Assembly: GCA_030432635.1 (NCBI GenBank)
Contig: JAUIMB010000006.1
Span: 62,001 to 126,000, forward strand
Source of the DNA: Bacteroidia bacterium
GTDB taxonomy: Bacteria; Bacteroidota; Bacteroidia; Flavobacteriales; Flavobacteriaceae
Length of the DNA stretch: 64,000 nucleotides
Direction: 5' to 3'
A program made the translations under genes and the position numbers. Shown here in pieces: positions 1-64,000 of this stretch. The notes beneath the pieces are model-generated. The model searched no databases, was not told where the DNA came from, and saw only the letters and a program-made list of their open reading frames with translations. Every line of letters starts with the position of its first letter. Position 1 is the stretch's first letter.

Positions 1-74
1 TGATATATTCTAACCTTAACGAAGTTCGACTATTTATTCTATAATCCAAAAACATGACTTCCACTTATTCTATT

Positions 75-82
75 TATCTTTG
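75..82 (+). promoter_or_regulatory. -7 promoter element (TATCTTTG) for the exonuclease gene
   Basis: TATCTTTG fits the Bacteroidota -7 consensus TAnnTTTG and ends 16 bases before the ATG at 99. It lies inside the frame opened by an earlier ATG at 54, which argues that transcription begins after that ATG and that 99 is the real start. No clear -33 TTTG was seen. Confidence 0.6.
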
Positions 83-98
83 CAGAAAAATACACCTA

Positions 99-875
99 AT
101 GCAACTCAATCTAACAAAGCCCATCTGTTTTTTCGATCTTGAAACCACTGGAATTAATATTACCAACGATAGGATTGTAGAAATTTCCATTTTAAAAGTA
201 TATCCAAATGGAAAAGAGGAAACCTATACCCAACGCGTCAATCCAACAATTCCCATTCCGCCACAAGTGACGCAAGTTCATGGAATTTCAGATGCTGACG
301 TTGCAGATAAACCAACATTCAAGGAAATCGCCAAGGATGTCAATAATATGATAAAGGATTCCGATTTGGGAGGATTCAATTCCAACCGATTCGATATTCC
401 TCTATTGGCTGAGGAGATGTTGCGTGCCGATGTTGATTTTGATATGAAAAACCGTCAGTCTATAGATGTACAGACCATATTCCATAAGATGGAACAACGT
501 ACACTTAGTGCGGCTTACAAGTTTTATTGTGATAAAAATTTAGAAGATGCACACAGTGCTGAAGCTGATACCATGGCAACCTATGAAGTTTTGAAGGCAC
601 AACTGGACCAATATAATGAATTGGAAAATGATGCCAAGTTTTTGGCAGAATTCAGTTCGCGACGAAAATATGCAGATTTTGCAGGGTTTATTGGTTATAC
701 TAAAGATGGAGAAGAGTGTTTTTCCTTTGGAAAGCACAAAGGTAAGCTTGTGACTGAAGTTTTAGAACATGAGCCTGGTTACTTCGGATGGTTACTCAAC
801 GCAGATTTTCCGCTGTACACCAAAAAAGTGCTCACCTCCATTAAATTGAGGTCGTTGAATAATAAATTGCTTTAA
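99..875 (+). CDS. DnaQ-like 3'-5' exonuclease with DUF3820-like tail
   Basis: A 258-residue DEDDh exonuclease related to the DNA polymerase III epsilon proofreading family. The first acidic motif FFDLETTG carries D13 and E15. The later GGFNSNRFDIPLL and HSAEADTMAT segments supply the other exonuclease motifs. The last 60 residues (FSFGKHKGK, then GWLL) resemble the DUF3820 module found after some RNase T/ExoX-like nucleases. It is too short to be a polymerase subunit and probably acts as a free exonuclease in repair or RNA turnover. I chose the start at 99 rather than the in-frame ATG at 54 because the promoter element lies between them and family homology begins at MQLNLTKP. The FAH-family gene follows after 6 bases, suggesting one transcript through cinA. 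Confidence 0.88.
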   Translation: MQLNLTKPICFFDLETTGINITNDRIVEISILKVYPNGKEETYTQRVNPTIPIPPQVTQVHGISDADVADKPTFKEIAKDVNNMIKDSDLGGFNSNRFDIPLLAEEMLRADVDFDMKNRQSIDVQTIFHKMEQRTLSAAYKFYCDKNLEDAHSAEADTMATYEVLKAQLDQYNELENDAKFLAEFSSRRKYADFAGFIGYTKDGEECFSFGKHKGKLVTEVLEHEPGYFGWLLNADFPLYTKKVLTSIKLRSLNNKLL

Positions 876-881
876 TTACCA

Positions 882-1493
882 ATGAAACTCATATGTATTG
901 GTCGCAACTATACCGACCACATTAAGGAATTGGAAAATGATAGGCCAACGGAGCCTGTTGTATTTCTAAAACCTGACACTGCTATTTTACTTAAGAATCA
1001 ACCGTTTTTTATACCAGATTTTTCTGAAGATGTCCACCATGAAGTTGAACTCTTGGTAAAGATCAACAAAGTTGGAAAACATATCGCTAAAAAATTTGCG
1101 CATAAATATTATGACCAAATCGGATTGGGAATTGACTTTACAGCTAGAGATCTTCAGGCGCAACTGAAGGCCAAAGGTTTACCATGGGAAAAAGCAAAGG
1201 CTTTTGATGGTGCAGCTGTGATTGGTGATTGGTTGCCTAAATCTACATTTGAAAACATCGATGACATAAATTTCAGTTTGCAAAAAAATGACCAAGTCGT
1301 TCAGCAAGGAAATACAAGCCTGATGCTATGGAAAATCGATGAGATTATCGAATATGTCTCTAAATATTTTACTTTAAAGATTGGAGATATTATATTTACG
1401 GGAACACCATCAGGAGTTGGCAAGGTTGTTGCTAACGACAAACTAAAGGGATATATTGAAGACAAACAGATGTTTTCGATTATAGTTAAATAA
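882..1493 (+). CDS. Fumarylacetoacetate hydrolase (FAH) family protein
   Basis: A 203-residue single-domain FAH-fold enzyme of the YcgM/acylpyruvase type. Members cleave or decarboxylate beta-diketo acids with a divalent metal ion, and some act as oxaloacetate decarboxylases. Predicted metal ligands are E54 and E56 in HHEVELLV and D85 in GLGIDFTARD. The terminal FTGTPSGVG motif is diagnostic of the family. The length suits the short bacterial form, and the protein is cytoplasmic. It sits 6 bases after the exonuclease and 5 before the Hpt gene, in an apparent operon. The exact substrate cannot be read from the sequence. Confidence 0.85.
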   Translation: MKLICIGRNYTDHIKELENDRPTEPVVFLKPDTAILLKNQPFFIPDFSEDVHHEVELLVKINKVGKHIAKKFAHKYYDQIGLGIDFTARDLQAQLKAKGLPWEKAKAFDGAAVIGDWLPKSTFENIDDINFSLQKNDQVVQQGNTSLMLWKIDEIIEYVSKYFTLKIGDIIFTGTPSGVGKVVANDKLKGYIEDKQMFSIIVK

Positions 1494-1498
1494 AAAGA

Positions 1499-1840
1499 AT
1501 GGAACAACACTACAAATTAGCAAGAGTCAAGGAACTGGCAGGAAACGATATGGATTTTGTAAAGTCCTTGGTCGAAGCATTTTTAGAAGAAGTGCCTGAA
1601 GATGCCCAACGACTAAAGAAAGCAGTGGCAGAAAAGGACTTTTTCAATACCTATCAAGCAGCACATAAAATGAAACCAACCGTCGACTTGTTCGAGTTGG
1701 GTGTATTGGAGTATTTGATCATAGTGCAGGATTGGGGAAAATTCGAAAAGGATGGCGAAGACTGTTCCCCAGAATTGGAAATCGTATTGACCGCAGTAGA
1801 GAAAGCATCCGAAGAACTCAAGGCTGACTTCAATTTATAA
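1499..1840 (+). CDS. Hpt-domain phosphotransfer protein
   Basis: A 113-residue protein consisting almost entirely of one histidine phosphotransfer (Hpt) four-helix domain. The expected phospho-accepting histidine is H56 in QAAHKMKPT. Hpt proteins relay phosphate between hybrid kinases and response regulators. No kinase or receiver gene is adjacent, so the partner must be elsewhere. The Leu/Glu/Lys-rich helical sequence has no signal peptide, so the protein is cytoplasmic. It is separated from cinA by 2 bases, suggesting co-transcription. Hpt domains diverge strongly, so the call rests on the AxHKMKP motif, length and helical character. Confidence 0.75.
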   Translation: MEQHYKLARVKELAGNDMDFVKSLVEAFLEEVPEDAQRLKKAVAEKDFFNTYQAAHKMKPTVDLFELGVLEYLIIVQDWGKFEKDGEDCSPELEIVLTAVEKASEELKADFNL

Positions 1841-1842
1841 TA

Positions 1843-3090
1843 ATGCAGGCAGAAATTATTACTATTGGCGATGAGATTCTCATTGGACAAATCGTAGATA
1901 CAAATTCTGCATTCATAGCAAAGCAACTTAACAAGATAGGTGTTTCGGTGTATCAAATTACGTCGGTTCAGGATGATCGCGACCATATTTTAAAAGCCTT
2001 GTCCCAAGCTGAGTCTAATGCAGATATAGTGATTGTTACTGGTGGTTTAGGACCTACAAAGGATGATATTACCAAAACCACAATAGCCAACTATTTTGAA
2101 GATGTCTTGGTCGAGGATGAATCCGTACGAAAAAACATCGAATATATTTGGAAGGTCTATGTCAATAAACCTCTTAAGCAGGTCAATTTAGATCAAGCCT
2201 TGGTGCCTTCAAAAGCTTTGGTTTTAATGAACAAGTTTGGAAGTGCTCCAGGAATGTGGCTTGAAAAAAATAATACGGTTTTTATTTCTTTGCCAGGTGT
2301 GCCTTATGAAATGAAAGCACTCATTGACGATGAGGTCATTCCAAAGCTAAGAACACGTTTTAATTGTCCCTACATTCTGCACAAAACATTTTTAACCCAC
2401 GGAATGGGTGAGAGCTCGCTTGCTGAACGTATCGAGAGCTTTGAGGATGAGCTTCCTCATTTTATCAAACTGGCATATTTGCCTAGTCTTGGAAGGGTAA
2501 GGTTGCGATTGTCGGCTAAAGGAACTGATAAATCAATTATTGAGGCAGAGATGCAGAAACAAACTGAAAGACTGTTGCCTCAAATTGAGGACATTTTTGT
2601 CGGATTTGAGGAGGAGCTGTCGATTGAAGCTATTATAGGAGCACAACTGACCAAACTCAATAAAACAGTAGCAACAGCCGAAAGTTGTACGGGTGGTACC
2701 ATTGCAAAGCGCATTACCGCAAATGCTGGAGCGTCAAAATATTTTAAGGGAAGTATTGTAAGTTATACTAGAGACGTAAAAGTCAATGTGCTTAATGTTT
2801 CCGAGGACATCATCGATACATATTCTGTTGTGAGTGCCGAAGTTGCTGAAGCCATGGCTAAGAATGTCCGTGAGATGTTTCAAACCGATTATGCCATTTC
2901 AACCACAGGAAATGCTGGTCCAACAACCGACGATACATCAGAGGATGTTGGGATTGTGTACATAGCCATAGCCACCAAGAAGAAGGTCTACTCAGATCGC
3001 TTTAGCTTTGGGAACCATCGGGTCAAAGTTATTACCAAAGCAGCCAATAAAGCCTTCGAAATGTTAGAAAAAGAAATTTTGAAAAAGTAA
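1843..3090 (+). CDS. cinA: CinA family nicotinamide-nucleotide amidase
   Basis: A 415-residue CinA-type protein. The N-terminal domain (about 1-170) is MoCF/MogA-like: it opens with the ITIGDEILIGQIVDTN motif and has the GGLGPTKDD motif. The C-terminal domain (about 255-415) is the nicotinamide mononucleotide deamidase, with the TAESCTGG catalytic segment and a TTGNAGPT loop. The family recycles NMN to nicotinate mononucleotide in NAD salvage, and the N-terminal half is associated with ADP-ribose pyrophosphatase activity. The name 'competence/damage-inducible' is historical. It is the last gene of the apparent four-gene operon and is followed by the separate rpmB promoter. Confidence 0.93.
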   Translation: MQAEIITIGDEILIGQIVDTNSAFIAKQLNKIGVSVYQITSVQDDRDHILKALSQAESNADIVIVTGGLGPTKDDITKTTIANYFEDVLVEDESVRKNIEYIWKVYVNKPLKQVNLDQALVPSKALVLMNKFGSAPGMWLEKNNTVFISLPGVPYEMKALIDDEVIPKLRTRFNCPYILHKTFLTHGMGESSLAERIESFEDELPHFIKLAYLPSLGRVRLRLSAKGTDKSIIEAEMQKQTERLLPQIEDIFVGFEEELSIEAIIGAQLTKLNKTVATAESCTGGTIAKRITANAGASKYFKGSIVSYTRDVKVNVLNVSEDIIDTYSVVSAEVAEAMAKNVREMFQTDYAISTTGNAGPTTDDTSEDVGIVYIAIATKKKVYSDRFSFGNHRVKVITKAANKAFEMLEKEILKK

Positions 3091-3099
3091 CACTTTATG

Positions 3100-3131
3100 T
3101 TTGTTGGTATTGTAAAGATTTCTTAAATTTG
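3100..3131 (+). promoter_or_regulatory. Promoter of the rpmB-rpmG-bL38 cluster
   Basis: A complete Bacteroidota-type promoter: -33 TTTG at 3100-3103, a 20-base spacer, and -7 TAAATTTG at 3124-3131. The rpmB ATG is at 3171, leaving a leader of about 33 bases with no Shine-Dalgarno sequence. Confidence 0.75.
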
Positions 3132-3170
3132 CAGCCTGTTTTAAAGAAACATCAATAAAAGTTAGAAGAA

Positions 3171-3407
3171 ATGTCAAGAGTTTGTGAACTTACAGGAAAG
3201 AAAGCGATGGTTGGAAACAATGTTTCCCATGCAATGAACAAAACGAAGCGTAAATTCAATGCGAATTTGATCAAGAAGCGTTTCTATATTCCTGAGGAAG
3301 ACAAGTGGATTACCTTAAAAGTATCTACTTCAGCATTAAAGACTATCAATAGAGTTGGTATTTCTGCTGCATTGAAAGAAGCAAAATCCAAAGGATTTTT
3401 AAAATAA
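3171..3407 (+). CDS. rpmB: 50S ribosomal protein bL28
   Basis: A 78-residue basic protein matching bL28, a structural protein of the large ribosomal subunit. The start MSRVCELTGKK is the family signature, with the TGK turn and a following GNNVSHAMNKTKRKF segment. It heads the conserved Bacteroidota cluster bL28-bL33-bL38-like, followed by ftsY. The gap to rpmG is 27 bases. Confidence 0.97.
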   Translation: MSRVCELTGKKAMVGNNVSHAMNKTKRKFNANLIKKRFYIPEEDKWITLKVSTSALKTINRVGISAALKEAKSKGFLK

Positions 3408-3434
3408 TAGCATAACGCGTTAAAGATACGTACG

Positions 3435-3617
3435 ATGGCAAAAAAAGGAAATAGAATTCAGGTTATTTTAGAATGTACAGAGCACAAAGAGTCTGGAATG
3501 CCAGGAACGTCTCGTTACATTACGACAAAAAACAAAAAGAATACGCCAGATAGAATGGAGATCAAAAAATTCAATCCGATCCTCAAGCGTATGACCGTTC
3601 ACAAAGAAATTAAATAA
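3435..3617 (+). CDS. rpmG: 50S ribosomal protein bL33
   Basis: A 60-residue bL33 protein of the large subunit near the E site. It shows the usual [18 protein letters not shown] opening and the [11 protein letters not shown]...KKFNPILK core. The cysteine pairs of zinc-binding (C+) bL33 are absent apart from a single Cys in ECTEH, so this is the zinc-independent form. It lies between rpmB and the bL38-like gene and was probably transcribed from the promoter at 3100-3131. Confidence 0.97.
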
Positions 3618-3649
3618 ACAAAGAGTTAACGCTTTAAAAGTATAGTACC

Positions 3650-3802
3650 ATGGCAAAGAAAGCAGTAGCATCATTACAAACAGGATCTAAAAGACTTACC
3701 AAAGCAATCAAAATGGTGAAATCGCCTAAAACTGGTTCTTATATGTTTGTTGAGTCAGTAATGGCTCCTGACTTGGTTAATGATTTTTTCAACAAAAAAT
3801 AA
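3650..3802 (+). CDS. DUF4295 family small protein, probable ribosomal protein bL38
   Basis: A 50-residue basic protein beginning MAKKAVASLQTGSKRLTKA and ending in NKK. It belongs to DUF4295, found only in Bacteroidota and consistently encoded between rpmG and ftsY. From memory, the Flavobacterium johnsoniae ribosome structure assigned this family as a large-subunit protein, bL38; that identification is established knowledge, not something visible here. Its size, charge and position support it. The ATG lies 32 bases after rpmG, and a strong terminator follows 25 bases after its stop, so the ribosomal transcript ends here. Many gene finders miss it because of its length. Confidence 0.9.
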   Translation: MAKKAVASLQTGSKRLTKAIKMVKSPKTGSYMFVESVMAPDLVNDFFNKK

Positions 3803-3827
3803 TTGAACATTTTAATGTTTGATCACG

Positions 3828-3858
3828 AACTGCTTTCATATTTGAAAGCAGTTTTTTT
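3828..3858 (+). terminator. Rho-independent terminator after the ribosomal cluster
   Basis: An 11-bp perfect stem (AACTGCTTTCA with TGAAAGCAGTT), a 4-base loop and a run of T. It lies 25 bases after the bL38-like stop codon and separates the ribosomal cluster from the repeat region and ftsY. Confidence 0.9.
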
Positions 3859-3898
3859 ATGGCTATATTTGAGCAAGCATGACAACTTAGCAGTGAGT

Positions 3899-4079
3899 GC
3901 ACATAGGCAAGATTGTTGTACGTGCTTTTGGGCGTTACCCATAATACCCACAAGGTTTTTTGAAACCTTGCAGGAGTAGGGTCGGGCTTTCCGCTAAATC
4001 TTTTTTCCTGTCAAAACCTTTCAACTGCGTTCAAGGTGACATAAAAAAAGGATATCGCTGCAATCCCTAACGCACATAG
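3899..4079. repeat. REP/MITE-like intergenic element upstream of ftsY
   Basis: This 309-base non-coding gap (3803-4111) holds a composite repeat. A hairpin CAAGGTTT/AAACCTTG sits at 3951-3970. A longer imperfect inverted repeat runs from TAGGGTCGGGC...CCGCTAAATCTTTTTT to AAAAAAGGATATCGCTGCAATCCCTA. Its outermost ends read GCGTTA (3932-3937) and TAACGC (4068-4073). The whole is bracketed by a direct repeat GCACATAG at 3899-3906 and 4072-4079. In the middle, TGTCA/CCTT pairs with AAGG/TGACA around TTCAACTGCGTTCAA. From memory, motifs of this type recur in intergenic regions of many Flavobacteriaceae. No open frame is evident. Confidence 0.6.
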
Positions 4080-4111
4080 AGCAACCTAACAAAAAACGGA
4101 TTAAAACAACT

Positions 4112-5086
4112 ATGAGTTTTTTCAAAAAAATATTCTCTTCCGAAAAAAAGGAAACCTTGGACAAAGGTTTGGAGAAATCAAAAACATCCTTTTTCACTAA
4201 ATTAAATAAGGCTGTAGCAGGAAAATCCAAAGTCGATGATGATGTATTGGATAACTTAGAAGAGGTGTTGGTCACTAGTGATGTTGGCGTCAATACAACC
4301 CTAAAGGTCATTGAACGTATTGAAGAACGTGTGGCAAGGGATAAGTACCTTGGTACCTCAGAGTTAAATAGGATTTTACGAGAGGAAATCGCAGGATTAT
4401 TATCGGAAACCAATTCTGGTGAAGATACCGATTACGTGATTCCCGAATTACCAAGACAAGACAACGGTAATAAAACACCTTATGTGCTCATGGTCGTTGG
4501 CGTAAATGGTGTAGGTAAGACCACAACCATCGGAAAGCTCGCTTATCAGTTTAAAAAGAAAGGGCTTAAGGTTGTACTAGGTGCAGCAGATACCTTTAGG
4601 GCAGCTGCAATAGATCAGCTTCAAGTATGGGCAGATCGTGTCGATGTTCCTATGATTAAACAGGAGATGGGATCAGATCCTGCCAGTGTAGCATTTGATG
4701 CCTTACAATCGGGAGTCAACCAAGATGCTGATGTCATCATTATCGACACGGCTGGTCGATTGCACAATAAAATTAACCTTATGAATGAATTAAGTAAGGT
4801 CAAACGCGTCATGCAAAAAGTGGTTGGCGATGCACCTCATGATGTACTTTTAGTACTTGATGGCTCGACTGGACAAAATGCTTTTGAACAGGCAAAACAG
4901 TTTACAGCCGCAACTGAGGTTACTGCCCTAGCAGTCACAAAACTTGATGGTACGGCCAAAGGTGGTGTCGTTATTGGTATTAGTTATCAATTCAAGATTC
5001 CTGTGAAATACATTGGTGTTGGAGAAGGCATCGAAGATTTGCAAGTCTTCAATAAGTATGAGTTTGTCGATAGTTTCTTTAAATAG
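4112..5086 (+). CDS. ftsY: Signal recognition particle receptor FtsY
   Basis: A 324-residue SRP-receptor GTPase that docks ribosome-SRP complexes at the inner membrane for co-translational insertion of membrane proteins. The N-terminal basic helix (FFKKIFSSEKK) and the N domain (to about 110) precede the G domain. G1 GVNGVGKTT is at 130-138, followed by DTFRAAA, DTAGR and TKLDGTAKGG. The long acidic A domain of E. coli FtsY is missing, as is usual in this phylum. It follows the bL38-like gene as commonly in Bacteroidota, but here a terminator and repeat element intervene, so its promoter must lie within or after the repeat. Confidence 0.97.
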   Translation: MSFFKKIFSSEKKETLDKGLEKSKTSFFTKLNKAVAGKSKVDDDVLDNLEEVLVTSDVGVNTTLKVIERIEERVARDKYLGTSELNRILREEIAGLLSETNSGEDTDYVIPELPRQDNGNKTPYVLMVVGVNGVGKTTTIGKLAYQFKKKGLKVVLGAADTFRAAAIDQLQVWADRVDVPMIKQEMGSDPASVAFDALQSGVNQDADVIIIDTAGRLHNKINLMNELSKVKRVMQKVVGDAPHDVLLVLDGSTGQNAFEQAKQFTAATEVTALAVTKLDGTAKGGVVIGISYQFKIPVKYIGVGEGIEDLQVFNKYEFVDSFFK

Positions 5087-5097
5087 AACATCATACA

Positions 5098-5433
5098 TTG
5101 AAACATGACAAGCTTTATAGTGTTCTACTCATTTTAATCTTAGGATTTTCCATCATGCGTGTTTTGTATAATGTACAAAATATCGTTTATGGCTACATGA
5201 ATTCAAAAGCTAACCCATTGCTTCCGCAGTACATGTGGAAATATATTGCATTTCCAAAGTTCATAATGCTTTTGGTGTTTTCAGGAATTGGTCTCTTTTG
5301 TTATCGGAGTTTTAAAAGCCAACATTACAATGCAATTGTCATTTGGGTACTTTTTATGTTCTCGGTTTTTACAATTTTTAAAGCCCAATACGTTTTCATT
5401 TTTATAAATAGGTTCAACCCTTTTGGGTATTAA
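5098..5433 (+). CDS. Small multi-pass membrane protein of unknown function
   Basis: A 111-residue protein with three likely membrane segments: about residues 7-22 (SVLLILILGFSIMRV), 47-68 (IAFPKFIMLLVFSGIGLFCY) and 78-100 (NAIVIWVLFMFSVFTIFKAQYVF). I do not recognise a family. The best start is TTG at 5098, which gives a basic N-terminus (KHDKLYS) before the first segment. The next in-frame ATG, at 5155, would cut that segment, and the ATG at 5105 is in another frame. It lies 11 bases after ftsY and 41 before the amidase, and may share the ftsY transcript. Confidence 0.65.
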   Translation: MKHDKLYSVLLILILGFSIMRVLYNVQNIVYGYMNSKANPLLPQYMWKYIAFPKFIMLLVFSGIGLFCYRSFKSQHYNAIVIWVLFMFSVFTIFKAQYVFIFINRFNPFGY

Positions 5434-5443
5434 TTCTATTTTG

Positions 5444-5467
5444 ATTTTTCTTATTTTTAAGAAAAAT
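5444..5467. repeat. AT-rich perfect hairpin just before the amidase start
   Basis: A 10-bp perfect stem (ATTTTTCTTA with TAAGAAAAAT) and TTTT loop end 7 bases before the ATG at 5475. It has no downstream T tract, so it is a poor terminator. It could be a weak terminator for 5098-5433 or an RNA structure masking the amidase start. Confidence 0.45.
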
Positions 5468-5474
5468 TTAGACC

Positions 5475-7163
5475 ATGCGTTATTTTATTTTATGTTGCTT
5501 CCTTATGGCTGTTTTGGGTTGTAAGCCTTCGGAAAAGGAGACCGAAAATCAATCTGAAGTACCTTCAGCCAAAACGCAGTCCCAAACTGATGAAACCAAA
5601 CCAAATGAAAGTACAGATCTCAGTGCTATTTCTACCAAGGACAATGCTGAATTTAAGGTATTGGATTCCAAATTTATAGATAAGGAACAGCAATGGAAGA
5701 TGTTGGATACTCAGATGGCAGATTTTACTGAGACCAATTATAATGATCTAAAACCCCTTATTATGGACAAGGGGATTATCACACTCCAAAAGCATATGGT
5801 TGAACGTAAACTGAGTTATGAGAACTTAGTCAAGTTTTATCTGTATCGCATCCGGAAGTTCGATAGAAACAATGATTTGTCATTAAATTCGGTAATTGCC
5901 ATCAATCCCAATATCATTTCAGAGGCAAAACAAAAGGATAGGGAATTTCTGAATAGGAAAATGAAGCATCCCATTTTTGGTATGCCAATTCTTTTAAAGG
6001 ATAATATCAATGCATCAGGAATGCCAACCACTGCAGGAGCTGTGGCATTAAAGAACAATATCACTGAAGATGCTTTTATCGTAAAGCAACTAAAATCTAA
6101 AGGCGCATTGATTTTAGGAAAAACGAATTTGAGTGAATGGGCTTATTTTTTCTGCGGTGAGTGCCCTAGTGGCTATAGTGCTATTGGTGGTCAGACCTTG
6201 AATCCTTATGGCCGTAAGATTATTGATACAGGTGGTTCTAGCTCTGGAAGTGGAGTTGCTGTTGCTGCCAATTTTTGTGTTGCAGCAATAGGTAGCGAAA
6301 CAGCTGGCTCTATTTTATCTCCAGCAAGCCAAAATTCAGTGGTTGGTCTTAAGCCTACTGTAGGTTTATTGAGTAGAAGTGGGATTATCCCTATTTCGTC
6401 TACCTTGGATACGGCTGGACCCATGACCAAAAGTGTAAAGGATAATTCCATCCTTCTCGATGCGCTTTTTGGAGAGGATACGTCCGATCCAAAATCAATC
6501 TATAATCTGTGGGAAAGTCCGTTTTATTACAAGCAACTAGAAATTGCCAATTTGAACGACACCCGTTTTGGAGCGTTAACCAACTTAATGGACAATCCAT
6601 TATATGTAAATGCGTTAAATGTCTTGAGAGAAAATGGCGCAAAGATTGTAGAAGTTGAGGCTCCAGAAATTACTTTGCCTAACTTCATTCGATTATTGAA
6701 TCTCGATATGAAACCAGATTTGGAAAATTATTTGAAAACCTATGCCAATCCTGAACTAGGTTTGACTTCAATTGAGGATATCATGGATTTCAATAGAACC
6801 GATAGTTTAAATGTGATGCCTTATGGGCAAAACCTATTTGTAGGAGTTTCCGCAGATAAGGCAACCGAAGCAGAATTAGACCATATTAAGAAGGTTTTAA
6901 ACTCCAATGGGAAACAGTTTTTTGATCAATTAATGAAAGCCCACGATTTGAATGGGATACTGTCTATCAATAATTATCATGCAGCTGAAGCTGCGGTCGC
7001 AGAATATCCTGCATTAACTGTGCCTATGGGTTATACCGATGCTGGTGAACCTCAAGGATTGACTTTTGTAAGTTTTCGTTTAAGAGAACGGCAACTGTTG
7101 GAATGGGCTTATGTCTTTGAACAAGCCACAATGTCTAGAATGGCACCTAAGGACTATAACTAA
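5475..7163 (+). CDS. Amidase-signature family lipoprotein
   Basis: A 562-residue amidase-signature hydrolase of the Ser-cisSer-Lys type. These enzymes hydrolyse amide bonds and include fatty-acid amidases, peptide amidases and GatA relatives. Catalytic candidates are K175 (PILLKDN), the cis-serine in GGSSSGSG (253-260) and nucleophile S279 in TAGSILSP. The N-terminus has a lipoprotein signal ending LMAVLGC, then a low-complexity Glu/Ser/Thr linker to about residue 50, so it should be anchored on a membrane outside the cytoplasm. No gatB or gatC is nearby, which argues against tRNA amidotransferase. The substrate is unknown. It stands alone before a terminator. Confidence 0.9.
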   Translation: MRYFILCCFLMAVLGCKPSEKETENQSEVPSAKTQSQTDETKPNESTDLSAISTKDNAEFKVLDSKFIDKEQQWKMLDTQMADFTETNYNDLKPLIMDKGIITLQKHMVERKLSYENLVKFYLYRIRKFDRNNDLSLNSVIAINPNIISEAKQKDREFLNRKMKHPIFGMPILLKDNINASGMPTTAGAVALKNNITEDAFIVKQLKSKGALILGKTNLSEWAYFFCGECPSGYSAIGGQTLNPYGRKIIDTGGSSSGSGVAVAANFCVAAIGSETAGSILSPASQNSVVGLKPTVGLLSRSGIIPISSTLDTAGPMTKSVKDNSILLDALFGEDTSDPKSIYNLWESPFYYKQLEIANLNDTRFGALTNLMDNPLYVNALNVLRENGAKIVEVEAPEITLPNFIRLLNLDMKPDLENYLKTYANPELGLTSIEDIMDFNRTDSLNVMPYGQNLFVGVSADKATEAELDHIKKVLNSNGKQFFDQLMKAHDLNGILSINNYHAAEAAVAEYPALTVPMGYTDAGEPQGLTFVSFRLRERQLLEWAYVFEQATMSRMAPKDYN

Positions 7164-7165
7164 AA

Positions 7166-7193
7166 AAAGCCTAAGATGGTAATCCTAGGCTTT
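7166..7193. terminator. Bidirectional terminator between amidase and FN3 lipoprotein
   Basis: AAAGCCTA and TAGGCTTT pair around a 12-base loop, with an A-rich flank on the left and T on the right. It begins 3 bases after the amidase stop, and the convergent FN3 gene ends at 7226, so it can serve both. Confidence 0.8.
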
Positions 7194-7225
7194 AATTGGT
7201 ATCAATACATTAACGTGTATAATTG

Positions 7226-8557
7226 TTATTGTTTCGTCAAACTAAAAGATGAATTGAAGGGACCACCACATGAACCTTGAGGGTCTTCTATATAATTGAT
7301 GACAATAAAATTATTGTCACTACATGAATCTATAGACGAATTGTTAGAGCCAGCACTTGTATAAATAAATGGTGTTGTAGCGTCACAAGATACTCCAGGG
7401 TTGACATCATTTAAAGTAACACTACCAGATCCATTTATTTCTAAAATTATTTCAGATCCTTCAGTGGTAAATGCCGGAAGAACGTTAACATAAAAAACTC
7501 TTCTGTTTGGATTCGAAGGATCAATATCCAAGGTAACAGTACCCATCTCAAAATTTTCGGTTCCATTACCAGGTCCTGTAGTGGCATTGACATCCTGAAT
7601 CAAGTATTCACCAATTAAAAAGGAATCGTCAAATTGATTTGTAGTGACCACTAAGGCGTCAGAATACGCACTATAACCTTGCGATCCACAATTGGCCCTA
7701 ACATAAACTTCGTAAGTTGTTCCAGGAGATAGGTTTTCAGTGATAACATAGGGTTGATTTGATGTGTTTATGATTGTTCCGTTACCTAAGGTAAAACCAA
7801 CTTCACCATATTCTATTTGCCAAGAAGTTTCATCATTTGCTTGCCAATACACCGAAAAAGAGCAAGCAAGTAAATCGAAGAAATCTAAGCCAAAAGGAGT
7901 CGCACAAGCCGCTTCCGTAGTAATACTTGCAGGTCCAGAATAATCACTCGAATTACTGTTTGAACAGTTAGCCTTTACATAAAAATCATAAGGAGTTGAA
8001 GGTGTGAGACCAGTAATCTCTATAAACGTATTCGATGAATTTATGACGGTGCCTTCTCCTATGGCGAAACCTGAGATGCCATATTCGATATCAAATGACA
8101 TTGCCGATCCATCGCTTGACCAAGCTAAGCTAACACCATCATCTATAAGGTTGAACAGCTGCAAATCTGTTGGGTTATTACAGGCTTGTTCCGATGTTGA
8201 AAAACTCGAAGGGCCAACCCAATCGCTAAAACCATTTTCACCGCAATTGGTTCTTACATATACTTGGTAACTCGTATTGCTTGTCAATCCATTTAGAGCA
8301 ACATTTGTACTGCCAGAGTTCAAGGTGTTTCCATTTCCAAGACCAAATCCTGTTACGCCATATTGAATTTCAAATGTAACGTTTTGTGTATTGGAAGACC
8401 AATTTATAACTGCTGAATTGGACGTGATTGAATTGGCTAAAATACCTGTTGGAGAACTACATGCAGACGGATTTTCACTATTGCCATCATCACTAGAGCA
8501 TGCATACATTAAACAAACTATACTTAAAAGTACAAGGATTTTTTTCATAATTTTCAT
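7226..8557 (-). CDS. Fibronectin type III repeat lipoprotein
   Basis: A 443-residue surface lipoprotein. The signal peptide ends VCLMYACSSDDG, where Cys is the lipidation site followed by acidic residues that favour surface export in Bacteroidota. Three FN3 domains of about 85 residues follow (about 33-305). Each contains a FEIQYGVTGFGLGNGT-type strand, a NTSYQVYVRTNCG-type strand and a Cys-containing linker (ACNNPTDL, ACATPFGL). A distinct 130-residue C-terminal region without FN3 features contains several cysteines (SCDATTPF, SCSDNN, GSCGGPF). It probably functions in adhesion or binding of extracellular polymer. An alternative start is M4 (8548). The promoter TATATTTG lies at 8577-8584. 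Confidence 0.85.
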   Translation of the reverse strand: MKIMKKILVLLSIVCLMYACSSDDGNSENPSACSSPTGILANSITSNSAVINWSSNTQNVTFEIQYGVTGFGLGNGNTLNSGSTNVALNGLTSNTSYQVYVRTNCGENGFSDWVGPSSFSTSEQACNNPTDLQLFNLIDDGVSLAWSSDGSAMSFDIEYGISGFAIGEGTVINSSNTFIEITGLTPSTPYDFYVKANCSNSNSSDYSGPASITTEAACATPFGLDFFDLLACSFSVYWQANDETSWQIEYGEVGFTLGNGTIINTSNQPYVITENLSPGTTYEVYVRANCGSQGYSAYSDALVVTTNQFDDSFLIGEYLIQDVNATTGPGNGTENFEMGTVTLDIDPSNPNRRVFYVNVLPAFTTEGSEIILEINGSGSVTLNDVNPGVSCDATTPFIYTSAGSNNSSIDSCSDNNFIVINYIEDPQGSCGGPFNSSFSLTKQ

Positions 8558-8576
8558 TTTGGATTAATTGTGACCG

Positions 8577-8584
8577 CAAATATA
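8577..8584 (-). promoter_or_regulatory. -7 element (TATATTTG) for the FN3 lipoprotein gene
   Basis: On the minus strand this reads TATATTTG, a full TAnnTTTG match about 20 bases before the ATG at 8557. It is divergent from the rimO promoter at 8650-8657. Confidence 0.6.
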
Positions 8585-8649
8585 GTATTATTGCTATATT
8601 TTTTAGTAAAAGAAAAAGTATGACTAAAGCAATATGATTAAATTATCAA

Positions 8650-8657
8650 TATCTTTG
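8650..8657 (+). promoter_or_regulatory. -7 element (TATCTTTG) for rimO
   Basis: A full TAnnTTTG match 17 bases before the rimO ATG at 8675. It predicts a short leader of about 12 bases. Confidence 0.65.
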
Positions 8658-8674
8658 CCAACTTAGTATAGATC

Positions 8675-9979
8675 ATGCGCACAAAATCGTTAAAAAAAAA
8701 TAGGATCAACGTTGTCACCTTAGGTTGTAGTAAGAATGTCTATGACAGTGAGGTGCTGATGGGACAACTCAAGGCCAATGGCAAGGAAGTCGTCCATGAG
8801 GAAGAAGGTAATGTCGTTGTTATCAATACCTGTGGTTTTATCAATAATGCTAAAGAGGAAAGCGTGAATACCATTTTGGAATTCATGCAGAAAAAAGAAG
8901 CAGGTGATGTTGATAAGGTATTCGTAACGGGTTGCTTAAGTGAGCGTTACAAACCAGATTTAGAAAAGGAAATTCCGAACGTCGATCAATACTTTGGGAC
9001 CACAGAATTGCCTCAACTTCTGAAGGCTTTGGGTGCGGATTACAAACACGAACTTATTGGAGAACGCTTAACGACTACGCCAAAAAACTATGCTTATTTA
9101 AAGATTGCTGAAGGTTGTGATCGACCTTGTAGTTTTTGTGCGATTCCTTTGATGAGAGGCAAACACAAATCCACTCCAATTGAGGATTTGGTGACTGAAG
9201 CTGAAAAGCTGGCAGCCAATGGTGTCAAGGAATTGATTTTGATTGCTCAGGATTTAACCTATTATGGACTGGATCTCTACAAGAAAAGAAACCTAGCCGA
9301 ATTATTGGAACATCTGGTAAAAGTGGAAGGCATCGAATGGATACGCTTACACTATGCGTTCCCAACTGGCTTTCCGATGGATGTGTTGGATATCATGAAG
9401 CGAGAACCAAAGATCTGTAATTATTTGGATATTCCTTTGCAACATATATCAGATGCCATATTGAAAAGTATGCGTCGAGGTACAACACAGGAAAAAACCA
9501 CCAAGCTTTTAAAGGAATTTAGGGCTAAAGTGCCAGAAATGACAATTAGAACCACATTGATTGTTGGGTATCCTGGCGAAACCGAAGACGATTTTCAAAC
9601 CTTAAAGCAATGGGTTAAGGATATGCGTTTTGAACGATTGGGATGCTTTACGTATTCGCATGAAGAAAATACACATGCTTACAACTTGGAAGATGATGTT
9701 CCTGAAGATGTAAAAATAGATAGAGCCAATCAGATTATGGAAATTCAATCCCAAATTTCCTGGGAATTGAACCAGGCTAAAATAGGCCAGGAATTTAAAG
9801 TGGTCATCGACCGAAAGGAAGGTAATTATTTTGTAGGTAGAACAGAATTCGATTCGCCAGATGTCGATAATGAAGTGTTGGTGGATGCTTCAAAAGTATA
9901 TCTTAAAACAGGAGAGTTTACCAAGGTCAAAGTCATTGAAGCCGAAGATTTTGACTTGTATGGCGAAGTTATTTCCTAA
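8675..9979 (+). CDS. rimO: Ribosomal protein uS12 methylthiotransferase RimO
   Basis: A 434-residue radical-SAM methylthiotransferase that adds a methylthio group to the conserved aspartate of ribosomal protein uS12. The N-terminal UPF0004 domain has the auxiliary-cluster cysteines C18 (LGCSKN), C53 (NTCGF) and C87 (TGCLSE). The radical SAM cluster is C148, C152 and C155 in CDRPCSFC. A TRAM-like domain forms the C-terminus (about 370-434). The VTLGCSKNVYDSE start distinguishes RimO from the tRNA enzyme MiaB. It has its own promoter and is monocistronic. Confidence 0.96.
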   Translation: MRTKSLKKNRINVVTLGCSKNVYDSEVLMGQLKANGKEVVHEEEGNVVVINTCGFINNAKEESVNTILEFMQKKEAGDVDKVFVTGCLSERYKPDLEKEIPNVDQYFGTTELPQLLKALGADYKHELIGERLTTTPKNYAYLKIAEGCDRPCSFCAIPLMRGKHKSTPIEDLVTEAEKLAANGVKELILIAQDLTYYGLDLYKKRNLAELLEHLVKVEGIEWIRLHYAFPTGFPMDVLDIMKREPKICNYLDIPLQHISDAILKSMRRGTTQEKTTKLLKEFRAKVPEMTIRTTLIVGYPGETEDDFQTLKQWVKDMRFERLGCFTYSHEENTHAYNLEDDVPEDVKIDRANQIMEIQSQISWELNQAKIGQEFKVVIDRKEGNYFVGRTEFDSPDVDNEVLVDASKVYLKTGEFTKVKVIEAEDFDLYGEVIS

Positions 9980-10139
9980 GTTGATCTGCATGGATTGCTA
10001 CTAACTTCAAATTAAAAGCAGATTGCTTAATATTAAGGTTAATCAAATATTGATTCAGCTTTAGCGAATATAGATTGAAACACTGCGAATATGGGTTTGG
10101 TGTACTTTTCTGTAGCATATAATGCTATTTTGATTTTTT

Positions 10140-12380
10140 ATGTCTAGAGACTACCATTTTTCAACCTTGAAACACATCAAAATTTCGGTTTTGATGATCG
10201 TCTTGTTGTTGTTTTTCCAAACCTTTTCCTTTTCGCAAAGTAGAGTTATTGACAGTCTAAAAAATGAACTCAAGGTCCATCACAAACACGATACGCTAAG
10301 AATACAACTTCTAAATACGATTGCGTTTAAATATTATGGGATGCATGATCTTGTGAATGCAGAGACTGCAGCCATTGAGGCAAATACATTATCAAAACAG
10401 CTTAGCTATCCCAAAGGAGAAGCCAAAAGTGCTTATATGTTTTGCAAAATTCATATGAATAGGTCAGAGAATGATGAAGCTATTGAAGATTGTTTAGAAG
10501 CCCTTGAATTATACCAAAAAGTGGGTAATGCTTATGCCTTGACTTCTGTGTACAATATTTTAGGGAACGTTGCGATGCAAAAAAGTGATCCTGATAAGTC
10601 TCTTGATTATTTTTCAAAAGCATATAATGTTGCGAAAGAAATGGGACACTTGAAAAGACAAAGTGAAATGTTGATCAATATTGGCAACATATCTTACATG
10701 AAAGGTAATCTAGATGAAGCCATTGATTATTATAAAAAATCAATGGCGTTAAATGAAGAGATTGGTAACCAAGATGTTATACAGACCATTTCAAATAATA
10801 TTGCTGCAATCTATATGAAGCAAGGTCGTTCAACTGAAGCTCTAGAGTTTTTGAATAATAATCTCAAGATGAGTAAAGCTGAAGGTAACCAAAGGAAAGT
10901 AGCCATGGCGACTTTAAATATTGGTGCATTGCATTATGAATTGGAGCAATATGAAAAGGGTTTGAAACACATGAAAGCTGCTTTGGCTATTTATAGAGCA
11001 CTTGATGACAAAATAAATATTTCCCATTGTTTGGTTGGGATTGGAGGTGCTTATGCAGCATTGAATAATCATCAAAAGGCCTTAGAGTTTTTCTCAGAAA
11101 GCCTAACTATTAGCGAAGCCATTGAAGATAAATATGGTATAGCAACTTGCCTTCACCAACTGGGAGGTTTAAATATGAGGATGAATAACCTTCATAAAGC
11201 TGTCAGCAACTTGAAGCGGTGTTTAGAACTAAGTGAGTCCCTGAACGACAAACTTAAAATTTGCAATTCACATATTAGTTTGGCCGAGGCCTACATCCTG
11301 CTTAATGATTATTCTAAAGCATTGCATCATGCCATTACAGGAGAAAAATTGGCCAATGATTTAAAATTACTTCAAGAACAAAAAATAGTAAATGATTTAT
11401 TGTTCCAAATATATGAGGTGAATGAGAATTATAAGAAAGCATTAGACCATCACAAACAATTTAAAATACTCAGCGACACACTATTCAATAAGGAAAAAAT
11501 AGAAAAAATCGCTCAAATTGAGTATGAGTATAAGTACAAACAAGCCTTGGACTCTGCAAGTATCAAAGAGCTAAAACTTACCAAAACTATTAAGACAACA
11601 TCTCAAGATTTAGAAAAGACCCAACGTAATCTGTTTTTAGGTGTTATTGGGTTTTTGATAACCGCCTTAATTTTAGGAGGCATTATTTTCTTTTTAAAAC
11701 TGAGACATGAAAAAACCAAAACCCAAACGATTGCCCTAGAGCAAAAGTTATTGCGCTCGCAAATGACACCGCATTTTATTTTTAATTCGCTTTCGGTATT
11801 GCAAGGGATGATTTTAAATAAGGAAGACAAAAAATCGGTGTATTATTTATCTAAGTTTTCAAAATTATTGCGTTTAACTTTAGAAAATTCTAGAGATAAA
11901 TTAGTACCACTCAATCAAGAGCTCGAAGCCATAAATAACTATTTAGAACTTCAGAATCTAGAGGCAAGCCAGTCCTATGACTATACGATTTTAGTAGATA
12001 AAAATATAGATGATACCTTGTTTGAGATACCTCCAATGCTTATTCAACCTTTTATCGAAAATGCTATTGAACACGCTTTTGAAAAACAAAAAACAAATAG
12101 AAAAATCGATATTCAGCTTAAATATGTAAATAGCGAATTAATTTGTACCATTACAGATAATGGCATTGGCATCGATGCGCCAAACGGTCATAAGCGTAAT
12201 GACAAGAAATCCTTGGCCACTACCATTACCAATGAGCGATTACAAATGCTGTCTAAGGATTTTAATATCAAGGGATCGGTACAAATTGAAGATCGAAAAC
12301 ACCATAGCGCGCAAGGTACGATTGTTACCTTGGTAATTCCTTATAAAACTGTTGTAGCCAATGCAATCATTGATAATTGA
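10140..12380 (+). CDS. TPR-containing LytS-type sensor histidine kinase
   Basis: A 746-residue membrane kinase. A signal or first membrane segment is at about 14-33. A periplasmic region of tandem tetratricopeptide repeats runs from about 60 to 460 (for example EAIDYYKKSMALNEEIGN). A membrane helix follows at about 497-519 (GVIGFLITALILGGIIFFL), then a cytoplasmic His_kinase/HATPase_c module of the LytS/YehU class. The phosphorylated histidine is H545 in QMTPHFIFNSL, and the ATP-binding site has IENAIEHAF and DNGIGI. It overlaps the LytTR regulator gene by 20 bases, so the two form a translationally coupled two-component system. The stimulus is unknown. Confidence 0.93.
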   Translation: MSRDYHFSTLKHIKISVLMIVLLLFFQTFSFSQSRVIDSLKNELKVHHKHDTLRIQLLNTIAFKYYGMHDLVNAETAAIEANTLSKQLSYPKGEAKSAYMFCKIHMNRSENDEAIEDCLEALELYQKVGNAYALTSVYNILGNVAMQKSDPDKSLDYFSKAYNVAKEMGHLKRQSEMLINIGNISYMKGNLDEAIDYYKKSMALNEEIGNQDVIQTISNNIAAIYMKQGRSTEALEFLNNNLKMSKAEGNQRKVAMATLNIGALHYELEQYEKGLKHMKAALAIYRALDDKINISHCLVGIGGAYAALNNHQKALEFFSESLTISEAIEDKYGIATCLHQLGGLNMRMNNLHKAVSNLKRCLELSESLNDKLKICNSHISLAEAYILLNDYSKALHHAITGEKLANDLKLLQEQKIVNDLLFQIYEVNENYKKALDHHKQFKILSDTLFNKEKIEKIAQIEYEYKYKQALDSASIKELKLTKTIKTTSQDLEKTQRNLFLGVIGFLITALILGGIIFFLKLRHEKTKTQTIALEQKLLRSQMTPHFIFNSLSVLQGMILNKEDKKSVYYLSKFSKLLRLTLENSRDKLVPLNQELEAINNYLELQNLEASQSYDYTILVDKNIDDTLFEIPPMLIQPFIENAIEHAFEKQKTNRKIDIQLKYVNSELICTITDNGIGIDAPNGHKRNDKKSLATTITNERLQMLSKDFNIKGSVQIEDRKHHSAQGTIVTLVIPYKTVVANAIIDN

Positions 12381-13098
12381 AGACAAGGCATATATTAGAA
12401 AAGGACTGCTTAACCTTTTGGAGTTGATCGAAACAGATGTGCAGGTCGTTGGAGAATGTGAATCTGTGAAAGAAGCCGTCATAGTAGCTAATGCCTGTAA
12501 GCCTGAGCTTGTTTTTTTGGATATTAATTTAATCGATGGGAATGCTTTCGATTTTTTAGAGCAAACAGAACACCTTAGCTTTAAGGTCATCTTCATCACA
12601 GCTTATGAAGAATATGCTTTAAAGGCATTGAAAATGGGAGCCGTGGATTATCTATTGAAACCGGTAGATGTTGACGAATTGCAAATTGCGATTCAAAAGG
12701 TAGGTCAGTTGCCAATTACCACACAAAAAGAGCAAATTCGAGTCGCCAAACAGAGCTTCAGTCCTCAACAAAATCAACTCATATTGTCACTTCATGACAG
12801 CTTTCAAGTTATTGAATTAGATGAATTGATGTATTGCGAATCAGATAAGGGATATACAACATTCTATTGTAATGGTGGTAAAAAATATGTGGTCTCTAAA
12901 ACCTTAAAGGAATTTGAACAGCGATTATCTGAAGCCAGTTTTATTAGATGCCACCAGTCCTTTATGGTCAATTTGAAATTCATCGATAAATATGATAAGT
13001 CTGGTGTGATCCACCTAAAGAATGGAAAAAGGATTCCTGTCTCTTCACGTAAAAAGGAACCATTTGTATCTGCTTTTTTAAATAGAAACTCCAACTAA
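12361..13098 (+). CDS. LytTR-family response regulator
   Basis: A 245-residue response regulator. The receiver domain (1-115) has the acceptor aspartate D54 in VFLDINL, T in FITAY and K in LLKPVD. A LytTR DNA-binding domain occupies about 135-240 (LDELMYCESDKGYTTFYC, FIRCHQSFMVNLKFI). LytTR proteins bind paired direct repeats about 10 bp apart. It is coupled to the TPR kinase at 10140. Candidate targets are the secreted genes immediately downstream (13244-18417), but no obvious LytTR site was recognised there. Confidence 0.95.
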   Translation: MQSLIIEDKAYIRKGLLNLLELIETDVQVVGECESVKEAVIVANACKPELVFLDINLIDGNAFDFLEQTEHLSFKVIFITAYEEYALKALKMGAVDYLLKPVDVDELQIAIQKVGQLPITTQKEQIRVAKQSFSPQQNQLILSLHDSFQVIELDELMYCESDKGYTTFYCNGGKKYVVSKTLKEFEQRLSEASFIRCHQSFMVNLKFIDKYDKSGVIHLKNGKRIPVSSRKKEPFVSAFLNRNSN

Positions 13099-13243
13099 GT
13101 ATCGATCGCTTAAAACAAACCTTTCCGATTTACGAATATTCTGTTGCGTATTGCGCTTATTGATTTATACGTGTCAGAAATAGTTTAGGTGTTTTATTGC
13201 TCAGCAGTGCTGACTACATTTATTTCATTAAATCGAAAATGAA

Positions 13244-13831
13244 ATGAAAAACAAGACCCCAAAACAAAGCTGCGTTAGATTACTGTTTGTCTTATTGGTG
13301 ATGATACAAGTGTCATCATGTGGCAGTTCGACCCAAAACCAACCTGCAACTTCAGAAGGATTCAAAAACATTGAAAACGAACTAATGACCAAGTTTGGCA
13401 GAGCTGCCTATTATACCGACTTTACCATTGCCTATAATAAATCTCTTGGGAATATTGTAAGTGTTACAGTAACTGAAAATCCAGAATCCTTAAAAATGGG
13501 TCAGTGGAATTTAACACAAGATCTTTGGCAACAAAACTCTGATATTACCATTGATGTTCCTGAAGGTACGCAGGCAGCAGATTATATGTTTCAACTGGAT
13601 GGACTAGTCAGTCTATCCAAGCTAGGCGCACTTGTTGAACAGTCTAGCCAAAAATTGAAAGATGAAAAGCAACTTGAAAATCCCATATTAAGTATTGCTG
13701 GCCTGAACTTTCCTGATACTGGTGATGTTTCCAAAGCAGAATACATGATTAATCTTCAACCAGAACATGGTGGTACCACCTTTAGCTTTTTCTACACACT
13801 AAATGGAGATCTAATCAAAACTGATTTTTAA
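13244..13831 (+). CDS. Lipoprotein of unknown function
   Basis: A 195-residue predicted lipoprotein. The signal peptide has a basic start and hydrophobic core, with Cys in VSSCGSS as the lipidation site. The mature part begins with a Gly/Ser/Thr linker. It then has a region with repeated NIVSVTVTENP-like strands, and an ending LNGDLIKTDF. No family is recognised. It lies 145 bases after the LytTR regulator and 42 before the LRR gene, so it may belong to the regulated set. The intervening 13099-13243 shows no gene and no clear terminator. Confidence 0.7.
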   Translation: MKNKTPKQSCVRLLFVLLVMIQVSSCGSSTQNQPATSEGFKNIENELMTKFGRAAYYTDFTIAYNKSLGNIVSVTVTENPESLKMGQWNLTQDLWQQNSDITIDVPEGTQAADYMFQLDGLVSLSKLGALVEQSSQKLKDEKQLENPILSIAGLNFPDTGDVSKAEYMINLQPEHGGTTFSFFYTLNGDLIKTDF

Positions 13832-13873
13832 AGTCTGAAAACAAATTTACGATAACCTTAAACCTATTTAATT

Positions 13874-15643
13874 ATGAAAAAACAAGTACTCTTTTTATTG
13901 ATGTTATGTGTTGCCACAATTGGCCATTCCCAAACGGTTGGTGATACTTTTGTAACTAATTTTGTCACTTATGAAATCACCTCTGTAATGCCCAATTCGG
14001 TGGAAATTACAGCTTACGATGAGACTAATGGCGGAACAACAGTAAACATACCAGCTACGGTCGACTATAACTCCGAAACATACGATGTCACCAGTATTGC
14101 TAATTTAGCGTTCCTGAATAAAGGCCTAACCAGTGTCACTTTGCCAAATAGTATTGTACAGATTGGGTTGGGAGCGTTTCAAAGCAATGCACTTACAGCA
14201 ATAGTTATTCCTGACGGACTTACAAGTATTAGCAACAATACATTTGCGGTAAATCAATTGACAAGCGTCACGATTCCGAGTAATGTCACTAGTATAGGGA
14301 ATAATGCATTTTCGAATAATAATGCACTTGCTAGCGTCGCGATTCCTGAAGGTGTGACCTTTATAGGTGATGGTGCATTTTTAAATGCGCAGTTAAGTAC
14401 AGTGACATTGCCGAGTACATTAGTCAATATCGGAATTGGTGCTTTTGTTAACAACCCCTTGGATGACGTCATCTCACTTGCTGTAACGCCTCCTACAATG
14501 ACAAACGCTGGCCAAGGAACATTTACAATTCCTAGTAACATCGATTTGTTTGTGCCTGCTGGAACTTCTGGAGCCTACGAAAGCTCTTCATGGAGTGCGT
14601 TTAATTCCATTACTGAAATTTTAGGTGTTGGAGATACTTATGTATCAAATTTTATAACCTACGAAATCATCTCAATTAATCCTGACGCTGTTGCTGCTGT
14701 AGATTATGATATAGCAGGAGGAACTATCGTTAATATTCCTGCAGCTATTGTGAATGGGATTTATACCTATGATGTCTTGGAAATTGGATTACAGGCATTT
14801 GATAATAAAGGCTTGACAAGTGTTACATTTTCTAACCCTAGTAACATTGTATCTATTGATGGGTTTTCGTTTAGAAGCAATCAATTGACGAGTATAGATT
14901 TTCCAGAAAGCGTGGCAACCATTGGAGATGCTGCATTTGAGTCAAATCAATTGACAAATATTGGTTTTACTGATAATATAATTACAATAGGAGGAAACGC
15001 ATTTGCTTTCAATCAATTATCTAATGTTAATATTCCTTTGGGTCTAACAGAATTAGGATTGGGTATTTTTCAGCAAAATCAACTTACAAGTATCGACATT
15101 CCTGATAATATCACGGCTTTAGGTCCAGGTGCATTTGAAAACAACCAATTAACAAGTGTGACCATACCAAGTAGTATAACTAATATTGCAGCTAGGGCTT
15201 TTAAGGATAATCCTTTGACTTCAGTGTATTCTGAAAGTATAACACCTCCAATCATTGTTACCCAAAACTCAATTTTCGATTCCTTTAATAGCGATCGTAG
15301 TAACATCCATCTTCATATTCCACAGGGAACAATGGGAGCTTATGTCACAGATCCAGGCGCTTTATGGACAGGTTTCAATCCAGTCACCGAAGATGCCCTT
15401 TTGAGTACAGACGATTTAGAATTAGCAAACGACATCAAAATCATTTCAAATACAAATACAATTTCAATTATTACTAACAGCAATGTCAGACTGAATGATT
15501 ACATCCTCTATAGTATTTCTGGACAAGAAATCGCTAGAGGCAATGAAAGTCATATACCAACAAACAATTTTGCTAGTGGTATTTATATGTTAAAACTTGA
15601 TTTTGATAAAGGGACTACTACAAAAAAGGTTGTAGTTAAATAG
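13874..15643 (+). CDS. BspA-type leucine-rich-repeat protein with T9SS sorting domain
   Basis: A 589-residue secreted protein. The signal peptide ends TIGHSQ. Two related halves each begin with a VGDT(F/Y)V(T/S)NF(V/I)TYEI module (about residues 22 and 253). BspA/LRR_5 repeats follow in each, of the form LTSVTIPSNVTSIGNNAFSNN, and each half ends with a LHIPQGTMGAY- or LFVPAGTSGAY-type cap. The last 80 residues are a type A T9SS sorting domain (YSISGQEIARG, SGIYMLKLDF, KKVVVK), so it is exported through the outer membrane and attached to the surface. BspA-like proteins are adhesins in other Bacteroidota. It precedes the M4 protease by 20 bases, probably in one transcript. Confidence 0.92.
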   Translation: MKKQVLFLLMLCVATIGHSQTVGDTFVTNFVTYEITSVMPNSVEITAYDETNGGTTVNIPATVDYNSETYDVTSIANLAFLNKGLTSVTLPNSIVQIGLGAFQSNALTAIVIPDGLTSISNNTFAVNQLTSVTIPSNVTSIGNNAFSNNNALASVAIPEGVTFIGDGAFLNAQLSTVTLPSTLVNIGIGAFVNNPLDDVISLAVTPPTMTNAGQGTFTIPSNIDLFVPAGTSGAYESSSWSAFNSITEILGVGDTYVSNFITYEIISINPDAVAAVDYDIAGGTIVNIPAAIVNGIYTYDVLEIGLQAFDNKGLTSVTFSNPSNIVSIDGFSFRSNQLTSIDFPESVATIGDAAFESNQLTNIGFTDNIITIGGNAFAFNQLSNVNIPLGLTELGLGIFQQNQLTSIDIPDNITALGPGAFENNQLTSVTIPSSITNIAARAFKDNPLTSVYSESITPPIIVTQNSIFDSFNSDRSNIHLHIPQGTMGAYVTDPGALWTGFNPVTEDALLSTDDLELANDIKIISNTNTISIITNSNVRLNDYILYSISGQEIARGNESHIPTNNFASGIYMLKLDFDKGTTTKKVVVK

Positions 15644-15663
15644 ATAATTTAATTCTTTAAACA

Positions 15664-18417
15664 ATGAAAAAAAGTCATTCTTTGATGTGGCTGCTACACT
15701 TAGTAGTTACATGTGTTTTCGCTCAGAAAAGCATAGAATCTTCAGATGTAAAATCAAAATTTTCCAATGAAGACGGTATTGCTCAATTTGTAACTTTTAA
15801 TGAGATCTCTAAATTACAATCTGAAAATAGGAGTAATCTTTTAAAAGAATTCTTTGAAGCACCTGAAAACACATCCTTTGTTAAGGTAGATGCCAAAACA
15901 GACAGAATTGGAATGCGACATGAAACATTTCAACAGTATTATAACAATATTCCTGTGGAATTTGGAATCTACAAGGCACATTTAAAGAATGGAGGACTTT
16001 CTGCCATTAATGGAGATTACTTTCCAATTAAAGAAATAAATACAACACCTAATATTTCACAAGATGATGCTGTTTTAATTGCAAAAAGCCATGTTAAAGT
16101 AGAAAACAACTATGACCAGTCTGCAGATAATATCAATGATAATGAGCTAAAACCTACCCTAGTTGTTTTTCCAAAAATGAAAAATATTAATGCTGTGGAT
16201 AGATTGGTATACAAACTTAATCTCAATGTGGATAAACCATTGTATCACGCTGATGTTTACATAGACGCACATACAGGAGAGATTATTTTTGAACACAGTA
16301 AAATACATCAAAATAATGTTCCTGCAAATGGGACAACACTTTATAATGGCGTACAAAATTTTACGGCAGAACAATTTAGAATTGGCTACAGATTGCGTCA
16401 AACCACCCATGGAAATGGTGTTCAGACTTTTAATGCAACTAATGGTGTACAGAACGCAACAGATATAATAAGTGTTTCTGATAATTTCAATACGATTAAT
16501 ACTGCTGCTGTTCAATTACATTGGGGAACTGAACAAGTCCATGAATATTTTATGCAGGAGCATAATCGTAATTCCTTTGATGGCAATGGTGCACTTATTA
16601 AATCTTATTTAATACCTCAAAGCGCTGTTCCTAATGCATACTGGACTGGAGATGTATTGTTTTATTCGATGGGAAATGGGTCTAATGTAGGTGCGTTAAC
16701 TTCAATGGATATTATTGGCCATGAGTTTGCCCATGCGGTTGGAGATCATACCGCAGGTTTGATATACTCCAATCAATCTGGTGCTATCGATGAATCGTTT
16801 TCTGATATTTTTGGTGAAATGGTGGAGCATCATGCACTAGGAAGCAACGACTGGTTGTGTGGTGCCGAAGTCTATTCAGGCGGTATACGGTCTTTGAGTG
16901 ATCCAAAATCTAAGCAACAACCAGATACCTATTTAGGCCAATATTGGCAGACAACATCTAATGATAATTTTGGTGTGCATACCAACTCTGGGGTGCATAA
17001 CAAATGGTTTTACCTTCTAGCGGCTGGAGGATCAGGTACCAATGATAATGGCCTTAATTATAATGTAAATGGTATTGGAATTCAAAAAGCTGCAGAAATT
17101 GCATATAGAAGTCTGTCGTTATATTTAACACCAACGGCTAATTATCATTATGCTTGCGAAGTTTCCATTTATGCCGCTATACAATTGTTTGGTCCAAATT
17201 CACCCGAAGCTATAGCTACTGCTCAAGCTTGGCATGCTGTTGGATTGCTTACACAACAAACAGATTATATCACACCAACAACACCTTTAAATCTAGTCGC
17301 TTCAAATGCCACTTTAAGTAATGTTGATCTTTCATGGGATGCTTCAACAGATAATGTTGGTGTTACAGGATATACAGTTTTATTAGATGGAGCTGCTGTC
17401 GCAACTACACCAAGCACTAGCCATACGGTAACAGGATTGTCGTTGCAACACAACATCACTTACGAATTTACTGTAGTAGCTTTTGATGCTGCTGGTAATG
17501 TTTCAGCACCAAGCAATATCGAATTTGTCTGGTTTGATACGCTTCCACCAAATATTCCAACCAATCTCATAAGTTCGAATACCACTCAAACAACAACGGA
17601 CTTAAATTGGGATTACGCAACAGATAATTACCCTTGGGTTGAGTATCAAATATATCAAAATCCTGGTAATTTACACGTGGCAACAGTTACTGGTACAGCC
17701 TATACAGTAACCGGATTAACAGAAAATAGCAATTATAGTTTTTATGTAAGAGCAGTAGACGCAGCAGGTAATGCATCTAGTCCTAGTAATACTGTAAATG
17801 TAACAACGCTAATGGCTTCTTGTTTAGGAGGAAATGGAAATCTATCGTTGACCATAAATGTTACGGATACTTATTTTAATTTCGCCTTAGGTTCAGGAAT
17901 TAGTTGGAGTATTACCGATGCTGCCAATGTTATTGTAGCATCTGGATCCAACTATCCAGATTCTCCAACAAGTTATACAGTAGTTGAAAATATACCATTG
18001 GCACCAGGCTTGTATACTTTTGATATTACCGATAGCTATGGATGGGAAAATGGTTTCGTGTTAGAGAGCAATCAGGTGATAGCTTCAGAATCGAATATCT
18101 CATTTTTCCTCCCAACCTCATTTTGCGTAGATACTTCGGTAAATAGGGCATCTTCAACCCTAACTAAATTGCCCAATAGTAGTGCGAAACAATCTGGTAT
18201 GATCTACCCAAACCCAGTCTCTAATAAATTAAATTACAGAAGCTTAGACAATGAGAATAAAACGTTTTTAATTTTAGATTTAACAGGAAAGGTGGTCATC
18301 AATGGAGAGCTTGATGCTGAAAATTCCATAGATGTAAGTGACCTAAGATCGGGAGTGTACATACTCAGCATTATTGAGGAAGAAGATACCGAATATCATA
18401 AATTCATTAAAAAATAA
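15664..18417 (+). CDS. M4 (thermolysin) family metalloprotease with FN3 and T9SS domains
   Basis: A 917-residue secreted zinc endopeptidase. In order it has a signal peptide, an FTP/PepSY propeptide (about 60-215) and the M4 catalytic domain (about 230-535). Two FN3 domains follow (about 540-720), then a Cys-bounded beta domain (about 725-825) and a T9SS sorting domain (YPNPVSNKLNYRS... HKFIKK). The zinc site is H353 and H357 with catalytic E354 in GHEFAHAVGDH, and third ligand E377 in DESFSD. The propeptide should keep it inactive until secretion. It probably degrades extracellular protein. It lies 20 bases after the LRR gene. Confidence 0.95.
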   Translation: MKKSHSLMWLLHLVVTCVFAQKSIESSDVKSKFSNEDGIAQFVTFNEISKLQSENRSNLLKEFFEAPENTSFVKVDAKTDRIGMRHETFQQYYNNIPVEFGIYKAHLKNGGLSAINGDYFPIKEINTTPNISQDDAVLIAKSHVKVENNYDQSADNINDNELKPTLVVFPKMKNINAVDRLVYKLNLNVDKPLYHADVYIDAHTGEIIFEHSKIHQNNVPANGTTLYNGVQNFTAEQFRIGYRLRQTTHGNGVQTFNATNGVQNATDIISVSDNFNTINTAAVQLHWGTEQVHEYFMQEHNRNSFDGNGALIKSYLIPQSAVPNAYWTGDVLFYSMGNGSNVGALTSMDIIGHEFAHAVGDHTAGLIYSNQSGAIDESFSDIFGEMVEHHALGSNDWLCGAEVYSGGIRSLSDPKSKQQPDTYLGQYWQTTSNDNFGVHTNSGVHNKWFYLLAAGGSGTNDNGLNYNVNGIGIQKAAEIAYRSLSLYLTPTANYHYACEVSIYAAIQLFGPNSPEAIATAQAWHAVGLLTQQTDYITPTTPLNLVASNATLSNVDLSWDASTDNVGVTGYTVLLDGAAVATTPSTSHTVTGLSLQHNITYEFTVVAFDAAGNVSAPSNIEFVWFDTLPPNIPTNLISSNTTQTTTDLNWDYATDNYPWVEYQIYQNPGNLHVATVTGTAYTVTGLTENSNYSFYVRAVDAAGNASSPSNTVNVTTLMASCLGGNGNLSLTINVTDTYFNFALGSGISWSITDAANVIVASGSNYPDSPTSYTVVENIPLAPGLYTFDITDSYGWENGFVLESNQVIASESNISFFLPTSFCVDTSVNRASSTLTKLPNSSAKQSGMIYPNPVSNKLNYRSLDNENKTFLILDLTGKVVINGELDAENSIDVSDLRSGVYILSIIEEEDTEYHKFIKK

Positions 18418-18443
18418 ACGCTTTCTGATACGCTATTTCAATT

Positions 18444-18539
18444 ATGACTAAACTACTTGAAAAATATAAATTAGAGCTATTCTTACTATTGTTTTATACA
18501 GTGATATTGCTATTGTTGAGGTCATGGCTTTTTAGTTAG
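18444..18539 (+). CDS. Possible 31-residue membrane peptide, perhaps a decayed gene
   Basis: ATG at 18444 encodes 31 residues: a basic start (MTKLLEKYK) followed by one hydrophobic helix (LFLLLFYTVILLLL). Right after the TAG, another frame encodes WAVILGLIAARLLSHFIQKRIL and a Lys/Arg-rich tail, which looks like a second membrane helix but has no start codon. The pair looks like one two-helix protein broken by a stop codon and a frameshift, or a genuine short peptide followed by noise. No homologue is recognised. The 271-base gap 18418-18688 contains nothing else. Confidence 0.4.
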   Translation: MTKLLEKYKLELFLLLFYTVILLLLRSWLFS

Positions 18540-18688
18540 TTGAAAGTAGGAATGGGCAGTAATTTTAGGGTTAATTGCTGCTCGTCTTCTTTCACACTTT
18601 ATTCAAAAGCGCATTTTACGTTCGAAACAAAGGAAACAAACTGTTCGGAAAAAGGTGAAATTAAAGTCAATTGAAGATGGGTTTAGGC

Positions 18689-19231
18689 TTAACCAGCCAT
18701 CTCATAAGCTCTATGCATCCATTCAATTAATTCCTTATCGATGTCTTCCAATGAATTCAGTTGCACACGATGCGTACACATGGTGCCAAATGGTCCTGAG
18801 TTGCCTAAGCGTCCTGACGTTGGAACTTCAGGTAGTTTGAGTCCGAGATCGATGCGTGTTTTTGTCGCAGGTTTAATCAACACAAATTGCCGTTTTCGAA
18901 TTACGCTTACACTCGCTTTTTTGGGTGTAATGGTAATGTCATTACCAAAGGGTTTAATGACCGAAAGCAGTTTCTCATAAATTGGAAATAAAGCTTCCTT
19001 TCCCTTGTATTGATTGGAGACTAAGTCTTCAGCCGAATGATCCTCACTTTTGGATAGTGTGACAATGGTATTCGCAAAACCATGGGTTACACCATGTTCT
19101 TGTTTTAAGAAATTAACACCTTCAGAATGTTTGGTAAAGGCCTTTTTGGCTAAGATTTTTTTCCATTCTTCTAATGATTTGCCAGTTTTCTCTGGCATAT
19201 TGTTGATCATGGTTTGTAGTGCCTTGTCCAT
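18689..19231 (-). CDS. DUF4287/DUF5655 domain protein
   Basis: A 180-residue cytoplasmic protein. The N-terminal DUF4287 domain (about 1-70) contains GKSLEEWKKIL and the EHGVTHGFANTIV segment. The C-terminal DUF5655 domain (about 80-180) has TPKKASVSVIRKRQFVLIKPATKTRIDLGLKL. These domains are usually found together or with DUF1801, and no function is established. The gene is divergent from bshC with its own -7 element (TATCTTTA, 19259-19266). A second DUF1801-related protein is at 43632. Confidence 0.85.
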   Translation of the reverse strand: MDKALQTMINNMPEKTGKSLEEWKKILAKKAFTKHSEGVNFLKQEHGVTHGFANTIVTLSKSEDHSAEDLVSNQYKGKEALFPIYEKLLSVIKPFGNDITITPKKASVSVIRKRQFVLIKPATKTRIDLGLKLPEVPTSGRLGNSGPFGTMCTHRVQLNSLEDIDKELIEWMHRAYEMAG

Positions 19232-19258
19232 AGTTTTGATTTTTAAATTGATGAGAGA

Positions 19259-19266
19259 TAAAGATA
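19259..19266 (-). promoter_or_regulatory. -7 element (TATCTTTA) for the DUF5655 gene
   Basis: The minus strand reads TATCTTTA, one base from TAnnTTTG, 27 bases before the ATG at 19231. Confidence 0.45.
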
Positions 19267-19318
19267 GTGATCAGGCTCGAATTAACTAAAAATTAGGACT
19301 TAAAATAGTCAATAGCCT

Positions 19319-19326
19319 TATCTTTA
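19319..19326 (+). promoter_or_regulatory. -7 element (TATCTTTA) for bshC
   Basis: TATCTTTA lies 21 bases before the bshC ATG and is the mirror arrangement of the divergent element at 19259-19266. Confidence 0.45.
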
Positions 19327-19347
19327 CGCTCGAATTGAAACGTAATT

Positions 19348-20964
19348 ATGCTAACCGACTGTATTTCGTTTAGGGAAACCCATTATTTTTCTGAATTTAT
19401 TTGTAATTATTTAGAAGAAAAGGAAGAACTCAAACCTTTTTATAATCGTTTTCCAAAGCTCGAAAACTTCAAAGCGCAAATTGAAGAAAAGCAAAGGTCG
19501 GTTCAAGCCTTTATAACAGAAAAGCAGACGCAGTCGAGAGCAATATTGGTAGACAGCTTAAAAAAGCAATACGCTTCAGTTCAAACTTCAGAAAGCACAT
19601 TGCAACATATTGAAAGCCTCGCAGAGCACAACACCTTTACAATTACTACAGGACATCAGTTGAACCTGTTTACTGGACCCTTATATTTTTTGTATAAGAT
19701 CATTTCGACCATTAATTTAACCAAGGAACTTCAGCAAGCTTATCCAGATTATAATTTTGTGCCAATCTATTGGATGGCAAGTGAAGATCATGATTTTGAT
19801 GAGATCAACTTTTTTAATTTTCAAGGAAAAAAAGTGCGATGGAACTCCAAACAAAAAGGTGCAGTCGGGCAATTTTCCACTGAAGGCTTAGGTGAAGTTT
19901 TCAAGACAATAGCTTCAGAGTTTGGCCATGGTGCCAATGCTGAAATTCTAAAAGCTTGGTTTGAAAAGGCTTACCTTAATCATGATAATTTGTCAGATGC
20001 AACACGCGATTTGGCTAATGCTATTTTTGGTGAACACGGATTAGTGATTTTAGATGCCGATGATGAACAGTTGAAACGGTTGTTCATTCCATATATGGAA
20101 AAGGAACTTCTAGATCAAACAGCCTTTAAAACAGTCTCAAAAACCAATACAGCATTGGAGGATTTAGGACTGAAAATTCAGGTTAATCCTAGGGAAATCA
20201 ATTTGTTTTACATCAAGGATGGCCTTCGAGAACGAATTGTTGAAAGTGATGGTAGCTATCAAGTGCTCAATACCAACATCAACTGGAGCAAGAGTGAACT
20301 TATAGAACACCTTAGTCAGATGCCTGAACGGTTTAGCCCTAATGTGATCATGAGACCTTTGTATCAGGAAGTCATATTACCTAATCTCTGTTACATTGGA
20401 GGAGGAGGTGAGTTGGCGTATTGGTTGCAGTTGAAATCTAATTTTGAAGCTCAAGAAGTGGTTTTTCCCATGCTATTGCTCAGAAATTCGGTATTGTTGA
20501 TTTCAGAAAAACAAACCGAAAAACTTCAGAAACTGAATGTCACTATTGAAGATCTATTTCTGGATCAAGATCTGTTGAAAGAAAAGGTGACAAGGCAAAT
20601 TTCAGAGCTAGACATCGATTTTTCAGACCAAAAGAAACATCTAAGCCAGCAATTCGAGGCTTTATACCAAATCACCAATCAAACTGACAAGTCCTTTGAA
20701 GGTGCTGTGGCTGCTCAAGAGCGAAAGCAAATAAAAGGTTTGGAACATTTGGAAAAACGATTGCTAAAGGCGCAAAAGCGGAAACTAAGTGACCATCTCG
20801 ATCGTATTACAGATATTCAAGAGGCATTGTTTCCAAATCAGAGTTTACAAGAACGTCAGAAAAATGTTTCAGAATTTTATCTGGAATATGGTGACAATTT
20901 GATTCCAATATTGTTGAACGCCTTGAAACCTCTACAAGGTGATTTTACGTTGATTACCCTTTAA
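19348..20964 (+). CDS. bshC: Bacillithiol biosynthesis cysteine-adding enzyme BshC
   Basis: A 538-residue BshC. It joins cysteine to glucosaminyl-malate in the last step of bacillithiol synthesis, giving the low-molecular-weight thiol that replaces glutathione in many Firmicutes and Bacteroidota. Diagnostic segments are TITTGHQLNLFTGPLYFLYK (about 96-115), VPIYWMASEDHDFDEINFF and NLCYIGGGGELAYWLQ. A long Lys/Glu-rich coiled coil (about 440-500) is also typical. Length is normal. bshA and bshB are not in the window. Confidence 0.95.
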   Translation: MLTDCISFRETHYFSEFICNYLEEKEELKPFYNRFPKLENFKAQIEEKQRSVQAFITEKQTQSRAILVDSLKKQYASVQTSESTLQHIESLAEHNTFTITTGHQLNLFTGPLYFLYKIISTINLTKELQQAYPDYNFVPIYWMASEDHDFDEINFFNFQGKKVRWNSKQKGAVGQFSTEGLGEVFKTIASEFGHGANAEILKAWFEKAYLNHDNLSDATRDLANAIFGEHGLVILDADDEQLKRLFIPYMEKELLDQTAFKTVSKTNTALEDLGLKIQVNPREINLFYIKDGLRERIVESDGSYQVLNTNINWSKSELIEHLSQMPERFSPNVIMRPLYQEVILPNLCYIGGGGELAYWLQLKSNFEAQEVVFPMLLLRNSVLLISEKQTEKLQKLNVTIEDLFLDQDLLKEKVTRQISELDIDFSDQKKHLSQQFEALYQITNQTDKSFEGAVAAQERKQIKGLEHLEKRLLKAQKRKLSDHLDRITDIQEALFPNQSLQERQKNVSEFYLEYGDNLIPILLNALKPLQGDFTLITL

Positions 20965-20997
20965 ATTTTGATATAATTCCCTTGAACTAACGCTTCT

Positions 20998-21040
20998 GTA
21001 AGGGTACATTTCATCCCAGAGGGTACAAAAGGGGTACATC
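20998..21040 (+). promoter_or_regulatory. Three-copy GGGTACA operator upstream of the surface-fibre operon
   Basis: GGGTACA occurs at 21002-21008, 21021-21027 and 21032-21038. The last two copies are exactly 11 bp apart, about one helical turn. The 15 bases at 21025-21039 (ACAAAAGGGGTACAT) recur exactly at 26399-26413, upstream of the TPR-LuxR regulator. The cluster lies 64-106 bases before the ATG at 21104, suitable for an activator. The remaining gap to 21103 has a T-rich tract but no clear TAnnTTTG. Confidence 0.55.
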
Positions 21041-21103
21041 GTTTTTTTTCCTTTTTATACTTAAAATTACAGTCTACATTAGCTAGTATCAATTTGTTGG
21101 TTT

Positions 21104-21601
21104 ATGCTATTGTGCTTCAAATATCTAGTTGCATTCTTGTTGGTTTATTCTACAGGACATGCTCAATCCTTAAAAAAGGAGACGCTTACCAATCAAGGAA
21201 GTTCACATATCGTTTACGCAAATAATAAAAGTTATTTTCTACAGGAAAGCATAGGACAAGCCAGTGTGATAAGAACCTATGATACAGAAGCTTATAGTCT
21301 TCGGCAAGGCTTTTTGCAACCCATTGATGCGTCTGTGCTAAATAGTGACCAATCCAACAGTTTAGACGCGATTGTATTTCCAAATCCATTCACACAGCAG
21401 ATAAACGTCCAATTTAACGAGCCTGTTTTTGATGTACTGAATATGCGTCTTTCTGATTTGTCCGGTCGCACAATTCTTACTAAAGATCTTGAACCGTCTC
21501 AAAGCTTGATCATTCCATTGTACGGGCTAACCAATGGCATGTATCTCTTGACCATAAGCATGCGTCAAAAGGAGTTTATGGCAAAATTAATCAAGAAGTA
21601 G
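21104..21601 (+). CDS. Small secreted protein with T9SS sorting domain
   Basis: A 165-residue exported protein. The signal peptide is at about 1-21 (VAFLLVYSTGHAQS). A short mature domain (about 22-75) has the strand pattern QESIGQASVIRTYDTEAYSLRQGF, which I recognise from many small flavobacterial T9SS proteins. The type A sorting domain (about 85-165) contains FPNPFTQQINVQF, LSDLSGRTI and GLTNGMYLLTISM, ending in KLIKK. Most of the protein is therefore sorting signal. It is the first gene of a three-gene operon (1-base gap to the next) placed after the GGGTACA cluster. I infer it is a small surface subunit of whatever the operon builds. Confidence 0.85.
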   Translation: MLLCFKYLVAFLLVYSTGHAQSLKKETLTNQGSSHIVYANNKSYFLQESIGQASVIRTYDTEAYSLRQGFLQPIDASVLNSDQSNSLDAIVFPNPFTQQINVQFNEPVFDVLNMRLSDLSGRTILTKDLEPSQSLIIPLYGLTNGMYLLTISMRQKEFMAKLIKK

Positions 21602-21602
21602 C

Positions 21603-22253
21603 ATGAGGTATGGGTTGCTTTCGGTTTTGTGTTTCTTGGTGGTGTTCAAATGCTATAGCCAACAATTGTTTGTTGAATTGGGTAAGTCCAATTCGGGATT
21701 TGATTACAAGAATTCAAAAGGGCAACCACTTGACAACTTGTTGTCAAAATCCAATACGTATATGGAAATTGGCTATCGAGATGTGCTCAACAAAAATCAA
21801 ACCTTATACTTATCCGTTGCTGCTATCTACAGTGATTATGGAGCTATTGCGAGTGATCGTGTATTGAACAATTATTTTGAGTGGGATGTGAGCTACTTGG
21901 GATTGAATACGGGTTTGGATGTTCGTTTATTTCGACTGCGTGATTTTTCATTTTTTTTGAGAGGAAGGGTCTCGGTCGAGTATCTAATCAGAGGCACACA
22001 AACACTCAATGATCAAGTGTATAATTTGGTTGGTGAAGCCGAATTCAACAATTATATTTTTTTTACACGAGCTGGTTTAGCCATGCAATACCCTATATCT
22101 CGCTCTACCGCATTGGTTGCTGGTTATACTTATGGCAAAACAGTACTTATCAATGGCAATAAAACTTCAGATCAAGAATCCCTTAAACTTAATAATCATC
22201 AATTTGGAATTGGCTTTGTCGTTAATCTGCCAAGTTGTAATTGTTCATTATAA
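21603..22253 (+). CDS. Probable outer-membrane beta-barrel protein
   Basis: A 216-residue protein with a signal peptide (about 1-20, ending KCYSQQ). Alternating aromatic/hydrophobic strands suit an 8-10-stranded barrel (TLYLSVAAIYSDYG, YLGLNTGLDVRLF, FSFFLRGRVSVEYLI, TALVAGYTYGKTVLI). It ends in NHQFGIGFVVNLPSCNCSL; the Cys-rich tail is unusual for a barrel. I do not recognise a named family. It is sandwiched with a 1-base gap after the T9SS protein and 13 bases before the tail-fibre-like gene, so the three are likely made together. It may anchor or export the other two. Confidence 0.7.
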   Translation: MRYGLLSVLCFLVVFKCYSQQLFVELGKSNSGFDYKNSKGQPLDNLLSKSNTYMEIGYRDVLNKNQTLYLSVAAIYSDYGAIASDRVLNNYFEWDVSYLGLNTGLDVRLFRLRDFSFFLRGRVSVEYLIRGTQTLNDQVYNLVGEAEFNNYIFFTRAGLAMQYPISRSTALVAGYTYGKTVLINGNKTSDQESLKLNNHQFGIGFVVNLPSCNCSL

Positions 22254-22266
22254 AAACACTAGAATT

Positions 22267-24471
22267 ATGAAAACCTTTATACCACTTATTTTGATAATGT
22301 TTCTTGGGCTTTTTGGTGTGGCGCAAACCGATGGGATTAGCTATCAGGCTGTAATCATAGATAACAATCCGCAGGAAATTCCAGGCGTTGATGTACCATC
22401 TAATAATTTACCAAACATGCCACTTCAAGTCCAGTTTACAATTATTGATAATACTGGTCAAACCGAATATCAAGAAATACAAGATACCGAAACAGATGCC
22501 TTCGGAATGATAAACCTGACGATTGGACAGGGCCAAATCACCACTGAAACCTTAATGACCTTTGATCAAATTTATTGGGACAATGAAAAGTTTCTCAAAG
22601 TTGAAATCGATCTTAATGATGGCAATGGTTTTGTGGAGTTTAGTTATCAGAGTTTAACCTACATTCCGTATGTTCGACATAGAGAGATTATAGCAACATC
22701 TACTTTAGACGTAGACGGTGTAACCAATTTAAACAATAACCTATTCGTCAATAATTCTAGTCCCACACATCTTTCAGGCAGTTTGGCAGTTGATGGTAAT
22801 ACCGATTTAAATGCCAATCTTACGGTTCATAACCAAAGTCCAACCTATCTTACAGGAGATTTAACAGTAGATGGGCTTGTAAGTTTTGATGGTGAATTGG
22901 CTGTAGGAGGTGACACAAATTTGTATTCAGATTTAACAGTGGCAGGTAATAGTCTCTTGGAAGGAGATTTAAACGTATTGGGAACTTCAAATTTTTCTGA
23001 TGGCATATTTGAAAATATCACAGTAAATCAGAGTTCTGCACTTAACACCTTGGTTACTACAGGGTCAACCAATTTGGGCAGTACCCTTAGTGTTGCTGGA
23101 GTGACACAAATCAACAATGATTTCTCAGTAACCCAACAATCGTCTCTAAATACCTTAACGGTCAATACTACAAACGCAGATACTAATTTAAATACCATGA
23201 TTGTTTATGGACGTAGTTTGTTATCAGGACGAGTAATCATTAATCCGCAATTGGATAATAGCAGTCAAACCAATGCCAATTCCTATCCGTTGGAAATTAG
23301 AGGTAGACATGGGATTTGGATTGGTGCAGACGCACAAACACCTAGTAGCAATAATAACTTTTTAACATTTTCAAATGCGTCAAATGTTGCCGTTGGTGCC
23401 ATAGAAGGACAGACCTTAGCAGAGTTGAATAACAGTTTCCGATTTATTTGGGATGCGACATCAGCTTTACTGGAGGAAGCCTTTATTGTAGCAGAAGGTA
23501 TTGCATGTGGAACCCAATTGGACCTTGCAGAAGCTGGAGTTATGGCTGTACAAGGTGCTGCTGCTTATGCTCATTTGTTAGAGCTTACCATTAGTGCGAC
23601 AAACAATGTTGGAGTGTCCTTTAAAACAGGTGGAGCCGATTATGCTGAATATCTTGAAAAATTAAATACCAATACCTTATTTGAGCCTGGTGAGGTTGTT
23701 GGAGTTTTTGGTGGTAAAATTTCAAAGCAAACCCTAGATGCACAGCATATTATGGTGATTTCTACGAATCCAATTGTCTTGGGAAATTTGCCTGAAGATC
23801 CTAAAAATGTCAATTACGAAAAAGTCGCCTTTTTGGGTCAGGTGCCAGTAAGGGTCGTCGGAAAAGTAATGATAGGTGATTATATATTGCCTTCTGGTCA
23901 AAACGATGGATTAGCGATGGCAAAAAGCCCTAAAGAGATGCATGTCGAAGATTATGCCAACATCATTGGTGTGGCTTGGCAAGAATCCCTTAATGATACC
24001 TTTGGATACGTCAATGTAGCTATAGGCTTAAATTCAAATGACATCGCATATCAGTTAAAACAACAACAAGACGAAATTAAGGACATGCGTGATGAGCTTA
24101 ATGAAATCAAGATGGCACTGAACCTTCAAAATGATAGGAACAAAGGTGTTGCTTCAAAAGCTAAGGATTCGAATAAGATGTTAACTTATGCATCTTTACG
24201 ATCCATAGATGATTATAAAAATGAATTACAACTATCAGAGGAACAATTTGAAGACTGGTTCAACACGTATGGCTATATCTTTGAAAGTCGCATGGCATGG
24301 TTGGGCAATTTTTTGAAGGAAAGAAATGTCGTTCTTAGTGATTACCCTGAAGTTGAAAACTTGATTCTTAATACAAAACAAGCCCTCAAGGATATGAATG
24401 ATGGTACCTATATGAAGTCGCTATGGAATTCTTTACAAAAGCGTTACCCAAAAACGTTTACTAAATTTTAG
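22267..24471 (+). CDS. Secreted tail-fibre-like protein with peptidase G2/chaperone-like domain
   Basis: A 734-residue exported protein. The start at 22267 gives a clean signal peptide (MKTFIPLILIMFLGLFGVAQ); the open frame begins earlier, inside the previous gene. An N-terminal beta domain (about 21-140) is followed by a repetitive shaft (about 145-340) of short strands such as LTVDGLVSFDGELAVGGDTNLY, resembling phage fibre beta-helices. A region with GGADYAEYLEK (about 450-475) and the following VVGVFGGKISKQTL resembles the peptidase G2/intramolecular chaperone domain of phage appendages. A coiled coil (QLKQQQDEIKDMRDELNEI) and an alpha-helical tail end it. There is no T9SS sorting domain. 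A trimeric surface fibre is likely but inferred. Confidence 0.75.
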   Translation: MKTFIPLILIMFLGLFGVAQTDGISYQAVIIDNNPQEIPGVDVPSNNLPNMPLQVQFTIIDNTGQTEYQEIQDTETDAFGMINLTIGQGQITTETLMTFDQIYWDNEKFLKVEIDLNDGNGFVEFSYQSLTYIPYVRHREIIATSTLDVDGVTNLNNNLFVNNSSPTHLSGSLAVDGNTDLNANLTVHNQSPTYLTGDLTVDGLVSFDGELAVGGDTNLYSDLTVAGNSLLEGDLNVLGTSNFSDGIFENITVNQSSALNTLVTTGSTNLGSTLSVAGVTQINNDFSVTQQSSLNTLTVNTTNADTNLNTMIVYGRSLLSGRVIINPQLDNSSQTNANSYPLEIRGRHGIWIGADAQTPSSNNNFLTFSNASNVAVGAIEGQTLAELNNSFRFIWDATSALLEEAFIVAEGIACGTQLDLAEAGVMAVQGAAAYAHLLELTISATNNVGVSFKTGGADYAEYLEKLNTNTLFEPGEVVGVFGGKISKQTLDAQHIMVISTNPIVLGNLPEDPKNVNYEKVAFLGQVPVRVVGKVMIGDYILPSGQNDGLAMAKSPKEMHVEDYANIIGVAWQESLNDTFGYVNVAIGLNSNDIAYQLKQQQDEIKDMRDELNEIKMALNLQNDRNKGVASKAKDSNKMLTYASLRSIDDYKNELQLSEEQFEDWFNTYGYIFESRMAWLGNFLKERNVVLSDYPEVENLILNTKQALKDMNDGTYMKSLWNSLQKRYPKTFTKF

Positions 24472-24482
24472 GGTGTAAAGTG

Positions 24483-26333
24483 CTAGATTGCCATTACAGT
24501 TGCTTCTAGTGATGTTTTTGGATCTAATCCCATTTTTTTCCGAAGACGTTGTCGTGCTTTTTTGATACCATCGCTTGAAATGTTTAAAATGTTTGCGATC
24601 TCTTTCGAAGACAAATTCATTTTAAGTAATGCCATTAATCGCAGGTCGTTTTTAGTGATCTTTGGAAATTGCTCTTGGGCTTTTATGCCAAAGTCTTTAT
24701 GAACTTGTTCAAAATAGCGTGAAAAATTTTCCCAGTTGTTATCATCCTGCAAATCGAAATTAATGGTTTGGATTAGCATTTGATAACCAGGATCAGCATT
24801 GGCATCGGCTTTTAGGATTTTCGCTTTTTGCTTCAAATCATTGAGAACCTCATTTTTTTTGGCAAGGTGAAGGGCATGTGTTGTTAGTTCCTTGGTTTTG
24901 AATTCCAGTTCAACCTGAGCATTTTCTTTTTCTATTTTATGTCGTTTCGCACGCTGAAAAATAGCATATAATGCAAATAGAGCCATTAAAAAACCAAAGC
25001 CAAGTAACAATATTTTTAGGTTGCTTATTTTTTCATTGGATTCCAATAACTCAATTTGATTGGCCTGAAGGGCTATTTGTTGCTCTTTTTTTTCGGTTTC
25101 AAATTGAATCTGTAATTCTTCAGTTTTTTTGCTGCTCTCAATATTGAAAAGTGAGTCGCTAATTTTTTTACTGGCTTTAAAGGTTAACAATGCTAAATGT
25201 GGCTGATTGAGCGCTTCATATGCTCTTGATTTAATGTTTAAGGCATCCATTTTTCTGGCAGGATCCTGAATGCGTTCCGAAATGGAAATACTCGAGTTAA
25301 GATGCTTGATGGCTTCCTTGTAGTTTCCTTTTTTAAAATAAGCCTCACCCAAATGATATTGAGCGCGTGTCTCGTTATATGGTATATTTATGGACTTGTA
25401 AGAAGCTAAACCTTCCTCAAAATGATTAATGGCTTCATCATATTGATTCTGAGCAAGTTTTAATCGTCCAATATTTATAAATGAACGACCAATATTTGGA
25501 TTGAAATTAAGTGTTTTTGATAATTCAAAGCCTTCATTTAAAAAAGTTTCGGCCGCTTTGAAATCATTTAAACCAAGGTAAGAATCACCAATGTAGGATT
25601 TTGCTTGAGCGATAAAAATTTTATTATCTATTGTTTCATATAGGCCTAAAGCTTCCTCAAAGGATGCGATTGCTTTTTTGTGGCTTCCTTCGCCTTGGTA
25701 TATATTCCCTATTAACATATGACATGATGCTATGCTACCGATATTTTCGAGTGATTTGTAAATATCTAATGCTTTATATGTGGCATCAAGCGATAGATTC
25801 GTGTAGCCTTGCATGTTATAATATTGCGATTTATAGGTGTAAAGTTGGGCAATACTTGCCTTTTTTCGATAGCGTTTAAATATTGGCATTAGAGAATCAG
25901 TAATTGCAATGCCTCTTTCATGATCTCCAGTCGCAAAATAGAAATAGCCTAAATTAGACATGTGAATAGCTGACTTTAGTGTGTCTTTTGCCAATAACGA
26001 AGTGCGTACGCCTCGTTTTGTATATGACATTGCAGAATCCATTTGTCCTGTAGAGTTATAATAGGAAGCAATGAGTCCGTATGCCTTTGACTGTCCTTTA
26101 AGTTGTTTGCTTTTCTCAAAAATAGAGAGGCCATCTTTGGCATATTGTAGTAACAGTTTTGGGTCTTTATACTGATAGAGCTTACCTAATTTTAAATATG
26201 CAGATGCTCTTACGGTATCATTTTTGGTCGATGCAATAATTTGTTTTAAACTATCAACGGAAATTTCGTTTTGAGTATAAGCGTTTGGACCCATCAAAAG
26301 GAACAGGAGACAGACAATAGTTGAGACTCTCAT
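24483..26333 (-). CDS. TPR-containing membrane regulator with LuxR-type HTH
   Basis: A 616-residue regulator. The signal peptide (about 1-20) and a region of six or more TPRs (about 25-400, for example AIASFEEALGLYETIDNK) lie outside the cytoplasm. A coiled coil (about 395-430) leads into a membrane helix (about 433-453, ILLLGFGFLMALFALYAIF). The cytoplasmic part has another coiled coil and a C-terminal LuxR/GerE-like helix-turn-helix (about 555-616, LSSKEIANILNISSDGIKKARQRLRKK). It therefore senses outside and binds DNA inside without a separate kinase. It converges on the tail-fibre operon with 11 bases between the stop codons. It probably controls that operon and itself through the shared ACAAAAGGGGTACAT motif. 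Confidence 0.88.
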   Translation of the reverse strand: MRVSTIVCLLFLLMGPNAYTQNEISVDSLKQIIASTKNDTVRASAYLKLGKLYQYKDPKLLLQYAKDGLSIFEKSKQLKGQSKAYGLIASYYNSTGQMDSAMSYTKRGVRTSLLAKDTLKSAIHMSNLGYFYFATGDHERGIAITDSLMPIFKRYRKKASIAQLYTYKSQYYNMQGYTNLSLDATYKALDIYKSLENIGSIASCHMLIGNIYQGEGSHKKAIASFEEALGLYETIDNKIFIAQAKSYIGDSYLGLNDFKAAETFLNEGFELSKTLNFNPNIGRSFINIGRLKLAQNQYDEAINHFEEGLASYKSINIPYNETRAQYHLGEAYFKKGNYKEAIKHLNSSISISERIQDPARKMDALNIKSRAYEALNQPHLALLTFKASKKISDSLFNIESSKKTEELQIQFETEKKEQQIALQANQIELLESNEKISNLKILLLGFGFLMALFALYAIFQRAKRHKIEKENAQVELEFKTKELTTHALHLAKKNEVLNDLKQKAKILKADANADPGYQMLIQTINFDLQDDNNWENFSRYFEQVHKDFGIKAQEQFPKITKNDLRLMALLKMNLSSKEIANILNISSDGIKKARQRLRKKMGLDPKTSLEATVMAI

Positions 26334-26355
26334 AGTGGTTGGATTCTAAATTACA

Positions 26356-26363
26356 TAAAGATA
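26356..26363 (-). promoter_or_regulatory. -7 element (TATCTTTA) for the TPR-LuxR regulator
   Basis: The minus strand reads TATCTTTA 22 bases before the ATG at 26333. The ACAAAAGGGGTACAT site lies about 40 bases further upstream on the same strand. Confidence 0.45.
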
Positions 26364-26398
26364 CCACATATGTCTTTATTCAAAAATTGACAGGTAGG

Positions 26399-26413
26399 AC
26401 AAAAGGGGTACAT
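26399..26413 (-). promoter_or_regulatory. Shared operator motif upstream of the TPR-LuxR regulator
   Basis: ACAAAAGGGGTACAT on the plus strand is identical to 21025-21039, upstream of the tail-fibre operon. Here it lies about 35-50 bases upstream of the putative -7 element of the regulator (26356-26363), but over 90 bases from the guaA -7, so it more likely serves the regulator. A degenerate neighbour GGTAGGACA lies at 26392-26400. Confidence 0.5.
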
Positions 26414-26507
26414 TTTCATTAGAGATGATATTGACTGGCTTTTACTGTTGTTAAAAAAATATGACAAAAAATCGACTAGCCTAAATCTTCAATCTAAAAT
26501 CTATCCT

Positions 26508-26515
26508 TATTTTTG
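26508..26515 (+). promoter_or_regulatory. -7 element (TATTTTTG) for guaA, nearly leaderless
   Basis: TATTTTTG matches TAnnTTTG and ends 3 bases before the guaA ATG (26519). Transcription should begin at or within a base or two of the start codon, giving a leaderless or nearly leaderless mRNA. Confidence 0.6.
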
Positions 26516-26518
26516 CGC

Positions 26519-28054
26519 ATGCAACACAACAAAGTCCTAATTTTAGATTTCGGTTCGCAATACACGCAGCTTATCGCACGTCGTGTAAGGGAGTTAAATA
26601 TCTACTGCGAAATACATCCATTTAATAAGATTCCTGAGGATTCTGATAGTTTTAAAGCAGTCATACTTTCAGGTAGCCCAAACTCAGTTAGAGGTCAAGA
26701 TGTACTTCATCCTGATCTTTCGAAAATTCGTGGAAAAAAGCCATTGTTGGCCGTGTGTTATGGAGCTCAATATTTGGCTCATTTTTCCGGAGGAAAAGTG
26801 GCAGAATCAAATACTAGGGAATATGGTCGGGCTAATTTGGATTTCATTAAAACGGATGAAGACTTTTTTGAAAATATCCACGAAGGAAGTCAGGTTTGGA
26901 TGAGTCATTCCGATACGATAAAACAATTGCCAACTGGTGGAATCCTGTTAGCAAGTACTGCTGATGTTGAAAACGCTGCTTACAAAATTGATGGTGAAGA
27001 TACCTATGCCATTCAGTTTCATCCAGAAGTGTATCATACAACCGATGGGCATCAATTATTGCATAATTTCTTGGTGAAGATTGCCAAATTGAATCAAGAT
27101 TGGACACCAAATGCCTTTGTCGAGGAAACAGTAATGCACTTAAAAGAGACTTTAGGGAATGACAAAGTTGTTCTAGGTCTGTCAGGAGGAGTAGATTCTT
27201 CGGTTGCTGCCATGCTGCTGCATAAGGCCATTGGCAAAAACCTGTATTGTATCTTCGTAAATAATGGGCTGCTTCGTAAAAATGAGTTCGAAGATGTATT
27301 GCATCAATACGAAGGTATGGGATTAAACGTTAAAGGTGTAGATGCTTCGGCACGCTTTTTGGATGCCTTGGCTGGAAAGAGCGATCCTGAAGAAAAACGG
27401 AAAACTATAGGTCGCGTATTTATTGAGGTTTTTGATGATGAAGCACATCGTATTCAAGATGTGAAGTGGTTGGCCCAAGGTACCATATATCCTGATGTGA
27501 TTGAAAGTGTTTCGGCCACTGGAGGACCCAGTGCAACGATAAAGAGTCATCATAATGTTGGAGGTTTACCCGACTTTATGAAATTGAAAGTCGTAGAACC
27601 ATTAAAAGCTTTGTTTAAGGATGAAGTAAGGCGTGTAGGTGCTTCGATGAGTATGGATTCTCAACTTTTAGGACGCCATCCTTTTCCTGGTCCTGGATTG
27701 GCCATTAGGATTTTGGGTGATCTCAATCATGAGAAAGTTCGTATATTACAAGAGGTAGATGCCATTTTTATAAATAATCTGCGTTCTTGGAATCTATATG
27801 ACAAAGTTTGGCAAGCAGGTGCAATATTGTTGCCTGTAAATAGTGTTGGTGTCATGGGAGATGAGCGTACCTATGAAAAATGTGTGGCGCTGAGAGCTGT
27901 TGAAAGTACAGATGGTATGACTGCTGATTGGGTGAATTTACCTTATGAGTTTTTACAAAAAACCTCAAATGAGATCATCAACAAGGTCAAAGGTGTTAAT
28001 AGGGTGGTGTATGATATCAGCTCCAAACCACCTGCAACCATTGAGTGGGAGTGA
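26519..28054 (+). CDS. guaA: GMP synthase (glutamine-hydrolysing)
   Basis: A 511-residue enzyme that converts XMP to GMP using glutamine and ATP, the last step of de novo GMP synthesis. The class I glutamine amidotransferase domain (about 1-200) has nucleophile C80 in AVCYGAQ and the HPE motif in QFHPEVYH. The ATP pyrophosphatase domain has the PP-loop [13 protein letters not shown] (about 222-234). The C-terminal dimerisation domain ends PPATIEWE. I chose ATG 26519 over a TTG at 26513 because that TTG is part of the promoter element. It is monocistronic. Confidence 0.97.
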
Positions 28055-28179
28055 CAATTTTCTGAGAAAGTAGCACTTCTATAATTACTGAAAAAGTAAA
28101 CAAAAGGTAAATTAGAATAAGGAATCGATTACGTGAGAACTGTTATTTGTTTTTTGAAAGTTACATGTGCTTTCTCTTG

Positions 28180-28198
28180 CAAGGTTTGCTTAACCTTG
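28180..28198. repeat. CAAGGTT hairpin, related to the repeat before ftsY
   Basis: CAAGGTT pairs with AACCTTG around a 5-base loop in the 234-base gap after guaA. The same stem (CAAGGTTT/AAACCTTG) is at 3951-3970. No T tract follows, so it is a repeat fragment rather than a clear terminator. The rest of 28055-28288 shows nothing recognisable. Confidence 0.4.
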
Positions 28199-28288
28199 GA
28201 GGTGTTTTTAACCTAGAACAATAGCAATAGAAAAACTCACATGGTAATAAACAAGTGCTTTTTTTACAAGGATAAAAAATAAATCTGA

Positions 28289-30196
28289 ATGAAAAATCTT
28301 CTAACCATAATCTTATTATTGAGCAGCTTTATCATAGCTGCCCAAGAGTACAAAACCCATAAAGTCAAACAAGGTGAAACAATTGAAAGTATAGCAAAAC
28401 AATACTTAGTAACACCTTTTGATATCTATGCTTTAAATCCTGATGCCAAAAAAACTATAGATGTTGGTGCGGTTTTGATAATTCCGAATTCCAAAGTAAA
28501 GAACGAACCTGTTCAGGAGTCAGAAAAACAACTCATTGGATTCAAAAAGCATAAAGTGAAGCGTAAGCAGACTTTATATAGTATCGCCAAGGATTATGGT
28601 GTAACGATTGACGATATTAAAAAGCATAACACGTTTTTGTATTCTGAAAATCTACGGAAAGGTGATCGTATAAAAATTCCGAGTTATAAAACGGTAGTTA
28701 ATAAAGTAACACTCAATAACACCATAAAAAAGTACACTGTGCTTCCAAAAGAAGGAAAATGGCGCGTTGCGTATAAGTTTGGAATTACTGTACCTGAATT
28801 AGAAGCATTAAATCCAAATCTTGGTGAAGTATTAAAGGTTGGTCAAGAGGTAAATGTACCTAACATTAGTAACAATGAGGAAAAAACGGTTGAAGAAAAC
28901 TTTAATTATTACACCGTTCTGAAGAGTGAAGGGTATATGGCACTTAACAGGAAGTTGGGAGTTTCCCAAGAGGAACTCGAAGCCTTGAATCCTGAACTGA
29001 AAGATGGTGGACTTAAATTGGGAATGGTACTAAAGGTACCTGGTGATGTTGAAACATCCTACATCATCAAGGATGTTGAGAACACGAACCTTACTTCCAA
29101 TCTCAAGAATTTTAATCAGAAGAAAATTGCTTTGATGCTTCCTTATAGAACACATCGCATTGATGTAGACTCGGTTGCTGAAGCAAAAAAAGCCATTCGA
29201 AAAGATCCATATTTGTCGGTGTCCCTCGATTTTCACGCAGGTGCATTAATGGCCATTGATTCTGCAAAACGCTTAGGTATTTCAACGCATTTAAAAGTTT
29301 TTGATACACAAAATCAGCCTTCTGAAATCAGCAGTATATTAAGAGCCAATGATTTTTCAGAGTACGATGCAGTCATTGGTCCTCTAACTCCAAAGAACTT
29401 TGATCGTGTGGCTTCAGAATTAAAATCGAAAAACATTCCTGTGCTATCACCATTTACAATGCCAAATCAATTGCATAGTAATGTGTTCCAAACCGTTCCA
29501 TCTGATGAATTATTGCAGAAAACGATCATCAAATTTGTTAAATCTGATTCATTGCCAAAACATATCGTGGTGATTTCAGACTCTAAGCACAAGGCAGTTA
29601 GTGACAAATTGAAAGCAGAGTTTCCTTCTGCAAAACAATTGTTTTCTAGAAAAAATAAAAAAGGTCAGGAGGCTTTCTTTATTTATCAAACCGATTTGGA
29701 AAATGTATTTCAAAAGGGAAAAAACATTGTGTTTCTTGAAACCAATAATGAAGGATTTGCTTCAAATGTGATCAGTATGATAAATGGAATGGCTGTAAAT
29801 GGTATCGAAATTATATTGATGACGACCGATAAAAATAGAGCCTTCGAAGGTCGTGAAATTTCCAACTATCACTTGTCAAACTTAAAATTTCACTATCCTT
29901 CAGTCAATAAAACGGCAGATATTGGTTCGTCTCGAAATGCTTTTGTTAGAGCTTATCGAAGAGTTTATAATGTGAGCCCAAATAAATATGCGGTTCGCGG
30001 ATTTGATTTAACTCTCGATTTGTTGTTGCGTTTGGCAAGTGAAGAAGACCTTTATAAAGCTTCATCGAGCGACATCGAAACGGAATATGTCGAGAATAAA
30101 TTCCGTTACTCCAAAAAACTATTTGGTGGCTATTACAATGAAGCCGTTTATGTGGTAAAGTATGATAATCTAACCATAGTAGAAGCAAAATTATGA
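28289..30196 (+). CDS. LysM-repeat protein fused to a periplasmic-binding-like domain
   Basis: A 635-residue exported protein with a signal peptide (about 1-18, ending IIAAQ). Four LysM domains follow at about 22-68, 86-134, 146-193 and 205-252 (for example KVKQGETIESIAKQYLVTPFDIYALNP). The second half (about 280-635) resembles a type 1 periplasmic ligand-binding fold of the branched-chain amino acid receptor class: KIALMLPYR, DAVIGPLTPKNFDRVA, IPVLSPFT and YAVRGFDLTLDLLL. LysM binds peptidoglycan, so the binding domain is held at the cell wall. Ligand and purpose are unknown; cell-wall sensing or lytic-enzyme control is possible. It overlaps the OsmC gene by 4 bases (ATGA). Confidence 0.9.
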   Translation: MKNLLTIILLLSSFIIAAQEYKTHKVKQGETIESIAKQYLVTPFDIYALNPDAKKTIDVGAVLIIPNSKVKNEPVQESEKQLIGFKKHKVKRKQTLYSIAKDYGVTIDDIKKHNTFLYSENLRKGDRIKIPSYKTVVNKVTLNNTIKKYTVLPKEGKWRVAYKFGITVPELEALNPNLGEVLKVGQEVNVPNISNNEEKTVEENFNYYTVLKSEGYMALNRKLGVSQEELEALNPELKDGGLKLGMVLKVPGDVETSYIIKDVENTNLTSNLKNFNQKKIALMLPYRTHRIDVDSVAEAKKAIRKDPYLSVSLDFHAGALMAIDSAKRLGISTHLKVFDTQNQPSEISSILRANDFSEYDAVIGPLTPKNFDRVASELKSKNIPVLSPFTMPNQLHSNVFQTVPSDELLQKTIIKFVKSDSLPKHIVVISDSKHKAVSDKLKAEFPSAKQLFSRKNKKGQEAFFIYQTDLENVFQKGKNIVFLETNNEGFASNVISMINGMAVNGIEIILMTTDKNRAFEGREISNYHLSNLKFHYPSVNKTADIGSSRNAFVRAYRRVYNVSPNKYAVRGFDLTLDLLLRLASEEDLYKASSSDIETEYVENKFRYSKKLFGGYYNEAVYVVKYDNLTIVEAKL

Positions 30197-30594
30197 CGTC
30201 CAAAGTAACTTATTTAGGCGATTTGCGTGCCGAAAGTACACATCTAAAATCAGGCAATTCGTTTCTTACAGATGCACCAATAGACAATAATGGTAAAGGT
30301 GAAGCGTTCTCTCCTACAGATACTGTAGCTACAGGGTTGGCAAGTTGTATGATAACGGTTATGGGCATCAAGGCTAGGGATTTGGGCGTTGATATGAAAG
30401 GGACGACTGCACAGGTCACCAAAACCATGTCTAGCAATCCTAGACGGATTTCAAAAATAAAAGTGGTTTTGGAGTTTCCGTTCGAAGCCGATGGCAAAAC
30501 CAGAAAAATTCTTGAGCATACTGCAAATACCTGTCCTGTAAATTACAGTTTACATCCAGATATCGAAAAGGATATCACGTTTAACTGGAAATAA
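30193..30594 (+). CDS. OsmC-family protein
   Basis: A 133-residue OsmC/Ohr-fold protein. This family includes thiol-dependent hydroperoxide reductases that detoxify organic peroxides. The two conserved cysteines are C52 (LASCMITVMG) and C114 (NTCPVNYSL), with the FSPTDTVATGLASC segment characteristic of the OsmC/YhfA branch. In a bacillithiol-producing organism the thiol partner might be bacillithiol or lipoyl proteins; this is inference. It overlaps the LysM gene by 4 bases, and its stop overlaps the next start by 1, a tightly coupled train. Confidence 0.9.
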   Translation: MTSKVTYLGDLRAESTHLKSGNSFLTDAPIDNNGKGEAFSPTDTVATGLASCMITVMGIKARDLGVDMKGTTAQVTKTMSSNPRRISKIKVVLEFPFEADGKTRKILEHTANTCPVNYSLHPDIEKDITFNWK

Positions 30595-31136
30595 TGTATA
30601 CTAGACTTTTGATTGTTTTCTTACTGTTGTCCAACTTTCAATGGAATGATGAAGTTGTGATTGAATGGAGCAATGCTAAAAAATTAACATGGTCAGACTT
30701 TAAAGGACCTATTGATAGAAACTCGGATGCTGTTGCTGTTACGGCTTCAGGAATCACGTTTTCTTTTTCAGTTAAGGAATCAAATGGTCGATACAAAAGC
30801 TTCAATGCTGAAGCAAAAGCGCATTTTTATCCTGAAAAATCATGGTATGACAAAGCCCAAACCAACGACCACATATTGGCACATGAACAGTTGCATTTTG
30901 ACATTACCGAACTTCATGTGCGAAGATTACGCCATCAAATAGCAAAGTTAAACGTATCCCAAAGTATAAAGGAGCAATTACGTCAGTTGCATAGAAATGC
31001 AAATGTGCAATTGGCAGAAATGCAGAATAGTTACGATGTGCAAACGGATAATTCTAGAAATGTCGAAGCACAAGTGAAATGGTCACTATTTGTACATACC
31101 GAACTTCAAAAGTTTCAAGATTATCGCTCTCAGTAG
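30594..31136 (+). CDS. DUF922 putative secreted zinc protease
   Basis: A 180-residue protein with a short hydrophobic N-terminus (about 1-15) that could be a signal sequence. The DUF922 core has LTWSDFKG (about 31-38) and the zinc-peptidase motif HEQLH (97-101) in ILAHEQLHFDITELH. This family is annotated as predicted secreted Zn-dependent proteases, but no substrate is known. It begins at the last base of the OsmC stop (TAATG-type overlap) and is followed 1 base later by the DUF3820 gene. Confidence 0.8.
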   Translation: MYTRLLIVFLLLSNFQWNDEVVIEWSNAKKLTWSDFKGPIDRNSDAVAVTASGITFSFSVKESNGRYKSFNAEAKAHFYPEKSWYDKAQTNDHILAHEQLHFDITELHVRRLRHQIAKLNVSQSIKEQLRQLHRNANVQLAEMQNSYDVQTDNSRNVEAQVKWSLFVHTELQKFQDYRSQ

Positions 31137-31137
31137 T

Positions 31138-31368
31138 ATGCTTCAGCCAGATAAAGAGTTTCTTATAAAATTAGCGCATACCAAAATGCCTTATGGTAAA
31201 TATGAAGGTCGTTATTTAATCGATTTGCCAGAATACTACATCGTTTGGTATCATAATAAAGGTTTTCCAAAAGGAAAATTAGGTGTAATGATGCAACAAG
31301 TTTACGAGTTGAAAGTCAATGGATTGGAGCACATTATTCGAGAGATAAAACACAAGTATCCTAAATAA
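31138..31368 (+). CDS. DUF3820 family protein
   Basis: A 76-residue cytoplasmic protein with the DUF3820 pattern KMPYGKYEGRYLIDLPEYYIVWY. The start ATG at 31138 lies 1 base after the DUF922 stop; upstream in-frame codons lie inside that gene. The family is also annotated as a putative quorum-sensing-regulated virulence factor after a Pseudomonas structure, without a known activity. A related module forms the tail of the exonuclease at 99-875, suggesting a nucleic-acid role, which is inference. Confidence 0.88.
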   Translation: MLQPDKEFLIKLAHTKMPYGKYEGRYLIDLPEYYIVWYHNKGFPKGKLGVMMQQVYELKVNGLEHIIREIKHKYPK

Positions 31369-31463
31369 TGATTGCCATTTTCTTTATTAATTGAAACGCA
31401 TGTGTTGGTTTTTGTTGATTTTGATACATGTTATTGAAATCAGGAATCTGAGTCAAAACTGTC

Positions 31464-31485
31464 AGGTCGAGCGCAGTCGAGACCT
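31464..31485. repeat. Short Bacteroidota intergenic repeat (TCGACTGCGCTCGA core)
   Basis: AGGTC and GACCT flank GAGCGCAGTCGA, forming an imperfect palindrome. On the minus strand the core TCGACTGCGCTCGA resembles TCAACTGCGTTCAA at 4021-4034 in the element before ftsY. This small repeat is, from memory, scattered through many flavobacterial genomes. The remainder of the 297-base gap 31369-31665 shows only the pyrG promoter and leader. Confidence 0.5.
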
Positions 31486-31637
31486 ATCTACAATAGCGTG
31501 ATATTAATATTTCTAGACAACACTCTAAGTGATATCACTTATGCTATAGACTTTATTCGCAAGCATGAGATATTTTAGATGGAAATTTCATTAAATAAGA
31601 AACCAAAAAGTATAGCTTAATTCCTCGTTTTATTTTG

Positions 31638-33303
<1,666 letters not shown>

Positions 33304-33346
33304 TATTGGATAGCTTTTTGACGTATCCGAAGGTATAGCATGATGG

Positions 33347-33372
33347 CCTGTCAGGTTTTTGGACTTGACAGG
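33347..33372. repeat. CCTGTCA/TGACAGG hairpin in the yidC leader
   Basis: CCTGTCA at 33347-33353 pairs perfectly with TGACAGG at 33366-33372 around a 12-base loop. It ends 21 bases before the yidC ATG. The form recalls flavobacterial intergenic palindromes and could also mask translation initiation. Confidence 0.4.
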
Positions 33373-33393
33373 TCTACAACTGAAAATAAGACA

Positions 33394-35301
33394 ATGGAAG
33401 AAAAGAAATTAGACATTAACTCAATCATAGGATTCATCCTAATCTTTGGCATTTTACTTTATATGATGTGGCAGAACCAGCCAACACCAGAAGAAATTGC
33501 AGAACAGGAAAAACAGGAACAGCTTGAAGCTGAAAAGCAAGCAGCATCCAAAAAAACATCTGAAGAAACCAAGGTTACAACTGCCGAAGATTATTCGTTT
33601 GAAAACGCCAATGATTCTGTTAAGGTAGAAGCCTTAAAGAACAAACTTGGTGCATTTGCCTATTCGGCTACTCTCCCTTCAGCAACAGACACTCAAACGT
33701 CAGTACAAACCGATGTGTTTGATTTAAAATTTAGTCATAAAGGTGGCTTTCTTTCCGAAGTGATACTGAAAGGTTTTGTCGATTATGATTCGATTCCCAT
33801 TGCCTTGATTCAAAACGGAAATGAGCAATTTAATATCACGTTTCCAACAGCAAATAACAGGATACTCAATACAAATGACCTTTATTTTCAACCTTCTGTG
33901 ACCAAAAATGGTGACAATACAGTGGTGTCAATGAAGCTTAAAGTATCTGAGTCTAAATTTTTGGAGTATCGATACGAATTGAAACCGGACGATTATATGA
34001 TCGATTTTTCAATCCGTTCGCAAGGTTTGGACAATGTTATCAACAGTTCGCAAGCAATAGATTTAGATTGGCGATTGCAAACCTACAGACATGATCAAAG
34101 TATCACTTATGAGAATAGATACACACGATTGACCTACATGCACGATGGAGAAAAGATCGATAAGTTAGCGCAAATGAATGATGATGAAGAATTGATTGAA
34201 GAAGTGCGCTGGTTGTCATATCGTCAACACTTTTTCAGTTCTATTCTTGTTGCTGATCAACCGTTTAAAAAGGCAACCATTACATCAACCGATTTGGTAC
34301 AGGATGAAGAGGTGGATACCTTGTTTACAAAAACGTTTGCATCCAAATTACCATTGACCTTTACCAATGGAGAAGCTAATAATAATTTCAAGTTTTATTT
34401 TGGACCTACCGATAGCAAGGTGCTTAAGCACTATGATTACAATCTTGATGAAAGTATCCCATTTGGTTGGGGAATTTTTGGCTGGATAAACAAGGCCTTG
34501 TTCATTCCGTTATTTGCCTTTTTGAGTAGCTTTTTGCCATACGGAATTGCAATTATTGTCATGACGGTCTTGATCAAACTAATGATGTCGTTTGTACAGT
34601 ATAAACAATTCTTGTCACAGGCCAAACTTAGGGTTTTAAAGCCTGAGCTTGATGAAATCAGGGAAAAATATAAGGACAATAAAATGAAGGCACAACAAGA
34701 GACCATGGCTCTACAGAATAAAGCTGGTGCGAGTCCGTTGGCTGGTTGTTTGCCAGGATTGATTCAATTGCCTGTGTTTTATGCCTTATTCATGTTTTTT
34801 CCAACCGCTTTCGATTTAAGGCAGAAAAGCTTCCTTTGGGCAGATGATTTGTCATCTTATGATGTCATTGCGGAATTACCGTTCAATATTCCATTTTATG
34901 GTGACCATGTAAGTTTGTTCCCTATATTGGCAGCCATCGCTATTTTCTTCTATATGAAAATGACGACTGGTCAGCAAATGGCAACTCAACCTACACAAGA
35001 AGGTATGCCTGATATGGCCAAAATGATGAAATATATGATTTATTTTTCACCACTATTGATGTTGGTGTTCTTTAATCAATATGCATCTGGATTGAGTTTG
35101 TACTATTTCATTTCTAACCTTATCAGTATTGGCATTATGTTGGTGATTAAGAATTACATCTTGGACGAGGATAAGATTCATGCTCAAATTCAAGAGAATA
35201 AGAAAAAGCCTAAGAAACAGAATAAGTTCCAAAAGAAGATGGCTGAAATGATGGAACAGGCCGAACAGCAAAGACAAGCACAGCAACGACGAAAAAAATA
35301 G
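33394..35301 (+). CDS. yidC: Membrane protein insertase YidC
   Basis: A 635-residue inner-membrane insertase that helps fold and insert membrane proteins with or without SecYEG. It has an N-terminal anchor (about 7-23, IIGFILIFGILLYMMW), a large periplasmic beta domain of the Gram-negative form (about 60-350) and a five-helix insertase core (about 365-600). The C-terminal basic tail is Lys/Gln-rich and can bind ribosomes. I chose ATG 33394 because the upstream ATGs at 33340 and 33343 add residues encoded by the leader hairpin with no resemblance to YidC. It shares the secretion theme with ftsY and secA in this window. Confidence 0.96.
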   Translation: MEEKKLDINSIIGFILIFGILLYMMWQNQPTPEEIAEQEKQEQLEAEKQAASKKTSEETKVTTAEDYSFENANDSVKVEALKNKLGAFAYSATLPSATDTQTSVQTDVFDLKFSHKGGFLSEVILKGFVDYDSIPIALIQNGNEQFNITFPTANNRILNTNDLYFQPSVTKNGDNTVVSMKLKVSESKFLEYRYELKPDDYMIDFSIRSQGLDNVINSSQAIDLDWRLQTYRHDQSITYENRYTRLTYMHDGEKIDKLAQMNDDEELIEEVRWLSYRQHFFSSILVADQPFKKATITSTDLVQDEEVDTLFTKTFASKLPLTFTNGEANNNFKFYFGPTDSKVLKHYDYNLDESIPFGWGIFGWINKALFIPLFAFLSSFLPYGIAIIVMTVLIKLMMSFVQYKQFLSQAKLRVLKPELDEIREKYKDNKMKAQQETMALQNKAGASPLAGCLPGLIQLPVFYALFMFFPTAFDLRQKSFLWADDLSSYDVIAELPFNIPFYGDHVSLFPILAAIAIFFYMKMTTGQQMATQPTQEGMPDMAKMMKYMIYFSPLLMLVFFNQYASGLSLYYFISNLISIGIMLVIKNYILDEDKIHAQIQENKKKPKKQNKFQKKMAEMMEQAEQQRQAQQRRKK

Positions 35302-35337
35302 GAGCTGTTGAAATTAACACAGTGCGTAGTTCAATAA

Positions 35338-35367
35338 AAAAAGCCTTCAAATTTTTGAAGGCTTTTT
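35338..35367. terminator. Bidirectional terminator between yidC and the fasciclin gene
   Basis: AAAAAGCCTTCAA pairs with TTGAAGGCTTTTT in a 13-bp perfect stem with a 4-base loop. It is U-rich on both strands and lies between convergent genes ending at 35301 and 35391. Confidence 0.92.
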
Positions 35368-35390
35368 GCATAATAATGGATTATTAATTA

Positions 35391-36806
35391 TTAGTTCATG
35401 GTATCAGGAATTAATACGGATTCAACAGCATGAACCACACCATTAATAGCTTGAACGTCTACTAAAACAATATCGATATCAGTATTTCCAGAACCATCTG
35501 TAATTTTAGCAGGATTACCTTCATTTCCAGGTAAATTGATTGTAATCATGTCGCCTTCTAGAGTAGGAGCCATTAAGTTGTCGGTAAGGTCGCCAGCTCT
35601 AATATTTCCGTTAAGAACATGGTGTCGCAAAACACTGTTTAGTAAATCATCATCAATATCTGCAGGAGAATTCCAATCTGGATTACTATCCAATAATGCT
35701 GCAAAGGCACTATCTAATGGAGCGAAAACCGTAAAAGGACCTTCACCAGACAAGGTTGAAACCAACATAGGATCAGCTGCAGAACCATCAGCTTCTACTA
35801 ATGATGCTACTAAGCTGGTCAATCCTGGATTTGCAGAGGCATGCGTGACAATGGTTGGTAAATCAATCACGTTATCGACAATATGGATGACACCATTGGT
35901 CGCTACAATATCGGCTTGTATAACAGAAGAGGTTCCGTTAAGGGTAACTCCGCTTTCTGTATTTATGTACATACTTAAATTGTCATCGTCTACATTCATA
36001 GCTGCGGTATTAATGTACCCATTGGCTAAGCTAGATGAGATGGCAGTTGTACCAACAATCACATGATTGGATAAAATGTTGTTGATATCGTAATTGTTTG
36101 GGTTTGTGAATGCTCCGAATGCATTATTATTTGGAGCGAAAACAGTAAAGTCACCTGTAGTTGATAGTAAATTGGTGAAAGTCATGTTTCCACCATCAGT
36201 AAGTGCATCAACTAAATCAGATAACATTGGATTTGCAGTCGCATGATCTACTAGATTTGGCAAGCCGATAACAGCGTCTACAATATGTACCGTTCCGTTA
36301 GAAGCACTTATATCAGCACCTCCTGTTACAACCGATGAAACATTGTTAAAACGAACACCACTTGAGGTGTCATAGAAAATGCTTAAGTTTTCAGCTCCTG
36401 CGCCATCTGCATTGGTTCTTGTGTAACCAGACCCTAACCCAACTAATGCGGTAGATGTCAAATCACCAGAGATGACATGATTTAGTAAAACTTGGGAGAG
36501 AACCGCAGAATCAATGTCGTTTACACTGTTCCAATCGTCATTACTGTCTAATAATGCTTGAAAGGCATCATTGGTTGGTGCTAGCACAGTAAAAGGACCG
36601 TTTCCGTTCAAGAGGTCAATTAAATTACCATCCGCAGCTTGCAAGGCTGACGCCAAACTACTTAGATTTGGATTGGCACTAACGATTTCGACGATACTTA
36701 AGGGTGCAGGAACAAATGGTTCATCATCGTCATTGTTACAGGCTTGAAATGCAAGTACCAAAGAAAATATCATTAACAATTTTAAAGTTTTTGAAATAAT
36801 TTTCAT
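35391..36806 (-). CDS. Fasciclin (FAS1) triple-domain lipoprotein
   Basis: A 471-residue surface lipoprotein. The signal peptide ends LVLAFQACNNDDDEP, with the acidic residues after Cys that favour surface display. Three FAS1 domains follow (about 38-180, 180-320 and 320-471). Each carries the GPFTVLAPTNDAFQAL-type H1 segment and the NGVIHIVDNVIDLP-type H2 segment. FAS1 domains mediate cell adhesion or binding to extracellular polymer. The gene is monocistronic and divergent from the MORN protein gene, with a TATTTTTG -7 element at 36860-36867. Confidence 0.93.
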   Translation of the reverse strand: MKIISKTLKLLMIFSLVLAFQACNNDDDEPFVPAPLSIVEIVSANPNLSSLASALQAADGNLIDLLNGNGPFTVLAPTNDAFQALLDSNDDWNSVNDIDSAVLSQVLLNHVISGDLTSTALVGLGSGYTRTNADGAGAENLSIFYDTSSGVRFNNVSSVVTGGADISASNGTVHIVDAVIGLPNLVDHATANPMLSDLVDALTDGGNMTFTNLLSTTGDFTVFAPNNNAFGAFTNPNNYDINNILSNHVIVGTTAISSSLANGYINTAAMNVDDDNLSMYINTESGVTLNGTSSVIQADIVATNGVIHIVDNVIDLPTIVTHASANPGLTSLVASLVEADGSAADPMLVSTLSGEGPFTVFAPLDSAFAALLDSNPDWNSPADIDDDLLNSVLRHHVLNGNIRAGDLTDNLMAPTLEGDMITINLPGNEGNPAKITDGSGNTDIDIVLVDVQAINGVVHAVESVLIPDTMN

Positions 36807-36823
36807 TTTTTTGAGTTTTTTTG

Positions 36824-36867
36824 TTGTTCAACATGCGTTGATAAAATCAACTTGTTCAACAAAAATA
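36824..36867 (-). promoter_or_regulatory. Fasciclin promoter region with repeat-flanked hairpin
   Basis: The minus-strand -7 element TATTTTTG is at 36860-36867. The adjoining leader contains TTGTTCAAC twice (36824-36832 and 36852-36860), flanking a perfect hairpin GTTGAT-AAA-ATCAAC (36837-36851). It lies in the 83-base divergent gap to the gene at 36890. Confidence 0.45.
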
Positions 36868-36889
36868 CAAAAAGATTAAACAAAAAATA

Positions 36890-37597
36890 ATGAGGCGCTT
36901 CATTTTTATATATATTTTAACACTTACTTCTCTTAACGCTTTTGCTCAAGGTACTTATAATCAGTTTGATACCAGCGGAAATCGTCATGGGAAATGGCGT
37001 AAGTTTTTTCACAATACCAAACAATTACGGTATGAAGGACAATTTAATCATGGAAAGGAAATAGATACATTCAAATTTTACACACTCGATAAGGGTAAAA
37101 GTGTATTAAGTGCTGTCAAGATTTTCAATGCTAATGACAACAAAGCAGTTGTTACGTTTTTGTCGTCAAAAGGAAAGCTCATCAGCAAAGGTCAAATGAA
37201 AGGAAAACTCTACATAGGTGATTGGATATATTACCATAACAAGAGCGATGCTGTCATGTCGAAAGAGCATTATAATGATCAAGGTCAATTGGATGGTGAA
37301 AAATTGGTCTACTATCCTAATGGAACAACAGCAGAAAATTCAATATACGTCAATGGTAAGTTAAATGGATCCTCATTTTGGTATGCTGAAAATGGAAAAG
37401 TCCTGAAGCATTTTAACTATGAAAATGATGAACTCCATGGGATTTCAAAATACTATGATGCAGAAGGAAACCTGAAAGCAGAAGGTGCTTATAGAAGAGG
37501 GCTCAAGCATGGTGTCTGGAACTATTATGAAAACGGAAAACTTGTAAAAACGAAAGATCATACCAAGCGAAGCCAAAACCCAAAGCGCAAACAATAA
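36890..37597 (+). CDS. MORN-repeat (YwqK-like) secreted protein
   Basis: A 235-residue protein with a signal peptide (about 1-20, SLNAFAQG). At least six MORN-type repeats follow, of the form G(K/R)W..Y..... (for example GNRHGKWRKFFHN, GDWIYYHN, GVWNYYENGKLVK). These are often annotated as 'toxin-antitoxin system YwqK family antitoxin', which here only reflects the repeat family; no toxin gene is adjacent. The basic tail (KRSQNPKRKQ) is unusual for an exported protein. It is monocistronic, with a terminator at 37692. Confidence 0.82.
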   Translation: MRRFIFIYILTLTSLNAFAQGTYNQFDTSGNRHGKWRKFFHNTKQLRYEGQFNHGKEIDTFKFYTLDKGKSVLSAVKIFNANDNKAVVTFLSSKGKLISKGQMKGKLYIGDWIYYHNKSDAVMSKEHYNDQGQLDGEKLVYYPNGTTAENSIYVNGKLNGSSFWYAENGKVLKHFNYENDELHGISKYYDAEGNLKAEGAYRRGLKHGVWNYYENGKLVKTKDHTKRSQNPKRKQ

Positions 37598-37599
37598 AC

Positions 37600-37648
37600 G
37601 TCGTTAAAATAGTGCATTTTATGTAAGATTTTTTTATCTTTTAACGAC
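37600..37648. repeat. Nested hairpin after the MORN gene
   Basis: GTCGTTAAAA at 37600-37609 pairs with TTTTAACGAC at 37639-37648 over 10 bp. An inner stem AAGAT/ATCTT lies at 37625-37640. It begins 2 bases after the stop codon and precedes a conventional terminator at 37692. Confidence 0.45.
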
Positions 37649-37691
37649 TTGCATCATGAACTATACAGGTAGTTTTACTGTCGTTATTATT

Positions 37692-37719
37692 AAGATTTAT
37701 TAAAAATCTTCTTTTTTTT
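37692..37719 (+). terminator. Terminator for the MORN gene
   Basis: AAGATTT pairs with AAATCTT around a 5-base loop, followed by C and eight T. It overlaps by two bases the stop end of the convergent DUF6090 gene. Confidence 0.75.
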
Positions 37720-38521
37720 AATCAAGGTTGATTTCTTCTAATAGAACAATAATGTCATTGAGTTGCTTTTGTACTGGTTTTAAATCATTAATCTTACCTA
37801 TCTCATTGCCTATAAGATAGCGTAAATCTTTTTTTAAACTCTCGTCCTTACGTAACTCTTCAACAACAGATTTGGCCATTTTAAAATCGAGTTCAATATG
37901 ACACTCTTTAGGTAAACTTATGAGATAACTATAACCGTTTTTTAAGTAAATATCTCCACAATTCAAACGTATCTGTGTCTGAATTTCATCAGGCATTTTG
38001 CCTCTCAAATTCTCTCTATATTTATTTTCAAGAATGAATACTCCTGATTCAGACCATTCAGTACCATAATACCTAATCAATGCGGTTTTTAAACTGTCAT
38101 TTTGGATTAGATTAATTTGACCAGAAGCAATTAACTCCTTAAACGTTGATGATGCTGAATATGAATCTGCTAATTGACTTGCCTGATACATATCAATGAG
38201 ATGTTCAATAGGATTGATTTCAACATTGATAGAATTTTCGAAAACAGCTATGGCTTTTTTAGCGTGAAAATAGACTTGCTTAGAATAATTAATAGTCGCG
38301 TCAATAATTAGTTTTTCCTCCCTGACATCATCTAAAAGTCGTTTATAGTATAGGGATTCTAAATCTTCATTAATACGATTTTGATTCATGTTGTTAATCT
38401 GCAAAGCAATCAAAATTCCAATAACTACAAGAATTATTTCACCGATTGCATATGTAACGTACTTTCTGGTTTTTCCTTCCGAAAGCAAGTTTTGTCTAAT
38501 TTTTCTAAAGAATTTGAGCAT
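37718..38521 (-). CDS. DUF6090 family membrane-anchored protein
   Basis: A 267-residue protein of the DUF6090 family, abundant in Flavobacteriia. The conserved start has MLKFFRKIRQNLLSEGKTRK, then YAIGEIILVVIGILIALQINN, which gives one membrane helix at about 24-43. The remainder is a helical, charged extracytoplasmic domain with ELIASGQINLI and LIRYYG segments. Function is unknown. Family members often occur in multiple copies; only one is present here. It stands between convergent MORN and divergent mnmA genes. Confidence 0.88.
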   Translation of the reverse strand: MLKFFRKIRQNLLSEGKTRKYVTYAIGEIILVVIGILIALQINNMNQNRINEDLESLYYKRLLDDVREEKLIIDATINYSKQVYFHAKKAIAVFENSINVEINPIEHLIDMYQASQLADSYSASSTFKELIASGQINLIQNDSLKTALIRYYGTEWSESGVFILENKYRENLRGKMPDEIQTQIRLNCGDIYLKNGYSYLISLPKECHIELDFKMAKSVVEELRKDESLKKDLRYLIGNEIGKINDLKPVQKQLNDIIVLLEEINLD

Positions 38522-38614
38522 CAGAGTTTGGTTTTCCTAAAGATATGATTTTTAATCGATTGAAGTTCCGAAATAATGAGAGGTAGCCTAGTTTATTTCA
38601 ACTTTAAAAATCCG

Positions 38615-38622
38615 TAAATTTG
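38615..38622 (+). promoter_or_regulatory. -7 element (TAAATTTG) for mnmA
   Basis: A full TAnnTTTG match ending 4 bases before the ATG at 38627, predicting an almost leaderless transcript. Confidence 0.6.
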
Positions 38623-38626
38623 CAGC

Positions 38627-39814
38627 ATGAAAAGAGTAATTGTTGGACTTTCAGGTGGAGTAGACTCTAGCGTTGCTGCTTATCTTTTAAAGCAGCAAGG
38701 ATATGAGGTAATTGGTCTGTTTATGAAAAACTGGCACGATGATTCTGTGACCATCTCTGATGAATGTCCTTGGCTAGATGATAGCAATGATGCCATGTTG
38801 GTTGCCAATAAATTAGGCATACCATTCCAAACCATCGATTTGAGCGAGCAATATAAAGCACGTATTGTTGACTACATGTTTGATGAATATCAAAAAGGAC
38901 GAACACCAAATCCAGATGTGCTTTGCAATCGCGAAATCAAGTTTGATGTGTTTATGAAAATCGCTCTTGATTTGGGAGCCGATTTTGTGGCAACGGGACA
39001 TTATTGCAGAAAGTCATCTTTTGAAAAGCATGGAGACACCATATATCAGCTATTGGCTGGAGTCGATAAAAATAAGGACCAGTCTTATTTTTTATGTCAG
39101 CTGTCCCAAGAGCAGTTATCCAAGGCTTTGTTTCCCATAGGTGAATTAACTAAGCCAGAAGTTAGGGAAATTGCCACACAATTGGATTTGGTAACAGCCG
39201 ATAAGAAGGATTCACAAGGGTTGTGCTTTATAGGAAAAGTACGTTTGCCCGAATTTCTTCAACAGAAACTAAAACCCAAAGAAGGTCATATCGTTGAAAT
39301 TAAAAAAGATAAAGCGCTATATACTTCTGAAACACCTCATTTTGATTCCAAGGAAAAGGAATTACAGTTTTTGACCAAAAAAATCGATTATGATGTTAAT
39401 GATGGTAAAATTGTTGGCACCCATCAAGGAGCACACTATTTTACCAAGGGTCAGCGAAAGGGCTTGGCAGTTGGTGGTACCGTAGAGCCTCTGTTTGTTA
39501 TTGAGACTGATGTTGAGGAAAATATCATTTATACTGGTCAAGGAAAACAGCATCCAGGTTTGTTAAAAAAAGCCTTGTTTGTAAATGCTGATGAACTGCA
39601 TTGGGTTCGCGAGGATTTGGCTCTGGAAAATAGCCAAACCATGGAAGTCAAAGCACGTATAAGATATCGTCAACCTTTGGAAAACGCAACATTGTTTAAA
39701 GTTGATGATGGACTTTATGTTGAATTCGAAAATTTACAATCTGCAATAACCGAAGGTCAATTTGTAGCTTGGTATCTCAATGACGAATTGGTAGGTTCGG
39801 GAGTTATTTCTTAA
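38627..39814 (+). CDS. mnmA: tRNA-specific 2-thiouridylase MnmA
   Basis: A 395-residue enzyme that thiolates U34 in tRNAs for Lys, Glu and Gln. The PP-loop is [14 protein letters not shown] (about 7-20). Catalytic cysteines are C100 ([11 protein letters not shown]) and C200 (SQGLCFIG). The central and C-terminal domains carry the typical [11 protein letters not shown] segment. The [10 protein letters not shown] insertion near residue 47 is common in Bacteroidota MnmA. It has its own promoter. Confidence 0.97.
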
Positions 39815-39895
39815 CTTGCACTAAAGCGAAATTAGCAATCTGTTCTTTTAGCCGTTATAGTAGATATAAGAATAGGTCACACTTATTTTATTGCC

Positions 39896-41503
39896 ATGAA
39901 AAATATCCTACTGATTGTCATTCTGTTTTTTGGTGTTAATGGTATTGCCCAACAAGATGCTTGGGTTTACTTTAATGCCAAGGATAATGTACAAGCATCA
40001 CTAGACAATCCAATCTCAATCTTAAGCCAGCAAGCCATAGACAGAAAAAATACTCATGGAGTGAGCATTGATGAACGTGATGTTCCTGTTAATGAAACTT
40101 TCATTGCATTGCTGAAAGCTCCCGAAACAGGCATAACCGTTTTTGCGAAGTCGAAGTGGTTCAATGCTGTTTATGTGCGTGGTAGTGAGGAGGCGATTAA
40201 TGCACTTGTCAATAATTTTGATTTTGTGGAATCGGTTGAATTTGCTGACCAATCCTTAAATTCTAATTCTAGAATTAGTGTTGAGAATGATAAATTTTCT
40301 GTTGAAGATACAAACGTAACCTTTACATATGGCTCCACCCAAGAACAAATAGAACAGATTGGTGTGAATTTTTTACATCTTGATGATTTTACAGGTGAAG
40401 GTATTGTTGTGGCAGTTATGGATTCAGGGTTTCCAAATGTAGATACTATGGATGCATTTCAGCGTTTACGGGATAATGGTGATTTATTGGGTGGATACGA
40501 TTTTGTAGATCGCAATACTAATGTTCATGCGTTTACAGGAAATGATCATGGGACCAAAGTATTAAGTACCATGGCAGGTTTTGTGCAAGATCAATATGTG
40601 GGAACTGCTCCAGATGCTTCGTATTATTTGTTCAGAACTGAAGATGTATCGAGTGAAACACCAGTTGAGGAAGCCTATTGGGTTGAAGCTGCTGAGCGCG
40701 CAGATAGTTTAGGTGTACATATCATAAATACGTCTTTGGGTTACAAAGCGTATGACAATCCTAATTACAGCCATAGTAATGAAGATTTGAATGGAAATTC
40801 CACGTTTATAACCAAAGGTGCCAATATTGCGAATGAGAAAGGGATTTTGGTAGTTACTTCGGCAGGAAATTCTGGAGCTTCGGGAGTTGGTGCGCCAGCC
40901 GATGGTGTTGGTGTGTTAAGTATTGGTGCTGTGGATGTCGATGGTAATTATGCTGGTTTTAGTTCCCAAGGAAGTGCTTTTCAGCCAACCCAAAAACCAG
41001 ATGTTTCAGCTCGTGGCGCAGCCGCTGTAGTGATTAATGATCAAAATGTAATCGTCAACAATAATGGTACGTCATTTAGTTCGCCTATAATGGCTGGTGG
41101 TATCGCTGCTTTATGGCAAGCAAGACCAGATGCCACCAATAACGAAATTATGCAATATGTTAGGATGTCGGCATCACAATATGATAATCCTGATTATTTC
41201 CTAGGTTACGGTATTCCCAATCTTCAAATGGCTTTGGACGAACTCTTATCTGTAGAATCGAATCATATAGTTGGGCTGGAGGTGTTTCCAAATCCAGCTT
41301 CTGAATTCATTTATATACAGTTGCCACATGGCTACAATAACATCAGTGTTAAGATGTATGATATGTTGGGCAAGCTTATTTTGGAACAACACCTAGACAC
41401 ATCCTCGAATCGTGTTGATGTATCGAGCATGTCTAAAGGCATGTATTTGCTTTCCATTCAATCTACTGATTTATCTAAAACCCTTAAACTTATAAAATCC
41501 TAA
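39896..41503 (+). CDS. Subtilisin-like (S8) serine protease with T9SS sorting domain
   Basis: A 535-residue secreted protease. The signal peptide (about 1-18, ending GIAQQ) precedes a propeptide-like region to about 150. The catalytic domain has D176 (VAVMDSGFP), H218 (GNDHGTKV) and S393 (NGTSFSSPIMAGG). The T9SS sorting domain (about 455-535) contains VFPNPASEFIYIQ, MYDMLGKLILE and SKGMYLLSI, ending in LKLIKS. It should be secreted and cell-attached. The oxidoreductase gene starts immediately after its stop codon with no gap, which suggests a common transcript, an odd functional pairing. Confidence 0.93.
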   Translation: MKNILLIVILFFGVNGIAQQDAWVYFNAKDNVQASLDNPISILSQQAIDRKNTHGVSIDERDVPVNETFIALLKAPETGITVFAKSKWFNAVYVRGSEEAINALVNNFDFVESVEFADQSLNSNSRISVENDKFSVEDTNVTFTYGSTQEQIEQIGVNFLHLDDFTGEGIVVAVMDSGFPNVDTMDAFQRLRDNGDLLGGYDFVDRNTNVHAFTGNDHGTKVLSTMAGFVQDQYVGTAPDASYYLFRTEDVSSETPVEEAYWVEAAERADSLGVHIINTSLGYKAYDNPNYSHSNEDLNGNSTFITKGANIANEKGILVVTSAGNSGASGVGAPADGVGVLSIGAVDVDGNYAGFSSQGSAFQPTQKPDVSARGAAAVVINDQNVIVNNNGTSFSSPIMAGGIAALWQARPDATNNEIMQYVRMSASQYDNPDYFLGYGIPNLQMALDELLSVESNHIVGLEVFPNPASEFIYIQLPHGYNNISVKMYDMLGKLILEQHLDTSSNRVDVSSMSKGMYLLSIQSTDLSKTLKLIKS

Positions 41504-42451
41504 ATGGCGAATAAAATCACAGAACTCTTCGGTATAAAATACCCAATTATTCAGGCAGGAATGGTTTGGAACAGTGGTTGGAGATTGGCTTCAGCAGCAA
41601 GTAACGCTGGAGCTTTGGGCTTAATTGGTGCAGGTTCAATGTATCCTGATGTACTTCGGGAGCATATTCAAAAATGTAAGACTGCCACAGATAAGCCCTT
41701 TGGCGTTAATGTACCTATGCTCTATCCAAACATAAAGGAGATAATGGAGATTATCGCAGAAGAAGGTGTCAAGATCGTATTTACGTCTGCAGGAAATCCT
41801 AAAACATGGACGACATGGTTGAAGGAAAGAGGCATTACAGTAGTTCATGTGGTCAGTAGTGTCAAGTTTGCACTTAAGGCTCAAGATGCAGGTGTGGATG
41901 CTGTCGTTGCTGAAGGATTTGAGGCTGGTGGACATAATGGTCGCGAAGAAACGACAACGCTCACCTTGATTCCTATGGTAAAGGAACAATTACAGGTACC
42001 ACTGATTGCAGCTGGAGGAATTGCAACAGGCAAGGCCATGTTGGCTGTCATGATTTTAGGAGCAGATGCTGTTCAGGTGGGTAGTCGGTTTGTGGCAAGT
42101 GAAGAATCATCGGCACATCAAGCCTTTAAACAGGCTGTTATCGATGCCAAGGAAGGTGATACGCAACTGACTCTCAAGGAACTTGCTCCAGTGCGCCTGA
42201 TCAAGAACAAGTTTTTTAATGAAGTTCAGGAACTATATAAAACTGGACCGTCGGTTGAGGATTTGAAAACTTTGCTCGGAAGGGCAAGAGCAAAGCGAGG
42301 CATGTTTGAAGGTGATTTGGAGGATGGCGAACTGGAAATCGGACAAATTTCCGGATTGATTCATGATGTCAAGCCAACAGCTCAGATTATAGAAGATATG
42401 ATCTCCGAATTTAATGATGCCAAGGCCCAAATTCAGCACATTTCAGTTTAA
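41504..42451 (+). CDS. Nitronate monooxygenase / FabK-like flavoprotein
   Basis: A 315-residue FMN-dependent TIM-barrel enzyme of the 2-nitropropane dioxygenase family. Typical segments are GIKYPIIQAGMVWNSG at the N-terminus, GFEAGGHNG (about 141-149), VPLIAAGGIATG and GADAVQVGSRFVASEES. Members oxidise nitronates or act as enoyl-ACP reductase II (FabK); the sequence alone does not settle which. The ATG directly follows the subtilase stop codon. It is cytoplasmic. Confidence 0.9.
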   Translation: MANKITELFGIKYPIIQAGMVWNSGWRLASAASNAGALGLIGAGSMYPDVLREHIQKCKTATDKPFGVNVPMLYPNIKEIMEIIAEEGVKIVFTSAGNPKTWTTWLKERGITVVHVVSSVKFALKAQDAGVDAVVAEGFEAGGHNGREETTTLTLIPMVKEQLQVPLIAAGGIATGKAMLAVMILGADAVQVGSRFVASEESSAHQAFKQAVIDAKEGDTQLTLKELAPVRLIKNKFFNEVQELYKTGPSVEDLKTLLGRARAKRGMFEGDLEDGELEIGQISGLIHDVKPTAQIIEDMISEFNDAKAQIQHISV

Positions 42452-42492
42452 AAAATATTAATAGTAATAGCCCTTTATCTTAATTTTAGCCT

Positions 42493-43587
42493 ATGGTTAA
42501 ACCTTGCAATGTTTTAATTCCAGATGGAGATAGCACTTGGGCTTTATCAGTGATACAATGCCTATCACAGGTTGATTGTTATCGATTGTTTGTCTTATCC
42601 AACAAAAAGCGAACACCAACCAAATATTCACGATATGTATCGTATTACAACTATTATGAACGACCAGATGACCACACTTGGCTGGACATTATCAATTCGG
42701 AAATAGAAGCGAATCACATCTCAGTAGTTGTTCCTATTGCAGAACATGAGATAGCCTTTTTTATAAAGTTTCAACATCTAATTTCTAAAACTGCCAAAGT
42801 CACGGATTTACCAGATTTAGAGGCGTTTGAAATCGCGATTCATAAGAATCGTTTAGGAGCGTTTTGCAAATCCCATGATATACCGCATCCAAGGTCGTTT
42901 TATATCACTTCAGAATCTGAACGATTGGACACCTTGTTGAAGGTGCACTTTCCAGTATTGATCAAACCGCTTCATGAAAAAGGTGGTGATGGGATTAAAA
43001 GGATTGATGCTAAAAGCGAATTTCCCACTCAGTTTAATGAACCATTGTTTGTCCAAGAATACATAGAAGGTTATGATATTGATTGTAGTGTCTTGTGCTT
43101 AAATGGCGAGGTTTTGGTCCATACCATTCAAAAAGGTAATTTGCCAGGAAGTACGACCTATGCACCACAGTTGGGTTTTGATTTTCTTAATGATGAGATC
43201 TTGTTATGCATTGTAAGGGACGTAATGTCTAAACTCAATTGGTCTGGTGTAGCGCATTTGGACTTACGCTATGATAGTATCGCAAAAAATTATAAACTCA
43301 TTGAAATCAATGCTCGTTTTTGGGGAAGTGTACAAGCTTCAAAAGCTGCTGGAATAAATTTTCCATACATATTGATTCAGCAAACATTAGGAGCACCTAT
43401 TGATGACCAAATCTACAAACCAACGAGCTACATGCGTTTAAAAGGTGTGATTTTGACCCTCAAAAAGCAGCCGACATTTATTTTTAAACGACACTATCTA
43501 CTTAATAATACAGAAGTCAAAACCTTTCTTCGAGATCCAAAGCCTACGTTTTACAGATTCAAGGAATGGTTAATGCGAAGTTTTTAA
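42493..43587 (+). CDS. ATP-grasp domain protein
   Basis: A 364-residue enzyme of the ATP-grasp superfamily, of the carbamoyl-phosphate-synthase-like or carboxylate-amine ligase type. A Rossmann-like N-terminal part (about 1-105) contains VLIPDGDSTWALSVIQCL. The ATP-grasp core (about 110-300) has FPVLIKPLHEKGGDGI, FVQEYIEGYDIDCSVL and FKLIEINARFWGS-type metal-binding residues (KLIEINARFWGS). It should join a carboxylate to an amine or thiol using ATP; substrates are unknown. It starts 41 bases after the NMO-like gene. Confidence 0.85.
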   Translation: MVKPCNVLIPDGDSTWALSVIQCLSQVDCYRLFVLSNKKRTPTKYSRYVSYYNYYERPDDHTWLDIINSEIEANHISVVVPIAEHEIAFFIKFQHLISKTAKVTDLPDLEAFEIAIHKNRLGAFCKSHDIPHPRSFYITSESERLDTLLKVHFPVLIKPLHEKGGDGIKRIDAKSEFPTQFNEPLFVQEYIEGYDIDCSVLCLNGEVLVHTIQKGNLPGSTTYAPQLGFDFLNDEILLCIVRDVMSKLNWSGVAHLDLRYDSIAKNYKLIEINARFWGSVQASKAAGINFPYILIQQTLGAPIDDQIYKPTSYMRLKGVILTLKKQPTFIFKRHYLLNNTEVKTFLRDPKPTFYRFKEWLMRSF

Positions 43588-43631
43588 ACGCTACTAAGGA
43601 TGTATAACATTAACAGGTAACTACAACAACA

Positions 43632-44279
43632 ATGAACACTGAAGTAAGAGCCTATTTTGATAAACTTAAAACTTGGAAACCTGAATTGGAAATGCTTCGT
43701 GAGTTGATCTTGGAATGCGGATTGAAAGAAGACTATAAATGGCGAAACCCTTGCTACACGCACCAAGGAAAGAATATAGTCTTGATCGGCAGTTCGAAGG
43801 CGTACTTCTCATTAAGTTTTTTTAAGGGAGCACTCTTGAAAGACCAAAAGAAAATTCTTCAAAAAATTGGACAAAATACGCGTTCGGCAAAATATATTTC
43901 TTTTACATCGAAAGCTGAAGTCATTGCAAAAGCAGATGACATTAAGGATTATATCAACGAGGCTATAGAGGTTGAAAGAAAAGGACTGAAAGTTGATTAT
44001 ACAAAAGGCCAAGAACCTGAATTTCCGAAGGAATTATTGGATAAGTTTAAAGCAGATCCTGAATTTAAAATTGCATTCAATAGTTTGACTAGAGGACGGC
44101 AAAGAGGATATATTTTGCACTTTTCCAGTGCAAAGCAGTCTAAAACACGAACGTCTCGAATCGAAAAATATGAAAATCGAATATTTAATGGAAAGGGAAT
44201 GCTGGATTGCGTTTGCGGACTTTCAAATAGAATGCCTAACTGTGATGGCTCACATAAACAATTAGGAGGCGTTGAGTAA
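43632..44279 (+). CDS. DUF1801 (YdeI-like) protein ending in a CDGSH iron-sulfur motif
   Basis: A 215-residue cytoplasmic protein. The N-terminal part (about 1-120) is a YdhG/YdeI-like DUF1801 domain (LKTWKPELEMLRELI, YKWRNPCYTHQGKNIVLIG). An OmdA-type segment (LTRGRQRGYILHF) follows. The C-terminus has C193, C195, C204 and H208 in CVCGLSNRMPNCDGSH, the full 2Fe-2S ligand pattern of CDGSH/mitoNEET proteins (C-X-C-X2-S-X3-P-X-C-D-G-S-H). The two-part arrangement suggests a redox- or iron-dependent member of an uncharacterised family. A terminator follows at 44333. Confidence 0.85.
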   Translation: MNTEVRAYFDKLKTWKPELEMLRELILECGLKEDYKWRNPCYTHQGKNIVLIGSSKAYFSLSFFKGALLKDQKKILQKIGQNTRSAKYISFTSKAEVIAKADDIKDYINEAIEVERKGLKVDYTKGQEPEFPKELLDKFKADPEFKIAFNSLTRGRQRGYILHFSSAKQSKTRTSRIEKYENRIFNGKGMLDCVCGLSNRMPNCDGSHKQLGGVE

Positions 44280-44332
44280 AAAATTGTAAAACCTCACTTT
44301 CCAAAAAAAAGTGACTAGCGGACTGAAAAGAC

Positions 44333-44358
44333 AAAAAGAGGAATAAATTCCCCTTTTT
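44333..44358 (+). terminator. Terminator after the DUF1801-CDGSH gene
   Basis: AAAAAGAGGAAT pairs with ATTCCCCTTTTT (one A-C mismatch), 2-base loop. The 363-base gap 44280-44642 otherwise holds only AT-rich sequence and the MATE promoter; I see no gene in it. Confidence 0.65.
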
Positions 44359-44613
44359 GCTTGAAACGTTTTTTAACAATAAACTTTTAAATCCCTCTAA
44401 AATAACAGCTAAAAAAGTTTCTACCCCAAATACCTAACCTACTACAATAAGATATTTGATAGTGATAAAAGTAAGGGTTTTCGACTAATCTCACTAAGGA
44501 TTTATATATCAACTTATTAACAATTTGTGTTTAGATCTTTTTTGGCGAATACATACTAAAAATCAAGTTTTTCAAAATTATAAGGATTTAAACTTTAGCC
44601 AATGTAAATACAT

Positions 44614-44621
44614 TAACTTTG
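44614..44621 (+). promoter_or_regulatory. -7 element (TAACTTTG) for the MATE operon
   Basis: A TAnnTTTG match ending 21 bases before the TTG at 44643. It supports that TTG as the true start of the transporter. Confidence 0.6.
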
Positions 44622-44642
44622 GCGTTTTGAAAAAATAAGCAC

Positions 44643-46025
44643 TTGGTTTTATCTCAATACACAAAAGAATTTAATTATAATTTTCGATTGGCTGCACCTG
44701 TCATTCTTGGAATGTTGGGTCATACATTTGTAAGTTTTGTCGATAACATTATGGTTGGTCAATTGGGAACAGCAGAGCTGGCAGCTGTGTCCTTAGGCAA
44801 TAGCTTTATGTTCATTGCGATGTCTATAGGAATTGGTTTTTCAACAGCAATCACACCTTTGGTTGCCGAAGCAGATGCTGCTGGTAATTTTTCCAATGGA
44901 GAATCATCGTTTAAGCATGGTCTGGTGCTCTGTACGATATTGAGTGTCCTATTATTTCTGACAGTATTCATAGCTAAGCCACTTTTGTACTTTATGAAAC
45001 AACCTGTTGAAGTTGTGGAACTCGCTCTACCTTACCTCAATCTAGTTGCTTTTTCATTGATTCCCTTAATCGTGTTTCAGGCTTTTAAGCAATTTAGCGA
45101 TGGTCTGTCGATGACCAGATATCCCATGTATGCTACAGTATTGGCAAATATTGTAAATGTCATATTGAACTACGCCTTGATCTTCGGAAAGTTAGGTTGC
45201 CCACAATTAGGTATTGTTGGAGCGGCTTATGGAACCTTGATTTCAAGATTGATCATGGTGGCTTATTTGTGGTGGTTGCTGACAAAAAAAGAAAAGTCAA
45301 AATCTTATGTAACCCATATCAAGTTCTTTGTGTTGGATAGAGCAATGGTAAAAAAAGTCATAAATCTAGGATTCCCGAGTGCACTACAGATGTTTTTTGA
45401 AGTAGCCATATTTACAGCTGCCATTTGGTTGAGTGGCTTATTGGGTAAAAACCCGCAAGCTGCTAATCAGATTGCTTTAAATTTATCGTCGATGACCTTC
45501 ATGGTTGCCATGGGTTTGAGTGTTGCGTCAATGATTAGGGTCGGAAACCAAAAAGGTTTGCATCAATATTTCGAATTGCGCCGAATCGCATTTTCCATAT
45601 TTCTATTAGCTGTTATTCTAGCGTTTTGCTTTGGTGCTGTCTTTTTTGTTTTCCATGATGATTTACCCAAACTGTATGTAGGTCTTGATGACAGCAAGAA
45701 CTTTATTGATAATATGGAGGTTATCACTATTGCTGCAAAGTTGATGATTGCGGCTGCCATTTTCCAGATTAGCGATAGTATACAAGTTGTGGTCTTGGGA
45801 GCGTTAAGAGGGTTGCAGGATGTGAAGATGCCAACATTAATTACCTTTATATCTTATTGGATTATCGGATTTCCGATTAGCTATTTCCTCGGTAAAGAAA
45901 ATGCTTATGGTAGTTTTGGCATTTGGTTGGGCTTATTGGCTGGTTTAACAATTGCAGCAATTTTATTGTTCATACGATTTAATTATCTCACGAAAAAGTT
46001 AATTTTGTCAAATACAAAAGAATAG
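44643..46025 (+). CDS. MATE-family efflux transporter
   Basis: A 460-residue inner-membrane protein with twelve predicted helices, of the NorM-like multidrug and toxin extrusion family, which uses Na+ or H+ to expel cationic drugs. Typical segments are LAAPVILGMLGHTFVSFVDNIMVGQLG, AAVSLGNSFMF and INLGFPSALQMFFEV. The start is TTG (44643). The first in-frame ATG falls inside the first helix, and the -7 element at 44614 fits the TTG. It is followed 10 bases later by the 75-residue gene and then the PAP2 gene. Confidence 0.93.
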   Translation: MVLSQYTKEFNYNFRLAAPVILGMLGHTFVSFVDNIMVGQLGTAELAAVSLGNSFMFIAMSIGIGFSTAITPLVAEADAAGNFSNGESSFKHGLVLCTILSVLLFLTVFIAKPLLYFMKQPVEVVELALPYLNLVAFSLIPLIVFQAFKQFSDGLSMTRYPMYATVLANIVNVILNYALIFGKLGCPQLGIVGAAYGTLISRLIMVAYLWWLLTKKEKSKSYVTHIKFFVLDRAMVKKVINLGFPSALQMFFEVAIFTAAIWLSGLLGKNPQAANQIALNLSSMTFMVAMGLSVASMIRVGNQKGLHQYFELRRIAFSIFLLAVILAFCFGAVFFVFHDDLPKLYVGLDDSKNFIDNMEVITIAAKLMIAAAIFQISDSIQVVVLGALRGLQDVKMPTLITFISYWIIGFPISYFLGKENAYGSFGIWLGLLAGLTIAAILLFIRFNYLTKKLILSNTKE

Positions 46026-46035
46026 AAAGCATACC

Positions 46036-46263
46036 ATGACACTTCCAAAGTTTATATTAGGAGACAATACAGATTACCCAAATGCAATTTTTGTAATTCA
46101 TACTGAATTTCCACGTTTTATTATAAATCTGGAAGATGATGAAGTAGAATGGTTCGAAGAATTCGATGAACATGATCAAAGGGAAATTGAATCTGAAGCC
46201 GAAAATCTTATCAATGCTGCTACCGCATTCTACGATAGGGAGATTTCAAGATATGACGAATAA
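46036..46263 (+). CDS. Small acidic protein of unknown function
   Basis: A 75-residue, strongly acidic cytoplasmic protein (LPKFILGDNTDYPNAIFVIHT, then EDDEVEWFEEFDEHD). I know similar proteins as conserved hypotheticals in Flavobacteriaceae, with no family name I can give. Its stop codon overlaps the PAP2 start (TAATG), so the two are translationally coupled. No motif suggests an activity. Confidence 0.8.
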   Translation: MTLPKFILGDNTDYPNAIFVIHTEFPRFIINLEDDEVEWFEEFDEHDQREIESEAENLINAATAFYDREISRYDE

Positions 46264-46838
46264 TGATAGAAGAATTAGTTAATCTTGACGTTGATCTTTT
46301 TATCTATCTCAATAATTTGGGATCAGAAACATGGGATGCGTTTTGGATGTTTTATACTACAAAATTTAATTGGATTCCATTTTACGCTGTTCTGGCATAT
46401 TTAATTTTTAAACAGGTCAATACCAAAATGTTCATCTTGACATTATTGGTCATAGCACTCATGATTACATTTACAGATCAAGTGACCAATCTGTTCAAAA
46501 AAGTATTGGTCATGAGATTACGACCGTGTCACAATGAAGACATCGATGGATTGTTTAGATTGGTGAAAGCATATTGCGGTGGACAATATGGTTATTTTTC
46601 TGGCCACGCATCCAATTCTATGTCTATTGCCATATTCACAAGTTTGATGTTAAAGTCAAAATATAAGTATATTCCATATATAATGATACCTTGGGCAATG
46701 GCAATGGGATATAGCAGGATTTATATTGGTGTACATTATCCTTTGGATGTTGTAAGTGGAATGCTCTTCGGAATGCTATCAGGATACCTGTTTTACAAAT
46801 TAGACAACTATCTTCAATCCCGATTTCGACTTAGATAA
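46263..46838 (+). CDS. PAP2-family phosphatase (membrane lipid phosphatase type)
   Basis: A 191-residue membrane protein with about six helices and the full three-part PAP2 signature: K80-x6-R87-P88 in KVLVMRLRP, SGH at 113-115, and SRIYIGVHYPLDV with the catalytic His and Asp. Such enzymes dephosphorylate lipid phosphates, including phosphatidic acid or undecaprenyl pyrophosphate. It converges with the GT2 gene, overlapping it by 8 bases. The acidic gene upstream is coupled by TAATG. Confidence 0.92.
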   Translation: MIEELVNLDVDLFIYLNNLGSETWDAFWMFYTTKFNWIPFYAVLAYLIFKQVNTKMFILTLLVIALMITFTDQVTNLFKKVLVMRLRPCHNEDIDGLFRLVKAYCGGQYGYFSGHASNSMSIAIFTSLMLKSKYKYIPYIMIPWAMAMGYSRIYIGVHYPLDVVSGMLFGMLSGYLFYKLDNYLQSRFRLR

Positions 46839-47556
46839 GGTCCTTGCTTTTTTTTCGGATGTTATAGTTGATATACCTGCGCTTCATCCATAAATAGGCA
46901 AAACAGTCGAATAAAGGAGATAAAAAACGCTGATTCAGCCCAAATTTTGAATGTCCTGCCTGCCTTGGAAAATGTTGAACAGGAATTTGTTTAATTCTGC
47001 CTTCTTGTAATAAAACCATGGCTGGTAAAAAACGGTGTAATCCACGAAACATGGGAATACGTTTGGCAGTGTTAGCTTTGATTATTTTCAAGGGGCAGCC
47101 TGTGTCTAAAATGCCATCTTGTGTAAATGCACGACGAATGGTATTGGCAATGCGAGAGATCCCCTTTTTTACCAAGCTATCCTTTCTATTTGCACGTATA
47201 CCTGTAACCAAATCATAGTCAGCAGCATATTCTAACAAGAGGTTGAAATCTTTCGGACTTGTTTGTAAATCGGCATCGATGTATCCAATAAGCGGAGTGT
47301 CAACATAATCAAACCCTACTTTCATTGCCGTACTCAAACCACGGTTTTTGGCTAGTTCAATGTATTTAAAGCCCTTACGGTTTTCGCAAATACGCTCTAT
47401 CAAAATTTGGCTACCATCCGTTGATCCATCATTCACAAAAAGCACTTGAGAAGGTACAGTTGCAATGTGCATATAATTACAAAATTCCTTTTCTACCCTT
47501 AATAAGTTGTCTTCCTCGTTATATACAGGTACAATGATTGTTAATTGATATTCCAT
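46831..47556 (-). CDS. Family 2 glycosyltransferase (dolichol-phosphate mannosyltransferase-like)
   Basis: A 241-residue GT-A-fold glycosyltransferase. It opens ITIVPVYNEEDNLLRVE and has a DADLQTS motif (about 95-101) for the metal and nucleotide sugar. The RGLSTAMKVGFDY and PVQHFPRQAGHSKFG segments are typical of DPM1-like enzymes that make polyprenyl-phosphate sugars. There is no C-terminal membrane segment, so it is the soluble form. It is convergent with PAP2, and an epimerase lies divergently beyond it, consistent with cell-envelope sugar work. Confidence 0.9.
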   Translation of the reverse strand: MEYQLTIIVPVYNEEDNLLRVEKEFCNYMHIATVPSQVLFVNDGSTDGSQILIERICENRKGFKYIELAKNRGLSTAMKVGFDYVDTPLIGYIDADLQTSPKDFNLLLEYAADYDLVTGIRANRKDSLVKKGISRIANTIRRAFTQDGILDTGCPLKIIKANTAKRIPMFRGLHRFLPAMVLLQEGRIKQIPVQHFPRQAGHSKFGLNQRFLSPLFDCFAYLWMKRRYINYNIRKKSKDLI

Positions 47557-47642
47557 AGTATCACGTTGCCACTACAAAAGTATTCTTTTTATATCGTCAT
47601 TCTTTGTGAAAAATTGCTATTTTGCGACCTCAAATGGGACAC

Positions 47643-48581
47643 ATGAAAATACTTGTTACAGGAGCCGCTGGTTTTATTGGGTCACACACAGCTGAACGCT
47701 TGTCTGATCTTGGTCATGAGGTTGTAGGTTTGGATAATTTCAATGATTATTACAGTCTAGATCTTAAAAATTTAAACGCGTCAGAGCTTAGCAAAAAAGG
47801 GATAGATATTTTAAAAAAGGACTTACGTGATTCGGATTTATCGGAAAGTTTACCGACCGATTTTGACTATATCTTTCATTTTGCTGCACAGCCAGGTATT
47901 TCCTTATCCTCTACTTTTGAGGATTACTGTAGTAACAATATTATTGCCACAAAAAATTTGATTGATTTTGCTTTGGAGTGTGCACAACTGAAGCTGTTTG
48001 TTAATATTGGAACCTCATCTATTTATGGGTTGGAAGCTACCTTTCCGGAATCCATAGCTCCAAAACCTGCTTCGCATTATGGTGTGACCAAATTGGCTGC
48101 GGAACAATTAGTACTTCAAAAAAGTAGAGAGCAGATGATGAAAGCCTGTTCGCTTCGGTTATACTCTGTAATTGGCCCAAGAGAGCGACCTGAAAAAATG
48201 TATACAAAGCTTATTGCTTTAGGATTGCAGGACAAACCGTTTCCTTTGTTTGAAGGAAGTGACAAGCATTGGAGAAGCTTTACATATGTTGGTGACATCG
48301 TTGATGGCGTTGTAAGTGTTATAGGAAATGACGAAACGGTTGATGGTGAGATTATCAATCTGGGAACAGAAGTTGAACACACTACAAAAGAAGGGATAGA
48401 GGCCGTAGAAAAGGTGTTGGGTAAATCCATCACACTTAATGTCATTCCTAAGCGTCCAGGAGATCAATCGCGAACCAAGGCTAATATCGATAAAGCCAGA
48501 AAATTGTTGAATTACAATCCGAAGACAACTTTATTGGAAGCTGTTGAAAGGCAAGTCCAGTGGTATAAGGCTAATTTCTAA
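47643..48581 (+). CDS. NAD-dependent nucleotide-sugar epimerase/dehydratase
   Basis: A 312-residue extended short-chain dehydrogenase. It has the Rossmann signature GAAGFIGSH (about 7-15), YGVTKLA with the catalytic Tyr-Lys pair, and a RPEKMYTKLI segment typical of UDP-glucuronate/UDP-galacturonate epimerases. I chose the ATG at 47643 because MKILVTGAAGFIG is the family start; 47634 is an alternative. A TATTTTG near-match to the -7 element lies at 47618-47624. Its stop overlaps the convergent meaB stop by 11 bases. Likely role is capsule, LPS or exopolysaccharide sugar supply. Confidence 0.9.
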   Translation: MKILVTGAAGFIGSHTAERLSDLGHEVVGLDNFNDYYSLDLKNLNASELSKKGIDILKKDLRDSDLSESLPTDFDYIFHFAAQPGISLSSTFEDYCSNNIIATKNLIDFALECAQLKLFVNIGTSSIYGLEATFPESIAPKPASHYGVTKLAAEQLVLQKSREQMMKACSLRLYSVIGPRERPEKMYTKLIALGLQDKPFPLFEGSDKHWRSFTYVGDIVDGVVSVIGNDETVDGEIINLGTEVEHTTKEGIEAVEKVLGKSITLNVIPKRPGDQSRTKANIDKARKLLNYNPKTTLLEAVERQVQWYKANF

Positions 48582-49650
48582 GATTCAACAAGTATTCTGC
48601 AGCTACAAAAGGTGTGGTTTTTCCATCCTCAATCAATTTTAATTGGTGCTTTAATGCATTCTTGATTTTAGGTGTGTTGTAAAAGTCAGCACTAAGCCGT
48701 TCTTCTATGGTTTGCAGTAACCAAAACTTATTTTGTTCTTGGCGATTGGAATTGAAATAGTTATTTGATTTGGTATGCCTTAGGTATTCTAAAATTAATT
48801 GCCAAAGTTCGTCTATTCCTTCACGATTTAAAGCACTACATAATACCACTTTAGGTTGCCATTCATTTGCTTTTTGTGGGTAAAGATGCAAGGCTCTGTT
48901 GAATTCCACCTTTGCCAATTTTGCGGCTTTCAGATTATCACCATCCGCTTTGTTGATGGCAATGGTGTCTGCCATCTCAATAATGCCTCGTTTAATGCCT
49001 TGTAGTTCATCTCCTGCGCCAGCGATTTTTAGTAACAAGAAAAAATCAACCATACTATGCACTGCGGTTTCACTTTGCCCAACGCCAACAGTTTCAATGA
49101 TGATCGTGTCAAAACCAGCAGCTTCGCAAAGAATGATTGTTTCTCGCGTTTTACGGGCAACACCTCCAAGAGAGGTACCTGAAGGTGAAGGCCTGATGAA
49201 CGCATTTTCATCTTTGACAAGATCTTCCATTCGGGTTTTATCGCCCAGTATACTGCCTTTGCTTAAAGAACTACTTGGATCAACAGCCAACACTGCTACT
49301 TTTTTGCCAAGTGAAGTCAAATGTAGTCCAAAGGCTTCTATAAAGGTGCTTTTGCCAACGCCAGGCACTCCAGTAATTCCTATTCGAACAGATTTGTTGG
49401 CATGAGATAGACATTGTTTAATGATAGTATTGGCTTGGACCAAATGTTTCGGATTGGAACTTTCCACCATTGTAATGGCTCGACTGAGTGCAGTGATATT
49501 TCCGTTTAAAATATCTGAGACTAAGGTCGATGTTGAAGGCTGGGATTTTCGTTTTTTCTTAATGGAAGAAATGGAAATCTTATTGGTGATTTCGGGCTGT
49601 GAAACACCATCCTGTTCGTGTAATGCAGATGTTTTTTGCTTTTTAGACAA
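48571..49650 (-). CDS. meaB: MeaB/ArgK-type GTPase for methylmalonyl-CoA mutase
   Basis: A 359-residue G3E-class GTPase that gates adenosylcobalamin loading onto methylmalonyl-CoA mutase and protects it from inactivation. Walker A is GVPGVGKST (about 94-102), with later DTIIIETVGVGQSE and NKADG motifs. The first 40 residues are a Lys/Ser-rich extension beyond the core. Mutase genes are not in the window. The cobalamin adenosyltransferase at 60396 would supply the cofactor. It is preceded on the minus strand by the DUF2911 gene with a 1-base gap, so the two may form an operon. Confidence 0.92.
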   Translation of the reverse strand: MSKKQKTSALHEQDGVSQPEITNKISISSIKKKRKSQPSTSTLVSDILNGNITALSRAITMVESSNPKHLVQANTIIKQCLSHANKSVRIGITGVPGVGKSTFIEAFGLHLTSLGKKVAVLAVDPSSSLSKGSILGDKTRMEDLVKDENAFIRPSPSGTSLGGVARKTRETIILCEAAGFDTIIIETVGVGQSETAVHSMVDFFLLLKIAGAGDELQGIKRGIIEMADTIAINKADGDNLKAAKLAKVEFNRALHLYPQKANEWQPKVVLCSALNREGIDELWQLILEYLRHTKSNNYFNSNRQEQNKFWLLQTIEERLSADFYNTPKIKNALKHQLKLIEDGKTTPFVAAEYLLNLRN

Positions 49651-49651
49651 C

Positions 49652-50227
49652 TTATTCAGTTTGTTCCTTTAGTACTTTTAAAGGTACGGCAATTTTAGTT
49701 TGATCCCAAGCCATGGTTAGCTTAAGGTTATCGGTAGTATTGTCAAATGCAATGGTAAATTGTTCTACAACCGTCTCTAAATGTTCTACCGGAACTTCAA
49801 TTTCGAGAATATCGTAATTGGGATCCCACATGGGGTTCAGTTTTTCATCAACTCCCCAAGGATACTGCTTTTTGTTGAATATGACTTTCCATGTTGAATC
49901 ATTCGGAACCGTCCATAATGTATATTTTCCCGAAGGAAGGTATATGCCATCTATCATCATGTTCTTATTGGTCTCAAACGTGGTAGCTTCGTTGGCACCT
50001 GTTCTCCATACTTTATTAAATGGCACCAAGGCACCAAAAATCTCACGCTCCTTTTTTGAAGGTCTGTTATAGAATACTTCAAGCTCGAGGTCATTCAGTT
50101 TGAACTCTACAGTATCTTTCGGACTCAATCTGGGAGAAAAAATGTTCTCCACAAAATAAGAGTAAGCAAAAAGTCCAGCAGCGACTATCAATAATAAAAC
50201 TAGCAGGCGCTTTAAAAAAGTATTCAT
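49652..50227 (-). CDS. DUF2911 family membrane-anchored protein
   Basis: A 191-residue protein with an N-terminal membrane helix (about 7-25, LLVLLLIVAAGLFAYSYF) and a DUF2911 domain. Typical features are RPSKKEREIFGALVPFNKVWRTGANEATTFET and YLPSGKYTLWTVPND. The family is widespread in Bacteroidota and its function is unknown. The gene lies immediately upstream of meaB and divergent from the sigma-factor operon. Confidence 0.88.
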   Translation of the reverse strand: MNTFLKRLLVLLLIVAAGLFAYSYFVENIFSPRLSPKDTVEFKLNDLELEVFYNRPSKKEREIFGALVPFNKVWRTGANEATTFETNKNMMIDGIYLPSGKYTLWTVPNDSTWKVIFNKKQYPWGVDEKLNPMWDPNYDILEIEVPVEHLETVVEQFTIAFDNTTDNLKLTMAWDQTKIAVPLKVLKEQTE

Positions 50228-50404
50228 AGCAAAATATAATTTTTAGAGAATGTCCGTTCAAAGATAAATGAAATAGAAATGTGATGCTGAAACTTAACGA
50301 CATTTTCTAATAATTTCGTATTATTTTGAAAAAAGTAACAAAAAGTTGCAACACTCTATTTTTTGCATCGTCTTTAGAGTGAACTCAACCAAACCAAAAG
50401 ACTT

Positions 50405-50962
50405 TTGAATACTATTCAAGTTGACATCATTGAACAATGTAGGCGAAACGATCGTAATGCGCAATTACAATTGTACAATCAGTATTGTGATGGTATGTAT
50501 ACTGTTGCGATGCGATTTGTAAAGGATTCCATGGAAGCTGAGGATATCGTACAGGAAGCCTTTATCAAAGCCTTTTCAAAAATCAATCAGTTTAGTGCAG
50601 AAGTCTTCTTTGGAGCTTGGTTAAAACGTATCGTGATTAATAAGAGTATAGACTGTTTAAAATCCAGAAAGCAGCAATTGCAGGAGCTGGAAGAGGTGCA
50701 CCTCAAGGTAGTCGATATCGCTTATGAAAACGAATGGTCGATAGACGATACAATCACTCTAGACGAAGTTAAAGCTGCAATAGGCACACTTCCAGATAAA
50801 TATCGCTATGTTGTGATGTTGTATTTGGTAGAAGGTTATGATCACAAGGAGATTTCAGAGATACTGAATATTTCTGAGATTGCTTCAAGAACACAGCTTT
50901 CCAGAGGAAAATCGAAATTAAAAACCCTATTAACACCACTGAAAAATGGCACAAGATCTTAG
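50405..50962 (+). CDS. ECF-type RNA polymerase sigma factor
   Basis: A 185-residue sigma-70 family factor. Region 2 is at about 12-80 (QLYNQYCDGMYTVAMRF, DAEDIVQEAF-like MEAEDIVQEAFIKAF). Region 4 is at about 115-170 (LPDKYRYVVMLYLVEGYDHKEIS...). There is no other domain, as expected for an extracytoplasmic-function factor. Translation begins at TTG 50405; the leader contains CACTCTA/TAGAGTG inverted repeats at 50352-50381. It overlaps the next gene by 17 bases. That gene encodes a one-helix membrane protein, probably its anti-sigma factor. Confidence 0.93.
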   Translation: MNTIQVDIIEQCRRNDRNAQLQLYNQYCDGMYTVAMRFVKDSMEAEDIVQEAFIKAFSKINQFSAEVFFGAWLKRIVINKSIDCLKSRKQQLQELEEVHLKVVDIAYENEWSIDDTITLDEVKAAIGTLPDKYRYVVMLYLVEGYDHKEISEILNISEIASRTQLSRGKSKLKTLLTPLKNGTRS

Positions 50963-51530
50963 ACAATTATTTGAAAAAGAGAACAAGGCAACGCAAGAAA
51001 AAATGCCTCAAGGTCACGAGGTTCGCTTTCTTAAAAAGTTAGATGAGGCCTTGCCAGAGGAAACATCAATCAAAAGACGTTTCAGTATGTTGCAGATTGC
51101 CGCAAGCATTGTGGTATTGATAGGTTTGGCCTTTGGAGCATCACAGTTTTTTCAGCAGCCACCTGTGGACGGTCAAAAAATTGTTGACACCAAAAATTCT
51201 AAGCAGGAAAACCAATTGAAATCACTTGGTGATATTTCTCCTGACTTGAAAAAGGTTGAAGACTACTATTTGGCCAATATCAACTTAGAGCTTTCAAAGG
51301 TGAAGTTAACACCCGAAAATAAAGAACTTTTCGATGGGTACGTGGTTCGATTGGGAGAACTCAACCAAGAGTATAAACGCTTATCGGTTGAATTAACCGA
51401 AAACGGTCCGAATGAGCTTACTGTAAGTGCCTTGATCGATAACCTTAAGCTTCGTCTCAATTTACTGTATCGTTTAAAGGAACAATTAAATGATTTAAAT
51501 ATGTCGCAAGACAAAACCATTAAAGCATAA
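50946..51530 (+). CDS. Probable anti-sigma factor (single-helix membrane protein)
   Basis: A 194-residue protein with a cytoplasmic N-terminus (about 1-47), one membrane helix (about 48-68, IAASIVVLIGLAFGASQFF) and an extracytoplasmic helical domain with coiled-coil character (about 90-190, LEDYYLANINLELSKVKL-like). It overlaps the sigma gene by 17 bases. Overlap plus topology is the usual arrangement of a membrane anti-sigma factor that releases its sigma on an envelope signal. No recognised anti-sigma motif was seen, so the assignment is by context. Confidence 0.75.
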   Translation: MAQDLRQLFEKENKATQEKMPQGHEVRFLKKLDEALPEETSIKRRFSMLQIAASIVVLIGLAFGASQFFQQPPVDGQKIVDTKNSKQENQLKSLGDISPDLKKVEDYYLANINLELSKVKLTPENKELFDGYVVRLGELNQEYKRLSVELTENGPNELTVSALIDNLKLRLNLLYRLKEQLNDLNMSQDKTIKA

Positions 51531-51543
51531 TAGAAATAGAAAG

Positions 51544-53088
51544 ATGAAAACAAAATATGTAATAGTACTGTTGTTATGTTTGTGTGTCGCTACAAGTGTT
51601 TCGGCACAGCAGAAACTAACCAAGGTGTCGAAGACCATCAATGTCACGAAGGATGTGTCGATCGATTTAAACACGAGCTACGTTCAAATAGAAATCGACA
51701 CATGGAATCGAAGTTCGTTGGAAGTCGAAGCCTATGTCGAAGGTGAAAAACTTTCAGAAAGTGAACTCCAGGAAGCACTGAAAAATTGGAACCTTAAAGT
51801 AGAAGGCTCAGGGAGTAATGTAAGTATCTCGTCAACGGGAGGACATTATGGCTCATGGTCCAGTTTGGAAGATTTGGAAATTGATTTAGACGAATTAGCA
51901 ATTCTTGAGGAAATCCATTTGGCCGATTTGCCCGAAATGCCAGAGATGCCTGAAATGCCAGAGATGCCTGAAATGGAACGTTTTGATGTTCCAGAGATGC
52001 CAGAGATGCCTGAATTACCAGAGCTTCCAGAAGGTGTAAATAATGTTAGTTTTGATACCGAAGCCTATAACAAGGATGGTGAGGCTTACCTTGAAAAATG
52101 GAGCAAGGATTATGAAAAAAAATACGGAAAGCAATTTAAGGAGAAAATGAAAGCTTGGGGACGTGAGATGGCAAAAATAGACTTTTCGTCTTACGAAGAA
52201 CGAATGGAAGCTTGGGGAGAAGCCTTTGGAAAACGATTTGGAGAGGATTATGCCAAGAAGATGGAAGCTTGGGGAGAGAGATTTGCAGAACAGTTTGATG
52301 GTGAATGGGCAGAAAAAATGGAAGCTTGGGGCGAAAAGTATGGCGCGGAAATGGAAAAGCGAAGTGAAGCACTTGAAAAGCGTTTAGCCAAAAGAGAGAT
52401 AGAGTTAGAAAAACGTCATGAAGAACGGGCTAAACGCATGGAAGAACGTCAGAGAGCACACGAAAAGCGTCGTGAAGGTATAGCAAGACGTGTAGAGCTT
52501 AGAGGAGATAAGGTCAAGAGAACGATAAAGATTAAAATGCCAAAAGATGCCAAGCTAAATATGAATGTTAGGCACGGAAAGTTAAAGATGGCTTCTGTAA
52601 TCAATAACCTTAAAGCCGATATATCACATGCTACTTTGGTAGCAAATCACATTGATGGAAGCGAGACTTCCATCAATGTGTCTTATTCGCCTATAGATGT
52701 GGTGTTATGGAATAATGGTGAACTTAATCTCAAGTACGTTGATAATGCGCACGTAAATACCGTAAATAGTATCAGGTTGAATAGTAACTCTTCTGAAATG
52801 CACATTAATGATCTTATTGGAAATGCTATCATTGATGGGAGCTATGGTGACTTAATCATTTCAAAAATCTCTGAAGGTTTCACCAATCTTAATATTATCC
52901 TGGAAAATAGTGAGGCGATTTTGAAATTGCCAGTTTCTGATTATAGCTTGTATTTCAAAGGCAACCGCTCAAGATTGAATGATGAATTAACCAATCAGAA
53001 AACTATTGAGAACTACGTGAATAAAGGTGCTTCAAAGCGGTCTATCATACTCAATACTAAATTTAGTGATGTTGTTCTAAGAAATTAA
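51544..53088 (+). CDS. Secreted DUF4097-like protein with Met-Pro-Glu and 19-residue repeats
   Basis: A 514-residue exported protein with a signal peptide (about 1-22, TSVSAQQ). A beta domain with STGGHYGSW is at about 23-105. A Met-Pro-Glu/Leu-Pro-Glu tract (residues about 130-164) follows. Then come four exact-length 19-residue repeats starting with M(E/K)AWG (about 202-277), and a highly charged Lys/Arg/Glu coiled coil (about 275-330). The C-terminal beta domain (about 330-514, MPKDAKLNMNVRHGKLKMAS) resembles DUF4097/adhesin-like beta-helices. It is the third gene of the sigma/anti-sigma operon, so it is probably envelope-stress related. Confidence 0.8.
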   Translation: MKTKYVIVLLLCLCVATSVSAQQKLTKVSKTINVTKDVSIDLNTSYVQIEIDTWNRSSLEVEAYVEGEKLSESELQEALKNWNLKVEGSGSNVSISSTGGHYGSWSSLEDLEIDLDELAILEEIHLADLPEMPEMPEMPEMPEMERFDVPEMPEMPELPELPEGVNNVSFDTEAYNKDGEAYLEKWSKDYEKKYGKQFKEKMKAWGREMAKIDFSSYEERMEAWGEAFGKRFGEDYAKKMEAWGERFAEQFDGEWAEKMEAWGEKYGAEMEKRSEALEKRLAKREIELEKRHEERAKRMEERQRAHEKRREGIARRVELRGDKVKRTIKIKMPKDAKLNMNVRHGKLKMASVINNLKADISHATLVANHIDGSETSINVSYSPIDVVLWNNGELNLKYVDNAHVNTVNSIRLNSNSSEMHINDLIGNAIIDGSYGDLIISKISEGFTNLNIILENSEAILKLPVSDYSLYFKGNRSRLNDELTNQKTIENYVNKGASKRSIILNTKFSDVVLRN

Positions 53089-53155
53089 ATCTGTACATTT
53101 ATGGTGTAAAAACTACCTTATATAAACATTATGGCCTTTATAAAACAACACGCTA

Positions 53156-53185
53156 AAGTATGTCTATTTACGACATGCTTTTTTT
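53156..53185 (+). terminator. Terminator of the sigma-factor operon
   Basis: AAGTATGTC pairs with GACATGCTT (one G-T pair) around a 7-base loop, followed by seven T. It lies 68 bases after the DUF4097-like stop and before the peptidase gene at 53235. Confidence 0.8.
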
Positions 53186-53234
53186 CGTATATAATAGGTG
53201 ATTTAAAATTTATCTACAGGACTAAACAATAGAA

Positions 53235-53912
53235 ATGACGACTCTCGTAAGCTATTTTAAGTCATTGCCAAAATGCCATGTACTTGATCCCTCTATCAAA
53301 ACTGAGGCCTATATACCTTTGGATCTTTCTGTTGATAATGACGACTTAAATACCGTTGATGTGTCCTCTTCAATCGCATTGGACCAATACATTTCTTCTT
53401 ATATTAAAGCAAAACGCGCTAAAGTGGCTTATGGTGGTTATCTCGAAAAAAGAAACATTTATAATAGAAGTGCTTATTTCAATGCTGCGAATCCTGAAAC
53501 TGAGCGTAATATCCATCTTGGATTGGATCTTTGGATTGCAGCAGGTACTCCAATTTTTGCACCTTTGGAAGCCAAAATCCATAGCTTTAAGAATAATATG
53601 AATTTTGGCGATTACGGTCCTACAATAGTTTTAGAACATCACATTAAAGACATTCGGTTTTATACATTATATGGGCATCTCAGTCTTGAGTCTCTGGAAA
53701 ATATTCAAATTGGACAAACACTAGCAAAGGGACAACAAATCGCAACTTTAGGTGATTCGACCGTTAATGGTGATTATGCACCGCATTTACATTTTCAGAT
53801 TATTAAAGATATGCAAGGTCACGTCGGTGATTATCCAGGTGTCTGCTCAAGCTTGGACTTGGAATTTTATAAAAAAAATTGTCCGGATCCTAATTTGTTG
53901 TTGAAACCTTAA
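53235..53912 (+). CDS. M23-family (LytM-like) metallopeptidase
   Basis: A 225-residue protein with an M23 zinc-peptidase domain (about 90-215). The motif is H in NIHLGLDLW with D four residues on, then YGHLSL and HLHFQI for the HxH zinc pair. M23 enzymes cleave peptidoglycan cross-bridges or stem peptides. There is no signal peptide, so the protein may be cytoplasmic or exported atypically; this fits a subgroup seen in Bacteroidota without established function. It is monocistronic, with an upstream terminator and 109 bases before the next gene. Confidence 0.88.
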   Translation: MTTLVSYFKSLPKCHVLDPSIKTEAYIPLDLSVDNDDLNTVDVSSSIALDQYISSYIKAKRAKVAYGGYLEKRNIYNRSAYFNAANPETERNIHLGLDLWIAAGTPIFAPLEAKIHSFKNNMNFGDYGPTIVLEHHIKDIRFYTLYGHLSLESLENIQIGQTLAKGQQIATLGDSTVNGDYAPHLHFQIIKDMQGHVGDYPGVCSSLDLEFYKKNCPDPNLLLKP

Positions 53913-54030
53913 TACACAGTTGTTAAGAGGATATTGTCACGTAAATTTAAATCAAATAAATATGATTCAATTCATGAAATTGTAAAACATTGATTACCTT
54001 ACAACAAGATTCAATCCTAAAATGGCTATC

Positions 54031-55899
54031 ATGAAAAAAATTACAATTCTCTTTCTAGTACTGTCAATGGCTTTTACAGTTGAAGCTCAAATTGTAAGCA
54101 TTCCAGATACGAACCTCAAGCACATTCTAACAATGGATAATTGTGTAGATCTTGATGATGACGGTACAGGTGACAGTAATGCCGACACCAATAATGATGG
54201 TGAAATTCAAGTGAGTGAAGCCGAAGCGGTAGAGTATTTAATCTTAAATAGTGCAGATCCAGGTATATTCACTATTCTGGATTTGACTGGATTGCAAGCC
54301 TTCGTCAATTTAAAGTCACTTAATGCCTCTGCCATGTCATTGAGCGAAACCCAAAACGTAGGCGGAATGAATCAAAACGTAGGTGTTGAGACTATTGATT
54401 TGACACCTTTTACTAGTTTGGAGCGTTTTCGAATTGGAGGCGATACTTCTTCGATATTAAACGACATAAATGCTTCTGGATTAACTAATTTAATCGAGTT
54501 TAGTGCAGTAGCTTTTGTTTCTTCAAACAATGAAGGAGGTACGGTTCCAGTGAGCATAGATTTTCAAAATTGTGATAATTTGACTTCCATAAATGTTACG
54601 TTTACATTTTTTGATATTGATTTTTGTCAAATACCTTCGTTAGAATCGCTTAACTGCGTTGGAATTACACCTTATAATTCAGATTTAGATCTCAATTGTT
54701 TAATCAATCTGAATACACTCGATGTGAGTTTGAACAATTTCGACTCATTATACCTTAAAAATGGTTCTGTTCTTGACTCATTCAGTGGTTTTGACACGTA
54801 TGGGGAAACACTGTGTATTGATGATAATCAAGCTGAAATTGATAGCTTGGGAGATACCATAAATAATTTTCAGAATGTGACTTCGACTTGTGAAGATACC
54901 GAAGGAACTAATGTAGTAATAGGAACTGTGAGCAGTAGTATTTCTTCTAATAATGATGATTGTACGATCAATGAAGTGATAAATCCTTTACGTTTTGATG
55001 TCCTACAGAATAATATGAGCATTTATGATTTCCTGTCTACTGAAGCCGATGAATATGAGACTCCTTTTGGATTAGGTCAGGGTGATTATGTCCTAGTTCC
55101 GACAGTAGCTTTTACCAATGGTTTAGTGGTTGAACCCGAGGAAATCAATGTGTCATTTGCAGATAATAATGGTGAAATGGTACAACAGGATGTTTGTATG
55201 GTGCCTAGGGTTGAAGTTGTTGATGGCATTGAAATTGAGTTTTTTCCAAATTATGTTCCAGATGATCCATTTTTAGATCGTTTTGATGCCTACATTATTT
55301 TGACAAATACGAACACTACAGATTATACTGGTGAACTGCGATTGGAATTTGATGGTGATTATACAGCTCCATTCGATTATGACTACATGCCTAGTAGTGA
55401 ACTCGACAATGAGGTCATTTGGGACAATGTAACGATAACCGCTAATGGTGGTCGAAGGGTTTTTTGGTTGCGAATAGGATATAATTCCGATTCAGATCCT
55501 GAGTTTCCAGTAATGGAAGGTGATCAATTGATTTATGATTTGTTTCTCACTGATACAGGAAGCGGAAGTAGGTCTACTAACGGTGTATCAGATTTTAGAC
55601 TAATTCAAACGATTGATCCAAATCCGGAAACCTTAAGCAATGCTAATCTTAATACTGAGGATTCGGAAATTGAAATGTATCCAAACCCTACCAATGGCAT
55701 CATCTCGATTGAGCATGCCGAAACTATAAATGAAGTCGCTATATTCTCAATCAACGGACAATCTGTACAATCCAAAATACATCTGTCAAATAATTCAGGT
55801 CGCTTGGATCTGGATATGACAAGCCTTGCTCGAGGCGTTTATTTTATTACTGTGAAAACCTCGTCACAAGTTGTGACAAAAAAGATCATTAAGCAGTAG
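54031..55899 (+). CDS. Secreted LRR-like protein with calcium-type loop and T9SS sorting domain
   Basis: A 622-residue exported protein. The signal peptide ends TVEAQI. An EF-hand/dockerin-like loop DLDDDGTGDSNADTNNDGE (about 41-59) probably binds calcium. A leucine-rich-repeat-like region follows (about 70-270), then two beta-rich domains (about 280-400 and 405-530). The T9SS sorting domain (about 540-622) contains MYPNPTNGIISIE and SLARGVYFITV, ending in KKIIKQ. I prefer the ATG at 54031 (MKKITILF) over 54022, which adds MAI. It is probably an adhesin or recognition protein. It overlaps the convergent gene at 55889 by 11 bases. Confidence 0.88.
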   Translation: MKKITILFLVLSMAFTVEAQIVSIPDTNLKHILTMDNCVDLDDDGTGDSNADTNNDGEIQVSEAEAVEYLILNSADPGIFTILDLTGLQAFVNLKSLNASAMSLSETQNVGGMNQNVGVETIDLTPFTSLERFRIGGDTSSILNDINASGLTNLIEFSAVAFVSSNNEGGTVPVSIDFQNCDNLTSINVTFTFFDIDFCQIPSLESLNCVGITPYNSDLDLNCLINLNTLDVSLNNFDSLYLKNGSVLDSFSGFDTYGETLCIDDNQAEIDSLGDTINNFQNVTSTCEDTEGTNVVIGTVSSSISSNNDDCTINEVINPLRFDVLQNNMSIYDFLSTEADEYETPFGLGQGDYVLVPTVAFTNGLVVEPEEINVSFADNNGEMVQQDVCMVPRVEVVDGIEIEFFPNYVPDDPFLDRFDAYIILTNTNTTDYTGELRLEFDGDYTAPFDYDYMPSSELDNEVIWDNVTITANGGRRVFWLRIGYNSDSDPEFPVMEGDQLIYDLFLTDTGSGSRSTNGVSDFRLIQTIDPNPETLSNANLNTEDSEIEMYPNPTNGIISIEHAETINEVAIFSINGQSVQSKIHLSNNSGRLDLDMTSLARGVYFITVKTSSQVVTKKIIKQ

Positions 55900-56296
55900 T
55901 CATTTGCTTTTTCGCCAAGGACTTTCCGATTAAGAACCCAACAATAACCAAAACAGCATCAGCAATTGTAAACCATAATTCTTTAGGTAACATAAAAATA
56001 TTGAAGAACGTTGCTGCAAGCATCAAACCTCCAACAATATAAGCTGGAACCATACTTGTTTTTGAAATTAATCCTGCAACCCACATGCCTAGAATTGGAC
56101 CCATAAAATGGCCAACGACCACAAAGGCTTTTGCGCCTGTTGGTATTTGATCCATATTGTTCTTGATCCATTCCATATCCATAGGATTGGCACCTTCTGG
56201 TAAAGGAAACAAGCTATGTCCAATAAGGGATTCAAATACATAAACGGTTAGTGATGCAACAATAAATCCGATAATTGTGGCTAGTACATTTCTCAT
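55889..56296 (-). CDS. Multi-pass membrane protein of unknown function
   Basis: A 135-residue protein with four likely helices (about 4-22 TIIGFIVASLTVYVFESL, 57-78, 85-104 and 110-127). The loop LFPLPEGANPMDMEWIKNN lies between the first and second. I do not recognise a named family, although similar proteins exist across Flavobacteriaceae. The gene is minus-strand and monocistronic, converging on the T9SS gene with 11 bases of overlap. Confidence 0.78.
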   Translation of the reverse strand: MRNVLATIIGFIVASLTVYVFESLIGHSLFPLPEGANPMDMEWIKNNMDQIPTGAKAFVVVGHFMGPILGMWVAGLISKTSMVPAYIVGGLMLAATFFNIFMLPKELWFTIADAVLVIVGFLIGKSLAKKQMTTA

Positions 56297-56330
56297 GACG
56301 TTTAAGTTTAGTTAGTGATTTCAAGGTAAG

Positions 56331-56361
56331 AAAAAATCCTGATAGTTGATTATCAGGATTT
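56331..56361 (-). terminator. secA terminator
   Basis: AAATCCTGATA pairs perfectly with TATCAGGATTT around a 6-base loop. On the minus strand it is followed by TTTTTT. It lies about 130 bases past the secA stop (56494), so the transcript has a long 3' tail; 56362-56493 contains no gene. Confidence 0.75.
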
Positions 56362-56493
56362 AAATTGAAATTATATTAAGGATAGCATTTTCAGGTCACT
56401 TCTTGAGTGTTGTGCTTTTTTCTAGTCGACCACATTGGTTTTTGAAAGCCTACGTGGACCAATATTATTAACTGAGCAAAAAGTCTGAACTAA

Positions 56494-59400
56494 TTAGCCC
56501 TCAACCAATACCCATTCGCCTTTATCGATTAAAGGAATGGCCTGCTTGTACTTTACGGTTTTGTTTTCTCCACTCATCACATGTTTGATGGTCACACGAT
56601 CATTACGGCCAATTTTTGGTTTGTCACGAACAATGGTTTCTACAATTTCAGGTTGACGTTGTGTGTTTTGACCTGCAGCTCTACTTTGGGCAGCACGTTC
56701 ATCCATATTAGGGATTTCCTCTTTTTGCGTTTGAAGTTTTTCCTGCTTACGAGCTTTTGCTTCTTGAATGTTGTTTTGTGTTTCAGTAGGCAATTCACCT
56801 TTAAACAAGAAAGAAATCACATCCTTGTTAACTTGGTCAATCATGTCCTTGAAGAGTTCAAAAGCCTCAAACTTATAAATCAATAATGGATCTTTTTGTT
56901 CATGCACTGCCAACTGAACCGATTGTTTCAACTCGTCCATTTTTCTTAAATGGGTTTTCCAAGAATCATCAACGATGGCCAAGGTAATATTCTTTTCAAA
57001 ATCGTTAATCAACTGCGTGCCTTTTGTTTCATAAGCTTTCTCCAAATCGGTTACAACCTGTAGGTTTTTGACACCATCTGTAAAAGGCACTACGATGCGC
57101 TTGTAACGATCACGTTGGGTTTCGTAAACATTTTCGATAACCGGAAATGCCAATTCTGCATTACGCTGCATTTTTTCACGATAGTGTTCGAAGGCAGCTT
57201 TGTAAACTTTTCCTGCGATATCCTGAACAGATAACTTTTTGAATTCTGCTTCTGAAATTGGAGCACTCATCGAGAAGTATCGAATCAATTCAAACTCAAA
57301 GTTCTTGAAATCCTCAGCCGCTTTATTGGTTTCAGCTATGCCTTCCGAAGTATCATAAATCATATTGGCCAAGTCTACTCGAAGACGTTCTCCATGTAAG
57401 GCATGACGACGACGCTTGTAAACCACTTCACGTTGGGCATTCATTACATCATCATATTCCAGTAAACGCTTACGAACACCAAATTGGTTTTCTTCCACTT
57501 TCTTTTGGGCACGTTCAATAGATTTTGAAATCATGGAATGCTGAATCACTTCACCTTCCTTTAATCCCATTTTATCCATCATTTTGGCAATACGCTCACT
57601 ACCAAAAAGACGCATTAAATTGTCTTCTAAGGATACATAAAATTGCGAGCTTCCTGGATCACCTTGACGACCAGCACGACCACGCAACTGTCGGTCGACA
57701 CGACGTGAATCATGACGTTCGGTACCAACGATGGCTAAACCACCAGCTTCCTTGACAGCATCGCTTAACTTGATATCAGTACCACGACCTGCCATGTTGG
57801 TGGCAATTGTTACTTGTCCTGGTTGTCCAGCTTCAGCAACAATATCGGCTTCCTTTTTATGCAATTTAGCATTAAGTACATTGTGAGGCACTTTTCGAAT
57901 ACTCAACATTTTTCCGAGTAATTCGGAAATTTCTACCGAAGTGGTACCGATTAAGACTGGACGACCAGCTTGTGAAAGACTCGTGACCTCGTCAATAACA
58001 GCATTGTATTTTTCACGTTTGGTTTTATAAACTAAATCTTCTCGGTCATCTCGAGCGATTGGTTTATTTGTTGGGATTTCAACCACGTCCAATTTGTAGA
58101 TTTCCCAAAACTCTCCAGCTTCAGTAACAGCAGTACCAGTCATCCCTGAAAGTTTGCGATACATTCTGAAGTAATTCTGTAAGGTAATTGTCGCAAATGT
58201 TTGGGTGGCATCTTCAATCTTTACATTTTCCTTGGCTTCAATGGCTTGGTGTAATCCGTCGCTATAACGACGACCATCCATGATACGACCTGTTTGCTCA
58301 TCTACAATCATCACCTTATTGTCCATCACAACATATTGAATGTCCTTTTCAAATAAAGCGTAGGCTTTTAGAAGTTGGTTTAAGGTATGTATACGTTCAG
58401 ATTTTACACCAAACTCTCTAAAGAGTTCTTCCTTTTCAGCAGCTTCTTCTTCTTTAGACAAACCTTTGGCTTCAATCTTTGAGATTTCCATGCCAATTTC
58501 AGGCATGACAAAGAAATCAGGATTATCTTTTCCAGATAGAAATTCGACACCTTTGTCAGTCAATTCAACCTGATTGTTCTTTTCTTCAATAACGTAATAG
58601 AGCTCTGCATCTACTTTAGGCATTTCCCTATTGTTATCTTGCATGTAGAAATTTTCGGTTTTCTGAAGTAAGGTTTTAATGCCTTCTTCACTCAAAAATT
58701 TGATGAGTGCCTTATTCTTAGGAATCCCTCTATAGGCTCGCAATAACAAAAATCCGCCTTCCTTAGTATCGCCTTCGGCTATAAGTTTTTTAGCTTCAGC
58801 CAAAACACCAGTTAAATAGCGTCGTTGTACAGTTACGATCTCATCAACTTTTGGTTTCAATTCGATAAACTCGTGACGATCGCCTTGCGGAATAGGACCT
58901 GATATGATCAATGGTGTACGAGCATCATCGATGAGTACCGAATCCACCTCATCAACAATGGCGAAATGATGCGGACGCTGTACTAAATCATCAGGTGAAT
59001 GCGCCATATTGTCCCTTAGGTAATCGAAACCAAATTCGTTGTTGGTACCATAGGTAATGTCAGCTCTATATGCTTTTCGACGAGCCTCACTGTTAGGCTG
59101 ATGGTGATCGATACAATCTACACTCAAACCATGGAATTCAAAAATAGGAGCCATCCAAGCACTATCACGTTTTGCTAAATAGTCGTTAACAGTTACAAGA
59201 TGCACCCCTTTACCTGCTAAGGCATTTAGGTATACAGGAAGTGTTGCCACTAAGGTTTTACCCTCACCAGTTTGCATTTCGGCAATTTTACCTTGGTGCA
59301 TGGCAGCACCACCAATAAGCTGAACATCGTAATGAACCATGTCCCATGTAATTGGTTTGCCTGCAGCATCCCAAGAGTTAGCCCAAACAGCTTTGTCATT

Positions 59401-59850
59401 TTGCAAGGTGACATAGTCCTTATCTCCAGAAATCAAACGGTCAAATTCATTGGCCTGAACCGTAATTTCGGAGTTATTCACAAAGCGTCTTGCCGTTTCC
59501 TTAACGACAGCAAAGGCTTCAGCCATAATATCGTTTAATACACCTTCGGTAACTTCATAGATGTCATCTTCAATTTTATCGATTTCGACATACATGTCTT
59601 CTCTTTTGTCGATATCATCTGCTGCTTCTGCATCTTTAAGGAGTTGATCAATTTTATCTTGTAAAGGCTTTCGCGCTTCTGCAATTCTTGATTTGAAGTC
59701 GATGGTTTTAGCTCTTAGCTCGTCGTGTGATAATTGTTCTAAGGCGCTTTCAAAGGATTTTACCTTATCCACTATTGGTGATAAGGCCTTGACATCTTGT
59801 TTGGATTTGTCTCCGACAAATACTTTCAGTACTGAATTTAAAAAACTCAT
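56494..59850 (-). CDS. secA: Preprotein translocase ATPase SecA
   Basis: A 1118-residue SecA, the motor that drives unfolded preproteins through SecYEG. Walker A is MQTGEGKTLVATLP and the DEAD-like box is VDEVDSVLID. Other markers are TNMAGRGTDI and GRAGRQGDPG. It is longer than the E. coli enzyme (901) because of insertions typical of Bacteroidota. The C-terminus (KPKIGRNDRVTIKH, ending WVLVEG) lacks the Cys-x-Cys zinc and SecB-binding tail of proteobacterial SecA. It has its own promoter (TATCTTTG, 59916-59923) and a terminator. The start is clear (MSFLNSVLKVFVGDKSKQ). Confidence 0.98.
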   Translation of the reverse strand: MSFLNSVLKVFVGDKSKQDVKALSPIVDKVKSFESALEQLSHDELRAKTIDFKSRIAEARKPLQDKIDQLLKDAEAADDIDKREDMYVEIDKIEDDIYEVTEGVLNDIMAEAFAVVKETARRFVNNSEITVQANEFDRLISGDKDYVTLQNDKAVWANSWDAAGKPITWDMVHYDVQLIGGAAMHQGKIAEMQTGEGKTLVATLPVYLNALAGKGVHLVTVNDYLAKRDSAWMAPIFEFHGLSVDCIDHHQPNSEARRKAYRADITYGTNNEFGFDYLRDNMAHSPDDLVQRPHHFAIVDEVDSVLIDDARTPLIISGPIPQGDRHEFIELKPKVDEIVTVQRRYLTGVLAEAKKLIAEGDTKEGGFLLLRAYRGIPKNKALIKFLSEEGIKTLLQKTENFYMQDNNREMPKVDAELYYVIEEKNNQVELTDKGVEFLSGKDNPDFFVMPEIGMEISKIEAKGLSKEEEAAEKEELFREFGVKSERIHTLNQLLKAYALFEKDIQYVVMDNKVMIVDEQTGRIMDGRRYSDGLHQAIEAKENVKIEDATQTFATITLQNYFRMYRKLSGMTGTAVTEAGEFWEIYKLDVVEIPTNKPIARDDREDLVYKTKREKYNAVIDEVTSLSQAGRPVLIGTTSVEISELLGKMLSIRKVPHNVLNAKLHKKEADIVAEAGQPGQVTIATNMAGRGTDIKLSDAVKEAGGLAIVGTERHDSRRVDRQLRGRAGRQGDPGSSQFYVSLEDNLMRLFGSERIAKMMDKMGLKEGEVIQHSMISKSIERAQKKVEENQFGVRKRLLEYDDVMNAQREVVYKRRRHALHGERLRVDLANMIYDTSEGIAETNKAAEDFKNFEFELIRYFSMSAPISEAEFKKLSVQDIAGKVYKAAFEHYREKMQRNAELAFPVIENVYETQRDRYKRIVVPFTDGVKNLQVVTDLEKAYETKGTQLINDFEKNITLAIVDDSWKTHLRKMDELKQSVQLAVHEQKDPLLIYKFEAFELFKDMIDQVNKDVISFLFKGELPTETQNNIQEAKARKQEKLQTQKEEIPNMDERAAQSRAAGQNTQRQPEIVETIVRDKPKIGRNDRVTIKHVMSGENKTVKYKQAIPLIDKGEWVLVEG

Positions 59851-59915
59851 GAGTGTTTATTTATATGATTTTAAACGTTGTCGCCAACGCTTTATCTTCG
59901 ATAATTTTGCAACCT

Positions 59916-59923
59916 CAAAGATA
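59916..59923 (-). promoter_or_regulatory. -7 element (TATCTTTG) for secA
   Basis: The minus strand reads TATCTTTG, a full TAnnTTTG match, 65 bases before the secA ATG. This is the longest predicted leader among the promoters found here, so room exists for translational control. Confidence 0.55.
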
Positions 59924-59958
59924 CTATTAATGTGACATTTGGTCGAAAAATCAGGCAC

Positions 59959-59984
59959 AAAAAAAGTCTCATTTAGAGACTTTT
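59959..59984 (-). terminator. Terminator after the DUF2795 gene
   Basis: AAAAGTCTC pairs with GAGACTTTT around a 5-base loop, followed on the minus strand by a run of T. It lies 42 bases past the DUF2795 stop at 60026. Confidence 0.85.
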
Positions 59985-60025
59985 CGTTATTATGTGATTA
60001 TAAAAGTAACGTGAATTTCAAATTA

Positions 60026-60247
60026 CTAATATTCGTCTTCGTTCCAGAGATAATCTTCATCAGTTGGATAATCTGACCAAATTTCCTCAATGGAATCATA
60101 AGAGTCGCCTTCATCTTCTATCGCTTGTAGATTTTCAACAACTTCCAAAGGAGCTCCTGTTCTAATAGCGTAATCGATCAATTCGTCTTTTGTTGCTGGC
60201 CAAGGTGCATCGCTAAGGTAGGATGCCAATTCTAATGTCCAATACAT
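60026..60247 (-). CDS. DUF2795 family small protein
   Basis: A 73-residue acidic cytoplasmic protein with the DUF2795 pattern of paired helices: LASYLSDAPWPATKDELIDYAI, then APLEVVENLQAI. It carries the acidic tail YDSIEEIWSDYPTDEDYLW. The family is widespread and its function is unproven. It has its own TATTTTTG element at 60270-60277 and a terminator, so it is monocistronic. Confidence 0.9.
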   Translation of the reverse strand: MYWTLELASYLSDAPWPATKDELIDYAIRTGAPLEVVENLQAIEDEGDSYDSIEEIWSDYPTDEDYLWNEDEY

Positions 60248-60269
60248 TGTTATGCGTTTTAATTTTCTG

Positions 60270-60277
60270 CAAAAATA
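60270..60277 (-). promoter_or_regulatory. -7 element (TATTTTTG) for the DUF2795 gene
   Basis: The minus strand reads TATTTTTG, a full TAnnTTTG match, 22 bases before the ATG at 60247. Confidence 0.6.
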
Positions 60278-60395
60278 AAATTATAGTTCAAAAAGTCAAG
60301 AAAAAAACGAATTAATTAAATAATAATTTAAAAGAACTTATATTTCTAATCTTTTAAGCCTGTAGAACTATGCTTTAGCTTTGCAAAGTGGTACT

Positions 60396-60971
60396 CTAGG
60401 ATTCTTTTTTGGGAATCCATTTTACTTCTTCGGCTTGCAAGTCATGTGACAACTTTCGTGCCAACACAAAAAGGTAGTCAGAAAGTCGGTTGAGATACTT
60501 TAAGCTTTCAGGTTGAAACGGCTCAATATCGTTTAATGCACTTGCTAAACGTTCGGCCCTACGGCAAACACAACGTGCAATGTGACAGAATGACACAGTT
60601 TGATGTCCGCCTGGCAATACGAAGTGCGTCATTGGAGGAAGACTGTCGTTCATCTGGTCCATTTCTTGTTCTAGGATAGTGATGTCTGCTTCAGAAATTT
60701 TAGGGATGTTCAATCGTTCTTTACCACTTTTTAAAATCGCTTTTTCAGGATCGGTTGCCAGGATAGCTCCAACCGTAAATAGTTTGTCTTGAATGTCTAT
60801 CAACACGTCCTTAAAATGGGTGTTGATGTCTTGATCCCTAATAAGTCCGATGTGGGAATTGAGTTCATCAACTGTTCCGTAGCTATCGATTCGAATATGA
60901 TGTTTTGGTACGCGTGTACCACCAAAAAGGGCAGTAGTTCCCTTGTCTCCTGTTTTAGTGTAGATTTTCAT
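60396..60971 (-). CDS. Cob(I)alamin adenosyltransferase (PduO type)
   Basis: A 191-residue PduO-type ATP:cob(I)alamin adenosyltransferase that makes adenosylcobalamin. It starts KIYTKTGDKGTTALFGGTRV, the ATP-binding motif, and has FVLPGG and CRRAERLASAL (cobalamin-binding) segments. It supplies the cofactor of methylmalonyl-CoA mutase and so complements meaB at 48571. The gene is minus-strand with the ABC transporter upstream, separated by about 117 bases that include a TAATGCAT hairpin at 61011-61030. Confidence 0.94.
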   Translation of the reverse strand: MKIYTKTGDKGTTALFGGTRVPKHHIRIDSYGTVDELNSHIGLIRDQDINTHFKDVLIDIQDKLFTVGAILATDPEKAILKSGKERLNIPKISEADITILEQEMDQMNDSLPPMTHFVLPGGHQTVSFCHIARCVCRRAERLASALNDIEPFQPESLKYLNRLSDYLFVLARKLSHDLQAEEVKWIPKKES

Positions 60972-61010
60972 AAGTGCAAGTTAAAAAAGTAATAAGTGAA
61001 AAGTGAAAAG

Positions 61011-61030
61011 TAATGCATGAAAATGCATTA
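61011..61030 (-). terminator. Possible terminator after the MacB-type ABC gene
   Basis: TAATGCAT pairs perfectly with ATGCATTA around a 4-base loop. It sits between the ABC gene end (61089) and the adenosyltransferase start, with an AAGTGAAAAGTGAAAAG repeat beside it. The T tract on the minus strand is weak. Confidence 0.4.
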
Positions 61031-61088
61031 GCAATTTTTTGAATGCACGCTAAACACTAAAATAGATCATATTACTATTACCCATCAA

Positions 61089-61775
61089 CTAATCTCTTCT
61101 GGTGTCACTTTCAATAAGTCCGTCTCGAAGTCTGATAATACGACTAGCATGAGCTGCAATATCTTCTTCATGTGTCACCATAATGACAGTATTTCCGGCT
61201 TTGTGAATATCGTCAAAAAGATTCATGATTTCATAACCTGTTTTAGAGTCCAAGTTTCCTGTAGGCTCATCTGCCAAGATGATTGAAGGCTTGTTGACAA
61301 GTGCTCTTCCTACCGCAACACGTTGACGTTGGCCACCAGATAATTGATTGGGCTTATGGTCCATGCGATCGGCAAGGCCTACATCGGTAAGTACTTCTTC
61401 AGCACGTTTGTAGCGTTCGGCTTTAGATTTTCCTGCATATACCATCGGTAAAGCAACGTTATCCAAGGCGGTTGTTCTTGGTAATAGGTTAAAAGTTTGA
61501 AAAACAAATCCGATTTCAGTATTTCTAATTTCGGCCAATTCATCATCACTCATTTGGCTAACGTCTTTTCCGTTAAGAATATAGGAACCAGCAGTTGGTG
61601 TGTCCAAACAACCCAAAAGGTTCATGAGTGTTGATTTTCCAGACCCTGAAGGTCCCATAATAGCTACATAATCACCACGCTCAATATCAAGGTCGATGCC
61701 TTTTAAAACATGGACGGTTTCTTGACCAAGCTGAAAATCACGAATGATATCTCTAATTTTAATAACGTTACTCAT
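61089..61775 (-). CDS. MacB/LolD-type ABC transporter ATP-binding protein
   Basis: A 228-residue ATPase. It has Walker [10 protein letters not shown] (about 43-51), signature [15 protein letters not shown] and Walker [12 protein letters not shown]. The subgroup partners FtsX/MacB-like permeases and works in lipoprotein sorting, toxin or peptide export, or cell-division processes. I chose ATG 61775 ([14 protein letters not shown]), where family similarity begins, over 61829, which adds an unrelated 18 residues. No permease gene is adjacent. It lies downstream of the methyltransferase gene with a gap of about 98 bases. Confidence 0.92.
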
Positions 61776-61873
61776 ACTAAATTTAGGTGTTTGCTCTTCT
61801 GTTTCAAGTTTAGTGTAAAGCTTGTGCAAGTTATGGAATTCAATGGTAATATGACGCTAAAATGCGGTTGATG

Positions 61874-62641
61874 TTACAATCGGATGCAAAAATTTTCCTT
61901 AGCTTGCTCTTTTCTGAAAAACACGATTCCCCAAAAAAATGTATCGATTGTGACTGTGACTTTTGGGTTGGTTTTTATGGTTTTCCAAGCGTCCAACATA
62001 CCTCTTGACCAATGAATATCATCAAAAATAAAGACAGAGTCATTATGCGCTCGATCTATCAATGTATTGAAATAATCCAGTGTGGCCGATTTGTTATGGT
62101 TCCCGTCAAAGAAAATGAGGTCGTAATTTCCATTTAATTTTGGAAGAATGCTTTCAAAAGTGCCTGCTTTTACAGTGACATTTTCAATGCTTGCTTTAGA
62201 AAGTTCACTTTTGGCAAGTCTTGCTATTTGTGGGCAACCTTCAATTGAAAGAATTGTATTGTCTGAATGACCAATGGCAATGGCATGCGTCGCAATGCCC
62301 AATGACGTGCCAAGTTCTAAGGTGTGCTTGGGTTGAAAATACTGTGCGATTCTAAACCATAACTCTGCTCTTTTTTTTGTCGTTCCAGAGGTCTTGGCAA
62401 TTTCATTAATGGCACGTGAGTTTGACTTAAACACTCTAGAACCAGAACCGAAATCTTTAATATTTATGAAGGCCTTGTTTTTTAATAGGTTCTTTCTGTA
62501 TGCGGAAAGACTTTTGTATTCAGGGTGATTGGTTTTGTCGTAAAAGCATTGGGTGACCAAATCATAAACAAATGGTGAGTGGACACCGTGTTGGTTGGTC
62601 GACTTTAGCAGGAATTTTATGTACTCAACAACTTGAAACAT
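61874..62641 (-). CDS. Class I SAM-dependent methyltransferase
   Basis: A 255-residue Rossmann-like methyltransferase. The SAM-binding loop is LELGTSLGIATHAIAIG (about 100-116), followed by LSIEGCPQIARLAK (second motif) and DLIFFDGNHN (about 175-184, motif for substrate or metal). This pattern resembles the O-methyltransferase/TylF-like group. The substrate is unknown. It lies about 53 bases downstream of the ABC-F gene on the same strand. Confidence 0.88.
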   Translation of the reverse strand: MFQVVEYIKFLLKSTNQHGVHSPFVYDLVTQCFYDKTNHPEYKSLSAYRKNLLKNKAFINIKDFGSGSRVFKSNSRAINEIAKTSGTTKKRAELWFRIAQYFQPKHTLELGTSLGIATHAIAIGHSDNTILSIEGCPQIARLAKSELSKASIENVTVKAGTFESILPKLNGNYDLIFFDGNHNKSATLDYFNTLIDRAHNDSVFIFDDIHWSRGMLDAWKTIKTNPKVTVTIDTFFWGIVFFRKEQAKENFCIRL

Positions 62642-62694
62642 CTATTGGTGGTCAATTGGTGGCTTCTTCAAATTTAATAGTTTTAGCAAATACA

Positions 62695-64000
62695 TTATTC
62701 GAATTTTTCGGCCAGTTCGAACCATCGGGTTTCCTTTTCTTCTATAGTGTTAATAAGCGATTGGAGCTCTAGTGAGAGTTCGTTGATTTGATCTTGCGAT
62801 AAGGAGGTGTCATGGAATTTTTCTTCTAGGGCTTGTTTGTCAAGTTCCAAGGAACGAATTTTACTTTCAAGATTTTTGTATTCCTTTTGTTCATTATAGG
62901 ATAACTTGTTAGCCTTATTTTTTTGTTCCTTTTCTTCGGTGTCGTTTGATGTTGTTTCTGTTTTTGATTCAGGGAGTCTTGAAGATTCGTAAACACGGTA
63001 ATCCGAATAATTACCAGGGAAATCCTTAACGATTCCATGGCCTTCAAACACAAAAAGGTGATCAACAATTTTATCCATAAAATAACGGTCGTGAGAAACA
63101 ACCAAAAGGCATCCTGGAAAATCAAGAAGAAATTCCTCCAAGATATTTAAGGTTACAATATCAAGGTCGTTGGTTGGCTCATCTAGGATAAGAAAGTTCG
63201 GATTTTGTATTAACACGGTACATAAATACAGACGTTTTTGTTCTCCACCACTTAGTTTTTCAACAAAATCATGCTGTTTTTTTCCATCAAATAAAAAGCG
63301 CTCTAGCAGTTGTTTAGCACTAATTTGCCTTCCTTTGGCCAATGGAATGTATTCTCCAAACTCTTTAATGACCTCAATAACTTTTTGCTGCGGTTTAATG
63401 GTAATGCCACTTTGAGTGTAATAGCCAAATTTTACGGTATCACCAATGACGATTTTTCCACCATCAGTTGGAATGCTTTTGGTTAACATGTTTAGAAAGG
63501 TTGACTTTCCTGTACCGTTTTTTCCAATGATACCAACACGTTCGCCTCGTTTGAAAACATAGTCAAAACCTTTTAGGATAATCTTGTCTTTAAAAGATTT
63601 GGATACGTTATGTAGTTCAACAGTTTTGCTGCCTAAGCGTTCCATATTGATTTCCAATTGGACGTTATGATCCTTTCGACGTTGATGTGCTCTTTTTTTG
63701 ATATCGGCAAAATCATCAATTCGAGATTTTGACTTTGTGGTTCTTGCTTTTGGTTGACGACGCATCCATTCCAATTCCTTTTTGTAAAGTTGTTTTGCCT
63801 TTCCGGTTTCAACCTGTTCTTGTGTGATGCGAGCTTGCTTGTTTGCTAGATAATAGGAATAATTGCCTTTATAGGAATACAATTTTCCGTGGTCGAGTTC
63901 AATAATTTCATTACAGACACGTTCTAAAAAATAACGATCATGGGTTACCATGAATAGGGTGATCTGTGACTTGGCGAAATAGTGCTCTAACCATTCGATC
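62695..64000 (-). CDS. ABC-F ATPase (Uup-like), truncated by the window edge
   Basis: The window ends inside this gene, so the N-terminus and most of the first ATPase domain are missing. What is visible is the end of domain 1 (LFMVTHDRYFLERVCNEI), the linker, the second ATPase domain (Walker A GKNGTGKSTFLNML, signature LSGGEQKRLYL, Walker B LILDEPTNDLDIV) and a C-terminal coiled coil. The coiled coil identifies the Uup-like subgroup. ABC-F proteins act on ribosomes; Uup is linked to DNA/RNA branched structures and ribosome function. The Met at 63951 is an internal residue, not the start. Confidence 0.93.
   Translation of the reverse strand, partial: IEWLEHYFAKSQITLFMVTHDRYFLERVCNEIIELDHGKLYSYKGNYSYYLANKQARITQEQVETGKAKQLYKKELEWMRRQPKARTTKSKSRIDDFADIKKRAHQRRKDHNVQLEINMERLGSKTVELHNVSKSFKDKIILKGFDYVFKRGERVGIIGKNGTGKSTFLNMLTKSIPTDGGKIVIGDTVKFGYYTQSGITIKPQQKVIEVIKEFGEYIPLAKGRQISAKQLLERFLFDGKKQHDFVEKLSGGEQKRLYLCTVLIQNPNFLILDEPTNDLDIVTLNILEEFLLDFPGCLLVVSHDRYFMDKIVDHLFVFEGHGIVKDFPGNYSDYRVYESSRLPESKTETTSNDTEEKEQKNKANKLSYNEQKEYKNLESKIRSLELDKQALEEKFHDTSLSQDQINELSLELQSLINTIEEKETRWFELAEKFE

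What the first reader, a model, noticed from the sequence alone, without database searches (positions are those of the whole stretch)
20998..26413. Locally controlled surface-fibre locus with a shared operator motif
ACAAAAGGGGTACAT occurs exactly at 21025-21039, upstream of the T9SS/barrel/tail-fibre operon, and at 26399-26413, upstream of the convergent TPR-LuxR membrane regulator. GGGTACA occurs three times before the operon, two of them exactly 11 bp apart. A 15-base match is not rare over 64 kb, but it is very unlikely to fall by chance in these two short upstream intervals. The simplest reading is that the regulator binds this motif to drive the operon and itself. The operon products (a small T9SS protein, a barrel and a phage-fibre-like protein) could form a surface appendage that the regulator's external TPRs monitor. 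Function is inferred.
Basis: partly seen in the sequence, partly recalled or inferred. Interest (0 to 1): 0.85.

Follow-up and report, generated by a model that had tools for sequence, protein, structure and literature searches.

The report
Membrane regulator with its own operator
The repeated DNA motif is very probably the private landing site of the neighbouring membrane regulator, which appears to control a cell-surface protein operon and itself; the pair belongs to a large, apparently undescribed family of regulator-operator pairs in marine flavobacteria, many of which sit before surface lipoprotein genes with a new kind of structured RNA leader.

Summary
ACAAAAGGGGTACAT lies at 21025-21039 and 26399-26413, and its 14-base core has no other exact copy in the 3.5-Mb genome.

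Comparison supports the operator reading. The full site is an 11-bp direct repeat (TGTACCC-N4-TGTACCC). In 11 of 12 loci examined with the T9S/barrel/fibre operon, such a repeat sits in the same reversed orientation, exactly 54 bp before a TAnnTT box. It reads GGGTACA in three loci (window and two Psychroserpens) and GTGGACA in eight.

Half-site sequence follows residue 595 of the regulator's recognition helix: Gln with TGTACCC, Tyr mostly with TGTCCA[C/T], Asn with TGT[A/C]ACC. On a tree, 11 of 11 independent Tyr contrasts agree.

In many relatives a regulator of this type precedes a surface lipoprotein gene, sometimes a cytolysin-like pore-former, behind a conserved ~120-nt leader with two competing, covarying pairings and no Rfam match. 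That leader is absent from the window.

Direct binding, activation, the signal and the appendage idea are untested. The barrel rests on a modest model; the fibre model failed.

The parts
21021..21038 (+). tandem operator GGGTACA-N4-GGGTACA (TGTACCC repeats on the minus strand), 54 bp upstream of the operon's inferred -7 box
   Evidence: identical in L070 and L071 while flanks are 25-67% identical
21002..21008 (+). third GGGTACA, not in the two nearest operon loci; probably incidental or auxiliary
21075..21082 (+). inferred -7 box TACATTAG of the operon (TAnnTT at this place in all 11 loci with the operator: TAnnTTnG in 8, TAnnTTGC in 3; imperfect match to TAnnTTTG)
   Evidence: consensus from PMC6847099 (passages)
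21104..21601 (+). small secreted protein with T9SS type A sorting domain (165 aa)
   Evidence: PF18962 E 2e-10, TIGR04183
21603..22253 (+). small outer-membrane beta-barrel (216 aa), conserved in the 11 loci aligned
   Evidence: model with 8 strands, pLDDT 65.6, matches OmpA/OmpW/OmpX/NspA
22267..24471 (+). fibre-like repeat protein (734 aa) with Peptidase_G2-like segment
   Evidence: PF11962 26.6 bits against cut-off 25, weak PHROG tail/structural hits, alignment
24483..26333 (-). one-component regulator: signal-peptide-like start, TPR region, one hydrophobic segment (about 436-460), LuxR-type HTH; specificity residue Gln595
26406..26412 (-). full half-site TGTACCC in the regulator's own promoter, 49 bp upstream of its -7 box
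   Evidence: same 49-bp spacing in 9 of 20 TGTACCC-type regulator loci
26395..26401 (-). degenerate second half-site TGTCCTA of the regulator promoter
26356..26363 (-). inferred -7 box TATCTTTA of the regulator gene

Best explanation
The regulator at 24483-26333 is a one-component, inner-membrane transcription factor: external TPR sensor, one transmembrane helix, cytoplasmic LuxR-type DNA-binding domain. That domain binds TGTACCC half-sites, normally two in tandem 11 bp apart and just upstream of the -33 element. From there it most likely activates transcription of the T9S protein/barrel/fibre operon (tandem site at 21021-21038, in reverse orientation) and of its own gene (one full and one degenerate half-site at 26395-26412). 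Specificity depends on the recognition helix, Gln595 in particular. Shown by sequence: the sites, their spacing, conservation, lack of other exact copies in the genome, and co-variation with the recognition helix. Inferred: binding itself, activation rather than repression, the signal, and what the surface proteins do.
For: The exact 14-base core occurs only at these two promoters in 3.5 Mb. In the genus it has 11 exact copies in 6 of 23 genomes (two each in five, one in G019, whose second copy has 1 mismatch), and these 12 sites are all at this locus. Of 15 family-wide hits to the 18-mer with up to 1 mismatch (13 of 397 genomes; reversed control pattern 6 hits), 13 lie at a locus with a regulator homologue. 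Of 35 stretches with the exact 18-mer in 84,980 genomes, the 13 from Flavobacteriaceae (by record name) all lie at regulator loci (two of them seen through L070 and L130). The operator is conserved in reversed orientation at exactly 54 bp from a TAnnTT box in 11 of 12 operon loci examined, and switches between GGGTACA and GTGGACA with regulator type. At 63 leader promoters, heptamers 11 bp apart at -50 are 92% identical against 15-38% at other lags; 37 of these, located by a leader model that does not contain the operator, give the same 92% against 14-38%. Residue 595 sorts with half-site class: Q 22, Y 38, N 6 rows. Phylogenetically independent contrasts: Y 11 of 11 in nearly all random pairings, Q 8.6 of 10 on average, none opposite, N 4 of 4 (too few to be significant).
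Against: No binding or expression data. In the operon the repeat is reversed relative to transcription, whereas at leader and regulator promoters it is direct; one dimer acting in both orientations is plausible but unproven. The operon's -7 box is an imperfect match. The self-regulation site was found in only 9 of 20 TGTACCC-type regulator loci. At leader promoters the HTH end and the operator are close together (regulator stop about 50 bp before the operator), so their correlation could partly reflect co-inheritance; the distant operon and regulator-promoter sites argue against that. L083, an operon relative without an adjacent regulator, lacks the site, while L082 has the site without an adjacent regulator. 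L133 and L135 carry the 18-mer without an adjacent regulator. Three Gln regulators face GTATACC/GTCTCCC rather than TGTACCC, and 2 of 25 non-redundant rows break the simple rule. 22 of the 35 exact 18-mer stretches lie outside Flavobacteriaceae, mostly without this regulator.
Confidence: 0.82

Rival explanations
1. The motif is the site of some other, global regulator, and the TPR-LuxR gene is merely a neighbour.
For: Binding by this regulator is not shown; 18-mer copies in other phyla mostly have no such regulator nearby.
Against: In the own genome the exact core is limited to this locus, and half-site sequence tracks the neighbouring regulator's recognition helix across independent lineages.
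Confidence: 0.08
2. The two 15-mers are direct repeats flanking a mobile or exchangeable cassette (recombination or insertion ends), not operators.
For: They are direct repeats bounding a 5.4-kb segment whose content varies between relatives in the guaA-bshC interval.
Against: Fixed distances to -7 boxes (49, 50 and 54 bp), half-site class switching with the regulator, and one degenerate half-site at the regulator promoter. No integrase or transposase appeared in the family scans made, but most neighbouring ORFs of relatives were not scanned.
Confidence: 0.04
3. The regulator represses rather than activates.
For: No expression data; sites near promoters could repress.
Against: The sites end upstream of the -33 region (about -62 to -45 at leader promoters and -66 to -49 at the operon, relative to an inferred start), a usual place for an activator; inference and the promoter numbering in PMC6847099 (passages).
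Confidence: 0.2
4. The site at 26399-26413 serves guaA as well as, or instead of, the regulator.
For: It lies 106 bp upstream of guaA and in the same interval in relatives.
Against: The half-site is exactly 49 bp from a TATMTTTA box reading towards the regulator in 9 of 9 loci that have it; L075, with guaA but no adjacent regulator, has no such motif. Not excluded.
Confidence: 0.08
5. Chance repeat.
For: 15-mer pairs do occur by chance somewhere in 64 kb.
Confidence: 0.005

Closest known systems
LuxR/NarL-type (GerE) DNA-binding regulators
   Same: C-terminal GerE-like HTH (PF00196; partial NarP and MctR matches); the TACCC-type half-site resembles the NarL heptamer TACYYMT (recalled, not from a call).
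   Different: No receiver domain in the table; fused to a membrane-spanning TPR sensor; 11-bp direct repeats whose half-site differs from paralogue to paralogue.
FimS of Porphyromonas gingivalis (sensor kinase for fimbriae)
   Same: Similar TPR region (NF053520, residues 181-466, 80.8 bits against a 600-bit cut-off) and control of surface structures (PMC11053733, search listing and abstract start only).
   Different: No kinase domain found here; sensor and DNA-binding domain are one protein.
Two-component CDC-like (CDCL) pore-formers of Bacteroidota
   Same: In relatives, Thiol_cytolysin genes follow the same operator type and leader (16 of 61 proteins scanned, which were 60 leader cargos plus one second gene).
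   Different: None among the six window proteins scanned. In the CDCL paper the words tetratricopeptide and LuxR do not occur in the main text (PMC11169675, word count and passages).
Structured 5' leaders and riboswitches (Rfam)
   Same: Conserved leader between promoter and start codon with covarying helices.
   Different: No Rfam family at gathering score over the leaders in 10 loci, and nothing related at E up to 10 for two leaders; trigger unknown; not present in the window.

Membership tests
Membrane-bound one-component TPR-LuxR regulator | TPR repeats | tested here: met
   PF13424 E 2.8e-32 and other TPR families
Membrane-bound one-component TPR-LuxR regulator | LuxR-type HTH at C-terminus | tested here: inconclusive
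   PF00196 21.1 bits, E 2.3e-4, just under the cut-off 23.5; partial NarP and MctR matches
Membrane-bound one-component TPR-LuxR regulator | single transmembrane segment between sensor and HTH | tested here: met
   hydropathy peak 2.54 at residue 441; topology itself not tested
Membrane-bound one-component TPR-LuxR regulator | binds its operator directly | not testable with these tools
   only residue/half-site covariation
T9SS cargo | type A C-terminal sorting domain | tested here: met
Outer-membrane 8-stranded barrel | 8 antiparallel strands, match to solved barrels | tested here: met
   only one of five models was usable (mean pLDDT 65.6, the others under 30); no Pfam match
Phage-type fibre with Peptidase_G2 chaperone | full Peptidase_G2 domain and cleavage | tested here: inconclusive
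   51 of 228 profile positions, 26.6 bits; no PDB relative by profile; model failed
FimS sensor kinase | histidine kinase domain | tested here: not met
   no kinase family in the Pfam table; the FimS match covers residues 181-466 only
CDC-like pore-former system | Thiol_cytolysin gene in the unit | tested here: not met
   none among the six window proteins scanned; present in relatives
Known Rfam leader | score above a family's gathering threshold | tested here: not met

The most novel reading that the evidence does not exclude
The window holds one member of an undescribed family of insulated membrane regulator-operator pairs in Flavobacteriaceae. Sensor halves and recognition helices have been reshuffled, each paralogue owns a private 11-bp-repeat operator set largely by one recognition-helix residue, and a common target of the family is a surface lipoprotein (sometimes a pore-former) behind a new switch-like RNA leader. 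In the window's lineage that target was lost and a divergently placed T9S/barrel/fibre operon uses the back side of the same operator.
Probability: 0.6. Interest if true: 0.85.

Novelty: new variant of a known kind. Interest (0 to 1): 0.72.

Why it matters
Operators of TPR-LuxR membrane regulators in Bacteroidota seem to be uncharted: four searches combining TPR/tetratricopeptide, LuxR and Flavobacteri/Bacteroid terms returned no paper (open-licence PMC text only). Here the operator, its promoter geometry and a candidate specificity residue can be read directly from genomes. That would make regulons of this family predictable, offers a set of naturally distinct regulator-operator pairs for flavobacteria, and points to a new leader RNA in front of surface and pore-forming lipoproteins.

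Tried and rejected
Att-site or cassette reading: set aside because of fixed promoter spacing and operator swapping. Third GGGTACA as part of a three-site operator: not conserved. The variant ACAAAAGGGTTACA hits in G021 (C50, C62), G006, G004 C54 and G007 C1 had no regulator homologue in the fetched stretches (L142-L145, L147); several other 1-mismatch hits were not examined. A first covariation test of the leader gave no signal because the 5' strand was mis-located (near 1317 and far 1401 of 2000 permutations as good); after correcting the extraction rule, 59 of 63 leaders (41 unique) gave near 13 and far 0 of 5000. These are the only two runs of this test. Searches meant to yield held-out genomes with the leader returned matches only in genomes already used. 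Phylum-wide leader survey: 3 of 395 genomes, all same family. Fibre protein structure: pLDDT 31, unusable. The cargo cluster of 52 is joined between its short and long members only through signal peptides, so it is not one family.

A single out-of-sample check: G011 carries a GTGGACA operator without adjacent regulator; a Glu/Tyr-type regulator was found elsewhere in that genome. One case only, and that it serves this operator is unknown.

Recounted for this report: the half-site identities for all 63 and for the 37 model-only leaders, and the positions of the nearest regulators. 26 of the 63 leaders come from loci that were fetched because of the operator, the regulator or the operon, so only the 37 are blind to the operator.
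Full report
OBSERVATION. ACAAAAGGGGTACAT is present exactly at 21025-21039 and 26399-26413, and GGGTACA at 21002, 21021, 21032 and 26406. The 14-base core has no other exact copy in the 3,508,160-base genome. Expected copies of the 15-mer by a dinucleotide model: 0.00018 in the window, 0.0098 in the genome. A 15-mer shared by two random window segments of the same lengths turned up in 3 of 20,000 draws.

THE LOCUS. bshC (+) is followed by the tandem at 21021-21038, a small protein with a T9SS sorting domain, a small barrel, a fibre-like protein, then the convergent regulator (-), its promoter, and guaA (+) (guaA by its sequence, not scanned). The regulator has a signal-peptide-like start, TPR repeats, one hydrophobic segment near residue 441 and a GerE-like HTH. 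Two named relatives with the same operon and operator are Psychroserpens (L223, L226), so the window is probably Psychroserpens; this is inference.

PHYLOGENETIC FOOTPRINT. In the two closest operon loci (L070, L071) the 20-nt operator is identical, while the 40 nt before it are 25-38% and the 60 nt after it 55-67% identical. In the genus, 6 of 23 genomes hold the exact core: two copies each in five and one in G019, whose second copy has 1 mismatch. These 12 sites are all at this locus. In the family, 15 hits to the 18-mer (up to 1 mismatch) fell in 13 of 397 genomes; the reversed control gave 6 hits. Of the 15, 13 lie at a locus with a regulator homologue; L133 and L135 do not. A scan of 84,980 genomes for the exact 18-mer gave 35 stretches. 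By record name 13 are Flavobacteriaceae, and all of these belong to regulator loci (11 within the stretch, 2 seen through L070 and L130). Of the other 22, 10 are Lentisphaerae/Lentisphaerota and the rest Bacteroidales, Clostridia and others; a regulator-like ORF was seen there only in L234 (25% identity) and L237 (32%, a response regulator by the look of its start).

OPERATOR SWAP. A second type of locus has a regulator paralogue divergent from the same operon. There the operon promoter carries GTGGACA-N4-GTGGACA (the 4-nt spacer varies) instead of GGGTACA-N4-GGGTACA, in the same reversed orientation and at exactly the same 54 bp from a TAnnTT box. In total 11 of 12 operon loci examined have the site: 3 GGGTACA (window, L070, L071) and 8 GTGGACA (L072, L074-L078, L080, L082). 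L083, which has no adjacent regulator, lacks it. The box reads TAnnTTnG in 8 and TAnnTTGC in 3. Weaker fibre-like hits in other genomes were not examined. In L082 one operator stands between the operon and a leftover leader RNA pointing the other way, which suggests how a reversed site could have arisen.

REGULATOR PROMOTERS. TGTACCC lies exactly 49 bp before a TATMTTTA box, with a degenerate second half-site, in 9 of 20 TGTACCC-type regulator loci. The other 11 showed none within 200 bp upstream (L214 has a short ORF, so its promoter may lie outside the part searched). Self-regulation therefore looks limited to a clade.

THE WIDER FAMILY. In many relatives a regulator of this type is followed by a conserved leader of about 120 nt and a lipoprotein gene. 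A model built from 25 leaders hits 37 of 397 family genomes, once in the window's own genome (G000:C12:226475-226592) and not in the window. In a phylum-wide draw it hit 3 of 395 genomes, all of the same family. Of 63 distinct leaders, a regulator lies directly upstream on the same strand in 52, divergent upstream in 5, convergent downstream in 2, and is absent from the fetched stretch in 4. At -50 from the -7 box the heptamer and the one 11 bp downstream are 92% identical, against 15-38% at the other lags from 7 to 20. For the 37 leaders located by the model alone, which does not contain the operator, the figures are 92% and 14-38%. Half-sites differ by unit: TGTCCAC, TGTACCC, TGTCCAT, TGTCACC, TGTCTAC and others.

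SPECIFICITY CODE. Across 66 regulator-operator rows (57 of the 63 leaders plus 9 further loci), residue 595 (window numbering) is Gln with TGTACCC or CGTACCC (19) and TGTCTCC (3); Tyr with TGTCCAC, TGTCCAT, TGTCTAC, TGTCCGC, TGTCCGT or TGTCCCC (38); Asn with TGTCACC or TGTAACC (6), including two regulators only 24% identical to the window's. After collapsing at 85% identity, 23 of 25 rows obey the simple rule (0 of 20,000 permutations; phylogeny not controlled; the rule was read from the same rows). On a tree of 62 regulators built without the recognition helix, the residue changes at least 15 times and the operator class at least 18 times. Independent contrasts on well-supported branches agree in 11 of 11 (Tyr, p about 0.001; 10 of 11 in a few pairings), 8.6 of 10 on average with none opposite (Gln), and 4 of 4 (Asn, p 0.125) (quick tree, one very long branch, L140). 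Because the HTH end and the leader operator are close together, linkage could explain part of this. The operon sites and regulator-promoter sites lie about 2 kb or more from the HTH coding end and agree as well.

LEADER RNA. It starts just after a TAnnTTTG-like box and ends at the start codon. The same 5' strand (UUUUGUGG) can pair with a near strand or with a strand just before the AUG. Cognate duplexes are better than permuted ones for both: near 13 and far 0 of 5000 permutations as good, 59 of 63 leaders collapsed to 41 unique. A first run with a faulty extraction showed nothing. The six leaders tested fold better than their shuffles on average (z -2.4 to -5.1). No Rfam match was found. A bistable switch is the inferred function. 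Cargo: of 61 proteins scanned (60 leader cargos and one second gene), 16 match Thiol_cytolysin and 7 cadherin, the latter weakly. Of 60 cargos, 46 showed a lipobox by a simple pattern; 3 of 63 leaders had no clear cargo start. CDC-like proteins of Bacteroidota are reported to kill bacteria (PMC11169675, title, abstract start and passages).

MECHANISM. By the promoter numbering in PMC6847099 (passages), the operator would lie at about -62 to -45 at leader promoters and -66 to -49 at the operon, just upstream of -33, as for an activator. The regulator most likely activates the operon and itself in response to an unknown envelope signal. FimS, a sensor kinase for fimbriae in another member of the phylum, is the nearest functional analogue; the match covers its TPR region only.

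LIMITS. No experiment. The reversed orientation at the operon promoter is unexplained at the protein level. The barrel rests on one of five models. The fibre assignment rests on marginal profile matches, no PDB relative and a failed model. The published flavobacterial transcriptome that was looked at names only one TPR protein and no LuxR regulator in its main text (PMC9723704, word count and passages).

Noticed in passing
G000:C12:226475-226592 (L085:4476-4593, L213:12476-12593): The window's own genome has a second unit: a divergent regulator paralogue (28% identical), TGTCCAT-N4-TGTCCAT operator, leader RNA and a 312-aa lipoprotein-like cargo.
   Followed up: partly
L129, L136, L134, L138 and others: Thiol_cytolysin (CDC-like) genes sit behind the leader RNA next to the regulator in relatives, several of them in the guaA-bshC interval.
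   Followed up: partly
L140:7458-9553, L141:6853-8948: A distant regulator (24% identity) has TGTAACC tandem operators before its own gene and before an ORF of about 1,120 aa.
   Followed up: partly
L082:6991-7113: Leader RNA remnant without cargo or adjacent regulator; its operator is shared divergently with the T9S operon.
   Followed up: partly
L081:5535-7440: The G017 regulator is interrupted by a stop codon and reads as two ORFs; described only.
   Followed up: no
L131:6810-6860: Two tandem operators 33 bp apart before one leader.
   Followed up: no
L222, L227 (Lentisphaerota strain zth2): Three GGGTACA units at 11-bp spacing recur in a different phylum, with no homologue of this regulator in the stretches; unexplained.
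   Followed up: no
L130:8461-8761: A second tandem operator and the start of a second leader, running into a masked stretch.
   Followed up: no
window 15664-18417: A 917-aa ORF with a metallopeptidase-like HEFAH motif lies upstream of bshC; its C-terminus looks like a T9SS sorting domain (by eye, not scanned).
   Followed up: no
L137:10101-10181: Flavo-1 RNA (RF01705) match on the strand opposite to an ORF downstream of guaA.
   Followed up: no
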